From Sphingobium sufflavum (GTDB lineage: Bacteria > Pseudomonadota > Alphaproteobacteria > Sphingomonadales > Sphingomonadaceae), in contig NZ_JAJSSH010000002.1 in NCBI RefSeq assembly GCF_021403115.1, positions 62,001 to 126,000 of the forward strand: 64,000 bases of DNA, read 5' to 3'. The stretch's first letter is position 1. Each line of letters opens with the position of its first letter. The position numbers and the translations under genes are program-made. The notes below the pieces were generated by a model that searched no databases, was not told where the DNA came from, and saw only the letters and a program-made list of their open reading frames with translations. This document shows, piece after piece, positions 1 to 64,000 of this stretch.

Positions 1-1
1 G

Positions 2-514
2 CCGGACTATATGGAGCCGGAACCGGAACCCGAAGTCGATCCCATCGAGCAGGCGAGCCAGGAGGGCTTCCTCGTCGGGTTTCAGGAAGGTGAGCGGATC
101 ACGCGCGAGGCGCATGAGGCCGACGACAGCATCCGGCGCGACCTGATCGCGGCGATCGGCCAACTGGGCGGCGTGGGCGAGGGGACGCTGGCGTCCCTGT
201 TGAGCCACAGCGTCCTGCGGCTGGTCACGCAGATCGTGGGCGAAGTGCCGGTGGACGAGGAGCGGCTGGCCGAGCGGTGCGCCGCCATCGCCGCCCATAT
301 CGACCCCGACGACGGCAAGGCGGTGCTGGAGGTCAATCCGCTCGACCTGCCGCTGATCCCGACGGAAGGGCTGGGCGTCGCCCTGACCCCCAACGCGCAA
401 TTGTCGCGCGGGTCGGTGCGGCTCGCCACGTCGGACGGCTGGATCGAGGATGGCCCGGACGTGCGGCTAGACCGGCTGAAGGCGATGATGGACGATATGG
501 AGGGACGGCTGTGA
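2..514 (+). CDS. fliH: Flagellar assembly protein FliH, 5'-truncated by the window edge
   Basis: FliH binds the FliI ATPase and links it to the flagellar type III export gate on the cytoplasmic side. The frame is open to the left edge, so the visible 170 residues are the C-terminal part and the ATG at 11 need not be the start. The visible part begins with a Glu/Pro-rich stretch, then a helical region and a C-terminal domain with the hydrophobic and acidic pattern of FliH. Sequence identity alone is weak, because FliH diverges fast. The call leans on position: its stop overlaps the fliI start (GTGA at 511-514), as is usual for fliH-fliI. Confidence 0.8.
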   Translation, partial: PDYMEPEPEPEVDPIEQASQEGFLVGFQEGERITREAHEADDSIRRDLIAAIGQLGGVGEGTLASLLSHSVLRLVTQIVGEVPVDEERLAERCAAIAAHIDPDDGKAVLEVNPLDLPLIPTEGLGVALTPNAQLSRGSVRLATSDGWIEDGPDVRLDRLKAMMDDMEGRL

Positions 515-1857
515 TTGCCGCCGATCTGGACCGGGCGGGCAAGCTGCTCGACCATTTTTCCGTCACCAACATGCAGCCGCGCCATGTCGGCCGGCTGGTC
601 GGCCATGACGGCGGGATGCTGGAAGTTACCGGTTTTTCCCGGCCGATGGGATCGGGTGCGCGCATCCGGGCGTCGGACGGGACGGAAGTGCGCGCCGAAG
701 TCGTCGGCTTTCGCGGCAGCAAGGCGATCCTCGTGCCGCTGGATCAGGATGCGCCGCTGGAAAATGGCGCGCGGGTCGAGCCGGACAGCGCCGCCAACAT
801 GATACAGGTGGGCGAGGGGATGCTGGGCCGCGTCATGGATGCGATGGGCCAGCCGCTCGACCGCAAGGGACCGATCATGGCCAATGGCCAGTGGCCGCTG
901 GCAGGGGTGCGCGGCAATGTGCTGGACCGGGGCCGGGTGCTGGACCGGTTCGACCTGGGCGTGCGCGCCGTCAACTCCCTGCTGACCGCCGGGCGGGGCC
1001 AGCGCATCGCGCTGATCGCCGGTTCGGGCGTGGGTAAATCCGTGCTGATGGGCCAGATGATCGCGGGTGCGGAGGCGGACATCGTGGTCGTCGGCCTGAT
1101 CGGCGAGCGTGGCCGCGAGGTCAGCGACTTTCTGGAGACGAAGCTGGCTGGGCGGCTGATGGACCGTAGCGTCGTCGTCGCCGTGCCCGCCGACCATCCG
1201 CCAGTGCTGCGCCTGCGCGCCGCCGCGCGGGCCACCGCCATCGCCGAATATTTCCGGGCGCGGGGCAAGAATGTGCTGCTGCTGATCGACAGCCTGACCC
1301 GCTGCGCCCATGCCCAGCGCGAGATCGGCCTGTCCCTGGGCGAGCCACCTGCAATGAAGGGCTATCCGCCCTCCGCCCTGGCGTTCATCCCCAAGCTGTG
1401 CGAGCGGGCGGGCGTGGACAGCCGGTCGGGTGGGTCGATCACCGCCATCTACACCGTGCTGGCCGATGGCGACGACACCACCGACGACCCCATCGTGGAC
1501 ACGGCGCGCGCCATCGTGGACGGCCATTTCGTGCTGTCGCGCCAATTGTCCGAACAGGGCATTTTTCCCGCCATCGACATCGGCAAGTCGCTGTCGCGCG
1601 TCATGTCGGACGTGGTGGATGCGGACCATCTGAAGGCCGCGACCGTCTATCGCCGCCTGTGGGCCGCCTATGAGGAAAATCGCGACCTGATCCTGATGGG
1701 CGCCTATCGCCCCGGCAACGACCCCATCATCGACGAGGCGGTGGAGCGGCGGCAGGAGGTGCTGGAGTTCATCAAGCAGGATGTGAAATCCACGATGACG
1801 ATTGACGAGAGCGTGGCGCAACTGATGATCCACTTCGCACCGGAGCTGATGCAGTGA
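511..1857 (+). CDS. fliI: Flagellum-specific export ATPase FliI
   Basis: FliI is the hexameric F1-beta-like ATPase that unloads export substrates and chaperones at the flagellar type III gate. The 448-residue product has the family length. The Walker A motif GSGVGKS is at residues 171-177, followed by GLIGERGREVSDF, the Walker B region with LLLIDSLTR, and the conserved C-terminal helical domain. I chose the GTG at 511 because it overlaps the fliH stop (GTGA) and gives the normal N-terminus; in-frame starts further upstream would run deep into fliH. It is translationally coupled to fliH upstream and fliJ downstream (ATGA at 1854-1857). Confidence 0.95.
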   Translation: MIAADLDRAGKLLDHFSVTNMQPRHVGRLVGHDGGMLEVTGFSRPMGSGARIRASDGTEVRAEVVGFRGSKAILVPLDQDAPLENGARVEPDSAANMIQVGEGMLGRVMDAMGQPLDRKGPIMANGQWPLAGVRGNVLDRGRVLDRFDLGVRAVNSLLTAGRGQRIALIAGSGVGKSVLMGQMIAGAEADIVVVGLIGERGREVSDFLETKLAGRLMDRSVVVAVPADHPPVLRLRAAARATAIAEYFRARGKNVLLLIDSLTRCAHAQREIGLSLGEPPAMKGYPPSALAFIPKLCERAGVDSRSGGSITAIYTVLADGDDTTDDPIVDTARAIVDGHFVLSRQLSEQGIFPAIDIGKSLSRVMSDVVDADHLKAATVYRRLWAAYEENRDLILMGAYRPGNDPIIDEAVERRQEVLEFIKQDVKSTMTIDESVAQLMIHFAPELMQ

Positions 1858-2285
1858 CCCGGCTGGTCAAGAAACGCGCCCGCCTGCTGCGCGTGCGCCA
1901 TGTGCAGCATATGCTGGCCGTGGCGGAGACGAGCCGCGCGCGGGACGAGGCGGCGCATATCGAAAGCAACGCGGAGCGGCTGGCGCTGATGCGCGGCGAA
2001 TTGTTCGGGGCGACGGGGTCGCTGGACGGCGCCACCCTGTCGGCGCAGCGCGAACTGGCCGCCCGGCTGGAGCAGGCCGGACGGCAGCTCGACGGGGCGC
2101 TGTATGACGCCAACCGCCGGATCGAGCAGAAGCAGGCGCTGGCCATCGCCGCCGACCGCGAGCGGGAAATCGCCGAGCGGCTCAAGGACAAGGCGCGACG
2201 CGCCGCCGACGATCAGCTGGAAGCGAGGATCGCGGCCATACCCCAATATCGACGTATGCAAACGAAGGGACAAGGCGGCATATGA
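1854..2285 (+). CDS. fliJ: Flagellar export protein FliJ-like
   Basis: This 143-residue protein is almost wholly charged alpha helix (Arg, Ala, Glu and Leu rich), as expected for FliJ, the coiled-coil stalk that couples FliI to FlhA in flagellar export. There is no signal peptide or membrane segment. FliJ proteins share little primary sequence, so the call depends on coiled-coil character, length (about 140-150 residues) and position between fliI and fliK. The start overlaps the fliI stop by ATGA and its own stop overlaps the fliK start by ATGA (2282-2285), indicating tight translational coupling. Confidence 0.8.
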   Translation: MTRLVKKRARLLRVRHVQHMLAVAETSRARDEAAHIESNAERLALMRGELFGATGSLDGATLSAQRELAARLEQAGRQLDGALYDANRRIEQKQALAIAADREREIAERLKDKARRAADDQLEARIAAIPQYRRMQTKGQGGI

Positions 2286-4306
2286 CACAGATCGCCACGA
2301 CAACCGCGACCATCGGCAGCACGGCAACAGGCATCGGCGGCGCGCAGAGGGCGCCGGGCATGAAGACCGGCGCGGCTGGCGATTTCGCCGCCATCGTCGC
2401 GGGCTTTGCCCAGCCCGATGACGAGGAGAACGGGACGGAAACCGATGGGCTGGCGCTCGCCGGTTCCGACGGGAGTGAGCGGGCGGAGTCCGACGGCGCG
2501 ACCGATGACGAGCCGGTCGTGCGCGACCTGGCGCTGGGCGCGGCGGCGCAAAGCGCCATGGCCGACATGGTGGTGACACCGCCGCCGCCTCTGGCCGTGG
2601 CGGCTGCCACCACGGCGGCTGTGAATGTGGCTGGCGTCGAGACGCCTGCCGCCGATACGAGCGTTGCGGGCGTGACCGGGGCTGTCGCCATCGAAGCGGG
2701 GACGGCGGCGCCGATCCGGGGCCGTCAGCCCTTTGCATCGGCTGTGCCGGGTGCGCCTGCCATACTGACGCCGGGTGCGAAGGCACCGTCTGTGGGGGCG
2801 GCGGCGGACAGGGATGTTCCGGCTCCGCAGCGCGGTCGGGGGGCTGAGATGGTCGCTTCGCCGGTTGCAGGGGGCAAGGCCGGGGTTGCCACGCCGGCCG
2901 TGAAGCCCGCTGCACCCGCGCGTGATGGGGCGGTGGAGAGCGCCAGCCCGATCCTGGGCAGCGACGCGGCGGCGGTTGCGGATGCGGCACAGTCCGATAC
3001 CCGCCCGGTGACGCAGGGCGGGATCGCGCCCGACCTGTTCCGGCAGATGGCGGCGGCCAGTGGCCATGCGACGGGCCGGAGTCAGGCGAGCGACGCCAGC
3101 GCCAGCATCGCCCCGGCGCGCGAGACCGTGCTGTCGGTCGAGGATATTGTCGCGACATTGCCGCAGACATTGGGAGAGGCCCTGCCCGCGCCGCTGAAGG
3201 GCGATGCGCCGGTCGCAGGCCGCCTGTCCGCCCGGCAGGCCGGGAAACTGGCAGGCCAGCAGGCCGAAACACCGGTCGGGGCACAGGCCGCGACGCCACC
3301 GACCGCCGGACAGGCGGAGACGGTGGCCACGGACCCGGCGGCGGTCATCATCCAGCCGGTCATGTCGGCGCTCCACCGTTCCGCCATCGCTGCCCCGGCG
3401 CGTGGAGCGGAGGGTCGGCCCGCCGATCCGGCGGCGCTGCCCCTGACGGGTGCGGCGCTGACGGTGGCCAACGACATGGCGGGCCGGAATGGCGATCCGG
3501 CGTCGGACAAGACTTCGCCGCAGGACAGCGGCAATGCCGCGAGCGCGGACAGCGTGACGGGGGCCGCATCCGCGCCGACCGACGCGGTGCCCGGCGGCCG
3601 TCCGTTCGCGGACATCCTACAGGGCCTGCCGCCCATCGCGCAGGGCCGCATCGCGGGGGCCGGCGATGTCGCGCCCGCCGTGGCGGGACCGGTCGATGTG
3701 GGGGCGACCCTGCAATCGCAGGTGATCGACATGGGCGTCGGCGGTCAGTGGATCGACCGGGTGGCCAAGGAGATCACCGCGCTGGCCGATGGCACCGGGC
3801 ACAGCCGCTTCCAGCTCAGCCCGCCCAACCTCGGCCGTATCCAGATCGACGTCTGGCAGGGCGAGGATGGCGGCCGGGTGCAGTTGCTGACCGAGACGGA
3901 CGAAGCGGCGCGCCACCTGCGCGACGGCCAGTCCAGCCTTCAGGCGGACGCGCGCCTCGCCGCGCTCCAGCTCACCTCTATCACCATCGACCGGGCGTCG
4001 AACAGCTTTGACACGCCGCAGGATCAGCCCAACCAGCCGCAGCCGAACCCGCGCCAGCAGCCGGGCGGCGATCAGGGAGGGCAGCAAGGCTCCACCCAGA
4101 CCGCCAGCCAGGGGCAGGGTGGCAACCCCCAGCAGGGCCAGCCCAATGGCCAGGCGGGGCTGCAATCGGGCATGAATGGCGGAAATAATGGCGGACAGGG
4201 TAAAAGTTCGCCGCGTCGGGACGTTCTTAACCATCAAGCGGATACAGTGAGTCAACAGGCGGGCGGCACGGGTCGGGATGGGGACCGGCTCGTACGATAT
4301 GCCTGA
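2282..4306 (+). CDS. fliK: Flagellar hook-length control protein FliK
   Basis: FliK is the secreted ruler that measures hook length and switches export specificity through FlhB. The 674-residue product has a long, low-complexity Ala/Pro/Thr/Gly-rich N-terminal and middle part, as in other FliK rulers, and a folded C-terminal Flg_hook domain at about residues 490-585 with the hallmark LSPPNLGRIQIDVW followed by hydrophobic strands. After that comes a Gln/Gly/Asn-rich tail of about 80 residues. The N-terminal part is expected to vary strongly between species. It is coupled to fliJ by ATGA. An 85-bp gap with short direct repeats separates it from fliL. Confidence 0.9.
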   Translation: MTQIATTTATIGSTATGIGGAQRAPGMKTGAAGDFAAIVAGFAQPDDEENGTETDGLALAGSDGSERAESDGATDDEPVVRDLALGAAAQSAMADMVVTPPPPLAVAAATTAAVNVAGVETPAADTSVAGVTGAVAIEAGTAAPIRGRQPFASAVPGAPAILTPGAKAPSVGAAADRDVPAPQRGRGAEMVASPVAGGKAGVATPAVKPAAPARDGAVESASPILGSDAAAVADAAQSDTRPVTQGGIAPDLFRQMAAASGHATGRSQASDASASIAPARETVLSVEDIVATLPQTLGEALPAPLKGDAPVAGRLSARQAGKLAGQQAETPVGAQAATPPTAGQAETVATDPAAVIIQPVMSALHRSAIAAPARGAEGRPADPAALPLTGAALTVANDMAGRNGDPASDKTSPQDSGNAASADSVTGAASAPTDAVPGGRPFADILQGLPPIAQGRIAGAGDVAPAVAGPVDVGATLQSQVIDMGVGGQWIDRVAKEITALADGTGHSRFQLSPPNLGRIQIDVWQGEDGGRVQLLTETDEAARHLRDGQSSLQADARLAALQLTSITIDRASNSFDTPQDQPNQPQPNPRQQPGGDQGGQQGSTQTASQGQGGNPQQGQPNGQAGLQSGMNGGNNGGQGKSSPRRDVLNHQADTVSQQAGGTGRDGDRLVRYA

Positions 4307-4382
4307 TGGCTTGATGGGCCTGACGCCGTGATGGCGTGACGCCTCAATGGGCCAGACGCCTCATGGGCTTGATGCCTGATGG
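4300..4382 (+). repeat. Degenerate short repeats between fliK and fliL
   Basis: The segment is built from variations of TGATGG, GGGCCTGACGCC and GACGCCTCA. TGCCTGATGG occurs at both ends (4300-4309 and 4373-4382), and GACGCCTCA recurs with a spacing of about 17 bp in the middle. It spans the fliK stop and the whole untranslated gap before fliL. It may be decayed tandem duplication; no protein or known element is recognisable. Confidence 0.45.
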
Positions 4383-4391
4383 AGACCGGGA

Positions 4392-5039
4392 ATGAGTAAG
4401 GACGCGGCCGCGCCGCCAGCAAAGAAAAAGGGTGGCGCGAAAAAGCTCATCATCATCGGTGCTGCGGTCGCCCTGCTGGGCGGCGGCGGCGCGGCGGCGG
4501 GATTCTATGCGGCTGGCTCCATGCACAAGGAGGCCGGGCCGGTCGAAGATCCCAACATGCCCCGTCTGGTGAAGAAGGGTGAGAAGCCGGAGGATGTGGC
4601 CGCCAAATATGCGCCCGCCGCGGGCGAGCATGGCGAGGCCGCCGAAACGGATGCCGAGGCGGTCGAGCCGGAACACCCGCACAAGCCGGTGGACCTGCCC
4701 TCGCCCCGCAACCCGTCCGCCTATCAGGCGACCTATTATCAGATCCCCGCGCCCTTCACGTCGAACATGTCCGACTCGGACGCCTTCGCCCAGATTTCGA
4801 TCGCGGCATCGACCTACTACGACCAAAGAGTGATCACCGCGATCCAGACTCACGAGCTGGCGATCCGCTCTGCAATTTTAATGATGCTGGCCCAGGAACA
4901 GGAGCTGGACCTTGCGACTCCGCAGGGAAAGGAGCGTTTGCAGGGTAAATTGGTGAAAATAATAAACAATGTTCTCAAGGACCGGACCGGTTACGGCGGC
5001 GTGGATAACGTTTATTTTACCAATTTCGTGATTCAATAG
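4392..5039 (+). CDS. fliL: Flagellar basal body-associated protein FliL
   Basis: FliL is a single-pass inner-membrane protein that surrounds the stator units and supports torque. The 215-residue protein has a Lys-rich cytoplasmic N-terminus (about residues 8-17), one membrane segment at about 18-38 rich in Ala, Gly and Ile, an Ala/Glu/Pro linker, and a periplasmic C-terminal domain (about 110-215) ending in the typical NVYFTNFVIQ-like strand. Length is a little above the usual 160-190 because of the linker. It precedes fliM and fliN, the usual order. The ATG at 4392 follows GGAGACCGGGA. Confidence 0.92.
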   Translation: MSKDAAAPPAKKKGGAKKLIIIGAAVALLGGGGAAAGFYAAGSMHKEAGPVEDPNMPRLVKKGEKPEDVAAKYAPAAGEHGEAAETDAEAVEPEHPHKPVDLPSPRNPSAYQATYYQIPAPFTSNMSDSDAFAQISIAASTYYDQRVITAIQTHELAIRSAILMMLAQEQELDLATPQGKERLQGKLVKIINNVLKDRTGYGGVDNVYFTNFVIQ

Positions 5040-5073
5040 CACTGTGTCCGACGGGGGTCGGACGGGGACAGTG
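5040..5073 (+). promoter_or_regulatory. Hairpin spanning the fliL-fliM gap and fliM ribosome binding site
   Basis: Two nested stems are visible: GTCCGAC (5046-5052) pairs with GTCGGAC (5057-5063), and CACTGT (5040-5045) pairs with ACAGTG (5068-5073). A bulge GGGG (5064-5067) lies between them. That bulge is the only Shine-Dalgarno-like sequence before the fliM ATG at 5078. It could modulate fliM translation or act as an RNA stability element. It has no T-run, so it is a poor terminator. Confidence 0.45.
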
Positions 5074-5077
5074 CAGT

Positions 5078-5947
5078 ATGAACGACGTTAAGCCCTATCA
5101 GTTCGGACGCACGGCGGCTCAGGCCCCGGCGCTGCTGAACGCCATCGACCGCCTGGGCGACCGCCTGGCGCGGCAGCTGCGTTTGATCCTGGAGCCGCTG
5201 TGCGGCACCCGGCCGCTGGTGACGGCCAAGCCCATCGACAACACGATGTTCATGATGTGGGACGCCTGCGTCCCTGCCTTCACCTCGCTCAGCCTCTATC
5301 GGCTGCATCCGGTGAAGGGCGTCGTCGCCCTGCGCATCGACGCGCCGCTGATCTCCACGCTGGTCGACCGCTTCTACGGTGGCCGGGGCAATGCCCCCGA
5401 CCTGGAGGCCAAGGAATTCCGCCCCACCGAAAACCGCCTGATCGACCGCCTGTCCGCGCAGGTGATGAGCGCCGTCACCGGCTGCTGGAAAGAGGTGGTG
5501 CCGATGGAGGCCACGCTGATCGGCCGCGAGACGGGCGTCGTGCAGGCGGAGATCGCCGCCGCCGACGCGGACGTGGTGGTGCAGAGCTTCGAGGTCAATC
5601 TGGGCGATCGCGACAACTGGACGATCGAGATCATCTACCCCCTCGAAGGGCTGAACAGTGTCGAAGGCGTCAACCTGCCCCGCGCCGCCGAGGAGGTGCG
5701 CCCCGTCGACCCCCGCTGGCAGCGTGACCTGGCGGACTGCATGGACCATGTCCGGCTGCCCGCCCGCACCGTGCTGGCCCGTCCCAACATGAAGATGACC
5801 GAGCTGATGGCGCTGAAGCCGGGCGACGTCATCAACATCCATATCGCCCGTCACCTGCCCTTGCTGGTCGGTGACCGGGTTTTTGCACATGGTACGATCG
5901 GTGAGCAGGACGGGCGCGCTGCTTTCATGATAGAAAAACTGGCCTGA
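5078..5947 (+). CDS. fliM: Flagellar motor switch protein FliM, short form lacking the N-terminal CheY-binding segment
   Basis: FliM forms the middle of the C-ring that sets rotation direction. The 289-residue protein contains the CheC-like middle domain (about residues 30-200) and the C-terminal SpoA domain (about 215-289, with LKPGDVINI and a strand pattern ending in FMIEKLA). Typical FliM proteins are about 320-340 residues and begin with an LSQ-EIDALL-type peptide that binds phosphorylated CheY. Here the protein starts almost at the middle domain and that peptide is absent. The upstream gap is only 38 bp with no in-frame extension, so truncation by a wrong start call is unlikely. Confidence 0.88.
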   Translation: MNDVKPYQFGRTAAQAPALLNAIDRLGDRLARQLRLILEPLCGTRPLVTAKPIDNTMFMMWDACVPAFTSLSLYRLHPVKGVVALRIDAPLISTLVDRFYGGRGNAPDLEAKEFRPTENRLIDRLSAQVMSAVTGCWKEVVPMEATLIGRETGVVQAEIAAADADVVVQSFEVNLGDRDNWTIEIIYPLEGLNSVEGVNLPRAAEEVRPVDPRWQRDLADCMDHVRLPARTVLARPNMKMTELMALKPGDVINIHIARHLPLLVGDRVFAHGTIGEQDGRAAFMIEKLA

Positions 5948-5961
5948 GGACATCCAAGGAA

Positions 5962-6288
5962 ATGAGCGATATGAGCGAAGCGCCCCGCATCGAGGACGGC
6001 ATGACGGAAGCGCCCGGTGGACGCAATTTCCGCCTGCTGGCCGATATTCCGGTGCGCATGTCCGTCGAGGTCGGATCGACCCAGATGCGGCTGGCCGAAA
6101 TCATGAACCTGGCCGAGGGAAGTGTTGTCGAGCTTGACCGGCAGGCCGATGAGCTGCTTGATATTATGGTTAACGGCACGCTCGTCGCTCGTGGCGAGGT
6201 CGTGACGGTCAATGGCCGCTACGGTATCCGCGTCGTCGAGATCGCGTCCACGGACGCGCGCATGGCCGGTATCGAGCGGCGCAGCTGA
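5962..6288 (+). CDS. fliN: Flagellar motor switch protein FliN
   Basis: FliN is the small C-ring protein at the cytoplasmic rim. The 108-residue product is of normal length and consists of a short variable N-terminus and one SpoA domain (about residues 25-95), with the family features LLADIPVRMSVEVGSTQM and VNGTLVARGEVVTVNGRYGIRV. It follows fliM by 14 bp and precedes fliO, so it belongs to the same transcription unit. Confidence 0.93.
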   Translation: MSDMSEAPRIEDGMTEAPGGRNFRLLADIPVRMSVEVGSTQMRLAEIMNLAEGSVVELDRQADELLDIMVNGTLVARGEVVTVNGRYGIRVVEIASTDARMAGIERRS

Positions 6289-6298
6289 AGGGTTCCTC

Positions 6299-6559
6299 AT
6301 GGTCTGGTATTTCGTCAAGCTCCTGATCCTGTTGCCGATGATCGGCGGCATGGCGTTCGGCGCATTGTGGCTGTGGCGCAAATATCAGCCCGGCCTGATG
6401 CAGGGGCAGGCGAATCGCCTGGTCAAGGTCGTGGACGCGGTGCCGCTGGGCAGCTTCGGCAAGCTGGCGGTCGTCGAGTTCGGCGGCAAGACGCTGTTGC
6501 TGTCCGTCACGCGCGGCCGCATCGAACGGATCGCGGAGAGCGACCAGCGTGGTTTCTGA
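6299..6559 (+). CDS. fliO: Flagellar biosynthetic protein FliO
   Basis: FliO helps assemble the FliP ring of the export gate. The 86-residue protein has one N-terminal membrane segment (about residues 4-24, rich in Leu, Met and Gly) followed by a small cytoplasmic domain with the FliO pattern ([27 protein letters not shown]). The ATG at 6299 lies 10 bp after the fliN stop and gives a start right at the membrane segment; a longer in-frame extension to 6212 would overlap fliN and is unlikely. The 3' end overlaps fliP by 11 bp. Confidence 0.85.
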
Positions 6560-7352
6560 TCGCGTCCTGAAAATGGCCGGTGTCGCCGCGGCGGTCGCCA
6601 TCGGGGCGATGGTGCTGGTGGAGCCTGCCTTTGCGCAGGCCGCCCCCGCCGTGCCGACGGGCGCCGCGAGCAGTTCCAGCGCGCTGAGCCAGGCGCTGGG
6701 CGAGGTTTCGGGCAACGGTCGCCCGCTGTCGCTGTCGCTGCAAATCCTCCTCCTCATGAGCCTGCTGACGGTGCTGCCGTCGCTGGTGCTCATGATGACC
6801 AGTTTCACCCGCATCATCATCGTGCTGTCCATCCTGCGGCAGGCGATGGGCCTGACCCAGACGCCGCCCAATCAGGTGCTGGTCGGCCTCGCGCTGTTCC
6901 TGTCCATGTTCATCATGCGCCCCGCGATCGACCAGATCACGGCGACCGCCTACACCCCCTATGGTCAGGGCCAGATCAGCATCGAGGAAGCGGTGGGCCG
7001 CTCCGCCAAGGTGCTGCACGGCTTCATGGCGAAGCAGACCCGCCAGACCGACCTCAAGCTGTTCCAGGGCCTCGCCAAGGCTCCGCCGTTCCGCACGGCG
7101 GCGGACATCCCCTTCACCATCCTGCTGCCCGCCTTTGTCACGTCCGAACTCAAGACGGCGTTCCAGATCGGCTTCATGATCTTCCTCCCCTTCCTCATCA
7201 TCGACCTTGTCGTCGCGTCCACGCTGATGGCGCTGGGCATGATGATGCTGTCGCCCACCATCATCTCCCTGCCTTTCAAGCTGTTGCTGTTCGTGCTGGT
7301 CGACGGCTGGGCGCTGACCATGGGGTCGCTGGCCGGGTCGTTCGCGACATGA
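6549..7352 (+). CDS. fliP: Flagellar type III export gate protein FliP
   Basis: FliP makes the pentameric core of the export channel. The 267-residue product has a cleavable signal peptide (about residues 1-30, ending AFA-QA), which is usual for FliP, then four membrane segments and the conserved signature regions [36 protein letters not shown] and [21 protein letters not shown] prefer the GTG at 6549, since GGAGAG lies 8 nt upstream. An ATG at 6573 is possible but has no comparable ribosome site. Confidence 0.96.
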
Positions 7353-7375
7353 GCGGGCGGGAGAAGGCATAAGCC

Positions 7376-7648
7376 ATGGAGAACGGCGATTATTTCATCG
7401 GCATCGCGCAACAGGCGCTGTGGATCGCGGCGCTGGCCACCGCGCCCATCCTGCTGCCCGCGCTGATTTCCGGCATCATCATCGGCATGATCCAGGCGGC
7501 GACGTCGATCAACGAGCCGACGGTGGCCTTTGTGCCCAAGCTGATGGTGGTGGGTGCCACGCTGGTCCTGTTCGGCGGGTCCATCCTGATGCTGATTGCC
7601 GATTTCATGCGCGAGATGTTCGAGCGCGTCCCCGACCTGCTGAACTAG
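7376..7648 (+). CDS. fliQ: Flagellar type III export gate protein FliQ
   Basis: FliQ is a small hairpin membrane protein that wraps around the FliP/FliR gate. The 90-residue product has two hydrophobic helices (about residues 15-38 and 52-76) separated by the conserved loop QAATSINEPTVAFVPKL. Length and sequence are typical. It lies 23 bp after fliP and 13 bp before fliR, preserving the universal P-Q-R order. Confidence 0.96.
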   Translation: MENGDYFIGIAQQALWIAALATAPILLPALISGIIIGMIQAATSINEPTVAFVPKLMVVGATLVLFGGSILMLIADFMREMFERVPDLLN

Positions 7649-7661
7649 GGGTCAGCGGACG

Positions 7662-8450
7662 ATGGATATGATCGCACCGGGATTTGCAGGGGTCGAGAGC
7701 CAGCTATGGCTGTGGCTCGTCGCGATGATCCGTCCCGGCGCGGCCTTCATCGCCGCGCCCATATTCGGTGCGCCCGCCGTGCCGGTGCAGATCCGCCTGA
7801 TCCTGAGCCTCGCCGTGGGCATGGCCGCGCTCAACAGCGTCACCGTCACCCTGCCCGTCGCGGGCGTCGTCTCCTTCGCCGGAATCGCGCTGGTCGGGGG
7901 TGAGGTGGTGTGCGGCCTGATGCTCGGCTTCACGCTCCAGATCGCCTATGCCGCCGCCTATATCGGCGGGGAGACGATCGCGGCCGCCATGGGGCTGGGC
8001 TTCGCCAATATGATGGACCCGCAGAGCGGCGCGTCCACCCCCGTCGTCGGCCAGTTCCTGTCGATCCTCGCCACCTTCATGATGCTGTCGCTCGACGGGC
8101 ACCTGCTGCTGGTCCAGTTCGTCGTGGACAGCTATCGCGCGCTGCCCCCCGGTGGCGGCCTGATGCCCAACAGCGCGGTCCACGACCTCGTCTGGTTCGG
8201 CGGGTCGATGTTCGGTGCGGGCCTGACCATCGCGCTGCCGGTCGCCTTCTCCCTCATCATGGTGCAGGTGGTGATGGCAATGCTGGCGCGGTCCGCGCCC
8301 TCGCTCAACCTCTTCTCCGTCGGCCTGCCCGCGACGCTGAGCGCGGGCCTGATCCTGCTGTCCATCGCCGCGCCGGTGATGGCGGACGCGATTGGCGATG
8401 CGATTTCCAGCGGTCTCGACATGACCCAGACACTGGCCGGGGGACGCTGA
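7662..8450 (+). CDS. fliR: Flagellar type III export gate protein FliR
   Basis: FliR completes the export gate with FliP and FliQ. The 262-residue protein is highly hydrophobic, with about six membrane segments, and carries the family pattern VGGEVVCGLMLGFTLQIAYAA and GGETIAAAMGLGFANMMDP near residues 80-125. The length is normal. Only 3 bp separate its stop from the flhB start, suggesting translational coupling. Confidence 0.95.
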   Translation: MDMIAPGFAGVESQLWLWLVAMIRPGAAFIAAPIFGAPAVPVQIRLILSLAVGMAALNSVTVTLPVAGVVSFAGIALVGGEVVCGLMLGFTLQIAYAAAYIGGETIAAAMGLGFANMMDPQSGASTPVVGQFLSILATFMMLSLDGHLLLVQFVVDSYRALPPGGGLMPNSAVHDLVWFGGSMFGAGLTIALPVAFSLIMVQVVMAMLARSAPSLNLFSVGLPATLSAGLILLSIAAPVMADAIGDAISSGLDMTQTLAGGR

Positions 8451-8453
8451 TCC

Positions 8454-9590
8454 ATGGCTGAAACCGCCGGCGAAAAGTCCGAAAAACCGACAGCCAAGCG
8501 GCTGTCCGAAGCCGCCAAAAATGGTGACATCCTCCAGTCCAAAGACCTGGCGACCGCGATGGTCGTGATGGCCGGCATCGCCACGCTGGCGGTGATGGGG
8601 CCGGAATATGTGGGCGCCGTGCGCGACATGCTGCGCGAGGGGCTGCGCATCACGCCGGGCGAGATACAGAGCTTTGCACCGGGCAAGCGCGCCGCGCATC
8701 TGGCCGCGCTGGTGGTGATGCCGGTCGCCGCGATCCTGGCGACGACTTTCCTCGCCGCCGTCGCCGCGCCCGCGCTGCTCGGTTCGCTGGGCTTCCGGCC
8801 GGGCGCGTTCGCGTTCAAGGCCAGCAAGCTGAACCCCGGTGCGGGCCTGAAGCGCATATTCGGGCCGCAGGGGGTGATGGAGCTCATCAAGTCGGTGGCC
8901 AAGGTGGTGCTGCTGGGCGCCATCGGCTGGTGGCTGATGTGGGACCGGCTGGTCGAGATCCGGCAGATGGGCAAGTCCGGCATCGTCCCCGCCTTCGACG
9001 AGATCGGCAACATCTTCATCATGGTCTCGCTGGGGCTGGCGGGGGCGCTGTTCGTGGTCGCGGGCATCGACGTGCCCGCGCAGATCATGCAGCGCGCCAA
9101 GCGGCTGAACATGAGCAAGCAGGAAGTGAAGGACGAATATAAGGAAGCGGAAGGCAGCGGCGAGGCGAAGGGCGCGATGCGCCGCCGCGCGGCCGAGGTC
9201 GCATCCGGTTCCGTCCGCAAGGCGGTGAGCGAGGCGTCGGTGATCCTGACCAACCCGACCCATTTCGCGGTCGCGCTGCGCTATCGCCCCGGCGTCGATC
9301 AGGCGCCGGTGGTGCTGGCGCGCGGCGCCGACGAGATTGCGCGCATCATCCGCGAAAGCGCGGGCGAATTCAGCGTTCCCGTGCTGCAATATCCCGAACT
9401 GACCCGCGCCATCTACTTCACCAGCCGGGTCAACCATGTCATCGACGAGCGGCTGTTCCTGGCGGTCGCGACCATCCTGGCGTTCGTCTTCCGCATCGAG
9501 AATAATATGGCGACCCAGATGGACCGGCCGCATATCGACCTGCCGGAGGATGTCCGCTTCGACGCCGAAGGGCGCAAGACGCAGGGTTGA
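8454..9590 (+). CDS. flhB: Flagellar export gate protein FlhB
   Basis: FlhB is the switch protein that changes export from hook to filament substrates after autocleavage. The 378-residue product has a charged N-terminus (EKSEKPTAKRLSEAAKNG, typical), four membrane segments between about residues 28 and 215, and a cytoplasmic domain with the intact autocleavage motif NPTH at residues 267-270. The usual RMM segment before the site reads more Ala-rich here. It is the last gene of the tightly spaced fliH-flhB block. FlhA is not in this window. Confidence 0.96.
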   Translation: MAETAGEKSEKPTAKRLSEAAKNGDILQSKDLATAMVVMAGIATLAVMGPEYVGAVRDMLREGLRITPGEIQSFAPGKRAAHLAALVVMPVAAILATTFLAAVAAPALLGSLGFRPGAFAFKASKLNPGAGLKRIFGPQGVMELIKSVAKVVLLGAIGWWLMWDRLVEIRQMGKSGIVPAFDEIGNIFIMVSLGLAGALFVVAGIDVPAQIMQRAKRLNMSKQEVKDEYKEAEGSGEAKGAMRRRAAEVASGSVRKAVSEASVILTNPTHFAVALRYRPGVDQAPVVLARGADEIARIIRESAGEFSVPVLQYPELTRAIYFTSRVNHVIDERLFLAVATILAFVFRIENNMATQMDRPHIDLPEDVRFDAEGRKTQG

Positions 9591-9774
9591 GGCGGGGGCG
9601 GTTGACGGGTGAGGCGGTGCCCCCGGCGATCATGGCCGGCGCGTAAGGGCGGGCATCCCCCCTCCATTCGACCATGGCGCAACGATCCCCGCGCCGGGCG
9701 GTGAAAGAGGGTGAATTAAAGATTATCTCCGTCTGTCCGTCCTTTGGTGATGGGGACGCCCTAGAAGGTGCGTC

Positions 9775-10257
9775 ATGACAGACTATACTCATCGGAATCC
9801 GCCCGTGACCCCTGTCACCAGTGCGCCGGATCGCGTGCCCGCCGCATCGCGCATAATGCCGGTGGAGGCGGTGACGCCGCACGCCGACGCCCATCCCGCG
9901 CCCCGCCGCCTGCTGCCGTCCGTGCCCGACGCCGCGAGCGACCCCTCGCCCGACACGGACGCGCAGGCGCGCAGCCATGCGGACTATGCCAAGGTGCATG
10001 AGGAGATCGCCGCCATCGTCTCCAACCTGGCCACGCCATCCGCGCGCCAGGACCCCGGCGCGCTGAGCCAGGCGGAGAGCGCGATCGCGATGCTGATGCC
10101 GCAGCCGTCCATCGTGCTGCCGCTGCCGCCCGCCAGCGATGCGATGGTCGCCTTCGTCAACCAGGTGCGCCAGTCCATCGTGGCGCAGGCCGCCCGCACC
10201 CGCGCCGCCATGTCCAACGTCAGCGCCGCGACGGTGGATGCGGCGATGGCGGGGTAG
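9775..10257 (+). CDS. Uncharacterised protein between flhB and fliD
   Basis: I do not recognise this 160-residue protein. The first 65 residues are rich in Pro, Ala and Asp and look disordered. Residues about 68-160 look helical (DYAKVHEEIAAIVSNL, then FVNQVRQSIVAQAARTRAAM). It has no signal peptide and no membrane segment. Base composition matches the neighbours. It is flanked by flhB and fliD on the same strand, with gaps of 184 and 292 bp, so a flagellar role is possible but only by position. The start ATG at 9775 follows AGAAGGTGCGTC. Confidence 0.6.
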   Translation: MTDYTHRNPPVTPVTSAPDRVPAASRIMPVEAVTPHADAHPAPRRLLPSVPDAASDPSPDTDAQARSHADYAKVHEEIAAIVSNLATPSARQDPGALSQAESAIAMLMPQPSIVLPLPPASDAMVAFVNQVRQSIVAQAARTRAAMSNVSAATVDAAMAG

Positions 10258-10549
10258 GATGGAGCGGGGGGAGGAAGCGGCAACTTATGGTCGCTTCGGC
10301 CCCTCTGCACTCTGCCATGCTGGCCGGAGAAACCGGATCGGGCGAAGCGTGCGGGACGGTCGGGCGCGCGATCCGTGGCCGAGCGTCACCGCCGCGTCGT
10401 CCCCTCTTCCCCCACCGCTGTTGCTCGCGCGGTCCGTGCCGGGCCGCGTCCATCGCGCGGCCGCATGATTTTTTCGCCAATTTCCGAACGGCGCCCTTAA
10501 GCCGCGCGGACGGCGGTCGTTCTGGGTCTTGCAACAAGGAACGAGCGAC

Positions 10550-11947
10550 ATGGCCACTTCTTCGATCGACATTGCCAGCGCCCTCGGCATCGGCTCCGGC
10601 ATCAACACCAAGCAGTTGGTGTCCGATCTGGTCGCGGCGTCGCGCGAACCGAAGGCCACCGCGCTCAATGGCCGGATCAGCACCAACAACGCCCGCATTT
10701 CCGCGCTGGCATCGGCCAAAAGCTCGCTGACGACCTTTTCCGGCGCGCTGACGGAGCTGTTGAAGTCGACCAGCTACAGCGGCCAGCCCGTTTCCGCCGA
10801 TTCCACCATCGCATCGGTCAGCCTGATCGAGGGCGGCACGCCCAAGGGCCTGCCCGCGCAGCTCGTCGTCACGCAGCTCGCCACGGCGCAGGTGATGCAG
10901 TCCGACACGCTGAACGGCGCGACCGCCGCATCGACGGCGGGCACCGGCAAGATCACCATCTCGCCCAACGGCGGCACCGCGTTCGACGTGGAACTGACCA
11001 GCCCCAAGAACACGCTGGCCGACCTCGCCACGGCGATCAACGACAAGAATGGCGGCGTCACCGCCAGCATCGTGACCGACAGCACGGGTGCACGCCTGGT
11101 CCTGAAGGGCCAGACCGGCGCGACCAACAGCTTCACCGTCGCGGTCGATGCGGGCGCGGATGCGGAACTCCAGCGTTTCGGCGGCACCGCCGGCGCGCTG
11201 ACGCAGAAGCAGGCCGCGGACAACGCCAAGATCAGCATCGACAATGTCGACATGGAATTCGCCACCAACGAAGTGACGACCGCCATCCCCTATCTGCGCA
11301 TCGACCTGAACAAGGCCGCGCCGGGCACGACCGTCACGCTGGCCACCGACCAGCCGACCGCGACGATGACCGATCTGGTCGCGGAGTTCGTGTCGACCTA
11401 CAACAGCCTGAAGACCGCGCTGAACACCTCCACCAAGTCGACCGATTCCAAGATTGGCCTGCTGTCGAGCGATCCGGGCGTGCGCGAGATGACCAAGCGC
11501 CTCGCCACGCTGACCAGCACGGAACTGACCGACACGGGCACCTATCGCACGCTCAGCTCCATCGGCATCGCGACCAACCGCGACGGCACGCTGACGCTGG
11601 ACGAGGCCAAGCTGAAGAAGGCCTTTGCCGAAGACCCGGAAGCCATCACGCAGATGCTGAACCCGACCACGCCGTCGTCGACCAAGATCGGCATCGCGGG
11701 CGCGCTCAAGTCCGTCACCGATTATCTGAACGGCGCCGACGGCCCGCTCGCCAGCTCGACCGCGACGTACACCAAGTTGCAGGAAGCCCTGACCAAGCAG
11801 ACCGAGAAGCTCGACGCCTCCATGGAGAATTATGAGGCGCAGCTCACCAAGACCTATTCGGCGATGCAGACCCAGCTGGCGTCGATCAAGGCCACGCAAA
11901 GCTATCTGGAACAGCAGATCGCCATCTGGAACGGCACCAACAACTGA
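10550..11947 (+). CDS. fliD: Flagellar filament capping protein FliD
   Basis: FliD caps the growing filament tip and folds incoming flagellin. The 465-residue protein shows the FliD_N domain at the start (SALGIGSGINTKQLVSDLVA), a central variable domain, and the FliD_C domain (about residues 230-465) that ends in a long heptad-like helix (YTKLQEALTKQTEKLDASMENYEAQ and onward). The ATG at 10550 has AAGGA 8 nt upstream; an in-frame TTG at 10529 is less likely. fliS follows, the usual partner order. The 292 bp upstream hold no gene I can recognise and no convincing sigma-28 or sigma-54 promoter. Confidence 0.94.
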   Translation: MATSSIDIASALGIGSGINTKQLVSDLVAASREPKATALNGRISTNNARISALASAKSSLTTFSGALTELLKSTSYSGQPVSADSTIASVSLIEGGTPKGLPAQLVVTQLATAQVMQSDTLNGATAASTAGTGKITISPNGGTAFDVELTSPKNTLADLATAINDKNGGVTASIVTDSTGARLVLKGQTGATNSFTVAVDAGADAELQRFGGTAGALTQKQAADNAKISIDNVDMEFATNEVTTAIPYLRIDLNKAAPGTTVTLATDQPTATMTDLVAEFVSTYNSLKTALNTSTKSTDSKIGLLSSDPGVREMTKRLATLTSTELTDTGTYRTLSSIGIATNRDGTLTLDEAKLKKAFAEDPEAITQMLNPTTPSSTKIGIAGALKSVTDYLNGADGPLASSTATYTKLQEALTKQTEKLDASMENYEAQLTKTYSAMQTQLASIKATQSYLEQQIAIWNGTNN

Positions 11948-12008
11948 TCTGGACCAAGATCATTCGTCGGTAATTTTTTAAAGATCAAGAATACGGGGAC
12001 CAAGGATT

Positions 12009-12398
12009 ATGTTCGGAACGCAGGGATATGCCGCCGCCAGCCGCCGTTACGCCGCGATCGACGCGGGTGGCAAGATCGAGGGCGCGACGCCGCACCAGCT
12101 CGTGAAGATCCTGTTCGACGAGTTGCTGCTGGCGATCGAGTCCTCCGCCCTGTCGGCCGCCGCGGGCGACTCCGCCAAGGCGCGCGACAAGCAGGTGCGG
12201 GCGCTGATGCTGCTGCGCGCGCTCGACAGCAGTCTGGATTTCGACAAGGGCGGTGATGTCGCGCTGAGCCTGGGCGTCATCTATCGCGAAGTGCGCCAGC
12301 GCCTGCTGGTCGCGGTGCCGCAGAATGACGCGGAGCGCATCATGAGCGCCCATGCCGTGATCGCCGAAATCGCCGGAGCCTGGACCCAGATCGGCTGA
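12009..12398 (+). CDS. fliS: Flagellar export chaperone FliS
   Basis: FliS is the cytosolic chaperone that binds the flagellin C-terminus. The 129-residue, all-helical product begins FGTQGYAAASRRYAAID and has the conserved THxLV-like segment (ATPHQLVKILFDELLLAIE) at about residues 27-46. Length fits the family. The ATG at 12009 has AAGGA 4 nt before it, slightly close but the best site. It follows fliD by 61 bp. Confidence 0.9.
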   Translation: MFGTQGYAAASRRYAAIDAGGKIEGATPHQLVKILFDELLLAIESSALSAAAGDSAKARDKQVRALMLLRALDSSLDFDKGGDVALSLGVIYREVRQRLLVAVPQNDAERIMSAHAVIAEIAGAWTQIG

Positions 12399-12651
12399 CG
12401 AGCCGGGCGGGGAGCGAACCCATCGCTGACGACTTGTTGCAGATTCCACGCCTGCCGGTCCGTTCCCCGCCATCGTCCCTGCCGCCCGACCCATCCACCG
12501 CACCGGCCCGTTCCCCCCGGCCTGTTCCGGTCTAGCCATTCCACGCTGGCCTGCTCTACCCAAGCCTCCTTGTTGCATTGGCGGCTTGCCTTCCTCCTCG
12601 CTCGTCCTTCCAGACTCTTGCCTCTCCCGCCATCGCCGCTATCGTCGCGGC

Positions 12652-13395
12652 ATGGCAACAGAGGCAGCATCATCGACCCCGCCGCAACCCCGGCTCGAAC
12701 CCGGCTGGCTCGCCGCGGTGGGCGGGGAGTTCGGCAAACCCTATATGGCCGAGCTGAAAGCCTGGCTGGTGGCGCAGAAGGCGGGCGGCGCGCGCATTTT
12801 CCCCAAGGGGGCCGACTGGTTCCGCGCGCTCGACCTGACCCCGCCGGACCGGGTGCGGGTGGTGATATTGGGGCAGGACCCCTATCATGGGCCGGGGCAG
12901 GCGCATGGCCTGTGCTTCAGCGTGCAGCCCGGCGTGCCGCCACCGCCCAGCCTCAAGAATATCTACAAGGAAATGAAGGCCGACCTGGGCATCGACCCGC
13001 CGCGCCATGGCTTTCTGGAGCATTGGGCGCGGCAGGGCGTGCTGCTGCTCAACACCGTGCTGACGGTGGAGATGGGGCAGGCGGCATCGCATCGCGGCAA
13101 GGGGTGGGAGCGGTTCACCGACGCGATCATCGCAGCGGTCAACGCGCAGGCGACGCCCACCGTCTTCATCCTGTGGGGCGCCCATGCCAAGACAAAGGCG
13201 GCGATGATCGACGACGTGGCCAAGGGCGGGCGGCACCTGATCCTGACCTCCGCCCATCCCTCGCCCCTGTCCGCCCATAATGGCTTTTTCGGCAGCGGAC
13301 CTTTTTCCAGGGCCAATAAGTTCTTGCGCGATCAGGGGCTGGACCCCATCGACTGGGCGCTCCCGCCCCTGGACCCGGTTTCGGCCTCTCAATAG
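12652..13395 (+). CDS. ung: Uracil-DNA glycosylase, family 1
   Basis: Ung removes uracil from DNA as the first step of base excision repair in the cytoplasm. The 247-residue product has motif [14 protein letters not shown] (residues 74-86, catalytic Asp76), the [11 protein letters not shown] segment, and motif [15 protein letters not shown] beginning at His202. All catalytic elements look intact. I chose the ATG at 12652 because earlier in-frame codons encode a Ser/Leu/Arg-rich stretch without family similarity. The 253 bp before it (12399-12651) hold nothing I can identify. Confidence 0.95.
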
Positions 13396-13408
13396 GATTT
13401 AGCGCCCC

Positions 13409-14362
13409 ATGGCATCCGGCCTTGCTGCCCTGCTCGACGACGTCGCCGCCATCGCCAAGCTCGCCGCCGCATCGCTGGACGATGTGGGCGCGGCCGCCGG
13501 CAAGGCGGGGACGAAGGCGGCGGGCGTCGTCATCGACGATACCGCCGTTACCCCCGGCTATGTCTCCGGCCTCGCGCCCGAACGGGAATTGCCGATCATC
13601 TGGCGGATCGCGGTCGGATCGCTGAAGAACAAGATCCTGATCCTGCTGCCTGCGGCCCTGCTGCTCAGCGCCGTCCTGCCGTGGGCGATCACGCCGATCC
13701 TGATGCTGGGCGGCGCCTTCCTGTGCTTCGAGGGCGCGGAGAAGCTGGTCGAGGCCCTGTCCGGCGGCCATGCGCCGGGCGAGGATGCGGACCTGACCGG
13801 CGACCCCGCCCATATCGAGCAGGAGCGGATCAACGGCGCGATTCGCACCGACCTGATCCTGTCGGCCGAGATCATGGCGATCGCGCTGGGCGAGCTGGCC
13901 AACACGACCCTGCTCAACCAGGCGATCGCGCTGATCCTCGTCAGCATCGCGGTGACGGCGGGCGTGTATGGCGCGGTCGGCGTGATCGTGAAGATGGACG
14001 ATGTCGGCCTGCATCTGGCGCGTGAGCGGACGGGGGCCATCGCCGCCTTTGGCCGGGGGCTGGTCAAGGCCATGCCCAAGGTGATGAGCTTCCTCTCCAC
14101 CGTCGGCATGGCCGCGATGCTGTGGGTCGGCGGCGGCATCATCGTGCATGGGCTGGAGGAATTCCACCTCGATACCCTCCCGCACCTCGTCCATGGCGCG
14201 GCGGACGGCGTGGCGGGCGCGATCCCGGCGCTGCACGGGCTGGTCCACTGGCTGGTGACAGCGACCCTGTCCGGCATCGTCGGACTAGCGGTCGGTTTCG
14301 TGATCGTGTGGCTGTTGCACAGCGTGCTGCCGCTGGTGACGGGAAAGAAGGCGGCGCATTGA
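13409..14362 (+). CDS. DUF808 (YedI-like) inner-membrane protein
   Basis: The 317-residue protein matches the DUF808 family: an N-terminal amphipathic part (MASGLAALLDDVAAIAKLAA), the segment DDTAVTPGYVSGLAPERELPIIWRI, and about six to seven membrane helices with the conserved LGGAFLCFEGAEKL. The family's molecular role is unknown. It starts 13 bp after ung on the same strand and may be co-transcribed with it. The call to family is firm; no function is proposed. Confidence 0.88.
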   Translation: MASGLAALLDDVAAIAKLAAASLDDVGAAAGKAGTKAAGVVIDDTAVTPGYVSGLAPERELPIIWRIAVGSLKNKILILLPAALLLSAVLPWAITPILMLGGAFLCFEGAEKLVEALSGGHAPGEDADLTGDPAHIEQERINGAIRTDLILSAEIMAIALGELANTTLLNQAIALILVSIAVTAGVYGAVGVIVKMDDVGLHLARERTGAIAAFGRGLVKAMPKVMSFLSTVGMAAMLWVGGGIIVHGLEEFHLDTLPHLVHGAADGVAGAIPALHGLVHWLVTATLSGIVGLAVGFVIVWLLHSVLPLVTGKKAAH

Positions 14363-14474
14363 GGAGGGGAAACGAATAGTCGTCTCGCCGCCCGCAAGTG
14401 AAATGGGCGGGGTGTGGGCCTGTTACGGTTCAAGCTAGAGCTTTGGCTTGCGAACGGCGCCTGCCCACCGCCGA

Positions 14475-14496
14475 CCCCTCCCGCCGACGGGAGGGG
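14475..14496. repeat. Perfect inverted repeat, CCCCTCCCG / CGGGAGGGG
   Basis: Arms of 9 bp (14475-14483 and 14488-14496) surround a 4-nt loop CCGA. It lies between the DUF808 gene and the MFS gene. Short GC-rich palindromes of this type recur between genes in many alphaproteobacteria, so it may be a dispersed repeat. It could also serve as a hairpin at the end of the ung-DUF808 transcript, although there is no T-run. Confidence 0.6.
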
Positions 14497-14561
14497 AGAG
14501 CAACACGAATCCAGCGGGAATAACCGCAGACGCCACCAGAACGAAAAGCAAGGGGATGGAT

Positions 14562-15857
14562 ATGACGATGACGGCAGAAACGGTCGCGCCGGGAGTATCG
14601 GACGCACCCGGCGCTCTGGCCGAATGGCGTCGCGGCTGGCCGGTCGTGCTGGCGGCGGGCATCGGCTATGGCACCGGCGGGGCGATGATCCTGCTGATGG
14701 CGGGCCTGTTCATCAAGCCGATGCGCGATGCGCTGGGCTGGTCGACCAGCGCGGTCGCCATCGCGCCCATCGTGTCGCTGGTGTGGGCGCTGTGCTATCC
14801 CTTCTCCGGCTGGGCCATCGACCGGATCGGCAGCCGTCGGGCGGGGATAGCGGGCGCGCTGGGGCTGGCGGTCTGCTTTGCCGCGCTGGGCCTGTTGCCG
14901 ATCAGCCAGACGATGCTGTTCACCATGGCGGCGCTGCTGGGTGTGTTCGCCTCGCTGACCGCGGTGCCCACCTATACCCGTGCGGTTGCGAGCTGGTTTC
15001 GCCGCGGGGTCGGCCTCGCCTTTGGCATCACGCTGAGCGGATCGGCGCTCGTCACCATCTTTGCCACGCCCTTCACCGGCACGATGATCGCCCAGCATGG
15101 CTGGCGCGCGGGTTTCCTGACCATGGCGGGGATCACGCTGCTGATCGGCCTGCCCGTCATCCTGCTCTTTTATCGTGAACGGACGCAGGATGGGGCGGCG
15201 GGCGCTACGGCGGCGGGGGTAACGGCGGCCCCGGTCGCAGCCCCGATTTCCGGCGCGACCATCGGGGAGGCGCTGCGCGATGCGCGCTTCTGGCTCTATT
15301 TCTTCGCCTTTGCCATCGCCTGCGTGCCGCTGGGCGGGTTCGTCGGCCATCTCCAGCCGATGCTGGCGGACAAGGGCTTCCCGCTCGCCACCGCCCTGTC
15401 GCTGGGCGTGATGTATGCGCTGTCGATCAGCTTCGGCAAAGTGGTGGTCGGCATATTGCTCGACCGGCTGTGGTCGTTCGGGGTTGCGGCGGGGGTGACG
15501 ATGCTGGCCGGGCTGGGCGCGGTGGGGCTGGCCAGCGCGGGGGCGGGCACGCCGTTGCCGCTGATCGCCGCCATGCTGTTCGTGATCGGCACGGGGCAGG
15601 GGGCGGAGGGCGATTTCGTCGCCTATTTCGCGCTGCGTTCGTTCGGTATGCGCGCCTTTGCCACCATCGTCGGCCTGCTGGGTATGATGAGCACGGTGGG
15701 CCTCGCCATCGGGGCCTTTCTGTTCAGCCAGATTTTCGACCGCACCGGCAGCTATGTGCTGGCCTGCGGCATCGGAGCCGGGTGCCTGCTGCTGTCGGGG
15801 GTGATGCTGGTCGCGACGGGCGTGGCGGACCGGCGGCGCGGTGCCGTGAGGGGGTGA
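14562..15857 (+). CDS. MFS transporter, monocarboxylate/oxalate-formate antiporter type
   Basis: This 431-residue protein has twelve predicted membrane helices in two halves with a cytoplasmic loop at about residues 205-230. The loop after helix 2 reads GWAIDRIGSRRAG, matching the MFS signature G-x-x-x-D-x-x-G-x-R-x. The overall pattern (YGTGGAMILLMAGLFIKPM at the start, SFGKVVVGILLDRLW later) resembles the oxalate/formate antiporter-like family. The substrate cannot be read from sequence. I chose ATG 14562 because AGGGG (14551-14555) lies 6 nt upstream; ATG 14556 is an alternative. It seems to be a single-gene unit. Confidence 0.85.
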   Translation: MTMTAETVAPGVSDAPGALAEWRRGWPVVLAAGIGYGTGGAMILLMAGLFIKPMRDALGWSTSAVAIAPIVSLVWALCYPFSGWAIDRIGSRRAGIAGALGLAVCFAALGLLPISQTMLFTMAALLGVFASLTAVPTYTRAVASWFRRGVGLAFGITLSGSALVTIFATPFTGTMIAQHGWRAGFLTMAGITLLIGLPVILLFYRERTQDGAAGATAAGVTAAPVAAPISGATIGEALRDARFWLYFFAFAIACVPLGGFVGHLQPMLADKGFPLATALSLGVMYALSISFGKVVVGILLDRLWSFGVAAGVTMLAGLGAVGLASAGAGTPLPLIAAMLFVIGTGQGAEGDFVAYFALRSFGMRAFATIVGLLGMMSTVGLAIGAFLFSQIFDRTGSYVLACGIGAGCLLLSGVMLVATGVADRRRGAVRG

Positions 15858-15966
15858 GCGGGGTGTCGGGGTCTTCGGGATTCCGGCCTGTTTTCCCCTG
15901 TGGGGGTCGTGCCTCGGTCGTCGCCGCGCTGGCCATGACGTAGGGAGTGGGGGGACGCCCCTTTGA

Positions 15967-15995
15967 CGTCACCCCGGACTCGATCCGGGGTGACG
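15967..15995. repeat. REP-like palindrome, CGTCACCCCGGA / TCCGGGGTGACG
   Basis: Perfect 12-bp arms (15967-15978 and 15984-15995) flank a 5-nt loop CTCGA. It lies in the convergent gap between the MFS gene and the minus-strand gene ending at 16064, where it can form the same hairpin in both transcripts. A related element is found after purH. This palindrome class is widespread in sphingomonads and related bacteria. Confidence 0.75.
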
Positions 15996-16063
15996 GGGTG
16001 GTCGATGACTACAAAGACCCGAAAACGGGCAACGCCGAAAGCGTCGCCCCGACCCGCCCGGCT

Positions 16064-16708
16064 TCAGATCGCGCTCAGCCGTTCCTTAATCATCTCGATG
16101 GTCGCGATTTCCCGCTGCATGTCGGCCAGCGAGATGCGTCGTTCGCTGTTCTTGCTGTCGCGGCACAGGAGGATGTCCGCCTCCGACGCCTGAAAGCCGG
16201 AGATAACGAGGAGGTGGAACTGGGCGATGCGCTGGATATGGTTTTCCAGCTCGGCTATCACCACCAGTCCCTGCTTGTCATGCCGGTCGCGCATCGACAC
16301 CAGCGCGCGCAGTTCCGCCAGCAGGCGCGCCATGCCGGGCCGCATCCGCCCGCCGACCAGCCGCACGTCGCCCGCCGCCAGCCGCATCGCGGTCAGCTTG
16401 TCCATCGTCGTGCGTTCCAGGCTGCCCCAGCTGCACACCAGTGATCCGACCGCGCGGACGACTTCATCGTGCGAGGCAAGTGCGCCAGAGGGGGGGAGCG
16501 CGTGCCCCGGCCCGTCATGGGCGTCAATCGCCTCGACCGGCTCCAGATCGTCCAGCTCCAGACCGTCCGCCGCGTCGAACCCGACGATAGGCTCCGCCGT
16601 CAGGTCGAGGAAATCCTCGCCCGTCCTGTCCGGCGCCCGATCCGGCACATGGTCGGGCGATTCGTGCCCGGCGAGGGCATGCAGGGTTTTCGGTGCGGCG
16701 TGAGCCAT
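16064..16708 (-). CDS. Uncharacterised protein with helical C-terminal domain
   Basis: I do not recognise this 214-residue protein. Residues 1-80 are acidic and low in complexity. Residues about 85-214 look like a compact helical domain (AVGSLVCSWGSLERTTMDKL, then ELRALVSMRDRHDKQGLVVIAELENHI). There is no signal peptide or membrane segment. I prefer ATG 16708, since AAAGGA lies about 8 nt upstream; ATG 16726 has no such site. It lies downstream of the DUF1674 gene on the same strand, 142 bp apart, and converges on the MFS gene. Confidence 0.65.
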   Translation of the reverse strand: MAHAAPKTLHALAGHESPDHVPDRAPDRTGEDFLDLTAEPIVGFDAADGLELDDLEPVEAIDAHDGPGHALPPSGALASHDEVVRAVGSLVCSWGSLERTTMDKLTAMRLAAGDVRLVGGRMRPGMARLLAELRALVSMRDRHDKQGLVVIAELENHIQRIAQFHLLVISGFQASEADILLCRDSKNSERRISLADMQREIATIEMIKERLSAI

Positions 16709-16850
16709 GGCGCCCGTCCTTTTCATTATAAATCATCGTCCCGCCCGACGCCGCGCAGGGGCGGTCGGGGGAGGGGGAGGGGGATCATGGCCCCGGCGGC
16801 GGGAAATTGCACCCGGCCCGGTCGTAACGCCGGACCATTTCGCCGCAAAA

Positions 16851-17030
16851 TCAGAAGTCTACGGCGACGCCCTTGCGTTCCCAGTCGCCAAAGCGGGTGG
16901 GGTTCAGGGTGCCGTCGGGATCATGGTCCGTGTCGCGGGCGACGTCCAGCGGCTCCGGCTCCGGCACTGGCGGAGACTTGGAGAGATAGGCCGGGGCCTT
17001 TACATGGTCTGGTCGCTTGCCCATGGGCAT
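16851..17030 (-). CDS. DUF1674 protein, SDHAF4-like succinate dehydrogenase assembly factor
   Basis: A 59-residue protein whose C-terminus reads NPTRFGDWERKGVAVDF, the hallmark of DUF1674. The eukaryotic member, SDHAF4, binds flavinated SdhA and promotes its union with SdhB. The N-terminal half is Pro/Glu-rich and probably disordered. The start is ATG 17030 (ATG 17024 is an alternative); an in-frame stop lies a little further upstream, so no longer form is possible. It is divergent from rsmB with 77 bp between them. The sdhB gene is 41 kb away in this window. Confidence 0.88.
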   Translation of the reverse strand: MPMGKRPDHVKAPAYLSKSPPVPEPEPLDVARDTDHDPDGTLNPTRFGDWERKGVAVDF

Positions 17031-17107
17031 GATGTGGTGCGGAACACGCGCCCCGTCAATCGCCTAACCCGTATTTTCCAGCACCTTTTGATGACAGGCT
17101 CCCCGCC

Positions 17108-18424
17108 ATGACCCCGGCCGATACCCCCGCTTCCCCGCCCGCCTCCCGCTATCCGGCGCGGGCGCCCGAACAGCCGGGCCTGCCCGCCCGCCGTGCGGCG
17201 CTGCGCCTGCTCGACGCGGTGATCCGGCGCGGGCAGCCGCTGGAGACGGCGCTGCATGGCGCGACGCAGGGGCTGGCCCCGTCCGACCGGGCGCTGGTCC
17301 ACGCCATTGCGGCGGAGACGCTGCGCCGTATCCCGGACCTGGACGCGCTGATCGACGGGGCGACGCCGCGCCCCCTGCCGGAGGATGCGAAGGCGCGCAT
17401 GGTGATCCGCATGGCGCTGACCCAGATGCTGGTGCTGGGCACGCCCCATCATGCGGCCATCGCGACCGCCCTGCCGCTGGTCGATGGCGGGCCGCGCAAG
17501 CTGGTGCATGGCGTGCTGGGCAATCTGGGTCGCGCCAATGTGGTGCTGCCCGACGCCATCACCCTGCCCGCCGAGGTGGAGGAGCGATGGAACGAGCAAT
17601 GGGGCGTGGACATGTCGATTGCCGCCAGCGCCGCCATGGCGAGCCGCCCGCCGCTCGACCTGTCGTTCAGGGACGCGGCGGAGACGGACGCCTATGTGGA
17701 GACGCTGGGCGGGGTCAGCCTCGCCCCCGGCCATGTCCGCCTGCCCGCCGATCAGGATGTGACGGCCCTCGCCGGGTTCGACGCGGGGGCGTGGTGGGTG
17801 CAGGATCTCGCCGCCTCCATCCCCGCGCGCCTGCTGGGCGCGGGTGAGGGGCGGCACGTCCTCGACATCTGCGCCGCGCCGGGCGGCAAGACGATGCAAC
17901 TGGCCGCCGCCGGATGGCGCGTCACCGCGCTGGACAAGTCGAAGGCGCGGCTGGCGCGGATGGAGAGCAACCTGGAGCGCACCGGCCTGTCCGCCGCGAT
18001 CGAGGCGGGCGACGCGCTGAAATGGGAGCCGTCCGAGGGCGCCGACGCGGTGCTGCTCGACGCGCCCTGCTCCGCCACCGGCATATTCCGCCGCCATCCC
18101 GACGTGCTGCACCGGGTCGGCCCGCGGCAGGTGGCGGAGATGGCGGAGATACAGGCGGCGCTGCTGGCCCGCGCCGCCGACTGGATCGCGCCCGGTGGGC
18201 GGCTGGTCTATGCGACCTGCTCGCTGGAGCGGGCCGAGGGGGACGAGCAGATCGAGAGATTCCTCGACGTGCGGCCCGATTTCCGCTGCGTGGCCCCGGC
18301 GCCGGGCGTCCTGCCCGACGGCATCGCCGCCGCGCCGGAAGGCTGGGTGCGCACCACGCCCGCGACGCTGCAAGGCGCGGGCGGCGTGGACGGCTTCTTC
18401 ATTGCGCTGCTGGAGCGGACATAA
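17108..18424 (+). CDS. rsmB: 16S rRNA (cytosine-C5) methyltransferase, RsmB family
   Basis: RsmB methylates C967 of 16S rRNA using S-adenosylmethionine. The 438-residue protein has an N-terminal NusB-like helical domain (about residues 25-155) and a C-terminal methyltransferase domain with the AdoMet loop [13 protein letters not shown] (about 255-267), the motif DAPCSATG carrying the nucleophile-associated Cys, and [14 protein letters not shown] with the second conserved Cys. Length and both Cys motifs fit RsmB. The ATG at 17108 is preceded by a weak ribosome site. It is followed by rpe on the same strand. Confidence 0.92.
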
Positions 18425-18540
18425 GCGGCTGGTATCCCGGCGATTGTCCGAAAATAGCGCGCATCGGGCGCATTTCATCCACAGTTTTGTCCATGCTGCG
18501 GTTGCGTGATGCAGGGGGGCTGGCTAAGGCCAGAGCTATC

Positions 18541-19200
18541 ATGTCCGCAATCCGCATCGCTCCATCCATCCTGTCCGCCGACTTTGCCCGTCTGGGCGAG
18601 GAGGTGCGCGCCATCGACGAAGCCGGGGCCGACTGGATCCATGTCGACGTCATGGACGGCCATTTCGTGCCGAACATCACGATAGGCCCGATGGTGGTGA
18701 AGGCGTTGCGCCCGCACAGCGCCAAGCCGTTCGACGTCCATCTGATGATCTCCCCGGTCGACAGCTATCTGGAGGCGTTTGCGGAGGCGGGCGCGGACAT
18801 CCTGACCGTCCACCCGGAGGCCGGGCCGCACACCCACCGCACCGTCCAGCGGATCAAGCAACTGGGCAAGCAGGCGGGCGTCGTCCTGAACCCCGGCACG
18901 CCGGCCAAGATGCTGGACTATCTCATCGAGGACGTCGATCTGGTGCTGGTGATGAGCGTCAACCCCGGTTTCGGCGGGCAGAGCTTCATCGAGAGCCAGT
19001 TGCGCAAGATCGAGGCGATCCGCAAGATGATCGACAAGACCGGCAAGGACATCCGGTTGCAGGTGGACGGCGGCATCGACCTGATCACCGCCCCGCGCGC
19101 CATTGCGGCGGGGGCGGACGTGCTGGTCGCGGGCACCGCGACCTTCAAGGGCGGGCCGAGCGCCTATGCCGACAATATCCGGAGGCTGCGCGAGGGATGA
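18541..19200 (+). CDS. rpe: Ribulose-phosphate 3-epimerase
   Basis: Rpe interconverts ribulose-5-phosphate and xylulose-5-phosphate in the pentose phosphate pathway. The 219-residue TIM-barrel protein starts with [13 protein letters not shown], has the metal and catalytic segment [17 protein letters not shown], the mid motif VNPGFGGQ with the following SFIE, and the phosphate-binding end QVDGGI...[11 protein letters not shown]. It is complete and of typical length. The stop overlaps the start of the heparinase-like gene (ATGA at 19197-19200). Confidence 0.97.
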
Positions 19201-20957
19201 ACAAACCCGTCCGGCGACAGAAACCCATCGCGGTGGACGATCCGTCCACCGATGGCATCGAACTGGGCAAGCGGCTGATCCGCCTGTCCGACGATCGTGG
19301 ACTGTCGCTGGCGGAGAAGCTGGCCAACAGCTTCTATCGCATGACCTGGAGCACGCCGCTCCACGCGATGCGCCTCAAGGGCAAATATCCGCTCAAGCTG
19401 CTTGCCGTTCCCGATGACGAGATCATGGGCGACGCCCGCGCGGGCAAGGCGATGCGCGCCGGCCATTTCCTGTTCCGGGGGCTGAAACAGCCGATCGAGG
19501 ACATGGATTATGCGCGGATCAACCAGCCCGCGGAATTCCAGGACTATATCCACAGTTTCAAATGGCTGCGCGACCTTGCCGTGGCGGGCACGCGCGACCA
19601 GCTGGCGCCGCTGGCCGAATATATCCTGCGCGGCTGGCTGGCCGCCCATGCTGAAACGCCCAGCGAACCGGCATGGCGCGCGGACAATGCGGCGTGGCGC
19701 ATCCTGTTCTGGGCCAGCTATGCCCCGTTCATCCTGTCCAGCGGCGACCTGGTCTATCGCAGCCTCGTCCTGAACAGCATCGCGCGCGGCGCGCGGCATC
19801 TGGACCGCAGCGCGGACAAGGCACCCGCCGGTCTGGACCGCATCACCGCCTGGGCGGGCATCGTCGCCGCCGCCATCCTGCTGCCCGGTGGCGAGCCGCG
19901 CCGCATCTTTGGCGAGGCGGGGCTGAAGCGCGCGCTGGAGCATGGCATCTACGCCGACGGGGGCATCATCTCCCGTTCGCCGCTGGAACAGCTCGACACC
20001 ATCATGCTGCTGGGCATGTTGCGCTCCACCTATGATGCGCGGCGTGAGGAAATGCCCGGCTTCATCAGCCAGACGCTGGAAAAGATGGTCGCGGCGCTGC
20101 TCGGCCTGGTCATGGGCGACGGCAGCATCGGGAGCTGGCAGGGGTCCGCCCCCATCGACCCTGAATATCTGCGCAGCGTCGTCCAGATGTCGCGCGTGCG
20201 CACTCGCCCGCTGCGGCAGGCGCGCGACTGGGGCTATCAGCGGCTGGTGGCCGGGCAGACGACCCTGATCGTCGACGCCGCCCCGCCGCCGGTCGCCCGC
20301 CTCTCCGCCGGGGGATGCGCCTCCACCTGCGCGCTGGAGCTGTCGGACGGCAAGAACCGCATCATCGTCAATTGCGGCGGTGCCGCCCTGTCCGGCGCGA
20401 TGATCCCGCAGGATCTGGCGCGCGGCCTGCGCACCAGCGCGGCGCACAGCACGCTGGTGCTGGCGGACGCCAATTCGACCGCGATCATGCCCGATGGCGC
20501 GCTGGGCAAGGGCGTGCAGGAGGTCGAGCTGGACCGGCAGGAAGTGGCGCAGGGCAGCCGCCTCGAAATCGCGCATGACGGCTATGTCCGGCGGCTGGGC
20601 TTCACCCATCGCCGCCTGCTGCTGCTCAGCCAGGATGGCCGGGAATTGCGCGGCGAGGACATGCTGCTGCCCGCACAGCGCCGCAAGAAGCCGAACGCGG
20701 CCGACTATGCGATCCGATTCCACCTCGGCCTCGATGTCGAACCGACGCTGACGGCGGACCGGCAGGGTGCGGTGCTGCGCCTGATGGGCGACAGCAGCCT
20801 GTGGCAGTTCCGGGTGAGCGAAGGCACGCTGGAGATCGAGGAAAGCTGCTGGGTCGATGGCGCGGGCCGCCCGCACAGCAGCCAGCAACTGGTCGTGACC
20901 GGCACGGCGACATCCGGCGGGGCGAGCGTCGGCTGGCTGTTCAAGCGGTCGGGCTGA
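19197..20957 (+). CDS. Heparinase II/III family protein
   Basis: This 586-residue protein has an N-terminal alpha-helical toroid region (about residues 60-300) and a C-terminal beta-rich Heparinase II/III-like domain (about 330-560) with the family pattern [18 protein letters not shown] and [17 protein letters not shown]. Family members cleave acidic polysaccharides; I see no signal peptide, so the export route and substrate are unclear. It is coupled to rpe by ATGA and precedes purH, an arrangement usual in sphingomonads, so it may act in cell-surface polymer turnover. Substrate is not inferred. Confidence 0.85.
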
Positions 20958-21059
20958 CCGGCCGGACGCGCGCGACGATCATCTGCGGACTCGGAAATCG
21001 CGATCAAAATAGATAGAGGGCCGGGGAATCGGCGCTCAGGGAAGTTTAAGGAAAATCAT

Positions 21060-22649
21060 ATGGCGGATGTGGTCATTCGTCGGGCACTGCTTTCGGTGTC
21101 CGACAAAACGGGTATCGTGGAACTGGCGGGCGCACTGGCGCAGCGCGGCGTGGAGCTGGTCTCCACCGGCGGCACGGCCAAGGCGCTGCGCGATGCGGGC
21201 CTGCCGGTGAAGGATATTTCGGAGATCACCGGCTTTCCCGAAATGATGGACGGCCGCGTCAAGACGCTGCACCCCGTGGTGCATGGCGGCCTGCTGGCGG
21301 TGCGCGACAATGACGCGCATGTCGCCTCCATGGTCGAGCATGGCATCGGCGCGATCGACCTGGTCGCCGTCAACCTCTACCCCTTCGCCGCCACCGTGGC
21401 CAAGGGCGCGGACCGGGACGAGATCATCGAGAATATCGACATCGGCGGCCCTTCCATGGTCCGTTCGGCGGCCAAGAATCATGACAGCGTCGCCATTCTG
21501 ACCGACCCCGCCGACTATGCGCGCGTGGTCGAGGAGATGGACGCGAACGGCAACACGACGACCCTGCCGTTCCGCCGCCTGCTCGCCGCGAAAGCCTATG
21601 CCGCGACCGCCGAATATGACGGCATGATCGCCAACTGGTTCGCGACGGTGGATCAGGGGCAGAAATTCCCCGCCACCCAGCATCTGACCCGCAAGCTGGT
21701 GACGACGCTGCGCTATGGCGAGAATCCGCATCAGGATGCGGCGCTCTATGTGCCCTCCGGCCCACATGTCATCGGCATCGGCCAGGCGACGCAGGTGCAG
21801 GGCAAGGAACTGTCCTACAACAACCTCAACGACGCCAATGCCGCGCTGGAACTGGTCGCGGAGTTCCGCGATGGCCCGCCGACCGTGGTGATCGTCAAGC
21901 ACGCCAATCCGTGCGGCGTGGCGACCGGCGCGACGCTGGCCGAGGCGTTCAAGAATGCGCTGGAGTGCGACAGCGTGTCGGCGTTCGGCGGCATCATCGC
22001 CGTGAACCGCCCGATCGACGGCCCGACGGCGGAGGCGATCAGCGCGATCTTTACAGAGGTCGTCGCCGCCCCCGACGCGGATGACGCGGCCAGGGCGGTG
22101 TTCGCCAAGAAGAAGAACCTGCGCCTGCTGCTGACCGGCGACCTGCCCGATCCGGCGCGCGGTGGCCAGACGCTGGCCCTGATCGCGGGTGGTATCCTCG
22201 TGCAGGACCGCGACAATGGCCGGGTGGCGCGCGACGACCTCAAGGTCGTGACGAAGCGCGCGCCAACGGAGCAGGAACTGAACGACGCCCTGTTCGCCTG
22301 GACCATCGCCAAGCATGTGAAGTCCAACGCCATCGTCTATGCCAAGGACGGGGTGACGGCGGGTATCGGCGCGGGCCAGATGAACCGCCGCGACTCCAGC
22401 CGCATCGCCGCGGCAAAGGCGAAGGAAGCCGCCGAAACCTATGGCTGGGCCGAGGCCCGCACGGTGGGCAGCGCGGTCGCCTCCGACGCCTTCTTCCCCT
22501 TCGCCGACGGCCTGTTAGCAGCGGCCGAGGCGGGCGCGACGGCGGTGATCCAGCCGGGCGGTTCCATCCGCGATGAGGATGTGATCGCGGCGGCGGACGA
22601 GGCCGGGCTGGCGATGGTGTTCACCGGGATGCGTCACTTCCGGCATTGA
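21060..22649 (+). CDS. purH: Bifunctional AICAR transformylase / IMP cyclohydrolase
   Basis: PurH performs the last two steps of IMP synthesis. The 529-residue product has the N-terminal IMP cyclohydrolase (MGS-like) domain ([30 protein letters not shown]) and the C-terminal AICARFT domain with [21 protein letters not shown] and the final [12 protein letters not shown]. All expected landmarks are present and length is typical. It starts after a 102-bp gap. AAGGAAAATCAT precedes the ATG. Confidence 0.97.
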
Positions 22650-22668
22650 GTTTGCGGGTCACGGTATC

Positions 22669-22701
22669 GACATCATCCCGGATCGGATCCGGGATGATGT
22701 C
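22669..22701. repeat. REP-like palindrome after purH, arms GACATCATCCCGGAT
   Basis: Perfect 15-bp arms (22669-22683 and 22687-22701) flank the 3-nt loop CGG. It starts 20 bp after the purH stop and can form a stable hairpin in that transcript, so it may also act as a terminator or 3'-end stabiliser. It belongs to the same palindrome family as the element at 15967. Confidence 0.75.
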
Positions 22702-22758
22702 CACCTTTCCGGTCGCTGCCGGGATGCCTTGCCCTGTTCAGGACGGAAACAGGTTGGG

Positions 22759-22783
22759 TTCGGGATCAAGTCCGGGGTGACGA
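22759..22783. repeat. Degenerate REP-like element
   Basis: The sequence TTCGGGATCAAGTCCGGGG with TGACGA after it is one half-degenerated copy of the CGTCACCCCGGACTTGATCC-type element. The right arm (TCCGGGGTGACG) is intact and the left arm is diverged. It is the second copy in the 264-bp purH-oxidoreductase gap. The rest of this gap holds no gene I can see. Confidence 0.55.
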
Positions 22784-22913
22784 CCTGTTGAGATCGGAAT
22801 GATCGCGCCGCAGGCGACGTCAGATGTCCCCTCCCCGCAACCCTTCGTTAACCACATCTTAGAGGATTTCGGTCACTTCGTTTCGGGAGAATTTCCGTTC
22901 GAGGGACACGAAC

Positions 22914-24431
22914 ATGACCGCCACCGATCACAGCACCGACGTCGCCATCATCGGCGCTGGCCCTGCTGGCCTCACGGCCGCCTATCTGCTCACGAAAAAG
23001 GGCTATACCGTCACGGTGATCGAGAAAGACCCGCAGTATGTGGGCGGGATCAGCCGCACGGTGGAGCATGAAGGCTTCCGCTTCGACATCGGCGGTCACC
23101 GATTCTTTTCGAAGGCGAAGGAGGTCGTCGACCTCTGGAACGAAATTTTGCCCGACGATTTCATCCAGCGTCCCCGGATGAGCCGCATCTATTATGAGGG
23201 CAAATTCTACAGCTATCCGCTGCGCGCGTTCGAGGCGCTGTGGAACCTCGGCATCCTGCGCTCCACCTTGTGCATGGCGAGCTTTGCCAAGGCGCAGATT
23301 TTCCCCAAGAAGGACGTGCGGAGCTTTCAGGACTGGACCGTCAACCAGTTCGGGCACAAGCTGTTCTCCATCTTCTTCAAGACCTACACCGAAAAGGTAT
23401 GGGGTATGCCGTGCGACGAAATGTCGGCGGACTGGGCGGCGCAGCGCATCAAGGGCCTGAGCCTCGGCGGCGCAGTGCTCGACGGGCTGAAGCGCAGCCT
23501 CGGCCTCAACAAGAAGCCCAACAACGGCATGCAGACCAAGACGCTGCTGGAGACGTTCCGCTATCCGCGCCTCGGCCCCGGCATGATGTGGGAGGCGGCG
23601 CGCGACAAGATCATCGCGGGCGGCAACCGCATCCTGATGGGCCAGAGCCTCAAGCAACTGGCGCAGGATCAGGTGACGGGCCGCTGGCGCATGGTGGCGA
23701 CGGCGAAGGACGGCACGGAGGCGGTCATCAACGCCGCCCATGTCATCTCCTCCGCGCCGATGCGCGAACTGGCAGGCCGCATTCATCCGATGCCGGCGAC
23801 GCTCAGCGAGGCGCTCGACCTGAAATATCGCGACTTCCTGACCGTGGCGCTGATGATAAAGTCGGAGGATCTGTTCCCCGACAACTGGATCTATATCCAC
23901 GACAGCAAGGTGAAGGTCGGCCGTATCCAGAATTTCCGCAGCTGGTCGCCCGAAATGGTGCCGGATCAGGATATTGCCTGCGTCGGCCTCGAATATTTCT
24001 GTTTCGAGGGTGACGGCCTGTGGTCCGCGACCGATGCGGATCTGGTCGAGCTGGCCAAGAAGGAAATGGCGATCCTGGGCCTGTGTAAGGCCGACCAGGT
24101 GGTCGGCGGCGCGGTGGTTCGGCAGGAGAAGGCCTATCCGGTCTATGACGACAGCTATGCCGAGAATGTGAAGCTGATGCGCGAGGAGCTGGAAGCGAAA
24201 TATCCGACGCTCCACCTCGTCGGGCGCAACGGCATGCACCGCTATAATAATCAGGATCATGCCATGATGACGGCGATGCTGACCGTCCGCAATATCGAGG
24301 CGGGCACGCGCGTCTATGACATCTGGGGCGTCAATGAAGACGCCGAATATCATGAGTCGGGCGACGAGGGGGAGCGCGCGGCGCTCGCCAGCGAACGGCT
24401 GGTCCCCGGCCGCATCGGACGCGCGGCCTGA
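22914..24431 (+). CDS. FAD-dependent oxidoreductase, UDP-galactopyranose-mutase-like
   Basis: This 505-residue flavoprotein has an N-terminal dinucleotide fold with the motif IIGAGPAGLTAAYLL (about residues 12-26), then GGISRTVEHEGFRFDIGGHRFF, which is typical of the UGM/protoporphyrinogen oxidase-like group that contains sugar mutases. Near the C-terminus VGRNGMHRYNNQDHAMMTA forms the FAD-binding end, as in UGM-like proteins. It is cytosolic. It is followed after 4 bp by a GtrA gene and then by a GT-C-like membrane protein, which points to lipid-linked sugar chemistry. The actual reaction is inferred, not shown. Confidence 0.75.
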   Translation: MTATDHSTDVAIIGAGPAGLTAAYLLTKKGYTVTVIEKDPQYVGGISRTVEHEGFRFDIGGHRFFSKAKEVVDLWNEILPDDFIQRPRMSRIYYEGKFYSYPLRAFEALWNLGILRSTLCMASFAKAQIFPKKDVRSFQDWTVNQFGHKLFSIFFKTYTEKVWGMPCDEMSADWAAQRIKGLSLGGAVLDGLKRSLGLNKKPNNGMQTKTLLETFRYPRLGPGMMWEAARDKIIAGGNRILMGQSLKQLAQDQVTGRWRMVATAKDGTEAVINAAHVISSAPMRELAGRIHPMPATLSEALDLKYRDFLTVALMIKSEDLFPDNWIYIHDSKVKVGRIQNFRSWSPEMVPDQDIACVGLEYFCFEGDGLWSATDADLVELAKKEMAILGLCKADQVVGGAVVRQEKAYPVYDDSYAENVKLMREELEAKYPTLHLVGRNGMHRYNNQDHAMMTAMLTVRNIEAGTRVYDIWGVNEDAEYHESGDEGERAALASERLVPGRIGRAA

Positions 24432-24435
24432 CGCC

Positions 24436-24855
24436 ATGCTGGCGCGTTCGCTCGCCCGGATCGAGGCCTTGCTGGCCGGCCGCACCTATGGCCGCTATGT
24501 GATCGCCAGCGCGGTGTCGCTGGGCGTGGACATGGCGCTGTTCCTGCTGTTGCTTCATCTGGGCGTGCCCGCGATGGGCGCGTCGGCGCTGGGCTATGCC
24601 ATGGGCATAGTGGCGCACTGGCTGCTCTCGACCCGTTTCGTCTTCGATGACGGCATGGCGAGTAGCGGCGGGCAGCGGGCGCGGCAGAAGGGGCTGTTCG
24701 TCGGGACGGCGATCATTGGCCTCAGCCTCACCACATTGATAGTCGGGGGAGCGGACGGGATGGGGCTGGACCCGCGTCTGGCCAAGGTGGCGGCGATCAT
24801 CATCAGTTTTCAGGCGACCTATTTCGCGCGCCGCATCACCATTTTCCGCGCATGA
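24436..24855 (+). CDS. GtrA family membrane protein
   Basis: GtrA proteins have four membrane helices and are thought to flip polyprenyl-phosphate-linked sugars for periplasmic glycosylation. The 139-residue protein shows the family start RYVIASAVSLGVDMALFLLL, the GYAMGIVAHWLLSTRFVF segment and the end FQATYFARRITIF. I chose ATG 24436, 5 bp after the end of the oxidoreductase gene, since it gives the standard family N-terminus. It forms a compact unit with the oxidoreductase before and the large membrane protein after it. Confidence 0.87.
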   Translation: MLARSLARIEALLAGRTYGRYVIASAVSLGVDMALFLLLLHLGVPAMGASALGYAMGIVAHWLLSTRFVFDDGMASSGGQRARQKGLFVGTAIIGLSLTTLIVGGADGMGLDPRLAKVAAIIISFQATYFARRITIFRA

Positions 24856-24868
24856 CGGGCTTTCGCGC

Positions 24869-26692
24869 ATGAGCGGGCCGCAACCGGCGCGCGGCGCCGC
24901 CCTGCGCGACCTGGAGCCGCGCTGGTCCTGGGCCATCGTCCTGCTGCTGTGGCTGGCCTGTTCGGCGGTGCTGCTGTGGGTGGACCGCACGCATATCCTG
25001 CGGATGAGCTTCAACGACCCGGACGACGCGCTGCGCCTTGTCGAGGTTCGCGACTGGATGGCGGGGCAGAGCTGGCAGGACGTCACCCAATATCGCAGCC
25101 AGCCGCCCGCGGGCGCGCCGATGCACTGGAGCCGCCTGGTCGACCTGCCCATCGCGGGGCTGACCCTGCTGGGTTCCTGGTTCCTGCCGCTCGCGGATGC
25201 GGAGCGGGTGGCCATCGTCGCCGTTCCTCTGCTGACCCTGCTGCTGCTGAGCGGCCTGCTCCATGCGCTGGCCCATGCGGTGTCGGGCAAGCGGTTGGTC
25301 GGTGTCCTCTCCGTCGCGATGCTGACCCTGTCGATCGGCGTGCTGGTGCAGTTCCGGCCGAACCGGATCGACCATCATGGCTGGCAGATCACGCTGGGCA
25401 CGCTGGCCGTGCTGTTGCTGGTGCAGGCGGTGCAGGGCCGGAAATATCGCGCGGTGCTGGCCGGGATCGTGGCGGCGCTGGCGCTGGAGGTGGCGATCGA
25501 ATCGCTGCCGCTGACGGTCGCCATCGGCGCGGCGTTCGGCGTCCTGCACCTGTGGAGCGGGCGCATGGGCGGCCCGTTGCGCAGCTATCTCGTCACGCTG
25601 GCCATCGGTGCGGCGCTGCTGCCGCTGGTCATGCTGGGCTGGCCCGCCGCCGCTGTCCCGTGGTGCGATGCGCTGTCGCCTGCCTATCTGTGGCCGGTCG
25701 CGACGGCGGCGATCCTGCTGTCCGTGCTGCTGCCGCTGGTGCCGCAGCATCGCTTGCCCCAGCGCCTCGCCACGCTGGCGGTGGCGGGTGCGGGTGCGGC
25801 GCTGGCCTATCGCCTTGCCGCGCCACAATGCGCGGCCGGACCGTTCGCGACGCTGGACCCGCTGGTCTATCGCCTCTGGTATCGCAGCGTGATGGAGGGG
25901 CTGCCGATCTGGAGCCAGTCGCCGGACGTGTGGATCATGGTCGCGCCGCCATCGCTGCTGGGACTGGCCGCCGGGTTGTGGGCCGCCGCCCGCGCCGATG
26001 CGGACCGCCGTCCGTTGTGGATCGTGATGCTGGTTGTGCAGGCGGTGACATTTCTGGTGTCGATGCTGGTGATGCGCGCCATGGGGCTGGCCCATCTGAT
26101 GGCGCTGCCCGCCAGTGCCTGGCTGTTCCTGCGCCTGTTCCGGGCCGCGCGGGGCCTGTCCACGCCGCTGGGCCGGATCGCGGCGAGCGTGCTGTGCGTC
26201 GTCGCCACGCCCATCGGCGTGCAGACCGTGCTGATCGCGGTGTTGCCCACCGTGCCGGACGATGCGACGTCGGACATGGCGAACCCGCGCCGCGCCCGCT
26301 GCCTCACCCCCGCCACCCTGCACGGGCTGTCCGCGTTGCCGCGCGCGACCCTGTTCGCGCCGCTGGACATCGGCGCGCACCTGCTGGTCTATACGCCCCA
26401 TTCCATCATCGCGACCGGCCATCATCGGGCGCGGGCGGGGATGAAGACGGTCATCACCGCCTTCACCGCGACGCCGGACCGGGCGCGCGCCCTCATCATG
26501 GCGACGCCCGCCAGCTATGTGGTGCTGTGCCCGCGCGAGAATGAGGTGCTGAAATATGCGCGGCTCTATCCCACCTCGATCGACGCCGCGCTGCTCAAGG
26601 GGCGGTTGCCCGACTGGCTCCAGCCCGTGCCGATGCGCCTTGGCGAGCCGATCCGCGTCTATCGCATCCTGCGGCCCGTCACGCCGCCGTAA
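24869..26692 (+). CDS. Polytopic membrane protein, probable GT-C-fold glycosyltransferase
   Basis: This 607-residue protein has about 11-13 membrane segments and a soluble C-terminal part of about 130 residues. After the first helix, the periplasmic loop contains FNDPDDALRLVEVRDWM, an acidic D-x-D pattern like the metal-binding loop of oligosaccharyltransferase-type GT-C enzymes (STT3/PglB/AglB), followed by a loop with YRSQPPAGAPMHWSRL. I infer a lipid-linked sugar donor, probably supplied by the GtrA and UGM-like proteins upstream. Specific family and acceptor are unknown. Its 3' end overlaps msrB tail-to-tail by 14 bp. Confidence 0.7.
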   Translation: MSGPQPARGAALRDLEPRWSWAIVLLLWLACSAVLLWVDRTHILRMSFNDPDDALRLVEVRDWMAGQSWQDVTQYRSQPPAGAPMHWSRLVDLPIAGLTLLGSWFLPLADAERVAIVAVPLLTLLLLSGLLHALAHAVSGKRLVGVLSVAMLTLSIGVLVQFRPNRIDHHGWQITLGTLAVLLLVQAVQGRKYRAVLAGIVAALALEVAIESLPLTVAIGAAFGVLHLWSGRMGGPLRSYLVTLAIGAALLPLVMLGWPAAAVPWCDALSPAYLWPVATAAILLSVLLPLVPQHRLPQRLATLAVAGAGAALAYRLAAPQCAAGPFATLDPLVYRLWYRSVMEGLPIWSQSPDVWIMVAPPSLLGLAAGLWAAARADADRRPLWIVMLVVQAVTFLVSMLVMRAMGLAHLMALPASAWLFLRLFRAARGLSTPLGRIAASVLCVVATPIGVQTVLIAVLPTVPDDATSDMANPRRARCLTPATLHGLSALPRATLFAPLDIGAHLLVYTPHSIIATGHHRARAGMKTVITAFTATPDRARALIMATPASYVVLCPRENEVLKYARLYPTSIDAALLKGRLPDWLQPVPMRLGEPIRVYRILRPVTPP

Positions 26693-27167
26693 AGCGCAGC
26701 GCGACCCCGTTCATGCAATAGCGTTTGCCGGTCGGGCGCGGGCCATCGTCGAACACATGGCCCAGATGCCCGCCGCATCGCGCGCAATGCACCTCCGTCC
26801 GTTCATAGCCGATGTCATTGTCCGTGCTGGTGCCGACCGCGCGCGGCAGCGGTTGCCAGAAGCTGGGCCAGCCGGTGCCGCTGTCGAACTTGGTCTTTGA
26901 CGAGAATAATTTTTGCTCGCACCCGGCGCAGGCAAAGACACCCGCGCGATGCTCCTTGTTCAGGGGCGAACTGAACGGCGCCTCGGTGCCCTGTCGCCGC
27001 AGCACAGTATATTGGCCGGAGGTCAGCTTTTTCCGCCACTCCGCATCGGGCAGCGTGACCGGAAATCCGGCGGCCTCCGCCGCGTCGCCGGGCCAGCCCG
27101 CGCCGAAATAGACCGCCGCGCCGACCAGCAAGGATCCCCCCAGGAAATGGCGGCGGCTGATCTGCAT
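26679..27167 (-). CDS. msrB: Peptide-methionine (R)-S-oxide reductase, exported form
   Basis: MsrB reduces methionine-R-sulfoxide in oxidised proteins. The 162-residue protein starts with a twin-arginine-like signal (ISRRHFLGGSLLVGAAVYFG, residues 3-22), so it probably acts in the periplasm. The SelR domain follows, with two zinc CxxC pairs (FACAGCEQ and HCARCGGHLGH), GWPSFW, and the catalytic Cys151 in RYCMNGVAL. It overlaps the 3' end of the GT-C-like gene by 14 bp and is divergent from queG (94-bp gap). A Tat signal on MsrB is seen in other alphaproteobacteria. Confidence 0.93.
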   Translation of the reverse strand: MQISRRHFLGGSLLVGAAVYFGAGWPGDAAEAAGFPVTLPDAEWRKKLTSGQYTVLRRQGTEAPFSSPLNKEHRAGVFACAGCEQKLFSSKTKFDSGTGWPSFWQPLPRAVGTSTDNDIGYERTEVHCARCGGHLGHVFDDGPRPTGKRYCMNGVALRFTAA

Positions 27168-27261
27168 GGCTCTTCTCCTGGATGGCGTCCTGCCAATCTA
27201 GGGACGATGGGGCCTTTGCGCCAGTGGCGCTCGGCGATCACAGGCTTTACGGGGGACGAAC

Positions 27262-28326
27262 GTGACCGCTCCTCCCCCCCTCGACGCCGCACGGGCCGAC
27301 GCCTTTGCCGATGCGCTGAAAGCCGAAGCGATCCGGCTGGGCTTTGCGGACTGCCGCATCACCTCCGCCGATGCGATCCCGGACGCAGGCGAGCGGCTGC
27401 GCGACTGGCTGGCGGCGGGCCATCATGGCGAGATGGGCTGGATGGAGGCCCGCGCCGATGAGCGCGCCTCGCCACGGGGGCTGTGGGGGGATGTGCGCAG
27501 CGTCATCATGCTGGGCATGGCCTATACCCCCGGCCATGACCCGCTGGCGCTGGCGGATGTGCCCGACCGGGGCCGCATATCCGTCTATGCGCAGGGGCAG
27601 GATTATCATGACATCGTCAAGAAGGCGCTGAAGGCGCTGGCCCGCTGGATGGTCGAACAGGCGCCCTGTGCGCTGAAGGTGTTCGTGGACACCGCCCCGG
27701 TCATGGAAAAGCCGCTGGCGGCGGCGGCGGGCCTCGGCTGGCAGGGCAAGCATAGCAATATGGTCAGTCGGGGGGAGGGGAGCTGGCTGTTCCTCGGCTC
27801 CATCTACACCACGCTCGACCTGCCGCCGGATGCGCCGGGGCGCGATAGCTGCGGCTCGTGCGACGCCTGCCAGCGGGCCTGCCCCACCGACGCCTTTCCC
27901 GCGCCCTATCGGCTGGATGCGCGGCGCTGCGTCTCCTACCTCACCATCGAGCATAAGGGGCCGATCCCGGAGGATCTGCGCCCCGGCATCGGCAACCGCA
28001 TCTATGGCTGCGACGATTGCCTGGCGGTGTGCCCGTGGAACAAGTTCGCGGAACAGGCGCGCGCGCACCGGGCCTTCCTGCCCCGCGCGGAACTGGTTGC
28101 GCCGCGCCTCGGCGACCTGCTCAACCTGGACGATGCTGGTTTTCGGGAGATGTTCGCGGGGTCGCCGATCAAGCGCATCGGCCGCAACCGCATGGTCCGC
28201 AATGCGGCCATCGCGGCGGGCAACAGCGGGGATGGCGGCTTCCGGCCCGCGCTGGAGGCGCTGCTGGCGGATGAAGACCCGGTGGTCGTGGATGCGGCGG
28301 GGTGGGCGTTGGGGCGGCTGGGGTGA
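27262..28326 (+). CDS. queG: Epoxyqueuosine reductase QueG
   Basis: QueG reduces epoxyqueuosine to queuosine in tRNA using cobalamin and two 4Fe-4S clusters. The 354-residue cytosolic protein contains the cluster-binding motifs [11 protein letters not shown] (Cys197, 200, 203, 207) and CDDCLAVCP (Cys250, 253, 257), and the DUF1730 region ([20 protein letters not shown]) of the family. Length is normal. The start is GTG-like at 27262 after GGGGGACGAAC. It is divergent from msrB. Confidence 0.95.
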
Positions 28327-28360
28327 CGCCGCAGGGCGCCTGCACGCTGCCCCTATTCGC

Positions 28361-28768
28361 CTATTTCCCCTCGCGCAGTGTCTTGGCGCAGGCGCTGCTG
28401 TCCACCGCCGCGCCGGTCAGGCTGCGCGCCTCCACATAGGTCGTCACCGGCTCGCGATTCTGGCCGGGCGGATAGAGATAGGCGTCCAGCACGCACCGCT
28501 GGTTGGAAAATTGCAGCTTGCGCGCGGACGGATCGCGGATGTCGAGGCGCGGCTTGCCGAACTGGCGTTGCAGCGCGCGGGCGTCGACGCCGATCAGGTC
28601 GGTGGTGCCGGGCCGGGTCGCCGGGGTGAAGCCGACGGCCGGCGGCGGCACGGTGCCTCCCCCGCCCGTGCACGCGCCGAGCAGCAGGACGGACAGCAGC
28701 AGGACCGGGTGGGACAGCAACAGGATTGGCGGCCGACCGGCCGGCCGGGCAGGATAGAGGGCACGCAT
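28361..28768 (-). CDS. Putative small lipoprotein
   Basis: The 135-residue protein has a lipoprotein signal: a basic start, the hydrophobic core ILLLSHPVLLLSVLLLG and the lipobox LLGAC at about residues 29-33. The mature part is about 100 residues with RLDIRDPSARKLQFSNQRCVLDAYLY, reminiscent of small outer-membrane assembly lipoproteins (SmpA/BamE-like), but I cannot assign it. I chose ATG 28768 since GGAG lies 9 nt upstream and the signal peptide starts there; a long in-frame extension to 28951 would be without a ribosome site. It is divergent from the TetR gene. Confidence 0.7.
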   Translation of the reverse strand: MRALYPARPAGRPPILLLSHPVLLLSVLLLGACTGGGGTVPPPAVGFTPATRPGTTDLIGVDARALQRQFGKPRLDIRDPSARKLQFSNQRCVLDAYLYPPGQNREPVTTYVEARSLTGAAVDSSACAKTLREGK

Positions 28769-28926
28769 CACAAATTCTCCGTCACGCCAGCGTCGCATCC
28801 CAGCGTCGCATCGTCGCGGCATGGCATAGCCTGCGCCCCGGCCCGCGCAAGGGGTGGCGGCAGGGCGCAGCGCCGGTTGCGGGGAAGCGCACTCCTTTCG
28901 CGCCGTAAACGATCTTGACGAAATTC

Positions 28927-28938
28927 GTTCGATCGAAC
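28927..28938. promoter_or_regulatory. Palindrome GTTCGATCGAAC, probable operator of the TetR-type regulator
   Basis: A perfect 12-bp palindrome lies 12 bp before the start of the TetR-type gene. A TTGACG hexamer at 28915-28920 could be the -35 box, which would put the palindrome in the spacer, the classic autorepression position. The matching -10 is weak. That this is the regulator's binding site is inference from position and symmetry. Confidence 0.55.
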
Positions 28939-28949
28939 AAGAGGTGGGC

Positions 28950-29570
28950 ATGACCTATGCGCGCCTTCTCGAAACCGCCACGGAACATTTCGGACGCAAG
29001 GGGTATGAGGGGGCGAGCACGCGGGAGATTGCGGCGGCGTCCGGCACGGCCATGTCGTCCATCACCTATCATTTCGGCGGCAAGGAGGGGCTGTACCTCG
29101 CCGTTGCCGACCATATCGCCGTCCAGATCAGCCAGCGCCAGTCGGCGGCGCTGGACGCCGCATGGGAGCGTGCGATCATCACGCCCGCCGACGCGATCAG
29201 CGCGTTGCAGGACATGGTGGAGTCGTTCGCGCGGATGCTGCTGGCCCCCGACTCGGCGGCATGGGCCAACTTCATCGTGCGGGAGCAGCAGGAGCCGACA
29301 GCGGCCTTCGAACGGCTCTATGACGGCGCGATGCATGATCTGGTCGAGATGCTGGTGCGCCTGATCGGGGTCGCACGCCCCGACCTCGACGACCGCGCCG
29401 CGCGGATGACCAGTATCTTCCTTTATGGTCAGGCGGTGATCCTGCGCATCGGTTTCGCCTCCGTTTGCCGGACGCTGGGCGTCGATTCGCTGGACGGCGG
29501 GACACAGGCCGCGCTGTTGGCCCGGCTCCGCGCCACAACCCTTTGCCTCCTGTCGGAGAAGTCCGCATGA
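28950..29570 (+). CDS. TetR-family transcriptional regulator, CecR (YbiH)-like
   Basis: The 206-residue protein has an N-terminal TetR helix-turn-helix (about residues 5-50: ATEHFGRKGYEGASTREIA, then SGTAMSSITYHFGGKEGLY) and a C-terminal domain of the DUF1956 type with FIVREQQEPTAAFERLYDGAM, as in E. coli CecR. In E. coli CecR controls ybhGFSR, and the genes directly downstream here are the homologues of that exporter. The start overlaps no gene; ATG 28950 follows AAGAGGTGGGC. Its stop overlaps the next start (ATGA at 29567). Probably it represses its own operon. Confidence 0.9.
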   Translation: MTYARLLETATEHFGRKGYEGASTREIAAASGTAMSSITYHFGGKEGLYLAVADHIAVQISQRQSAALDAAWERAIITPADAISALQDMVESFARMLLAPDSAAWANFIVREQQEPTAAFERLYDGAMHDLVEMLVRLIGVARPDLDDRAARMTSIFLYGQAVILRIGFASVCRTLGVDSLDGGTQAALLARLRATTLCLLSEKSA

Positions 29571-30568
29571 ACCGCCGCCTGCTGATCGTCGTCGCCGTCG
29601 CCCTGCTCCTCCTCGCGGCCCTGCTCACGCGGGGTTTCGGCCTGTTCGGGGGCAAGGGCGACGCGAACCTGACCCTTTATGGCAATGTGGACGTGCGGGA
29701 GGTGGCCATGGCGTTCCGCGTGCCCGGCCGCATCGCGGACATCGCGGTGGAGGAGGGGCAGCGGGTGCGCCGGGGCCAGCCGCTCGCGATCCTCGACACC
29801 GCCAGCCTGGACGCGCGCGATGGCGAGGCGGCGGCCCGCGTGGCGCAGGCGCGCGCCGAATATGCCAAGCTCCAGAACGGCAGTCGCAGCCAGGACGTGG
29901 GGCAGGCCCGTGCCCGCGTCGCGGCGGCGGAGGCGGGGCTGGCCGCGGCGGCGCAGGCCTATGACCGCCGCCAGCCGCTCCTCGCCCCCGGCGCGATCAG
30001 CCGCGAGGTCTGGACCCAGACCGTGGCGGAGCGGGACCGGGCGACGGCGGCTCTGGCGGAGGCGCGGCAGGCGCTGTCGCTGACGCAGGCGGGCGCGCGT
30101 GCCGAGGATGTGGCCGCCGCCCGCGCCGCACTGGCGGCGGCGGAGGCGAGCGCGAAGAGCGTGACCACCGACCGGGGCGACGCTCGGCTGCTGGCGGCGG
30201 TGGCGGGAACGGTCGTCACCCGCGCGCGCGAACCGGGAGCGATCGTGGCGGCGGGGGAGACGGTGCTGACCCTCTCCATCGACCGGCCGCTGCGCGTGCG
30301 CGCCTATGTCGCAGAGCCGCAACTGGCCCGCATATCGCCGGGCATGGCGGTGGTGGTGACGGCGGACGGCAATGCGCGGCGATACCATGGCACCATCGGC
30401 TTCATCTCGCCCAAGGCGGAGTTCACGCCCAAGACGGTGGAGACGCAGGATCTGCGCACCGACCTCGTCTATCGCCTGCGCATCATCGTCACCGACCCGG
30501 ACGACGCGCTGCGGCAGGGACAGCCGGTGACGGTGGCCGTGCCCGACGCCCGCCCGGCGGCGGACTGA
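29567..30568 (+). CDS. HlyD-family membrane fusion protein, YbhG-like
   Basis: This periplasmic adaptor links the ABC exporter in the inner membrane to the outer-membrane channel. The 333-residue protein has an N-terminal signal anchor (about residues 4-24), a lipoyl half-motif (AFRVPGRIADIAVEEGQRVR), a long Ala/Arg-rich alpha hairpin (about 80-205), the second lipoyl half (LLAAVAGTVVTRAREPGAI) and a beta-barrel domain. ATG 29567 overlaps the regulator stop by ATGA. Five base pairs separate it from the ATPase gene. Confidence 0.9.
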   Translation: MNRRLLIVVAVALLLLAALLTRGFGLFGGKGDANLTLYGNVDVREVAMAFRVPGRIADIAVEEGQRVRRGQPLAILDTASLDARDGEAAARVAQARAEYAKLQNGSRSQDVGQARARVAAAEAGLAAAAQAYDRRQPLLAPGAISREVWTQTVAERDRATAALAEARQALSLTQAGARAEDVAAARAALAAAEASAKSVTTDRGDARLLAAVAGTVVTRAREPGAIVAAGETVLTLSIDRPLRVRAYVAEPQLARISPGMAVVVTADGNARRYHGTIGFISPKAEFTPKTVETQDLRTDLVYRLRIIVTDPDDALRQGQPVTVAVPDARPAAD

Positions 30569-30573
30569 GGGAC

Positions 30574-32343
30574 ATGACGGACGCGCCCGCCGTTCCCGGT
30601 AAAGGCCCGGTCGCCACGGCGACGGCTATCGTGAAGCGGTTCGGCAAGGGCACGTCCGCGTTGGTTCCCGCGCTGGACGGCGTGGGTATCGAGATTCGGC
30701 CGGGCGCGATCACCGGGCTGGTCGGCCCCGATGGCGCGGGCAAGACGACGCTGATCCGCATCCTGGCGGGCCTGATGGCCCCGACGGAGGGGGAGGTCCG
30801 CATTCTGGGCGGTCCGCCGGCGGATGCGCTGGACGACATCGGCTATATGCCGCAGCGGTTCGGCCTGTATGAGGAACTGACCGTCCTCGAAAACCTCGCC
30901 CTCTATGCGGAGGTGCGCGACCTGCCGCCGCAGGACCGGCAGTCGACCTTCGACCGACTGCTGGACTTCACTGACCTGAAACGCTTTGGCGACCGGCAGG
31001 CGCGCAACCTGTCGGGCGGCATGAAGCAGAAGCTGGGCCTTGCCTGCGCGCTGGTCCGCACGCCGCGGCTGCTGTTGCTGGACGAGCCGGGCGTCGGCGT
31101 CGATCCGATCAGCCGCCGCGAACTCTGGGCGATGGTCGATGCGCTGAAAGCCGAGGGCATCGGTGTGCTCTGGTCCACCGCCTATCTGGACGAGGCGGAG
31201 AAATGCGACCGGGTCTATCTCCTCAACCATGGCAAACTGCTGTTCGAGGGCGTGCCTGGCGACCTGACCGGCGCGGTGCGCGACCGGGTGGTGCGGGTGA
31301 CGGGCTTTGCGGAGCGCCGCCGCCAGTTTCTCTCCCACGTCCTCGACCGGGACGACATCGCCGACGGGACGATACAGGGGCGGGCGGTGCGCCTGCTGGT
31401 GCGGGACGGGCAGGCGGTGCCGGACGCCGCCGCGCTGAACGCGGGACCGGACACGCGGATCGAACCCGCCACGCCCCGGTTCGAGGATGGCTTCATCGAT
31501 CGGCTGGGCGGCGGTCCGAAGGGGACCAGCCGCCTCGCCGCCGCCTATCGCACCATCCCCGAAACCGACCTATTGGCGATCGAAGCGAAAGGGCTGACCA
31601 AGCGGTTCGGCGCCTTCACCGCCGCGCAGGACATGAATTTCGCCATCCCGCGCGGGCGCATCTTCGGCCTGCTCGGCCCCAATGGCGCGGGCAAGTCCAC
31701 GACGTTCAAGATGCTGTGCGGCCTGCTGACCCCCACCAGCGGCAGCGGCGCGGTGGCGGGCAAGGATCTGGGCCACAGCGCCGCCGACGCCCGCGCCTCG
31801 CTCGGCTATATGGCGCAGAAATTCTCGCTCTATGGCGACCTGTCCGTACGGCAGAATCTGGATTTCTTCGCCGGCGCCTATGGCCTTGGCCGGGCGGCGG
31901 CGGGGCAGGCGATCGAGCGGATGGCCGACATCTTCGAACTCGGTCCCTATCTTAAAAGCAATGCGGGCCTGCTGCCGCTGGGCTTCAAGCAGCGGCTGGC
32001 GCTGGCCTGTGCGGTCATGCACGAACCGCCCGTCCTCTTCCTCGACGAGCCGACCAGCGGCGTCGATCCCGTCACCCGGCGGGAGTTCTGGATGCATATC
32101 AATGGGCTGGTGGAGAAGGGCGTCACCGTCCTCGTCACCACCCATTTCATGGACGAGGCGGAATATTGTGACGAGGTCACGCTGATCTATCGCGCGCGCC
32201 AGATTGCCAGCGGCACGCCCGACGCGCTGAAGCAGCGGGCCGCCAGCCTCTCCGGCGCTGACGACCCGACGATGGAGGACGCCTTCATCGCCCTGATCGA
32301 GCAATCGGATGCGGAACGCGCCGCGACGGAGCAGGCCGCATGA
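30574..32343 (+). CDS. ABC transporter ATPase with two nucleotide-binding domains, YbhF-like
   Basis: The 589-residue protein carries two ABC domains in one chain. Domain 1 (about residues 10-240) has Walker A GPDGAGKTT, signature LSGGMKQKLGLA and Walker B LLLLDEPGVG. Domain 2 (about 330-560) has Walker A GPNGAGKSTT, a degenerate signature LPLGFKQRLALA in place of LSGG, and Walker B VLFLDEPTSGVDP. The imperfect signature suggests that only one of the two sites may hydrolyse fast. It energises the YbhS and YbhR permeases encoded next, with which it overlaps by ATGA. Confidence 0.93.
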   Translation: MTDAPAVPGKGPVATATAIVKRFGKGTSALVPALDGVGIEIRPGAITGLVGPDGAGKTTLIRILAGLMAPTEGEVRILGGPPADALDDIGYMPQRFGLYEELTVLENLALYAEVRDLPPQDRQSTFDRLLDFTDLKRFGDRQARNLSGGMKQKLGLACALVRTPRLLLLDEPGVGVDPISRRELWAMVDALKAEGIGVLWSTAYLDEAEKCDRVYLLNHGKLLFEGVPGDLTGAVRDRVVRVTGFAERRRQFLSHVLDRDDIADGTIQGRAVRLLVRDGQAVPDAAALNAGPDTRIEPATPRFEDGFIDRLGGGPKGTSRLAAAYRTIPETDLLAIEAKGLTKRFGAFTAAQDMNFAIPRGRIFGLLGPNGAGKSTTFKMLCGLLTPTSGSGAVAGKDLGHSAADARASLGYMAQKFSLYGDLSVRQNLDFFAGAYGLGRAAAGQAIERMADIFELGPYLKSNAGLLPLGFKQRLALACAVMHEPPVLFLDEPTSGVDPVTRREFWMHINGLVEKGVTVLVTTHFMDEAEYCDEVTLIYRARQIASGTPDALKQRAASLSGADDPTMEDAFIALIEQSDAERAATEQAA

Positions 32344-33461
32344 GCCGCACCCGTTTTTCGCCGCGCCGCCTGCGCGCGCTGGTGGTGAAGGAGTTCATCC
32401 AGGTCGCCCGCGATCCGTCCACCTTCATCATCGCCTTCCTGCTGCCGCCCTTCCTCCTGTTCCTGATGGGCTATTCCGTCTCGCTGGACACGGCGCAGGT
32501 GCGGGTCGCGCTGGTCAATCAGGACAGCAGCGCACAGGCCCTCGGCCTCGCCACCGCTTTCGCCCGCTCCCCCTATTTCTCCGTCACCCCGGCCCGCGAT
32601 GTGCAGTCCGTGCGCGGCGCGCTGGAGGGCGACCGGGAACGGGGCATCATCGTCATCCCGCAGGGTTTCGGGGAAGGGGTGCTGTCCGGCCATCCGCCGC
32701 CGATTCAGGTCATCACCGACGGGTCGCAGCCCAACACCGCCAACTTTCTGGGCGCTTATGCCGATGGGGTGCGCGCCGAGTGGCTGGCGTCGGAAACCGG
32801 CCGCGCCGCCGCGCCGCCGATCAGCGTCAACACCCGCTACTGGTATAATCCGGGGCTGGAGAGCCGCTATTTCCTCGTCCCCGGTTCCATCGCCATCGTC
32901 ATGACCATGATCGGCACGCTGCTGACCGCGCTGGTCATCGCGCGTGAGTGGGAGCGCGGCACGATGGAGGCGATGATGGCGACGCCGATCAGCATGGTGG
33001 AGTTCGTCGGGTCCAAGGTATTGCCCTATTTCCTGCTCGGCCTCGCCTCCATGGCGGTGTGCACCATCCTCGCCATCATCTTCTTCCATGTGCCCTTCCG
33101 GGGGAGCGTGGCTGCGCTGCTCGCCATATCCTCGGCGTTCCTGCTGCCCGCGCTGGGCCTCGGCCTCTTCATCTCGGCGGCGACCAAGAACCAGTTCGTC
33201 GCCAGCCAGATCGCCCTGCTCTCCGCCTTTCTGCCGACCTTCCTGCTGTCCGGCTTTCTGTACGAGATCGCGTCCATGCCCTTTGCGATCCGGCTCATCA
33301 CCTATGCGGTTCCCGCGCGCTACCTGATCCCGCCGCTCCAGACCGTGTTTCTGGCGGGGGACATATGGGGGCTGATCCTGCCCAATATCCTCATCATGCT
33401 CGGCTTTGGCGTCGGTTTCTTCTATCTCGCCTTTCGCGTGACGAAGCGGAGTCTCGACTGA
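32340..33461 (+). CDS. ABC-2 type permease, YbhS-like
   Basis: The 373-residue inner-membrane protein has one N-terminal membrane helix (about residues 23-43), a large periplasmic domain (about 45-175) and five C-terminal helices, the ABC2_membrane_3 layout. Landmarks are LVVKEFIQVARDPSTFII at the start and REWERGTMEAMMATPI in the cytoplasmic loop. It is one half of the heterodimeric permease; the other half is the next gene. Starts and stops overlap on both sides (ATGA before, TGATG after). Confidence 0.92.
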   Translation: MSRTRFSPRRLRALVVKEFIQVARDPSTFIIAFLLPPFLLFLMGYSVSLDTAQVRVALVNQDSSAQALGLATAFARSPYFSVTPARDVQSVRGALEGDRERGIIVIPQGFGEGVLSGHPPPIQVITDGSQPNTANFLGAYADGVRAEWLASETGRAAAPPISVNTRYWYNPGLESRYFLVPGSIAIVMTMIGTLLTALVIAREWERGTMEAMMATPISMVEFVGSKVLPYFLLGLASMAVCTILAIIFFHVPFRGSVAALLAISSAFLLPALGLGLFISAATKNQFVASQIALLSAFLPTFLLSGFLYEIASMPFAIRLITYAVPARYLIPPLQTVFLAGDIWGLILPNILIMLGFGVGFFYLAFRVTKRSLD

Positions 33462-34564
33462 TGCGTCGCCTTCGCGCCATGATCGTCAAGGAGATGTGGG
33501 CCGCGCTGCGCGATCCCAAGCAGCGGCTGATCCTCATCATGCCCGCGCTGATGCAATTGTTCATCTTCAGCTATGCGACCACCCTGGACGTGACCCATGT
33601 CGACATCGGCGTGCTGGACCGATCGGGCGGCGTCCATGCCAGCGAATTGCTGAACCGGGTTGCAGGAAGCCCCACCTTCCGCTCCGTCGTGCGGCTGGAG
33701 TCGCCCGCCGCGCTGCGCACCGCCATCGACGACCAGCGGGTGATCGCCGCCATCGTCATCGACCCGGATTTCGACAGGCTGGTCGACGCGGGCCGCCCCG
33801 CCAGCATCGGCATGGTGCTGGACGGGCGCAAGTCGAACGCGGCGCAGATCGTCTCCGCCTATGTCAGCCGCATCGCGGGCGGCATGGGCGCGGACCTGTC
33901 CCCCCGCGCGGCCGCGATGATGGGGGAGGGCACGGTCGTCACCCACTGGTACAATCCCTCGTTGGATTTCGTCTGGTTCACCCTGCCGTCGCTGATTGCG
34001 ATCATCACCATGATCGGCGCGATCGCGGTCATGTCGCAGTCGGTCGCGCGCGAGCGGGAACTGGGCACGTTCGACCAGTTGATGGTCTCGCCCCTGCGCA
34101 TCCATGAGATCGTGATCGGCAAGGTGGTGCCGCCCTTCGTCATCGGCCTGTTCAACGCGACGCTGTTCCTGATCCTGGCGCCGCTGGTGTTCGGCGTGCC
34201 ATTCACCGGGTCGCTGATCCTCTTCTACCTCGGCCTGATCTTCTACACGCTGGCACTGGTCGGCATCGGCCTGTTCGTGTCCGTCCTGTGCGGGACGCAG
34301 CAGCAGGCGTTCCTCGGCTCCTTCCTCATCACCATGCCGCTCATCATGCTGTCCGGCTATGCCAGCCCGATCGAGAATATGCCGGGCTGGCTTCAGATCG
34401 TGAGCCTGGGCGACCCGGTCCGTTATTTCCTCGTCATCGTGCAGGGCGTGTTCCTGAAGGCGATGCCCGCGGGCGCGGTGTTCCACCAGCTCTGGCCCCT
34501 CATCCTCATCGCCACGGTCACGCTGGGCGCGTCCGCCTGGCTGTTCCGCGCCCGCATGGAGTGA
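33461..34564 (+). CDS. ABC-2 type permease, YbhR-like
   Basis: The 367-residue permease has the same layout as its partner: one N-terminal helix after MIVKEMWAALRDPKQRLIL, a periplasmic domain, then five helices with the loop RERELGTFDQLMVSPL. ATG 33461 overlaps the stop of the preceding permease gene (TGATG), so translation is coupled. The E. coli YbhFSR system has been linked to drug and cation efflux; the substrate here is not known. Confidence 0.92.
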   Translation: MRRLRAMIVKEMWAALRDPKQRLILIMPALMQLFIFSYATTLDVTHVDIGVLDRSGGVHASELLNRVAGSPTFRSVVRLESPAALRTAIDDQRVIAAIVIDPDFDRLVDAGRPASIGMVLDGRKSNAAQIVSAYVSRIAGGMGADLSPRAAAMMGEGTVVTHWYNPSLDFVWFTLPSLIAIITMIGAIAVMSQSVARERELGTFDQLMVSPLRIHEIVIGKVVPPFVIGLFNATLFLILAPLVFGVPFTGSLILFYLGLIFYTLALVGIGLFVSVLCGTQQQAFLGSFLITMPLIMLSGYASPIENMPGWLQIVSLGDPVRYFLVIVQGVFLKAMPAGAVFHQLWPLILIATVTLGASAWLFRARME

Positions 34565-34569
34565 TCCCG

Positions 34570-36015
34570 ATGCTTCGCCAATCCCTCCTGATCCCCGCGA
34601 TCCTGCTGGCGGGCTGCACCGTCGGCCCGGACTATCGCCGCCCGATGAACCCTGCCGCATCCGCCAACTGGGTGGAGCCTGCCGATACGGGCGCGGTCCA
34701 TCCCCTGTGGTGGCAAACATTCGACGATCCGGCGCTCACCGCCCTCATCACCCGCGCCCTGCTCAACGGCCCGGACATGGCGGAGGCGACCGCGCGTCTG
34801 CGCGAAGCGCGGGCCAATCGCGACGCGGCGGCGGGCGGGACGCTGCCCACCCTGACGGCCAAGGGGTCCGCGACCGAAAACCGCCTCAGTGAAAATGGCC
34901 AGATCCCCATCGGCGCGATCCCTGGTTTCTCGCGCGATATGTCGCTCTTCGACGCCGGGTTCGACGCCAGTTGGGAGATCGACCTGTGGGGCCGGGACCG
35001 GCGCAGGGTGGAGGGCGCAAGCGCCCGCGCACAGGCCGCCGCCGCCTCGCGCAGCGATGTCATGGTGATGTTGGCGGCGGAGGTTGCGCGCAATTATGTC
35101 GACCTGCGCGCCGCGCAGGCGGATGCCCGCGCCCTGACCGGCATTGCGGAGGCGGACGCCGCCCTGTCCCGCCTGATCCGGCTGCGCTTCGCGGCGGGCG
35201 AAGCTTCCCGGCTGGATGCGGAGAGTGCCGAGAGCGCCGCCCGCGCCAGCGCCGCGGCCATCCCGGACGCCCGCGCGATGGCGGCGGCGGCGGCCTATCG
35301 CATTGCCGCGCTGGTCGGTGCCCCGCCGGAAGAGGTCGCGCCCGACCTGATCGCGCAGCCGGCACCCCAGCCGCGCAGCCCCGCCACGATTCTGGTCGGC
35401 GTCCGGTCCGACCTGCTCCGGCGCCGGTCCGACATCCTGCGCGCCGAACGGGAACTGGCGGCCGCCACGGCGGACATCGGCGTGGCCAAGGCCGACCTGT
35501 TCCCGCGCTTTTCCCTGTTCGGCAGCATCGGCCAGCAGGCCCGCCGCATCGGCGACCTGGGCGATGGCGGCAGCACGCGGTTTCAGGTCGGACCCAGCTT
35601 TTCCTGGCCGATCTTCGCCGCGGGCACCATCCGCGCGCAGGTCCGTGCGTCCAGCGCCCGTGCCGATGCCGCCGCCGCCCGCTATGAAAAGGCGGTGCTG
35701 GGCGCGCTGTCGGACAGCGAGACGGCGATCAACCGGTTCCTCAATGCCCGCAGCGCGCAGGGGGATGCGGACACCGCCCTCGCCGCACAGGACGCCGCCC
35801 ATGCCCTGGCCGTGCGGCGCACGGAGCGGGGCGAGGACGACCGGCTGGCTTTGATGCGCGCGACCCACAGCCGCCTCGCCATCGAACGGCTGGCCATCGG
35901 CGCGCGCCGGGCGGAGGCGCTGGCGGCGGTCGCCCTGTTCAAGGCGCTGGGCGGCTGGTGGATGGAGGGGCCGGTGGCGGTGCCGCCGCTTGCGCCCGTC
36001 CGGGCGGACCGATAG
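34570..36015 (+). CDS. Outer-membrane efflux lipoprotein, NodT/TolC family
   Basis: The 481-residue protein starts with a lipoprotein signal peptide (LLIPAILLAGCTVGPDYRRP; lipidated Cys at about residue 17). Two OEP repeats follow (about 60-245 and 270-455), the usual layout of RND-type outer-membrane channels. Markers are DASWEIDLWGRDRRRVEGA and RSDLLRRRSDILRAERELAAA. It begins 5 bp after the last permease gene and so completes an inner-membrane to outer-membrane export system in one operon. E. coli YbhGFSR lacks such a linked channel gene. Confidence 0.92.
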   Translation: MLRQSLLIPAILLAGCTVGPDYRRPMNPAASANWVEPADTGAVHPLWWQTFDDPALTALITRALLNGPDMAEATARLREARANRDAAAGGTLPTLTAKGSATENRLSENGQIPIGAIPGFSRDMSLFDAGFDASWEIDLWGRDRRRVEGASARAQAAAASRSDVMVMLAAEVARNYVDLRAAQADARALTGIAEADAALSRLIRLRFAAGEASRLDAESAESAARASAAAIPDARAMAAAAAYRIAALVGAPPEEVAPDLIAQPAPQPRSPATILVGVRSDLLRRRSDILRAERELAAATADIGVAKADLFPRFSLFGSIGQQARRIGDLGDGGSTRFQVGPSFSWPIFAAGTIRAQVRASSARADAAAARYEKAVLGALSDSETAINRFLNARSAQGDADTALAAQDAAHALAVRRTERGEDDRLALMRATHSRLAIERLAIGARRAEALAAVALFKALGGWWMEGPVAVPPLAPVRADR

Positions 36016-36051
36016 GAACCGCCAACCCGTTTCCAGACCAAAGGACATGCC

Positions 36052-37062
36052 TTGACCGAGCCAACTTCCGCCCCGACGCTTGATATTGTCGCCATCGGCA
36101 ATGCCATCGTCGATGTGATCGCCCGTTCGGACGATGCCTTCCTGGCCACCCACAGCCTCGTCAAGGGTGGCATGCAACTGGTCGATACGGCGACGGCGGA
36201 ACTGCTCTATGCCAATATGGGGCCGGGGATCGAGGTGTCGGGCGGGTCCGCCGCCAACACGCTGGCCGGCATGGCCGCGCTGGGCCGGTCCTGCGCCTTC
36301 ATCGGGCAGGTGCGCGACGATGGGCTGGGCAAGGTGTTCAGCCATGACATTCGCGCGCTGGGTATCCGTTTCGACACGCCCCCCCGGACGGAGGAGCCGC
36401 CGACGGCCCGCTGCCTCATCATGGTCACGCCCGACGCGCAGCGCACGATGAACACTTTCCTCGGCGCGGCGCAGCACCTGCCGCCCGCCGCCATCGACCA
36501 TGACCTGATCCGCTCGGCCCGCGTGCTGTATCTGGAGGGCTATCTGTGGGATCCGGAGGAGCCGCGTTCCGCCATGCGCGCCGCCATCGCCACCGCGCGC
36601 GATGCCGGGCGGGAGGTCGCCTTCACCCTCTCCGACGCCTTTGTGATCGAGCGCTATCGCGACGATTTCAACGCGCTTCTCGACGAGGGGCTGATCGACA
36701 TCCTCTTCGCGAATGAGGTGGAGGTCGCATCGCTGACCCAGCTTGCCGATTTCGACGCGGCGGTCGCCGCCATCGCGCCGCGCGTGTCCACGCTCGTCGT
36801 CACACGCGGCGAGGCGGGCGCGATCGCGGTCAAGGGCGGTGAACGCTTCGAATGTGGCGCGTTCCCGGTGGCGGAGGTCGTGGACACGACCGGCGCGGGA
36901 GACCTGTTTGCGGCGGGCTTCCTCAGCGGCCATATCGCGGGCCGCTCGCCAGTGGACAGCCTCGCCATCGGCGCCATCGCGGCGGCGGAGATTATCAGCC
37001 ATTATGGCGCGCGCCCGGAGGCCGACCTGAAGGCGATGACGGGCAGTTTCCTGACGGCCTGA
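36052..37062 (+). CDS. PfkB-family carbohydrate/adenosine kinase
   Basis: The 336-residue cytosolic protein is a ribokinase-like (PfkB) kinase, closest in pattern to adenosine kinases: GNAIVDVIARSDDAFL at the start, SGGSAANTLAGMAALGRS in the substrate site, and VDTTGAGDLFAAGFLSG with the catalytic Asp near residue 284. The start is TTG 36052: AAAGGAC lies 5 nt upstream, while the nearby ATG 36047 is out of frame and stops at once. It lies 36 bp after the efflux operon but its function does not suggest a link. Confidence 0.88.
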   Translation: MTEPTSAPTLDIVAIGNAIVDVIARSDDAFLATHSLVKGGMQLVDTATAELLYANMGPGIEVSGGSAANTLAGMAALGRSCAFIGQVRDDGLGKVFSHDIRALGIRFDTPPRTEEPPTARCLIMVTPDAQRTMNTFLGAAQHLPPAAIDHDLIRSARVLYLEGYLWDPEEPRSAMRAAIATARDAGREVAFTLSDAFVIERYRDDFNALLDEGLIDILFANEVEVASLTQLADFDAAVAAIAPRVSTLVVTRGEAGAIAVKGGERFECGAFPVAEVVDTTGAGDLFAAGFLSGHIAGRSPVDSLAIGAIAAAEIISHYGARPEADLKAMTGSFLTA

Positions 37063-37112
37063 CTCTACGTTTCTCAGGAAAATGATTTTTCCCGAAAAAA
37101 ATGCGGGGGTGC

Positions 37113-37138
37113 GGAACCAAAGCCGTACCTCCGCCGTT
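37113..37138 (+). promoter_or_regulatory. EcfG-type (general stress sigma) promoter, GGAAC-N17-CGTT
   Basis: GGAAC at 37113-37117 is followed after exactly 17 nt by CGTT at 37135-37138. This matches the consensus GGAAC-N16/17-CGTT known for EcfG/SigT sigma factors of alphaproteobacteria. The expected start site is near 37145. No annotated gene begins downstream before the converging gene that ends at 37515; the sequence that follows is instead rich in stem-loops. The match is read directly; activity is an inference. Confidence 0.65.
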
Positions 37139-37144
37139 ATACAG

Positions 37145-37376
37145 TCTCCATCGCACGGAAATCGATCCGAGATCTGGATGATGGAGAAGCGGAAGATCAG
37201 AGATTCGGAAACGAATATCGGTCATCCAAGGGAGCCCCGCCGCCACTGGTGACGGGGCTTACCCTTTGGGAGAGGATGCCCATAGGGCGCACCGTCCAGC
37301 AGGACGGGCGACCGGCCAGCGACTGGCACCCCGGTAAAAGGCCCCCCGGAAAGGGTGGGCAGTAAAGTCGCTTTTT
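37145..37376 (+). ncRNA. Candidate structured small RNA in the pfkB / GGDEF-EAL convergent gap
   Basis: Downstream of the EcfG-type promoter I can draw a continuous series of hairpins: CTCCATC (37146-37152) with GATGGAG (37180-37186); ATTCG-GAAA-CGAAT (37203-37216, a GNRA loop); CCAAGGG+AGCCCCG (37226-37239) with CGGGGCT and CCCTTTGG (37253-37269); GCCC-ATA-GGGC (37278-37288); CCGTCC-AGCA-GGACGG (37292-37307); ACCG-GCCAG-CGA-CTGGC with CGGT (37311-37335); and GCCCCCC-GGAAA-GGG-T-GGGC (37341-37360), with TTTTT at 37372-37376. The gap is 452 bp (37063-37514). A 24-codon frame at 37178-37252 exists but uses codons unlike the neighbours. I recognise no known RNA family (not 6S, tmRNA, RNase P or SRP RNA). 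Confidence 0.5.
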
Positions 37377-37514
37377 CCTGAACAGTTTTGCCTGCTTACC
37401 CGGTTTGCGCGGGCTTTGCGCTGATTGGCGTCTGCCTGTCGTGGGGCGCTCAGTCGTGGGGTATCATATTCGTCAGCCATAAGCGTGCTGGACGTATCTG
37501 CCGTGATCGGCTGG

Positions 37515-39725
37515 TCAGCCCTGCGCCCGATTGCGAAGCGGCAGGTTGTCGCCCTGCCCGCCATCTCCGCCCCGCTCGCTGTCCCCGTCGCGGCCCAGCC
37601 GTGCCACTGTCTCTGCCAGCATTTCGGGCGCCACGGGCCGTCCATGCAGCCAGCCCTGCATCCGGTGGCATCCGCACGCCTTGACCAGCGCCGACTGGTC
37701 CTGCGTCTCCACGCCTTCCGCCGTGATTTCCAGCCGGAGCGCGCGGCCCAGCGCGACGATGGCGACCAGCATCTCTGCCGCGCCTTCCCCGACGTCGCCG
37801 CTGGCGGCCGCGTCGGACACGAACTGCTTGTCGATCTTCAGCCGGTCGAACTTGAGCTGGCGCAGATAGCCGATGCTGGCAAAGCCCGACCCGAAATCGT
37901 CCAGCGCCAGCCGGATGCCCAGTGTGCGCAATTCCTCCATCACACCCGCCGCCGCATCGGGCCGCCGCATCAGGTAGTTTTCGGTGATCTCCAGCTCCAG
38001 CCGGTCGGCGGGAAACGCCTCTTCCTTCAGGATGCGCGCAACGGAGTCGACCAGATGCGCGTCCCAGAATTGCGCGGGCGACAGGTTGACCGCCAGCCCG
38101 ATGTCGAAGGGCGCGACGGCGCGGCACGCCTTGGCCAGCACCTGCTCGCCCAGCGCGCCGATCAGGCCGGTCATCTCCGCCAGCGGGATGAAGACATCGG
38201 GCGGGATCATCCCCTCGCGCGGGTGGGTCCAGCGGGCCAGCGCCTCGAAACAGACGATGCGGCCTGTCGCGGCGGACACGATCGGCTGATAGGCGACGTC
38301 GATGCCATTGGCGGCGATGGCGGTGCGCAGGTCATGCTCCAGCCGCTTGCGCACGTCATGGCCGGTGTCCATCCCCGCCGCATACAGGTGCCAGCGATTC
38401 TTGCCGCGTCCCTTGGCGCTGTACATGGCCACGTCCGCGCGGCGCATCAGCTCGTCCACGGTCAGCGCGCAATGGCGGGGCGTCGTCACCACGCCGATGC
38501 TGACCCCGACCCGCACATTCGCGCCGGAGATGGCGAACGTCTCCTGAAAGCCGTCGATGATCCGTTGCGCCAGCGCCGATGCGTCATGGCCCCGGCCGTC
38601 GGCGGCCAGCACGGCGAACTCGTCACCGCCCATGCGCGCGACCAGCGCATCCTCCCCGGCGAGGGTGGCGATGCGCACGGTCGCGGCGCGCAGCAGGTCG
38701 TCGCCCGCGCGATGGCCATACAGGTCGTTGACCTCCTTGAACCCGTCCAGGTCCATGTAGATCAGGCCGACCGCCCGCCCATCCAGCAGCCGCACCCGCA
38801 CCCGTTCCAGCAGGACACGCCGGTTGGGCAGGGCGGTCAGCGGGTCGTGATCGGCATTATGGACCGCATCCGCCCGGCTGCTGCGCAGCGCGTCCATCGC
38901 CTGCCCACCCTGCCGCACCACCGATGCGGCGACCAGCGCGGACAACAGGATGATGAGGATCAGGCCGGGCAATATCTGGTCGCGCAGCCGTGATCCCGGC
39001 GTTCGCACCGCCAGGTCGACATGCGCCAGCGTGCGTCCACGAAAATCGGTGAGGGGGACGGCGCCCCGGTCCTGCCGCACGGTCAGCCCGACCAGTTGGT
39101 GCGCCTTGCGCAGCCGGGTCAGGAACGATCCGTCCACCTCATTGGCGATGGCCAGCACATATTTGCCGCCGGGGGGCAGCGTGACCTTGTGGGTCAGCGG
39201 AACCACCGCCGCCACGGCATAGATATAGAAATGGTCGCCCTGCCGGGTGAAGCCGCTGATCGACGGGGAATGGGCGGGGTCCATCCGCCGCACCGCCGCG
39301 ATGCTCTCCGCAAAGGCGGGACCGAACAGCTCCGTCGCACCCTTGCCCGCGCTGGCGCGCGACAGGCTGCCATGGCTGAACGCATAGGGGGTGCTGCCGT
39401 CGGGCGCGATGACGAAGACATGGTCATAGCCCTGCGTCCGGCCCAGATAGGCGGTGACATTGTCGTCGATCCAGTCGGCGTCGAAATCGCGCGCGATGTG
39501 GCGCACGGCGTCGTCCCACATCGCATAATCCTGAAGATCGCGGCGCACCATGTCGACGTTTGTCCGCAGCGCGGCGGTCAGCGTGCGCGCCTCCCGCGCC
39601 GCCTCCATCCGGTCCTGCGAGGAGGTGGTGACATAGAGCAGCGCCAGGATACTGCCAAAGCAGAGTCCGACCAGGGCGAGCAGGGGCCAGAGATACTGGC
39701 CGGGGATGCGGCGTAACAATGACAT
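37515..39725 (-). CDS. Membrane CHASE4-GGDEF-EAL protein (cyclic di-GMP turnover)
   Basis: The 736-residue protein has an N-terminal membrane helix (about residues 11-31), a periplasmic CHASE4 sensor (about 45-240, with DYAMWDDAVRHIA), a second membrane helix (about 245-270), a GGDEF domain with an intact GGDEF at residues 366-370, and an EAL domain with EAL at 494-496, DDFGSGFASIGYL and QGWLHGRPV. The motifs of both catalytic domains look intact, so it may make and degrade c-di-GMP. It ends with a Gly/Asp-rich tail. The ligand is not known. It lies 86 bp downstream of the flippase gene on the same strand; a shared regulation of surface polymer and motility is plausible. Confidence 0.92.
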   Translation of the reverse strand: MSLLRRIPGQYLWPLLALVGLCFGSILALLYVTTSSQDRMEAAREARTLTAALRTNVDMVRRDLQDYAMWDDAVRHIARDFDADWIDDNVTAYLGRTQGYDHVFVIAPDGSTPYAFSHGSLSRASAGKGATELFGPAFAESIAAVRRMDPAHSPSISGFTRQGDHFYIYAVAAVVPLTHKVTLPPGGKYVLAIANEVDGSFLTRLRKAHQLVGLTVRQDRGAVPLTDFRGRTLAHVDLAVRTPGSRLRDQILPGLILIILLSALVAASVVRQGGQAMDALRSSRADAVHNADHDPLTALPNRRVLLERVRVRLLDGRAVGLIYMDLDGFKEVNDLYGHRAGDDLLRAATVRIATLAGEDALVARMGGDEFAVLAADGRGHDASALAQRIIDGFQETFAISGANVRVGVSIGVVTTPRHCALTVDELMRRADVAMYSAKGRGKNRWHLYAAGMDTGHDVRKRLEHDLRTAIAANGIDVAYQPIVSAATGRIVCFEALARWTHPREGMIPPDVFIPLAEMTGLIGALGEQVLAKACRAVAPFDIGLAVNLSPAQFWDAHLVDSVARILKEEAFPADRLELEITENYLMRRPDAAAGVMEELRTLGIRLALDDFGSGFASIGYLRQLKFDRLKIDKQFVSDAAASGDVGEGAAEMLVAIVALGRALRLEITAEGVETQDQSALVKACGCHRMQGWLHGRPVAPEMLAETVARLGRDGDSERGGDGGQGDNLPLRNRAQG

Positions 39726-39811
39726 GGCTTCTCTGACGCGACCTTTTGTCTGGCCATAGCGTCAGGGTGCTAGGGAGTGGTTAAAGTCCGCTTGGCTTTA
39801 TGGCCGACAGG

Positions 39812-41368
39812 TTAGCCCCCGTCCGGTCCCTGATAGCAGGCCGGGGCGGGGGACGGCTTGGCCCCGCGCCGGAACAATTCCCGGTCGGCCGGGCCGAAAC
39901 CGACGCGCCAGATGACGAGGCTGTAGGTCAGGATGATGGCCGGGATGCCTAGCAGTAACTCCGCCCATTCCAGGCTCCGGGGCAGGAGGGTGAAGGCGCC
40001 GCCCGCCGCGCCCGCCAGACCGCCCGCCAGGAACAGCGAGGGACGCCAGCTCGTCACCGGCGCCTGCACGATATGGCTCAGCGCGCGCGACTTGATCCAC
40101 GACCCGGCGGCCAGCGCGACGGCCAGGCCCAGCGCGGGGCAGGCCGCCACCCACATTTCCGGCAGGGCGAGGTGGCGCGCGCCGATGACCAGCGCGAGGC
40201 TCAGCCCGGCCTGCAAGGCGATCGTGGCGATGGACAGCCACAGGTTCCGCCCGCGCGCCAGATAGACCAGCGCGGCCTCCGCCACCACGGACGGGGCCGA
40301 TGTCGCCTCCGCCGCCAGCAGGAAGATCAGCGCGCCCGTCCCCGCCACGAACTGCGGACCCAGCACGCCCATCACCGCCTCGCCCGGTATGCCGATGGCC
40401 AGCGCGATGCCGACCTGCGCCGCGATGATCCAGAAGCCGACCTGGCTCACATGCTCCGCCACGGCGCCATATTTGCGCTCCGCGACATTGCGGGAGATGA
40501 TCGGGCCGAGGATCGGCTCGAAACTGGTCTTCAACTTCTGCGGCAGGGACGAGAATTGCTGCGCCACATAATAGATGCCCGCCGCGGTGGGCGAGACGAA
40601 GAAGCCGAGTATCCACAGGTCCAGCCGCCGCGTGCCCCATTCGATCGCGTCGGCGGCGGCCAGCGGCAGGTTGCGCCGGGTCATCGTCCATAGTTGCATC
40701 GGTTGCGGCTGCCAGCCCTTGGGCAGGCCATAATGGCGCAACAGCGCCCAGATGGCGGTCAGGAAGGCCGACGTCATCGACACGACATAGGCCAGAATCA
40801 GGCCGTCGCGCGGGGAGTAGAAGAAGAGCGCGCTGGCCGCGATGCTGATCGCCCAAGGCTCGACGATCGACCGGGCGCGCACCGTCGCGCCAATGTCGTA
40901 GCGATAGGCGCAGGCGGCCAGCGCCACATCGGCGATGGCGATGCCGAAGATGATGAGCGGCAACAGCCGGTCGAGGCCGTTGATCGCGCTGTTGGGAAAC
41001 ATCGCGCCCGGAAAGGCGATCAGCGCCGCACTGGCCACGGCGGAGGCCATGACGGTCAGCAGCAGCGCGTCATAGACGACATGATTGTCCGGGCGGCTGC
41101 GCGCCGAAAGCTGTTCGGCCAGCCCGCGCTTAAGGCCCAGCGTCGCGATCTGCGCGGCAAATTCCACCACCAGCACGGCCAGCGCGAAACGGCCCAGCGT
41201 GTCCGCGCCATAGAGGCGACCCGCAACCAGCAGGAAGGGGATGCGCGCGCCCAGCCGCAGCATGAAGCCCAGCACATTGGTGCGCCCGCCCTTGGCCAGG
41301 GTGGCGAGATCGTCCTGCTTGTCCCGCCCGGTCGTGTCGGGAACCCCTGTCGTGTCGGCCGTGCTCAA
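39812..41368 (-). CDS. Oligosaccharide flippase, MOP/Wzx family
   Basis: The 518-residue protein has about 12-14 membrane helices and the start typical of polysaccharide flippases (KGGRTNVLGFMLRLGARIPFLLVAGRLYGADTLG). Such proteins move lipid-linked oligosaccharides across the inner membrane for capsule, O-antigen or exopolysaccharide. No polymerase or glycosyltransferase gene lies next to it, so its product cannot be named. The start is TTG 41368, chosen because it is the most upstream start in the frame; no ATG is found before the first membrane helix. gpsA lies upstream on the same strand. Confidence 0.85.
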   Translation of the reverse strand: MSTADTTGVPDTTGRDKQDDLATLAKGGRTNVLGFMLRLGARIPFLLVAGRLYGADTLGRFALAVLVVEFAAQIATLGLKRGLAEQLSARSRPDNHVVYDALLLTVMASAVASAALIAFPGAMFPNSAINGLDRLLPLIIFGIAIADVALAACAYRYDIGATVRARSIVEPWAISIAASALFFYSPRDGLILAYVVSMTSAFLTAIWALLRHYGLPKGWQPQPMQLWTMTRRNLPLAAADAIEWGTRRLDLWILGFFVSPTAAGIYYVAQQFSSLPQKLKTSFEPILGPIISRNVAERKYGAVAEHVSQVGFWIIAAQVGIALAIGIPGEAVMGVLGPQFVAGTGALIFLLAAEATSAPSVVAEAALVYLARGRNLWLSIATIALQAGLSLALVIGARHLALPEMWVAACPALGLAVALAAGSWIKSRALSHIVQAPVTSWRPSLFLAGGLAGAAGGAFTLLPRSLEWAELLLGIPAIILTYSLVIWRVGFGPADRELFRRGAKPSPAPACYQGPDGG

Positions 41369-41462
41369 GCGTCGTCGCCCTGCATTTGCATCCTTGCGCC
41401 GTCCGCCCGGTGTCGGACGCGGGGGCCGCCGCGACGGGCAGCCATGCCTGCTGCCCCGGTCA

Positions 41463-41488
41463 AACCGCGTGGTGCACCATATCGTTCC
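41463..41488 (-). promoter_or_regulatory. Weak EcfG-like promoter upstream of the flippase gene
   Basis: On the minus strand GGAAC (41488-41484) is followed after 17 nt by GGTT (ending at 41463). One base differs from the consensus CGTT. It lies about 95 bp before the flippase start in the 133-bp gpsA-flippase gap. A single mismatch makes this much less certain than the two perfect matches in the window. Confidence 0.25.
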
Positions 41489-41501
41489 ATTTTGAAAACG
41501 A

Positions 41502-42479
41502 TCATTCCGACCGGATCGGCCGCGCCAGCAGCGTCGCGATCACGTCCGACACGGCGGCTTCATCGGACAGCAGGGCGCATACGGCCTCCACCACCGGCAT
41601 GTCCACGCCCGCCGCGCGCGCCGCCTCGCGCAGCACGGGTGCGGTAAAGGCGCCCTCCGCCACGGTGCGCCGGTCGGCCAGCAATTCCGCCGCCGGGCGG
41701 CCTTCGCCCAGCCCCTTGCCCAGCGAGAAGTTGCGCGAGCTGGTGGAGGAGCAGGTGAGGACGAGGTCGCCGAGGCCGGACAGGCCGGTCAGCGTCTCGA
41801 TCTTCGCCCCGCGCGCCAGGCCGAAGCGGGTCATTTCCGCAAAGCCGCGCGCGATGAGCGCCGCACGGGCATTCTGGCCCAGCCCCGCGCCCTCCACGAC
41901 ACCGCAGGCGATGGCGAGCACATTTTTGACCGCTCCTCCGATTTCCGCACCGACCACATCGGTCGACAGATAGGGGCGAAATGCTGGCTGGGCGATGTAC
42001 GAACAGAGCCGGTCCGCCACCGCCGCATCCTCGCACGCCAGCGTGATGGCGGTGGGCAGGCCGCGGGCGACCTCATGGGCGAAGGTCGGGCCGGACAGGA
42101 CGGCGATGGGGGAATCGGGATGCACCGCATGCGCCACTTCATGAAGCAACATCAGGCTGTCGGCCTCGATCCCCTTGGCGCACAGGATCAGCGGCTGGGC
42201 GTAGCGGGGCAGGTCATCGAGCACCGCCCGCATATGCTGGGCAGGCGTGACGATGAACACGGCGTCCACGGATTCGCAGACCCAGCCCGCGTCGGTGCTG
42301 GCTTCTATGGTCGGGGCGAGGGGGATGCCGGGCAGGAACAGATGGTTTTCGCGGCGGGCGTTGACGGATTCGACAACCTCGCTCTCGCGCGCCCACAGCC
42401 GCACGGCCTGTCCGTCGCTGGCCGCGACCTGCGCGAGCGCGGTGCCCCATGCCCCTGCCCCGATGACGCCGATGGTCAT
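41502..42479 (-). CDS. gpsA: NAD(P)-dependent glycerol-3-phosphate dehydrogenase
   Basis: GpsA makes sn-glycerol-3-phosphate from dihydroxyacetone phosphate for phospholipid synthesis. The 325-residue protein starts with the dinucleotide motif [14 protein letters not shown], has [27 protein letters not shown] and [17 protein letters not shown] with the catalytic Lys, and the C-terminal [12 protein letters not shown]. All are typical. It overlaps the end of tsaD by ATGA (42476-42479), so both are in one operon. Confidence 0.97.
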
Positions 42480-43567
42480 GCCTTCACTCCCGCCCCACGC
42501 GCTGTCTCCGCCGCCGGGTCGAGCGGCCAGCGGGGGCGCGCGGGGACCGAGAGGTCGTCCGTCATGCCCGCCGCGAACCGCTCCGCCCCGGCCCAGCCGA
42601 TCATCGCGCCATTATCCGTACATAGCCAGAGCGGCGGCGCGACAAAGGGCAGGTCCGCGCTTGCCGCCAGATCGGCCAGCGCCGCCCGGATCGCCTGATT
42701 GGCCGCGACCCCGCCCGCCACGACCAGCGCGGTCGGGCGGCGCCCCGTGGCGGCCAGCGCGCGCCGGGTGCGGTCGATGAAGCAGTCGATCACCGCCTGC
42801 TGGAAACTGGCGCACAGGTCCGCCGCGCTCCATTGCCCCGTCTGCGATGCGCGCAGCACGGCGCTTTTCAGCCCTGCGAAGGAGAAATGGGGGTCCGCCG
42901 TGCCGACCAGCGGGCGGGGCAGGGGTACCGCCTTCGGATCGCCCAGCAGCGCGGTTCGCTCCACCGCCGGGCCGCCGGGGATGCCGAGGCCGAGCAGCTT
43001 GGCCGTCTTGTCAAAGGCTTCGCCCGCTGCATCGTCGATGGTAGTGGCGAGGCGGCGATACTGGCCCACGCCCAGCACCTCGATCAACTGGCAATGGCCG
43101 CCGGAGACGAGCAGAAGCAGATAGGGGAATTCCAGCGTCGGGTCGGCGAGGCGGGGCGAGAGGGCGTGTCCCTCCAGATGATTGACCGCGATCAGCGGCT
43201 TGCCCGCCGCCATCGCCAGCGCCTTGGCCGTGACGAGGCCGACCATGACCCCGCCGATCAGGCCCGGTCCCGCCGTCGCGGCAATGGCGTCGACGCGGTC
43301 CAGTGTCAGGCCCGCATCGGCCAGCGCGCCCTCCACCAGCGGGATCAGCGCATCGACATGCGCGCGCGCCGCATTTTCCGGCACCACGCCGCCAAACGGG
43401 CGATGGATCGCCTCCTGCGTCGCCAGCCGGTGCGACAGGATGCGCCGGTCCGACGCCACCACCGCGGCGGCGGTCTCGTCGCAACTGGACTCCAGCCCAA
43501 GGATCACGGCCCCGGACTGGCTGCCCGACTGGCTGCCCGATTGACTGGTGATGGAGGAGAGGGTCAT
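42476..43567 (-). CDS. tsaD: tRNA N6-threonylcarbamoyladenosine transferase TsaD
   Basis: TsaD transfers the threonylcarbamoyl group to A37 of tRNAs that read ANN codons. The 363-residue protein carries [15 protein letters not shown], the metal-binding [16 protein letters not shown], and [13 protein letters not shown], all usual. The first 18 residues are unusual: they contain a run of three SQSG units encoded by near-identical 12-bp repeats, placed before the family N-terminus. The start is ATG 43567, with AAGG close upstream. It is divergent from hemC (44-bp gap) and coupled to gpsA. Confidence 0.96.
43515..43550 (-). repeat. 12-bp tandem repeat inside the 5' end of tsaD
   Basis: GACTGGCTGCCC occurs at 43515-43526 and again at 43527-43538, followed by a diverged unit GATTGACTGGTG at 43539-43550 (given on the + strand). 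In the gene it encodes the [10 protein letters not shown] part of the N-terminal extension. The unit is a multiple of three, so changes in copy number would keep the frame. Confidence 0.8.
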
Positions 43568-43611
43568 CGGCCTTCCCTCTATCGCGCGTTGCGATTAGAG
43601 CAAGGCCGCAT

Positions 43612-44544
43612 ATGCCCGACACCCTCACCCCCCACCGCTTTCGCATCGGAACACGCGGCTCGCCCCTTGCCCTCGCACAGGCCCATATGGTCGCGGACGC
43701 GCTGCGCGCCGCCCATGGCTGGCGGGAGGAAGATGTCGCCATCGTCATCGTCACCACCACCGGCGACCGGGTGCAGGACCGGGCGCTGGCGGAGATCGGC
43801 GGCAAGGCGCTGTGGACCAAGGAACTGGACCGCGCCCTGCTAGAGGGGGAGGTGGACTGCTGCGTCCATTCGATGAAGGATGTCGAGACGATCCGCCCCG
43901 AGGCCATCGCCATCGCCGCCATGCTGCCGCGCGCGGCGGTGGAGGACAGGCTGCTGGGCGCGATCGGCATCGCCGCGCTGAAGCCGGGCGCCATCGTCGG
44001 CACCAGTTCGCCGCGCCGCGCCGCGCAGCTTCGCCGCATCCGTCCCGATCTGGTCCCCGTGCTGTTTCGCGGCAATGTCGCGACGCGCATCGCCAAGCTG
44101 GAGCAGGGGGAGGCGGATGCGACGCTGCTGGCCGCCGCCGGGCTGGACCGGCTGGGGCTGGCCGATGTCGGCGTCACCATCGCACTCGGCGAGATGCTGC
44201 CCGCCCCGGCGCAGGGCGCGGTCGGCATCGAATGTCGGGCCGATGATGGGGAGGCTCGCGCACGGCTCGCGCCGATCACCCATGCGGATACCTTTGCCTG
44301 CGTCATGGCGGAGCGGGCGCTGCTGGTCGGCCTTGGCGGCACCTGTCACTCCCCGGTCGCGGCGCTGGCCCGGATGGAGGATGGCATGATCCACCTCGAT
44401 GCGGAAATCCTGTCGGCGGATGGCGCGGAGCATGTCAGCGGTTCCGTGCGCCTGATGCCCGGCGACGGCGTGCCCGCGACCGCGCTGGGCCATGACCTGC
44501 TGGACCGGGCTAGCCCCGCCGTGCGATCCCTGTTCCATGGCTGA
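43612..44544 (+). CDS. hemC: Porphobilinogen deaminase (hydroxymethylbilane synthase)
   Basis: HemC joins four porphobilinogens to hydroxymethylbilane in haem synthesis. The 310-residue protein has IGTRGSPLALAQAHMVA at the start, the catalytic region VHSMKDVETI, VGTSSPRRAAQLRRIRPDL, and the cofactor-binding Cys245 in GGTCHSPVAAL. It is divergent from tsaD. Both genes use an AAGG ribosome site in the short shared gap. The 3' end overlaps hemD by 8 bp. Confidence 0.97.
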   Translation: MPDTLTPHRFRIGTRGSPLALAQAHMVADALRAAHGWREEDVAIVIVTTTGDRVQDRALAEIGGKALWTKELDRALLEGEVDCCVHSMKDVETIRPEAIAIAAMLPRAAVEDRLLGAIGIAALKPGAIVGTSSPRRAAQLRRIRPDLVPVLFRGNVATRIAKLEQGEADATLLAAAGLDRLGLADVGVTIALGEMLPAPAQGAVGIECRADDGEARARLAPITHADTFACVMAERALLVGLGGTCHSPVAALARMEDGMIHLDAEILSADGAEHVSGSVRLMPGDGVPATALGHDLLDRASPAVRSLFHG

Positions 44545-45214
44545 ACCCGTGCTTGTCCTGCGCCCCGAACCCGGTGCCACGCGCACCGGCGAGGCGTTGG
44601 GCAAGGCGGGGTTCCGCCCGGTTTCCTATCCCCTCTATGTCGTGGAGACGGTCGAATGGACCCCGCCCGACCCGGCGCAGTATGACGCGGTCCTGGTCAC
44701 CAGCGCCAACGCCATGCGGCTCGGCGGGCCGGGCGTGTCACGCTATTGCCGCCTGCCCCTGTTCGCCGTGGGGGAAGCCAGCGCCCGTGCGGCGCAGCGG
44801 GCGGGGTTCCGCGACGTGACGACCGGCGGTGGCAATGCGCCGCTCACCCTGCCGTTGATCGTGGCGGCCGGATATAGCCGCATCCTGCACCTGTGCGGGA
44901 TGGAGGTGCGGGAGGTCGACGACCTCGGCCTCTCCATCACCCGCCTGCCTGTCTATGGCACGATGCCGACGGGCGATGCGCAGGGACTGGCGCAGGCGTT
45001 GCCGCGTGAGCGGGAGATTTTCGCCCTCGTCCATTCGCCCCGCGCTGGCGGGCGGCTGGCCGAACTGGTTTCCCCGGCCGACCGCGACCGCATCACCATC
45101 CTGGCGATCAGCGGCGCGGCGTCGGAGGCGTGCGGCGAGGGCTGGCATGGCCGGGTCATCGCCGGGGCCGCGACCGACGCCGCATTGCTGGCCGGTCTGC
45201 AAATGCTTGTATGA
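44537..45214 (+). CDS. hemD: Uroporphyrinogen-III synthase
   Basis: HemD cyclises hydroxymethylbilane with inversion of ring D. Sequence conservation in this family is low. The 225-residue product shows the usual start (VLVLRPEPGATRTGEALGKAGF), the central VLVTSANAMRL and a C-terminal part with ILAISGAASEACG. The ATG at 44537 overlaps the end of hemC. The hemC-hemD-mic60 order is typical for alphaproteobacteria and supports the call. Confidence 0.9.
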   Translation: MAEPVLVLRPEPGATRTGEALGKAGFRPVSYPLYVVETVEWTPPDPAQYDAVLVTSANAMRLGGPGVSRYCRLPLFAVGEASARAAQRAGFRDVTTGGGNAPLTLPLIVAAGYSRILHLCGMEVREVDDLGLSITRLPVYGTMPTGDAQGLAQALPREREIFALVHSPRAGGRLAELVSPADRDRITILAISGAASEACGEGWHGRVIAGAATDAALLAGLQMLV

Positions 45215-45261
45215 CGACGCAAATCGTCTAGTCTCTGCGGCTTCGCAACAATCAGGGCGTT

Positions 45262-46179
45262 ATGACAGCCGAACCGGATCTGACATCGCCGCCGCCACGG
45301 CGCGGCATCGGTACACGCATGATTTTGGGGCTGCTGATCCTTGCCTTCATCGGCGGGGCCATCCTCATGGCATGGCTGTCGCAGAACTGGCGTTCGATGA
45401 GCGGCCGCCTGCCCGTGGTCAGCGCGGCGTCGAACAGCGCCGATGTGCTGCAAAACGCCGCCGGCGGGGCGGAGGGCGGGACGGTGCCGCGCACCCTGCT
45501 GGCCGCGCCTGCGCTGGTCGATGCACAGGCCGCGCGCATCGCTGATCTGGAACAGCGCCTCTCCCGCATCTCCGTATCGGCGCAGGCCGCATCCTATAAC
45601 GCCAATCGGGCGGAGGCGCTGCTGACCGCCTTCGCCGCCCGCCGCGCGCTGGATGGCGGGCGACCGCTCGGCTATATCGAGGGGACGCTGCGCCTGCGTT
45701 TCGGCGACGCCCAGCCCAAGGCGGTGGCCACCATCGTCAACGCCGCGGCGGAGCCGGTGACGCTGGCCGACCTGCGCGTCGGCCTTCAGGATGTCGATCC
45801 CGTTGCGCGCGATCCGCGCCAGCGGGGAAGCTGGTGGCAGGGCTTTTGGCGTGAACTGGGCAGTATCGCCATCATCCGCAAGGCGGGCACGCCCTCACCG
45901 GAACCCGAACAGCGCCTGATGCGCGCGCGTCATGCGGTGGAAGTCGGCCAGATCGACGACGCCATCGCGGAGATGACGCCGCTTCTGCCCCGGCCGAGCG
46001 CCATTCGCTGGCTGGAGCAGGCCCGCCGTTATAATGAGGCGCACCGCGCGCTGGATGTGATCGAAGCAGCGGCGATACTGGAGCCGCGTTCGATGGTCGC
46101 CCCGGCCCCGGCCGCCGCCGCGGCGGAGGATGCGGACGCACCGGTGGCCAATGTCGCCACGCCGCAGGATGGGCGATAG
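45262..46179 (+). CDS. Alphaproteobacterial Mic60/mitofilin-like membrane protein
   Basis: The 305-residue protein has a short cytoplasmic N-terminus, one membrane helix (about residues 20-42: MILGLLILAFIGGAILMAWL), a periplasmic segment with a predicted coiled coil (about 90-130) and a C-terminal helical part (about 180-290) of the mitofilin type. In alphaproteobacteria, Mic60 homologues are typically encoded next to hemD, as here. Mic60 shapes membrane curvature (crista junctions in mitochondria; intracytoplasmic membranes in some bacteria). Position and topology support the call more than sequence does, because this family is divergent. Confidence 0.72.
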   Translation: MTAEPDLTSPPPRRGIGTRMILGLLILAFIGGAILMAWLSQNWRSMSGRLPVVSAASNSADVLQNAAGGAEGGTVPRTLLAAPALVDAQAARIADLEQRLSRISVSAQAASYNANRAEALLTAFAARRALDGGRPLGYIEGTLRLRFGDAQPKAVATIVNAAAEPVTLADLRVGLQDVDPVARDPRQRGSWWQGFWRELGSIAIIRKAGTPSPEPEQRLMRARHAVEVGQIDDAIAEMTPLLPRPSAIRWLEQARRYNEAHRALDVIEAAAILEPRSMVAPAPAAAAAEDADAPVANVATPQDGR

Positions 46180-46451
46180 CATAGTCTGTTCGGCCCGTGC
46201 TGGCTGATGTTGTCGCCCGTTCGTTCTCGATGCCCTTCCCCATCATCGCTGGGGTCGGCAACTGTCGCTGATCTTTCGGCCATCGGCTTCGTAAGACGTG
46301 ATCGGCTGAGGCACTTGCGATGGGATTGCATCGGCTCGAAACCTTCCTCGTCTTGCGATCTACCGCATTTTCCGAGTCAGCAGATGATTTCCTCTGCTTC
46401 GAAAAGGCTTTAGGGAAGCGGGCGCCGGGGGGCATTGTCGGGAGTTTATGC

Positions 46452-48533
46452 ATGCGTTCTTCGATCCTGCTTGCGATCCTTGCCTCCACTGCGCTCGGCG
46501 GATGCACGGCCGGCCTGTCTGGCGGATCCTTGGCCGACGCATCGTCAAATAGCGGATCGACGGCGGCGCCCGCTCTGGCGGCTGCTGGGTCCAAGCCCAC
46601 CTATGGTCAGTTCGGTTTCGATACGGCGGGCATGGACCCGGCCATTGCGCCGGGCGATGATTTCTATGGCTATGCCAATGGCGTCTGGGCGAAAACCACC
46701 GCCATCCCCGCCGACAAGTCCAACTATGGCCTGTTCGCCGTCCTCGACGACCTGTCCCGCACCCGCACCAAGGAGATATTGGACGCGGCGAAGGACGATC
46801 CCGCCAGCAAGGTCGGCAACGCCTATGTCGCCTATCTCGACCAGTCGGCGGTGGAGGCGCGGGGCCTCGCCCCCATCCGGCCCTGGCTGGACCAGATCAA
46901 GGCTGTCCGCAGCAAGGCGGACTATGCCATCCTCCTCGGCAAGGCGTCGCGCAACGGCATCGACACGCCCTTCGCCGGCTATGTCGGGCAGGATGACAAG
47001 GCGCCGGACACTTATATCTTCGGCCTGTACCAGTCGGGCATCGGGCTGCCCGACCGCGACTATTATCTGCTCGACACAGCCAAGATGAAGGCGGTGCGGA
47101 CCGCCTATGTGGCGCATCTGGTGCGGATGTTCACGCTGGCGGGGGAGCCGAACGCCGCCGTCCGCGCCGACGCGATACTGGCGCTGGAGAGCCGCATCGC
47201 ACAGGTCCACTGGACGCGCGAGGACAGCCGCGACGCGGACAAGGTCTATAACAAGATGACGCTGGCCGAATTGGGCAAACGCGCGCCCGGTTTCGACTTT
47301 GCCGCATGGCTGGGCGCGCAGGGGTTGGGGCAGGTGAAGGAACTGCTCGTCGCCCAGCCCAGCGCGATTGCGGGCGAGGCGCGGATCATCGCCGCCGCGC
47401 CGCTGGCCGTGCTCAAGGACATCGCGCTGATCCGCAGTCTCGGCGCATTTGCGGACGAACTGCCCGACGCCATCGCCAACGAGAATTTCGCCTTTTACGG
47501 CACCACCCTGTCCGGTACGCCGGAGCGCGAACCGCGCTGGAAGCGGGCGGTGGATTTCGTCAAGCACAGCCTGGGCGAGGAAGTGGGCAAGGCCTATGTC
47601 GCCCGCTATTTCCCGCCGGAGACGAAGGCGGCGGCGGACACGCTGGTCCGCAATGTCATCGCCGCCATGGGCCGCCGCATCGACGGGCTGGACTGGATGA
47701 GCGCGGAGGCGAAGCGGAAGGCGCACCAGAAACTGGCCGCCTTTACGCCCAAGATCGGCTATCCCGACCGGTGGCGCGATTATGGCGGGCTGGACATCCG
47801 CCGTGACGACCTGTTTGGCAATGCGCTGCGGTCGAACCAATATGACCATGACTATGCCGTGGGGAAGCTGGGCAAGCCCATCTATCGCTGGGAATGGGGC
47901 ATGACGCCGATGGAAATCAACGCCTATGCCAATTTCGGCATGGTGGAGATCGTCTTTCCGGCGGGCATATTGCAGCCGCCCTTCTTCGATCCCCATGCGG
48001 ACCCGGCGATCAATTATGGCGGCATCGGCGCGGTGATCGGCCATGAACTGAGCCATCATTTCGACGATCAGGGCGCCAAATATGACGCAACCGGCAAGCT
48101 GGTCCAATGGTGGACCGACGAGGATGTGCGCCGCTTCAAGACGCTGACCGACCGGCTGGTGAAACAATATGACGCCTATGAGGCTCTGCCCGGCGAGCAT
48201 GTGAAGGGGCAATTGACGCTGGGTGAGAATATCGCGGACCTGGCGGGCCTGACCGTCGCCTATGACGCCTATCAGGCGTCGCTGGGCGGCAAGCCTGCGC
48301 CGGTGATCGACGGTACGACCGGCGAGCAGCGTTTCTACCTGGGCTGGGCGCAGGTGTGGCGGCGCAATTTCCGGGAGGCGAACCTGCGCCAGCGGTTGCT
48401 GACCGATCCGCACTCGCCGTCGGAGCAACGGGTCGCGACGGTCCGCAACCTCGACCCGTGGTACAGCGGTTTCGCTATACAGCCTGGGGCGAAACTCTAT
48501 CTCGCGCCGCAGGACCGGGTGAAGATCTGGTAG
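46452..48533 (+). CDS. M13-family zinc metallopeptidase, lipoprotein
   Basis: Neprilysin-like M13 peptidases cleave oligopeptides. The 693-residue protein starts with a lipoprotein signal (SILLAILASTALGGC), so it probably sits in the periplasm or outer membrane. It has the M13 N-terminal domain (GDDFYGYANGVWAKTTAIPA) and the catalytic domain with HELSH (residues 531-535) and the third zinc ligand in ENIAD (Glu592, Asp596). All catalytic residues look intact. I chose ATG 46452, where the signal peptide begins. The 272-bp gap before it (46180-46451) holds no feature I can recognise. Confidence 0.93.
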   Translation: MRSSILLAILASTALGGCTAGLSGGSLADASSNSGSTAAPALAAAGSKPTYGQFGFDTAGMDPAIAPGDDFYGYANGVWAKTTAIPADKSNYGLFAVLDDLSRTRTKEILDAAKDDPASKVGNAYVAYLDQSAVEARGLAPIRPWLDQIKAVRSKADYAILLGKASRNGIDTPFAGYVGQDDKAPDTYIFGLYQSGIGLPDRDYYLLDTAKMKAVRTAYVAHLVRMFTLAGEPNAAVRADAILALESRIAQVHWTREDSRDADKVYNKMTLAELGKRAPGFDFAAWLGAQGLGQVKELLVAQPSAIAGEARIIAAAPLAVLKDIALIRSLGAFADELPDAIANENFAFYGTTLSGTPEREPRWKRAVDFVKHSLGEEVGKAYVARYFPPETKAAADTLVRNVIAAMGRRIDGLDWMSAEAKRKAHQKLAAFTPKIGYPDRWRDYGGLDIRRDDLFGNALRSNQYDHDYAVGKLGKPIYRWEWGMTPMEINAYANFGMVEIVFPAGILQPPFFDPHADPAINYGGIGAVIGHELSHHFDDQGAKYDATGKLVQWWTDEDVRRFKTLTDRLVKQYDAYEALPGEHVKGQLTLGENIADLAGLTVAYDAYQASLGGKPAPVIDGTTGEQRFYLGWAQVWRRNFREANLRQRLLTDPHSPSEQRVATVRNLDPWYSGFAIQPGAKLYLAPQDRVKIW

Positions 48534-48618
48534 TCAGACACATACTGTCACGCTTGCGAAATTAAGCGGATATAAAGGGCCAGGGCTTATACCGCAGGGG
48601 TATCAGCAGGGGTTGCCA

Positions 48619-50676
48619 GTGACGTCGAGCGGACCAGAAGCGCGCAGCGGCGGCCGTGTCCGTGAGATCGACGCCCTGCGCGGCATCGGTGCGCTGATCA
48701 TCATCCTGTTCCATTACACCAGCCGCTTTCCGGACATGTTTCCCGGCGCGGCCCATGTCGGGCTGAACATCGACGCGGGCTATGACGGGGTGGTGGTGTT
48801 CTTCGCCCTGTCCGGCTTTGCGCTGCAATTTTCCATCCGCCGCCTGAACCATGTCGGCGATTTCGCCTTTGGCCGTTTCGCGCGCCTGTTCCCCGCCTAT
48901 TGGGCAGCGATGGCGGTCACGCTGGCGGTGCAGGCGCTGGCGCCTATCCCCCGTTTCGCGCTGCCCACGATCGACATGCTGGTCAACCCGACGATGTTGC
49001 AGGGGTTCGCGCATCTGGAGTCGATCGACGGCGCATACTGGACGCTGGCGGTGGAACTGGCCTTCTACGCCTGCATGGCGGTGGTGTGGCGGTTGGGGCG
49101 GCTGGCGCGGCTGGAGCGGGTGCTGGCGGGCTGGATCGCGCTGGCGCTCCTGATGCACTCTTGGCACGGCTTTCCAGAACCGGTCGCGCAACTGTTGGTG
49201 CTGCGCCACATCCCCTTCTTCGCCATCGGGCTGGTCAGCTATCGCGTCCATGACGGGGCGCGGACATGGGCGCAACAGGTGCCGATCCTCGCTATGGTCT
49301 TCTTTTGCGTCGCGCTGGTCGAACAGGGGCAGGTGCTGGTGATCTGCGCGCTGACGCTCGCCTTCTTCGTCGCGATGACGGACGGCAGGCTGGGCTTCGT
49401 CTGCAACCGGCCCCTGCTGTGGGTCGGCGCGATCAGCTATCCGCTCTATCTGGTCCACCAGCATGTGGGCATGACGGTGATGGCCAAGGCGAGCGACGCC
49501 GGGGTCGATCCCTGGATCGCGCTGGTCGCCGCCATCATGCTGGCGCTTGGACTGGGCTTTGCGATCCATCGCTGGATCGAGCGGCCCGCCGGGGACTGGC
49601 TGCTGCGGCGCTGGAACGCCGTCCGGGTGGAGGCGCATCGCCCACCGCCGGGTGTCTCACGCCGTCGACGCCTCGACGAACTGGATGCGCTGCGCGGCGT
49701 CGGGGCGATACTGGTGCTGAACTATCATTATTCGTCCCGCTACCCGGAGCTGTTTCCGGGCCGGCCCCATGTCCCCTTTCACCTGTTCAGCGGCAATTAT
49801 CGGGTGATGCTGTTCTTTGCGATTTCCGGTTTCGCGATTTTTTTCACGATGAAGCATCTGAAGCGGGCGTCGGATTTCGTGGTCAACCGGATGGCACGGT
49901 TGTTGCCGGTCTATTGGGTCGCGCTGACCCTGACGCTGACCGCCGAATATCTGGGCAACGCACCGCAGTTGCAGATACCGTTCAGCGCGGCGGTGGTGAA
50001 CCTCAGCATGCTACAGGCCTATTTCTATGTGCCCGCCATCGACGGGGCCTATTGGACGCTGGCGTTCGAGATCGGCTTTTATGTGTGCATACTGGGCCTG
50101 TGGGGGCTGGGTCTGCTAAGGCGGATCGAACCAGCCTTGCTCGGCTGGCTCTTCTGCAAATGGGTGATGTTCTACTGGGCGGGGATGCCGACGCGGCTGG
50201 CCGAACTGATGGTGCTGAACTGGATACCCTTCTTCGGCATCGGCCTGCTGAGTTATCGCGTGTGGGCGGGTGAGCGGACATGGCGTGACCAGATCCCCTA
50301 TGTCCTCGCCATCCTGTTCACCGCCGCGCAGACATGCCCACCCGAACAGTTACTCGCCGCCATTGCCATCACCGGCGGTTTCATGGCGATGGTGGAGGGG
50401 CGGCTGGGCTGGCTGTGCGCGCGGCCGCTGCTGTGGCTCGGCGGGATCAGCTATTCCCTCTATCTGGTCCACCAGAATATCGGCTTTGTCGTGATGCTGA
50501 ACAGCGACCGGCTCGGCCTCCATCCGGCGGTGGGCTATGGGCTGGCGACCGCGACGGCGGTGCTGCTCGGCGCGCTCCTCAACCGCACGGTGGAGCGGCC
50601 CGTGGGGGCGTGGATCATGCGGCGTTGGGCGGCGCGCGGGGAGAGGGTGTTGCAGGGGGCGACAGGGCGGGCCTGA
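48619..50676 (+). CDS. Double acyltransferase-3 membrane protein (two OafA-like domains in one chain)
   Basis: Acyltransferase-3 proteins acetylate or acylate sugars at the cell surface. They are normally about 350-400 residues with about ten membrane helices. This 685-residue protein contains two complete copies. The first begins REIDALRGIGALIIILFHY (about residue 15) and the second LDELDALRGVGAILVLNYHY (about residue 353). Each has its own FF-AxSGFA motif, the A-RLxPxYW motif and the Y-LxLVHQ end (LYLVHQHVG and LYLVHQNIG). The similarity points to an internal tandem duplication. GTG 48619 is chosen because AGGGG lies 6 nt upstream; a TTG at 48613 is also in frame. Confidence 0.88.
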   Translation: MTSSGPEARSGGRVREIDALRGIGALIIILFHYTSRFPDMFPGAAHVGLNIDAGYDGVVVFFALSGFALQFSIRRLNHVGDFAFGRFARLFPAYWAAMAVTLAVQALAPIPRFALPTIDMLVNPTMLQGFAHLESIDGAYWTLAVELAFYACMAVVWRLGRLARLERVLAGWIALALLMHSWHGFPEPVAQLLVLRHIPFFAIGLVSYRVHDGARTWAQQVPILAMVFFCVALVEQGQVLVICALTLAFFVAMTDGRLGFVCNRPLLWVGAISYPLYLVHQHVGMTVMAKASDAGVDPWIALVAAIMLALGLGFAIHRWIERPAGDWLLRRWNAVRVEAHRPPPGVSRRRRLDELDALRGVGAILVLNYHYSSRYPELFPGRPHVPFHLFSGNYRVMLFFAISGFAIFFTMKHLKRASDFVVNRMARLLPVYWVALTLTLTAEYLGNAPQLQIPFSAAVVNLSMLQAYFYVPAIDGAYWTLAFEIGFYVCILGLWGLGLLRRIEPALLGWLFCKWVMFYWAGMPTRLAELMVLNWIPFFGIGLLSYRVWAGERTWRDQIPYVLAILFTAAQTCPPEQLLAAIAITGGFMAMVEGRLGWLCARPLLWLGGISYSLYLVHQNIGFVVMLNSDRLGLHPAVGYGLATATAVLLGALLNRTVERPVGAWIMRRWAARGERVLQGATGRA

Positions 50677-50715
50677 CCGAATTTCCCGCCGCCCGGCGCG
50701 TCTGTCGCCGTTCGA

Positions 50716-53700
50716 TTATGCCCCGCCCTTGTCCCCGATGATCTCCCGGATGCGGGTGGCCAGAACCTCCATCGCAAAGGGCTTGGTAATCATGGCCATT
50801 CCCGGCTCCAGAAAGCCCGACGCCAGCGCCGCATTTTCGGCATAGCCGGTCATGAACAGCACCTTGAGGTCCGGCCGACCGATGCGCGCGCCATCGGCGA
50901 CCTGGCGGCCGTTCAGTCCCGGCAGGCCGATGTCGGTGACGAGCAGGTCGATCCGCTGATCGGAGCGCAATATCTCCAGTCCCTTGACGCCGTCCGCAGC
51001 CTCTATGGCGCGATAGCCCAGTTCGCCCAGCACCTCCACGATCAGGCCGCGCACGACCGCTTCATCCTCCACGACCAGCACGGTTTCGCCTGCCTCTGAC
51101 CCCGGCGCCTCCGCCAGCGTAGGCAGCGCCTCATGCGGTTCGTCCGCGCCGCGAAAACGGGGGAGGTAGAGCTTGATCGTCGTGCCCTTGCCCGCCTCGC
51201 TATAGATACGGGCATAGCCCTCCGACTGGCGGGTGAAGCCATAGATCATCGACAGGCCCAGCCCGGTGCCCTGTCCGGTCGGCTTGGTGGTGAAAAAGGG
51301 TTCGAAGGCGCGCTCGATCACATCCTTGTCCATGCCGACGCCGGTGTCGGTGACGCAGATGCAGATATATTGGCCCGGTTTCACCTCGCGCTGGCGGGCG
51401 GCATAGGCGCTGTCGAGATGGGCGTTGCACGTCTCGATGATGAGCTTGCCCCCCTCCGGCATCGCATCGCGCGCGTTGATCGCCAGGTTGAGGATGGCGC
51501 TCTCTAACTGGTTGGGGTCGCATTTGGTCAGCCACAGCCCGCCCGCCGTGACCAGTTCAAGCTGGACGGTCTCGCCCAATGTCCGGCGCAGCATATCCTC
51601 CATGGAGGATATGAGAGGATTGGCGCGGACGGGGCGGGGGTCGAGCGGCTGTCGGCGGGAGAAGGCCAAGAGCCGGTGGGTCAGCGCCGCCGCCCGCATC
51701 GCGGAGCTTTTAGCGCCGCTCAGCCAGCGGGGCAGATCCTCCTGACGGCCCTGCGCCAGCCGTCCTTCCATGATCTCCAGGCTGCCGGTGATCCCTTGCA
51801 GCAGATTGTTGAAGTCGTGCGCGATGCCGCCGGTCAGTTGGCCGACCGCCTCCATCTTCTGGCTCTGGCGCAGTGCATCCTCTGTCTCGCGCTGTTCGGT
51901 GATGTCGCGCCCCACGCCATGGATGCGGTCGCCATCGGGCACGGCGGTCCAGTCGAGCAGGCGATAGCTGTCGTCTTTGCAGCGATAGCGATTCTCGAAA
52001 TGCAGAGTGGTGATGCCGGTCGAGATTTTCGCCACTTCGGCGGCGGTGCTGGCGAGGTCATCGGGGTGGATGAAGTCGGTGAGCAGTCTGCCCACCATGT
52101 CCTCCTCCTCCCACCCCAGCATGGTCTGGGCGGACGGGTTGATGGCGGTGATCCGCCCCTCATAATCGCACACCAGCAACAGATCCTGGCTGATGGTCCA
52201 GAGGCGGTTGCGGTCGGCGGTAGTGGTCGCCTCCTGCAATTTCTGCTCGTGAATATCGGTGTTCGTGCCGATCCACGAGCGGATCATCCCGGACGAATCG
52301 GTCAGGGGAACCGCGCGTGAGAGAAACCAGCGATACTCCCCCTCGGCGTTGCGGAGGCGAAATTCGGTCTGGTAGGTGGTGCCGGACTCCAGCGCCGCGG
52401 TCCATCGCGGGATCGCCGTCTCCAGATCGTCGGGATGCACGATCTGCGCCCAGCCAGCGCCGTCGAGGGCGCCCTGCGGCAGGCCGCAATAGCTGTAGAC
52501 CTGATCGTTGAACCAGTCGAGTTGCCCGTCCGTCCTGCCGGTCCAGACCTGATTGGGCATGAACTGGGCGAGGGCGCTGAACCCCGCCTCGCTCTTCTCC
52601 AGCGCAAGCTGGATGCGCCGCCGCTCCGTCGTGTCCTGCACCGCGCCGACCAGACGGACAGGCTTGCCGGTCTCGTCCCGCTCATATTCGCCCTTGCGCG
52701 CGATGATCCGTTCCTCGCCCGTGTCGGCGCGCCGGATGCGATATTCCACGTCCAGCAGTGCGGCCCCACTGCGCCGCCGTTCATCGTTGGAGACGATCGC
52801 GGCATCAGAGGGCAGGATCAGGGCTTCGACGATGTGGGCGGGCAGAAATTCCTGCGGCTCCAACCCGAAGATGCGGCAGAATTCCGGCGTGCAACTGATG
52901 ATGTTGGTGCCGATGTCGATTGAGAACAGGCCGACCGCTCCCGCCTGCTGCGACCGGCGGAGTTGCGCCTCGCGGTCGCGCAGATCCTGTTCCGTGCCGA
53001 CCCGTTCGACATGCGCCCAACTGCGCTGCGTCACTTCGCGGATGACCGAAAGGTCATAGTCGCTCCAACGGCGTGGCGCGCTGTCATGAATCGCCATCAG
53101 GGCGGTGAGGCGCCCCTCCTTGACCAGCGGCATACAGATAGTGGCGGCGATGCCCATGGCCTGGAAGGTCGCGGCTTCCTCCGGCGCCAGTTCGACCAGA
53201 TTGTCATGGACGATCAGCGGACGGCCCGCGCCCAGCTCCTGCACGGCCCGCTTACCGAAATCCGCCAGGCAATAATGGCCGAGAATGGAGGGAGCGGCGG
53301 GGTCATGCCAATTGCCGCGAATGGTGAAGCCATCCTGATCCGCGTCCATGTCGGCATAGGCGCAGTTCGACAGGCCCAGATGCTCGCCGGTCATGCGGGT
53401 GGTGATGGCCAGTATCTCGTCGGCGTCACGGCTTTCCGCCACGGCGCGGCCCAGCGTGTCGAGGAAGCGCAGGCGGGATTCGCTGTCCTCCAGCGCGGCG
53501 CGGGTGCGTTCCGCCTCGGTCGTTTCCACCACGATGGCGATGACGCCGGCGGGATGGCCATCCTCGCCCAGCACCGGGGAATAATCCAGGTCCATCCACA
53601 CTTTTTCGGGGCGGCCATCGCGATTGAGGAAGAGGGCGTGATTCTTGTACTGGAGGGTCTGCCCGGCCAGCCCGACCCGCATCACATTGTCATTGAACTC

Positions 53701-54003
53701 GGCGATCTCGTCCCAGCCGTCCCGGACCTTTGACCCCAGCAGGGTGGAATCGCGCCCACCGGCAAAATCGGAATAGGCGTCATTATAGATCATCACGCCG
53801 TCGCTGTTCCACAACAGGACCATGGGCACGTCGCTGCGCAGCATCAGGGAGACGGTGCTGCGCAGGCTTTGCGGCCACTGGTCCAGCGGCCCGATGGAGG
53901 TCGCTGTCCAGTCGAACCGCGCGATGCGGTCGCCCATTTCACCGCCCCCGGTCAGGAACGCGCCGATTACAGGCAAAATCTTGTTTTCCGACGCCATCGC
54001 CAC
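50716..54003 (-). CDS. Cytosolic multi-PAS/GAF hybrid histidine kinase with receiver domain
   Basis: The 1095-residue protein has no membrane segment. In order: an N-terminal PAS-like domain (about residues 25-160), a GAF domain (about 185-325), three to four PAS/PAC domains (about 335-705), HisKA with [11 protein letters not shown] (phosphoacceptor His729), HATPase_c (NAx[19 protein letters not shown]), and a C-terminal receiver with Asp1024 in [10 protein letters not shown]. The ligand is unknown, and no separate response-regulator gene lies next to it. A perfect EcfG-type promoter is found about 80-104 bp upstream on the same strand. ATG 53997 is an alternative start. Confidence 0.92.
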
Positions 54004-54082
54004 TGCTCACTCACCCGCCAAAGTCCGTTGCCCCATGGTTGTTGCGACAGACGTCCAATGCCCCCATTTCGACGGAAAAGAT

Positions 54083-54107
54083 AACGCGGCAAGTGGGTAC
54101 GCGTTCC
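54083..54107 (-). promoter_or_regulatory. EcfG-type promoter of the hybrid histidine kinase, GGAAC-N16-CGTT
   Basis: On the minus strand, GGAAC (54107-54103) and CGTT (54086-54083) are separated by exactly 16 nt, matching the EcfG consensus in full. Transcription would start near 54076, giving a leader of about 73 nt before the kinase ATG at 54003. The adjacent 246-bp gap (54004-54249) also has to drive the Nudix-DUF47 gene on the other strand; I see no clear promoter for that one. Confidence 0.65.
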
Positions 54108-54249
54108 GGTCCGTCCCCGGCCGCCATGCCGAAAAACCCGGTCCCGGAGTGGGACAGGCGATGGGTGGCCGTTCGTCGCCCGCCGTGCCGCCTGTTGCTT
54201 CAATGTATCGTGCCGTTTCCGTCGTGGCGCTCCCCGCGCGCTTTGGGCT

Positions 54250-55440
54250 ATGGCGGATCGGAAAAATGAATTAAGCGCGCCGCTTCGATTTCAGCGGCAG
54301 GGAGAGTTTGCCATTCGCCAGATCGCAGCCTTGCCCTACCGCACCGATACCGCTGCGGGTGACACGCCGGTCCACATCCTGCTGGTCACGTCGCGGGAAT
54401 CGCGGCGTTGGGTGATCCCCAAGGGCAATCCGCAGTCCGGCATGGCCCCGCATGTCGCCGCCGCGCAGGAGGCGGAGGAAGAGGCGGGCGTGTGCGGCCC
54501 CATCTGCCCGACGCCGCTCGGCTCCTATCGCTATCGCAAGCGCAAGGGCAATGGCGCGTCGCTGATGCTGGACGTGGATGTCTATCCGCTGGCGGTGACG
54601 CGGGAATATCCGCAGTGGAAGGAAGACAAGGAGCGAGAACGGCGCTGGTTCAGCCTTGCTGAGGCGGCTAACGCGGTCGAGGAGGAGGATCTGCGCTACC
54701 TCATCCGGTCCTTCGGGGCGAGCGGCTTCACCAAGGCGGCGCAGCGTAGCGGCGTCCTGACCGCCGTGGCGCAGAAAACAGGGGTTGGCATAATGTTCGG
54801 TTGGTTTCAGCGGCTGTTGCCCAAGAGCGGCAATTTCTTCGACCTGTTCGAGGCTCATGCGGTGAGCGTCATGGCGGCGGCGGACGCGATGGCGCGCCTG
54901 TTCGACGGCGGCGTCGCGCGCAAAGATCATATCCGCGAAGTGCATGAGCGCGAACAGGACGCCGACGAGGTGACGCATGAGGTGCTCCAGACTGTCCGCA
55001 AGACCTTCCTGACCCCCTTCGACCGCAGCGCGATTACCAGCCTGATCGGATCGCTGGACGACAGCATCGACGAGATGCAGGCGGCGGTGCAGGCCATCGA
55101 CCTGTATGAGGTCACGAGCTTCGAGCCGGAAATGCGGGACATGGCCGCAATCATCGTGGACGCCGCGCGCATCACCGCAGAGGCGATGCCGCTGCTGCGC
55201 GACATTGCGCGCAACGGCGGACGCCTCCACGAACTGACCGAGCGACTGGTGCGCATGGAAGGCCATGCCGACGAGATTCACGCGGCGGGCCTCAAGAAGG
55301 CGTTCAAGGCGACCGAGGGCGCGCCCGACACGCTGAAGTTCATCGTCGACCGCGAAATCTACAAGCATCTGGAGCGTATCGTCGATGCGTTCGAGGATGT
55401 GGCCAACGAGATTGACGGCATCGTCATCGACCATGCGTGA
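54250..55440 (+). CDS. Nudix hydrolase fused to a DUF47/PhoU-like Pit accessory domain
   Basis: The 396-residue protein joins two families. Residues about 20-165 are a Nudix domain of the diphosphoinositol-polyphosphate-phosphohydrolase-like alphaproteobacterial type: RWVIPKGNPQSG, then QEAEEEAGV (Nudix box at 59-81), with Met and Gln at two usual Glu and Arg positions. Residues 182-396 form a complete DUF47 domain, beginning MFGWFQRLLPKSGNFFDLFE, a family usually encoded separately just before pit. The frame is continuous with no stop. ATG 54793 (Met182) has CAGGGG 8 nt upstream, so a separate DUF47 protein may also be made. The pit gene follows after 28 bp. Confidence 0.87.
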   Translation: MADRKNELSAPLRFQRQGEFAIRQIAALPYRTDTAAGDTPVHILLVTSRESRRWVIPKGNPQSGMAPHVAAAQEAEEEAGVCGPICPTPLGSYRYRKRKGNGASLMLDVDVYPLAVTREYPQWKEDKERERRWFSLAEAANAVEEEDLRYLIRSFGASGFTKAAQRSGVLTAVAQKTGVGIMFGWFQRLLPKSGNFFDLFEAHAVSVMAAADAMARLFDGGVARKDHIREVHEREQDADEVTHEVLQTVRKTFLTPFDRSAITSLIGSLDDSIDEMQAAVQAIDLYEVTSFEPEMRDMAAIIVDAARITAEAMPLLRDIARNGGRLHELTERLVRMEGHADEIHAAGLKKAFKATEGAPDTLKFIVDREIYKHLERIVDAFEDVANEIDGIVIDHA

Positions 55441-55468
55441 TCCCTGCGCCTGACGGACTTCAACAGAC

Positions 55469-56482
55469 ATGCATGAACTTGCCTTTCCGCTGCTGGTCGG
55501 CCTGATCTTCATCGCGCTGGCGTTCGATTTCCTGAACGGCCTGCACGACGCCGCCAACAGCATCGCCACGGTGGTCGCGACGCGATTGCTGGGACCGGTG
55601 CAGGCGGTGCTGTTCGCCGCCGCCTTCAACTTCGCCGCTTATTTCCTGACCATCGCCTTTCCCGCGCTGCACGCCGTCGCCGACACGATTGGCAAGGGGC
55701 TGATCGACAAGGATCTGGTGACCCCGGCGGTGATCTTCGGCGCGCTGGGCGGGGCGATGTTCTGGAATGTCGTGACCTGGCTCAAGGGCATCCCGTCCTC
55801 CTCCAGCCACGCGCTGGTAGGCGGGATGATCGGGTCGGGCGTCGCCCATGCGGGCACCGGTGCGATCCAGTGGTTCGGCCTCAACAAGACGCTGCTCGCC
55901 ATCGTCCTGTCGCCGCTGCTCGGCATGATTCTGGCGATGCTCATCATGCTGCTGTCGAGCTGGGGGCTGCGCAATTACTCGGCGTCTCAGGCGGAGCGCG
56001 GGTTTCGGGCGCTCCATCTCCTCTCCTCCGCCGCCTATTCGCTCAGCCATGGCCTGAACGACGCGCAGAAGACGATGGGGATCATCACCGTGCTGCTCTA
56101 TTCGACCGGCTATCTGACCGGCGATTTCCAGGTGCCGCACTGGGTCGCGATCAGCTGCTATGTCGCCATCGCGGCCGGTACGATGACGGGCGGGTGGAAA
56201 ATCATCGAGACGATGGGATCGCGCATCACCAAATTGTCGCAGCATCAGGGGTTCAGCAGCTCGCTGGGCGGGTCGATCGTGCTGTTCAGCGCCTCGGCCC
56301 TGGGCATCCCCGTGTCCACTACCCACACCATCACGGGGGCGATTATCGGCGCGGGAACGGCCAAGCGGGCCTCCGCGGTGCGCTGGGACGTCGCGCGGAC
56401 GGTAGTGACGGCCTGGATCATCACCATACCCGCATCGGCGGCGGTGGGCGCGCTATTTTATGGGGTGACGACGCTGTTCTGA
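55469..56482 (+). CDS. pit: Low-affinity inorganic phosphate transporter, Pit family
   Basis: The 337-residue inner-membrane protein has about ten helices and two PHO4-type repeats: DFLNGLHDAANSIATVVATR at the start and LSHGLNDAQKTMGII in the second half, plus ALGIPVSTTHTITGAI near the end. Pit proteins co-transport metal-phosphate with protons. The DUF47 partner encoded just upstream is the usual accessory for such transporters. The short form (337 residues) is common in alphaproteobacteria. Confidence 0.94.
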   Translation: MHELAFPLLVGLIFIALAFDFLNGLHDAANSIATVVATRLLGPVQAVLFAAAFNFAAYFLTIAFPALHAVADTIGKGLIDKDLVTPAVIFGALGGAMFWNVVTWLKGIPSSSSHALVGGMIGSGVAHAGTGAIQWFGLNKTLLAIVLSPLLGMILAMLIMLLSSWGLRNYSASQAERGFRALHLLSSAAYSLSHGLNDAQKTMGIITVLLYSTGYLTGDFQVPHWVAISCYVAIAAGTMTGGWKIIETMGSRITKLSQHQGFSSSLGGSIVLFSASALGIPVSTTHTITGAIIGAGTAKRASAVRWDVARTVVTAWIITIPASAAVGALFYGVTTLF

Positions 56483-56515
56483 GGCGAGGAGCGGCGTGCG
56501 GGGCAGGGGAGGCCT

Positions 56516-57769
56516 TTACGGCTTCGCCGGTCTGGCGGTTGCGGGCAGCCAGCCGCGCATTCCCCGCGCCACCTCTTCTGCTCCCTCCATCACCCGTAGG
56601 ATATTGCCGCCCGCCAGTTTCGCCAATTCGGCGTCGGTCCAGCCACGGTGGATCAGTTCCGCGAACAGCCGGGGGTAGCTTTCCACCCCGTCCATCCCCT
56701 CCGGCAGCACGGCCAGCCCGTCATAGTCGCCGCCCAGCCCGACATGGTCATGGCCTGCAATCCGGGCGATACGCTCCACATGGTCTGCGACGGTGGCCAC
56801 GGTCGCCCGTGGTTCGGGGTTGGCCGTGAGCCATGCCGCCATCGCCGCCTTCGCCCGGTCCGGCTCCCCGGTGTAGAGGATCTTGCCGCGCGCCTCCTCC
56901 GCCGCGCGGGCGCCGCCCCACAGGCGCCGGGCCTCCAATATATATTGGGGCGCGAAGTTCACCATGACGATGCCGCCATTCTTCGCCACCAGCCGCAGGA
57001 CATCGTCCGGCACGTTGCGCGTATGGTCGCAGAGCGCCCGCGCGCTGGAATGGGAGAAGATGACCGGCGCGGCGCTGGTCAGGAGGGCGTCGCGCATCAC
57101 CCCCTCGCTGACATGGCTGAGGTCGACCAGCATGCCCAGCCGGTTCATCTCCCGCACCACGGTCTTGCCGAATTCGGTCAGCCCGCCTCTGGGGCCATGT
57201 TTCGGATCGTCCGTCGCACTGTCCGCCCAGCTGATGCTCTTGAAATGGGTGAGCGTCAGATAGCCGACACCCAGGTCATGATAGGCGCGCAGCACGGACA
57301 GGCTCTCGTCGATCTGTCCGCCGCCCTCCGCTCCGATCAGGGACGCGATCCGCCCCGCCCTGTGCGCGGCCCGCACGTCCGCCGCCGTGCGGGCGAGGGT
57401 GAAATGTTGCGGGTATCGCAGCGCCAGCCGCTTGACGAGGTCGATCTGTTCCAGCGTCGCCTTGACCTGCTCCAGTCCCGGCAGGCTGGCGGACACATAG
57501 ACCGACCAGAATTGCCCGCCGACCCGGCCCCGCCGCAGCCGTTCTATATCCGTGTCATAGTCTTTCGGGTCGAGCCGGTTGAGATCGAGCGTCCAGCGCG
57601 CATCTCCGGCCTTGTCCACCAGCGCCTCCGCCCAGTCATTATGGCCGTCGATCAGGGGTGTGCGTTTCAGGATGCGGTCGATTCGCGCCGCCTCTGCTGC
57701 TGTCTGGGCAAGGGCGGGTACAGGCAGGGACAGGAGGAGGGCGAAGGCGAGCGTGCGGCATGTCGTCAT
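56516..57769 (-). CDS. Membrane dipeptidase, M19 family, exported
   Basis: The 417-residue protein has a signal peptide (TLAFALLLSLPVPALAQ, cleaved after ALA). The M19 zinc-enzyme motifs are present: LIDGHNDWAEAL with the metal-binding HxD, SLIGAEGG with the bridging Glu, LVDLSHVSEG, IFSHSSARAL, and GLGGDYDGL. Such enzymes cleave dipeptides, including D-amino-acid forms. I chose ATG 57769, where the signal peptide starts, over ATG 57781. It converges on pit with a 33-bp gap. Confidence 0.92.
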   Translation of the reverse strand: MTTCRTLAFALLLSLPVPALAQTAAEAARIDRILKRTPLIDGHNDWAEALVDKAGDARWTLDLNRLDPKDYDTDIERLRRGRVGGQFWSVYVSASLPGLEQVKATLEQIDLVKRLALRYPQHFTLARTAADVRAAHRAGRIASLIGAEGGGQIDESLSVLRAYHDLGVGYLTLTHFKSISWADSATDDPKHGPRGGLTEFGKTVVREMNRLGMLVDLSHVSEGVMRDALLTSAAPVIFSHSSARALCDHTRNVPDDVLRLVAKNGGIVMVNFAPQYILEARRLWGGARAAEEARGKILYTGEPDRAKAAMAAWLTANPEPRATVATVADHVERIARIAGHDHVGLGGDYDGLAVLPEGMDGVESYPRLFAELIHRGWTDAELAKLAGGNILRVMEGAEEVARGMRGWLPATARPAKP

Positions 57770-57811
57770 GCGGCCGAGCATAGGCCGATGTCGCGCCCAC
57801 CGGAAGCGTCG

Positions 57812-58537
57812 TCAGACCGCTGTCACCACTGCCACCTCCAGCGATGGGCCGTCAAATGTGAGGGCGTTGAAGCTGGGCCAGCTCGCCCGCACCCGTTCGG
57901 ACAGGGTGCCTGCGCCGATCAGCCGGATGGGGTGACCATCCGCCTCCACCACCGTATCGAACGGATCATGGACATGGCCCGACAATATGGCGCTGGCCCC
58001 CGCACGGGCGAGCGCGGCCAGCGCGCGTGCGCCGCCCCGCGTGCGCGCGGTGCCGCGTGTGCCACCCTCCACCAGCGGATGATGACAGGTGACGAGCCGG
58101 TGGCGGGCCGGGGTCGCGGCCAGCAGCGCCACGGCTTTCTCGACGCGGTTGTCCGTCACATGCCCCTTCGACCAGTTGAATCGCCATTGCGCCCGCGCGG
58201 TCGTGCGGAGAGACACGACCGCGACGTCGGGCAGGCTCAGCGGCCGTTCGATGAACCGCTCCACCGCCCGGTATCGGCGGTAGGGGGCGATCAGACGGGT
58301 GGCGATGTCGAAATAGGGTAGGTCATGATTGCCCACCTCCACCGACACAGGCGCGGCCAGCGATGCCAGCCAGTCGCGCGCGGCGGAAAACTCGCTGCGC
58401 CGCGCCCGCATGGTCAGGTCGCCGGTGATGAGGATAGCGTCGGGTCGCCGTGCTTCCGCTTCGGTTCGGAACCAGTCGAGAGCACTCTTGTCCTCCGCAC
58501 CGAAGTGCAGGTCGCTGGCGTGCAGGATCAGGACCAT
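57812..58537 (-). CDS. Calcineurin-like metallophosphoesterase
   Basis: The 241-residue cytosolic protein has the metallophosphoesterase motifs in order: [10 protein letters not shown] (D-x-H), LITGDLTMR (G-D), [11 protein letters not shown] (G-N-H-D), [10 protein letters not shown], and LSGHVHDPF (G-H-x-H). The substrate is not known; small members of this group act on cyclic nucleotides or phosphodiesters. ATG 58537 gives the family N-terminus. A longer in-frame start at 58810 would overlap the sdhB promoter region and is unlikely. It is divergent from sdhB (178-bp gap). Confidence 0.88.
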
Positions 58538-58715
58538 GGCACGCCCCGGCTCGGATATTCGTCTGTCATGGGATGGCAACGCATCCGTCATGAAAAGGTG
58601 CCATCCGGCCTGGTTGCCTGCGACCCACTCGCAAAAGCCATCAATCCTTGATTTTTCGCGCACGCAGCATAGGAGAGGCATCCAAAGGACCGTTCCACAC
58701 CGGGGAAATTGCGAC

Positions 58716-59504
58716 ATGGCCGAATTCACTTTGCCCGCCAACAGCAAGATCAGGGCAAATGGCGTAACCCACAAGGCGCCCGCCAGCGCGACCAAGGTCA
58801 AGAAGTTCAAGGTCTATCGCTACGATCCCGATTCGGGCGAGAACCCCCGCTACGATACTTTCGAGATCGATACGGATAACTGCGGTCCGATGGTTCTCGA
58901 CGCGCTCATCAAGATGAAGAATGAGCAGGATTCGACCCTCACCTTCCGCCGCTCCTGCCGCGAGGGCATCTGCGGTTCCTGCTCGATGAACATGAACGGT
59001 AAGAACGGCCTCGCCTGCACCACCGCGATCGAGGATTGCGGCAAGGGCGACGTGCGCATCACGCCGCTGCCGCACATGGACGTCATCAAGGATCTCGTTC
59101 CCGACTTCTCGCACTTCTACGCGCAGTATCAGACGATCCAGCCCTGGCTGAAGACCGTGACCCCGCCGCCCGCCGGCAAGGAGCGGCTCCAGTCGCCGGA
59201 AGACCGCGAGAAGCTCGACGGTCTCTATGAGTGCATCCTGTGCGCCTGCTGCTCGACCAGCTGCCCCAGCTATTGGTGGAACAGCGACAAGTTCCTCGGC
59301 CCGGCGATCCTGCTCCAGGCGTATCGCTGGCTGGCCGACAGCCGCGACGAGCATACCGGCGAGCGTCTGGACGAGCTGGAGGATCCCTTCCGTCTCTATC
59401 GCTGCCACACCATCATGAACTGCTCGAATGTGTGTCCCAAGGGCCTGTCCCCGGCGCGTGCGATCGGCGAGATCAAGAAGATGATGGTCGAGCGCGCGGT
59501 CTGA
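58716..59504 (+). CDS. sdhB: Succinate dehydrogenase iron-sulfur subunit
   Basis: SdhB passes electrons from SdhA to ubiquinone through three Fe-S clusters. The 262-residue protein has the 2Fe-2S motif CREGICGSC (Cys81, 86, 89) with LAC further on, and the 4Fe-4S/3Fe-4S motifs [14 protein letters not shown] and [15 protein letters not shown]. It is complete. sdhC, sdhD and sdhA are not upstream; a divergent phosphoesterase gene is there instead, so sdhB is separate from its usual operon in this window. ATG 58716 follows GGGGAAATTGCGAC. Confidence 0.97.
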
Positions 59505-59533
59505 TTGGATCGAAACTGACTGGACCCGATTTC

Positions 59534-59986
59534 GTGGCGGAACTGGTTGCCGATGGGCCGTGGGCCGGGTGGATTCGTCATGAAGACGAGGAGCCTGATA
59601 CCTATCTGAGCATCATCGGCCCCAGCTACAGCCGCCCGGAAGGCGCCCATCGCGCGACTGTCGCGGTGGAAACTCGGCCGTTTCATCGCAACCGCATGGG
59701 TGCGCTGCATGGCGGCTATATTGCGGCGGTGGCGGATCATGTCGGCTTCGCGGCGCTCAAGGCCTTGGGGCGACCGGAGCAGTTGGGCGGTGTCACCATC
59801 GACCTGCAAGTGCAGTTTCTGGGGTCCGGCAAGGTCGGTCCGGCGCTGTTCGCGGATGTCGAGATTCTCAAGGAAACCGGTCGACTATTCTTCGTGCGGA
59901 TGACTTTTCGGCAGGATGATGCTCCGGTCGCCGCTGCCACCGCGACCTTTCGCAAGGCCAGCGAGCGGACCAGCGTAAAGGCGTGA
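59534..59986 (+). CDS. PaaI-like hotdog thioesterase
   Basis: The product (about 150 residues) has the hotdog-fold pattern: FHRNRMGALHGGYIAAVADH with the catalytic-type Gly-Gly and acidic residue, and VTIDLQVQFLGSG. Such proteins hydrolyse acyl-CoA thioesters in the cytosol. The start is uncertain. GTG 59534 is the first standard start after the sdhB stop, but family members usually have a few more residues, so a CTG or ATT start at 59501-59516 is possible. The end overlaps the zapE start (GTGA at 59983-59986). Confidence 0.82.
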   Translation: MAELVADGPWAGWIRHEDEEPDTYLSIIGPSYSRPEGAHRATVAVETRPFHRNRMGALHGGYIAAVADHVGFAALKALGRPEQLGGVTIDLQVQFLGSGKVGPALFADVEILKETGRLFFVRMTFRQDDAPVAAATATFRKASERTSVKA

Positions 59987-61110
59987 CCGGCGTTCTTGCC
60001 CGCTATGAGGCGCTGGTTGCCGCCGGAGAGATTCGCCCCGATCCCGACCAGCGTGCCGCCGCCGAGCGACTCGACGGCATAGCGAAGGCGCTGGAGGCGG
60101 GTGGCGGCGGCAAGGATGGGGGCGGCCTCTTTTCCCGTTTGCTCGGCAAGAAGAAGCCGGAGCCGGTGCGGGGCCTCTACATGTGGGGTGGTGTCGGGCG
60201 TGGCAAGTCGATGCTGATGGACCTGTTCTACGACACGCTGACCGTCGGTCCGAAGCGCCGCGCACATTTCCATGAATTCATGCTCGACGTCCACGACCGG
60301 CTGCGTATCGCGCGCCAGTCGGAAAAAGGCGATCCTATCCCGCCGGTGGTGGAGAGCATCGCGGCGGAGGCGCGCGTCCTCTGCTTCGACGAGATGGTCG
60401 TGAACAATATGGCCGATGCGGCAATCCTGTCGCGACTGTTCGCGGGGCTGCTCGACGCGAATGTGACGGTCATCACAACGTCCAACCGTGTGCCCGAAGA
60501 CCTCTACAAGGACGGGCTGAACCGGCATCTTTTCCTGCCGTTCATCGACCTGCTGAAGGCGCGGCTGGACGTCATCACCCTCGACGGGCCGGTCGACTAT
60601 CGACTGGATCGTCTGGCGGGTGCGCGCACGTGGTTGGTGCCCAACGGCGACGCCGCGACTCGCGAACTCAGCGAAACCTTTTTCCGCCTGACCGACTATC
60701 CCCCCAGCGACCGGGAGAATGTGCCATCGGAGGATGTGCCCGTCCATGGCGGTCGGTCGATCCATGTGCCCAAGAGTCTGAAAGGTGTCGGCGTCTTCTC
60801 CTTCAAGCGGCTGTGCGCGGATGCGCGGGGGGCGAGCGACTATCTCGCCATCGCGCGGCATTTCCACACGGTCGTCATCGTGGGGATTCCGATCCTGGGT
60901 GCGGAAAATCGCAACGAAGCGGCCCGCTTTGTCACACTGGTCGATGCACTCTACGAATATAAGGTCAAGTTGCTGGCCAGCGCGGAGGCGGAACCGGAAG
61001 TTCTCTACCCCAGCGGCGACGGGGCTTTCGAGTTCCAGCGGACCGTTTCCCGGCTCATGGAAATGCGGTCTCTTGACTATCTCGCGCTCGGCCATGGTGG
61101 CGAGGAATAG
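59983..61110 (+). CDS. zapE: Cell division protein ZapE (AFG1-like ATPase)
   Basis: ZapE is an AFG1/LACE1-like P-loop ATPase connected with the division ring and protein quality control. The 375-residue protein has LYMWGGVGRGKSMLMDLF (Walker A, about residues 60-77), LCFDEMVVNNMADA (Walker B, with DE), TTSNRVPEDLYKDGLNR, and FSFKRLCADARGASDYLAI. Length and order fit. The start is GTG 59983, overlapping the thioesterase stop. The gene lies between sdhB and mdh, a mitochondria-like association of AFG1 with respiratory genes. Confidence 0.93.
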   Translation: MTGVLARYEALVAAGEIRPDPDQRAAAERLDGIAKALEAGGGGKDGGGLFSRLLGKKKPEPVRGLYMWGGVGRGKSMLMDLFYDTLTVGPKRRAHFHEFMLDVHDRLRIARQSEKGDPIPPVVESIAAEARVLCFDEMVVNNMADAAILSRLFAGLLDANVTVITTSNRVPEDLYKDGLNRHLFLPFIDLLKARLDVITLDGPVDYRLDRLAGARTWLVPNGDAATRELSETFFRLTDYPPSDRENVPSEDVPVHGGRSIHVPKSLKGVGVFSFKRLCADARGASDYLAIARHFHTVVIVGIPILGAENRNEAARFVTLVDALYEYKVKLLASAEAEPEVLYPSGDGAFEFQRTVSRLMEMRSLDYLALGHGGEE

Positions 61111-61195
61111 CAGTCATTGATATTGCGAACTGTTATCACAAATAGATGGTTCGCTGCCGCGAATCTGCATTGAATCCTTAACCCAATGGGCCTAA

Positions 61196-62200
<1,005 letters not shown>

Positions 62201-62204
62201 CGAA

Positions 62205-62241
62205 CAAGGGGCGTCCGGTCCAGAAGGCCGGGCGCGCCTTT
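62205..62241 (+). terminator. Hairpin with short T-run between mdh and sucD
   Basis: AAGGGGCGTCCGG (62205-62217) pairs imperfectly with CCGGGCGCGCCTTT (62228-62241). The 3' arm ends in TTT, followed by CC. The stem has one or two mismatches. It begins 5 bp after the mdh stop. It may be a partial terminator that lowers sucD expression relative to mdh. Confidence 0.4.
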
Positions 62242-62276
62242 CCGCATAGACGTCACCGACCCGAAAAGGGGGATAT

Positions 62277-63161
62277 ATGTCCATTCTCATCGACAAGAAT
62301 ACCAAGGTCATCACGCAGGGCATGACCGGCGCGACCGGCACCTTCCACACCGAGACCGCGCTGGCCTATGGCACGCAGATGGTTGGCGGCGTGACCCCCG
62401 GCAAGGGTGGCACGACCCACATCGGTCTGCCCAACTTCAACACGGTCGCCGAAGCCAAGCACGCCACGGGCGCCAATGCTTCGGTCATCTATGTGCCGCC
62501 GCCATTCGCGGCTGACTCCATCCTGGAAGCGATCGACGCGGAAATCCCGCTGATCGTCGCCATCACCGAGGGTATCCCGGTGCTCGACATGGTTCGCGTC
62601 AAGCGCGCCCTGTCCGGTTCGAAGTCGCGCCTGATCGGCCCGAACTGCCCCGGCCTGTTGACCCCCAATGAGTGCAAGATCGGCATCATGCCCGGCAGCA
62701 TCTTCAAAAAGGGTTCGGTCGGCGTCGTTTCGCGCTCTGGCACGCTGACCTATGAGGCGGTGTTCCAGACCACGAACGCAGGCCTGGGTCAGACCACGGC
62801 TGTCGGCATCGGCGGCGATCCGGTCAACGGCACCAACTTCATCGACGTGCTGGAACTGTTCCTGGCCGACGACGAGACCAAGTCGATCATCATGATCGGC
62901 GAAATCGGCGGCGACGCGGAAGAGCAGGCTGCACAGTTCCTGATCGACGAGGCCAAGCGTGGCCGCAAGAAGCCGATGGCTGGCTTCATCGCGGGCCGCA
63001 CGGCGCCTCCGGGCCGTCGTATGGGCCATGCCGGCGCGATCGTGTCGGGCGGCAAGGGCGATGCCGAGAGCAAGATTGCGGCGATGGAGGCAGCGGGCAT
63101 CCGCGTTTCCTCCAGCCCCAGCCTGCTTGGCGAAACGCTCGTCGAAGTGCTCAAGGGCTGA
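62277..63161 (+). CDS. sucD: Succinyl-CoA synthetase alpha subunit
   Basis: SucD carries the phosphohistidine of succinyl-CoA synthetase in the TCA cycle. The 294-residue protein has the CoA-binding start ([20 protein letters not shown]), [20 protein letters not shown], and the active His251 in [10 protein letters not shown]. It is complete. The beta subunit gene sucC, often just upstream, is absent between mdh and sucD, so it must lie elsewhere. sucA follows after 261 bp. Confidence 0.97.
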
Positions 63162-63168
63162 TCTGTCG

Positions 63169-63204
63169 GGTCGGAACCGCTGCCGCGGCGTGGCGGTTCC
63201 GACC
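63169..63204 (+). terminator. Strong hairpin after sucD
   Basis: Arms GGTCGGAACCGC (63169-63180) and GCGGTTCCGACC (63193-63204) are perfectly complementary over 12 bp, with a 12-nt loop. It begins 7 bp after the sucD stop. There is no T-run, so it is either a Rho-independent-like terminator without the tail or a stabilising 3' hairpin. A second stem, GGCGACA (63231-63237) with TGTCGCC (63244-63250), follows. Confidence 0.55.
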
Positions 63205-63371
63205 GGATGGCTGACGATGATCGGCAAGGCGGCGACAGGTGTTTGTCGCCTCGTGGCGCAAATGAAGCGGAAATGAGGGGCGCACGCGCGCACTCACCGG
63301 CCTTCGGGAAGGGGTCCGGTCCGCTCCATGGATGAACGGACGAACGGGGGCGAACCGCACGGCGGGTGACA

Positions 63372-63387
63372 GGTAAACAGGTTTACC
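63372..63387. promoter_or_regulatory. Inverted repeat GGTAAAC-AG-GTTTACC upstream of sucA
   Basis: A perfect 7-bp inverted repeat with a 2-bp centre lies 36 bp before the sucA ATG. It is AT-richer than its surroundings. Size and symmetry fit a regulator binding site, and it lies where a promoter for sucA would be. The regulator is unknown. Confidence 0.45.
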
Positions 63388-63422
63388 ATCATCGGCCCTA
63401 ACGCAGGCGATTGGAAACGGCA

Positions 63423-64000
63423 ATGGGATATGAAGGTCAGATAGGCGACGGATTGCCCGGTGCCGAAGTGGAGCAGGGGCCGAGCTGGGAACGGCGCGGG
63501 TGGCCGCTCGACACCACGGATGACCTGACGGCCGCGCTGGACCCGACCCAGATGGCGGTCGCGGTGAAGGCTGCCGCGAAAAAATCTGGCGCGCCGATCG
63601 GCGATGCCGATATCGCCGTCGCTGCGGCGGATGCGATCCGCGCGATGATGTTGATCCGCACCTATCGGGTGCGGGGCCATCTCGCGGCCAATCTCGATCC
63701 GCTGGGCCTGACCCAGCGTGAGTTGCCCGCGGATCTGACGCCCGAATATCATGGCTTTTCCGGTGCGGACATCGACCGCCGCGTCTATCTGGGCGGCCAT
63801 CTCGGTCTGGAGTGGGGCACGATCCGCGAGGTCGTGAACATCCTGCGCGCCAATTATTGCGGCAATGTCGGCCTAGAATATATGCATATCGCCGACGTGG
63901 AGGAGCGGGTGTTCCTTCAGGATCGGATGGAAGGCGCCGACAAGTCGATCGACTTCACGCCAGAGGGCAAGAAGGCGATCCTGTCGAAGGTCATCCACGG
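63423..64000 (+). CDS. sucA: 2-oxoglutarate dehydrogenase E1 component, 3'-truncated by the window edge
   Basis: SucA is the thiamine-diphosphate-dependent decarboxylase of the 2-oxoglutarate dehydrogenase complex. Only the first 192 codons are visible. They show the family's N-terminal pattern: MMLIRTYRVRGHLAANLDPLG, the segment ELTPEYHGF-like (DLTPEYHGFSGADIDR) and GLEYMHIADVEERVFLQDRME. The frame is open to the right edge. I chose ATG 63423, with GGAAACGG before it. The 261-bp gap upstream holds two hairpins and one inverted repeat, so sucA may have its own promoter. Confidence 0.93.
   Translation, partial: MGYEGQIGDGLPGAEVEQGPSWERRGWPLDTTDDLTAALDPTQMAVAVKAAAKKSGAPIGDADIAVAAADAIRAMMLIRTYRVRGHLAANLDPLGLTQRELPADLTPEYHGFSGADIDRRVYLGGHLGLEWGTIREVVNILRANYCGNVGLEYMHIADVEERVFLQDRMEGADKSIDFTPEGKKAILSKVIH

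Follow-up and report, generated by a model that had tools for sequence, protein, structure and literature searches.

A putative small RNA behind an EcfG-type promoter in Sphingobium sufflavum and its candidate family in the Sphingomonadaceae

Does the gap between two converging genes of Sphingobium sufflavum encode a regulatory RNA of the general stress response? The original prediction placed in this gap, which lies in a stretch of 64,000 nucleotides (the window), an undescribed RNA of about 230 nt behind an EcfG-type promoter. Our analysis indicates, with a probability of roughly 0.83, that the feature is the gene for a trans-encoded sRNA of about 120-125 nt (~37145-37266) and represents a divergent local member of a Sphingomonadaceae family.

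Promoter, fold and extent of the window RNA

The PfkB-type kinase gene ends at 37062 and the converging CHASE4-GGDEF-EAL gene at 37515, confirming that the intergenic gap between them is free of genes. Using a pattern search of the window, we also recovered the predicted GGAAC-N17-CGTT on the + strand at 37113-37138, where the sequence reads GGAACCAAAGCCGTACCTCCGCCGTT (Table 1). Taken alone, this promoter match is weak evidence for an sRNA. In the window, GGAAC-N16..18-CGTT was seen twice versus 0.74 expected, and 14 of 100 shuffles reached two sites. The whole genome contains 39 sites of GGAAC-N16/17-CGTT versus 68 for the backward-read control, which means that the EcfG-type motif is not enriched genome-wide. 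At this frequency (39 sites, both strands, 4.43 Mb), about 0.0004 exact sites are expected per 100 nt of one strand. About 80 nt downstream of the second exact motif of the window (GGAAC-N16-CGTT, 54083-54107, - strand) begins a large gene (54003-50716; named by eye) for a PAS/GAF-type histidine kinase that has a receiver domain, and this motif may be a real EcfG target.

The original prediction described a series of stems that ends next to a T-run, and this run (TTTTT, 37372-37376) is present in the sequence. The 232 nt of 37145-37376 fold at -113.6 kcal/mol (z -5.66), and none of 200 shuffled sequences folded as well, which bears out the stems for the region as a whole. The reverse strand of this region also folds well (z -3.05, 1 of 200 shuffles). 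When the region was divided, 37145-37266 reached z -6.1 (0 of 300 shuffles as good) and 37267-37376 a modest z -2.1 (7 of 300), compared with a mean z of -0.4 (sd 1.1) for 60 random 110-nt stretches of the window. The 5' half, comprising the first 122 nt, carries the strong folding signal. The hairpin loops in the window fold are AUC, GAAA, and ACU.

Hairpin 3, which recurs in relatives, is the signature of the family and likely the 3' end of the RNA. A terminator scan called no terminator-like site in 36900-37600, which means that it does not call hairpin 3 a terminator either. The tail that follows hairpin 3 in the window (UUACCCUUUGGG) is U-poor, so that read-through is possible. Downstream of the RNA, 37267-37376 contains several short, tidy hairpins without a convincing homolog.

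Table 1. Features of the putative sRNA gene in the window.
Feature	Position	Strand	Evidence
-35 element GGAAC, EcfG-type promoter	37113..37117	+	sequence, pattern search; 46 of the 52 homologous loci share the exact promoter
-10 element CGTT, spacer 17	37135..37138	+	sequence, pattern search; same 17-nt spacer at the exact site in L203
Predicted transcription start	37144..37147	+	promoter geometry, about 6-9 nt past the -10 element
Hairpin 1	37145..37187	+	longer than in relatives, two internal loops; z -4.3 for 37145-37188, 0 of 300 shuffles
Hairpin 2, GAAA tetraloop cap	37191..37227	+	z -3.2 for 37189-37227, 1 of 300 shuffles; covaries in relatives
Hairpin 3, terminator-like stem	37228..37266	+	z -3.0 for 37228-37270, 4 of 300 shuffles; BLAST matches, 52 GTDB loci

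Relatives at other loci

The original prediction looked to the same locus in related genomes for homologs; synteny gave none there, and homologs came from wider searches. BLAST of the 452-nt gap in 60 relatives returned no true homolog, and its one other match (L002, 25 nt) was rejected as looking by eye like a murF coding region. The same query against 62 loci, including 29 kinase loci of other genomes, gave only its own copies and L002, and no homologous RNA was located downstream of the kinase gene. A single close ortholog of the convergent EAL protein was identified (58%, L034); beside it, the gap BLAST found no RNA similar to that of the window. With the single-sequence model R1, 8 of 94 genus genomes matched at E up to 1, namely that of the window and seven with E 0.04-0.55. 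Extending the gap BLAST to 298 family genomes gave matches at E 0.01 or better in 20 genomes besides the window's own. Seven of these, from other genera (L072-L076, L081, L082), match window positions 37222-37270 (best 97% over 34 nt, E 6.2e-9), and in each of them the same strand carries GGAAC-N16-CGTT, whose end lies 61-74 nt ahead of GGGAGCC. Plasmid and phage collections contained no match.

A GTDB-wide scan with hairpin 3 alone (AGCCCCGCCGC, gap, GACGGGGCTTAC), which held no promoter information, returned 52 loci. By their record titles, counted by hand, 24 come from Sphingopyxis, 18 from Sphingomonas, two from Hephaestia, and one each from Rhizorhapis and Sphingobium, the remainder being four unclassified Sphingomonadales/Sphingomonadaceae, one 'Proteobacteria bacterium', and one MAG labelled Zavarzinia; 50 of the 52 bear sphingomonad names. 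Since the loci were found with its letters, the conservation of hairpin 3 among them is partly by construction. An exact GGAAC-N15..18-CGTT ends 63-81 nt before AGCCCC in 46 of the 52 loci, one of which has a second site at 129 nt, whereas of 5000 positions drawn at random from these loci, 3.9% had an exact promoter within 260 nt upstream. The other six loci (L096, L099, L102, L110, L117, L133) show near matches to the promoter by eye. The 52 loci hold 49 distinct RNA sequences and are therefore not all independent.

The family loci contain two further hairpins between the promoter and hairpin 3, and conservation in relatives stops at hairpin 3 (about 37266 in the window). As read from these sequences, the family layout is an EcfG-type promoter, a covarying hairpin 1, a variable covarying hairpin 2, and a conserved terminator-like hairpin 3. 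The loop of hairpin 1 is A/G-rich in the family, and its cap motif ATCGAAAG, which played no part in finding the 52 loci, occurs in 35 of 51 distinct members versus about 0.0008 expected per member; the cap is a candidate functional element of the RNA. A[TA]CGA was seen in 48 of the 51, a weak signal for a motif of five letters. Neighbouring genes of the family loci vary between lineages (crude frame calling); L084, L091, L104, L110, L112, L113, L119, and L122 share converging genes, by eye electron-transfer flavoprotein genes. A hidden protein in the RNA is unlikely, since a closed frame of at least 15 codons inside the transcript occurs in 9 of the 51 distinct members and RNA lengths differ by single bases between members. 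The RNA seems to be present twice in at least two Sphingopyxis-like genomes: one strain with L108 and L117, the latter with a very different hairpin 1, and G617 (84.0 and 67.7 bits).

Covariation in relatives, a check suggested with the original prediction, is seen in hairpins 1 and 2 across 44 members. This alignment (A4), which misaligns hairpin 2 between two main groups, comprises 44 of the 51 distinct sequences, the window, L094, L095, L097, L117, L121, and L126 being left out. The three-hairpin structure pairs 89.1% of its cells versus 83.6% after shuffling, with two-sided changes in 13 of 27 pairs (7.6 shuffled) and 83 cells (23.8 shuffled), and none of 500 shuffles was as high in any of five covariation measures. 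Moving the partners by 1-3 columns left 37-52% pairing. Two-sided change affects 5 of 6 pairs in hairpin 1 and 8 of 9 in hairpin 2; in this set none is seen in hairpin 3, which is partly by construction. The model-fitted alignment A5 covers 68 matches, counting one spurious reverse-strand R3 match in L127 (32.1 bits), and here 6 of the 12 pairs in hairpin 3 plus its extension change on both sides. Examples are L190, in which a C-G has become a G-C pair, and L188, in which a C-A mismatch has become a pair. The recurrence of promoter and hairpins in the 46 loci and the covarying stems provide good comparative support for the prediction that a general-stress sRNA follows the EcfG-type promoter.

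A held-out test used model R3, from whose construction the window was excluded: R3 recovered the window at 37.3 bits (E 1.3e-7; next match E 2.5). The independence of this test is incomplete, since the pattern that yielded the R3 loci came from hairpin 3 of the window. Among 397 family genomes, at least 59 match R3 at E 0.01 or better, the weak matches including generic terminators; nine candidates per genome were scored, so that members may be missed. In 296 genomes of the order, all R3 matches at E 0.001 or better lie within the same family, except G049 (29 bits). Model R2 scores the window hairpin 3, which was in its training set, at 60.8 bits, and gives generic terminators weak matches of 20-27 bits. 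In the window's genus, R2 found hairpin 3 above 28 bits in 2 of 94 genomes, that of the window and G087. Among the 19 other R2 genus matches that were fetched, the promoter is present in L137 and absent in 13, and L143, L145, L148, L152, and L154 (near contig ends) were not scored. The window's genome contains one exact copy of hairpin 3.

Many of the strong loci from the model searches were repeats of earlier ones, but 11 loci at 51 bits or more were new. Nine of these have GGAAC-N15..18-[CG]GTT at the expected place; it is absent there in L166 (66.8 bits) and L168 (62 bits), and likewise in L193. When 30 R3 loci were fetched, this promoter stood at the expected place in 13 of 15 above 50 bits and in 7 of 15 below 40 bits, the window among the latter. 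L171, L172, L177, L180, L181, and L184 look like more divergent family members, and their altered caps behind an EcfG-type promoter suggest that the RNA has diversified across the family. L174, L175, L178, L179, L182, L183, and L185 (R3 below 40 bits) were rejected, having no promoter in the place tested. L176, also below 40 bits, has none in that place and a promoter-like match further inside. By eye its EcfG-type motif is exact and is followed by a single middle hairpin and by a hairpin 3 whose stem differs in sequence (GCCCCGGCAAC/GUUGCCGGGGC); it is a possible shortened relative.

The window copy stands apart from most members: 60 of the 68 matches in the model-fitted alignment score 51-119 bits, compared with its 37.3. 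It retains the promoter, hairpin 2 with its GAAA cap, and hairpin 3. Its promoter lies 94 nt before AGCCCC versus 63-81 nt in the 46 exact-promoter loci, and it has AUCGAUCCGAGA where the family has AUCGAAAG. Hairpin 1 of the window is longer and contains AUCGA (A[TA]CGA) but neither AUCGAAAG nor ATCGAAAG. The first position of R3 aligns at 37163, inside this hairpin, with middling posterior values, which means that the model does not confirm window hairpin 1; its homology to hairpin 1 of the family is suggestive only. Given the longer hairpin 1, the 94-nt promoter distance, the missing AUCGAAAG, and the failure of R3 to place hairpin 1, membership of the window copy rests on promoter, hairpin 3, strand, and order.

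Stress regulators and possible modes of action

The genome encodes NepR (32 bits, Pfam cut-off 25.7), the gene of which lies on a different contig from the window and adjoins a PhyR-like gene and a histidine kinase gene (both named by eye). Among the 16 sigma-70-type matches in the genome are two EcfG-like sigma factors, which share 62% identity and show weak similarity to the PhyR-like protein. For one of them, the best PDB match is 5uxx (E 1.2e-42), listed as an RNA polymerase sigma factor, which we take to be Bartonella EcfG; 2lfw (PhyR sigma-like domain) was also matched, and the gene has an exact GGAACC-N17-CGTT about 300 nt upstream (L203). Both proteins pass the NCBIfam sigma70-ECF superfamily cut-off, other names being generic and below cut-off, so that the EcfG label rests on similarity and context. 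By eye, nepR and the second EcfG-like gene have near-consensus promoters (GGAACC with GGTT or TGTT; L194 about 1120-1145, L200 about 1365-1395 of the reverse strand), suggesting that they are autoregulated. A tblastn search of the window and the 52 loci (each up to 8 kb) with the genome's own PhyR-like, NepR, and two EcfG-like proteins found no PhyR, NepR, or close EcfG relative, the sole match being a distant sigma-like one (about 30%) in L115.

Judged from sequence comparison, the RNA probably represents a new, stress-induced family, with about 122 nt in the window, and is best explained as free-standing and trans-acting. In the established pathway, phosphorylated PhyR releases the EcfG sigma factor from NepR during stress. 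Upon this release, EcfG-RNA polymerase would transcribe the RNA from GGAAC-N17-CGTT and transcription would end at hairpin 3. The RNA would then base-pair with several mRNAs and adjust their translation or stability, like GsrN in Caulobacter; pairing is proposed here by analogy with GsrN and other stress sRNAs.

Instead of pairing with mRNAs, the RNA could work chiefly by binding a protein such as Hfq or ProQ, with the hairpin 1 cap and hairpin 3 as the binding elements. Its best conserved parts are indeed structured ones (hairpin 3 and, in hairpin 1, the AUCGAAAG cap), and the window fold shows no obvious open C-rich stretch of the GsrN kind. We nevertheless regard this mode of action as unlikely, as no known protein-binding site was recognised and pairing with mRNAs is the usual mode for sRNAs under stress sigma factors.

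Distinctly improbable is an RNA that is real but longer, running for about 230 nt to the T-run at 37376 with hairpin 3 internal and leaky here. More short hairpins in 37267-37376, the fold of the whole 232 nt, and the tail weak in U after hairpin 3 would fit such a transcript, as would 15 short BLAST matches (E 0.001-0.009) to window positions 37277-37337 versus roughly three expected over 298 genomes. However, the four of these matches that were viewed (L077-L080) sit in open frames of 546-1010 codons and thus look like G+C-rich coding sequence, the stretch 37267-37376 folds just modestly better than shuffles, the terminator scan calls nothing at 37376, and the conservation in relatives stops at hairpin 3. 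The length given in the original prediction is therefore revised to end at about 37266, the later part having a modest fold and no convincing homolog. An ordinary shared terminator with a chance promoter match, and nothing specifically made from the locus, would agree with a genomic motif no commoner than its control and with the 20-27 bits of generic terminators in R2, but is very improbable given one exact genome match of the specific hairpin 3 and a promoter at near-fixed distance in 46 of 52 copies elsewhere.

The trans-encoded sRNA that we favour can be compared with GsrN of Caulobacter, an EcfG/sigma-T-controlled sRNA with a separate gene (PMC5869019). Both have an EcfG/sigma-T-type promoter (in the window RNA, as a motif only), a separate gene, and, for the window RNA by expectation, a general stress role. 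Unlike GsrN, from whose description it is set apart, the window RNA has no exposed C-rich 5' loop, is not near ecfG-nepR-phyR, and belongs to another family of bacteria. According to the accessible text on GsrN, EcfG-regulated sRNAs are prevalent in Alphaproteobacteria, with GsrN-like RNAs proposed in Rhizobiaceae; BLAST matches of GsrN are limited to Caulobacteraceae, with no apparent gsrN-like gene in Erythrobacter litoralis; and predicted GsrN homologs typically lie near ecfG, nepR, and phyR, C. crescentus itself being the exception (PMC5869019). EcfG and non-coding RNA in Rhizobium etli are treated in PMC3892343, PMC3188799, and PMC4167512. MicA and RybB, sigma-E-dependent sRNAs of E. coli (PMC8103513), are, like GsrN (PMC5869019), stress-sigma-factor sRNAs that pair with mRNAs. 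Compared by description, the window RNA resembles them as the RNA arm of an ECF sigma factor regulon and differs in sigma factor and bacteria.

SuhB/mmgR (RF00519) is likewise an alphaproteobacterial sRNA reported from a sphingomonad, Sphingopyxis granuli TFA (a title in the reference lists of PMC7083833, PMC7713065, and PMC11165598). The window RNA differs from it, its match being sub-threshold and on the opposite strand (15 bits versus gathering 41), and RF00519 at gathering had no match in the window or 16 member loci. Searching Rfam 15 gave no gathering-score match in the window or these loci either, in agreement with the predicted undescribed RNA.

Published EcfG promoters are GGAAC-N16-CGTT in Sphingopyxis granuli (PMC7083833) and GGAAC-N17-20-GTT in Sphingomonas melonis (PMC6599016). 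Keyword searches of these two main texts turned up no regulatory RNA of the general stress response, 'non-coding RNA' appearing only in one reference title, and the accessible parts of PMC7713065 and PMC11165598 name non-coding RNA only in references. A description of the sphingomonad RNA family was not found in a literature search of mainly openly accessible papers, and an sRNA family with an EcfG promoter in sphingomonads is apparently not yet described.

For the general stress response of sphingomonads, the proteins involved have been studied well in Sphingomonas melonis Fr1 and Sphingopyxis granuli TFA. With its defined promoter, structure, and genome list, the recurring RNA allows a direct test of whether this response includes a post-transcriptional arm, and the family alignment could seed an Rfam family.
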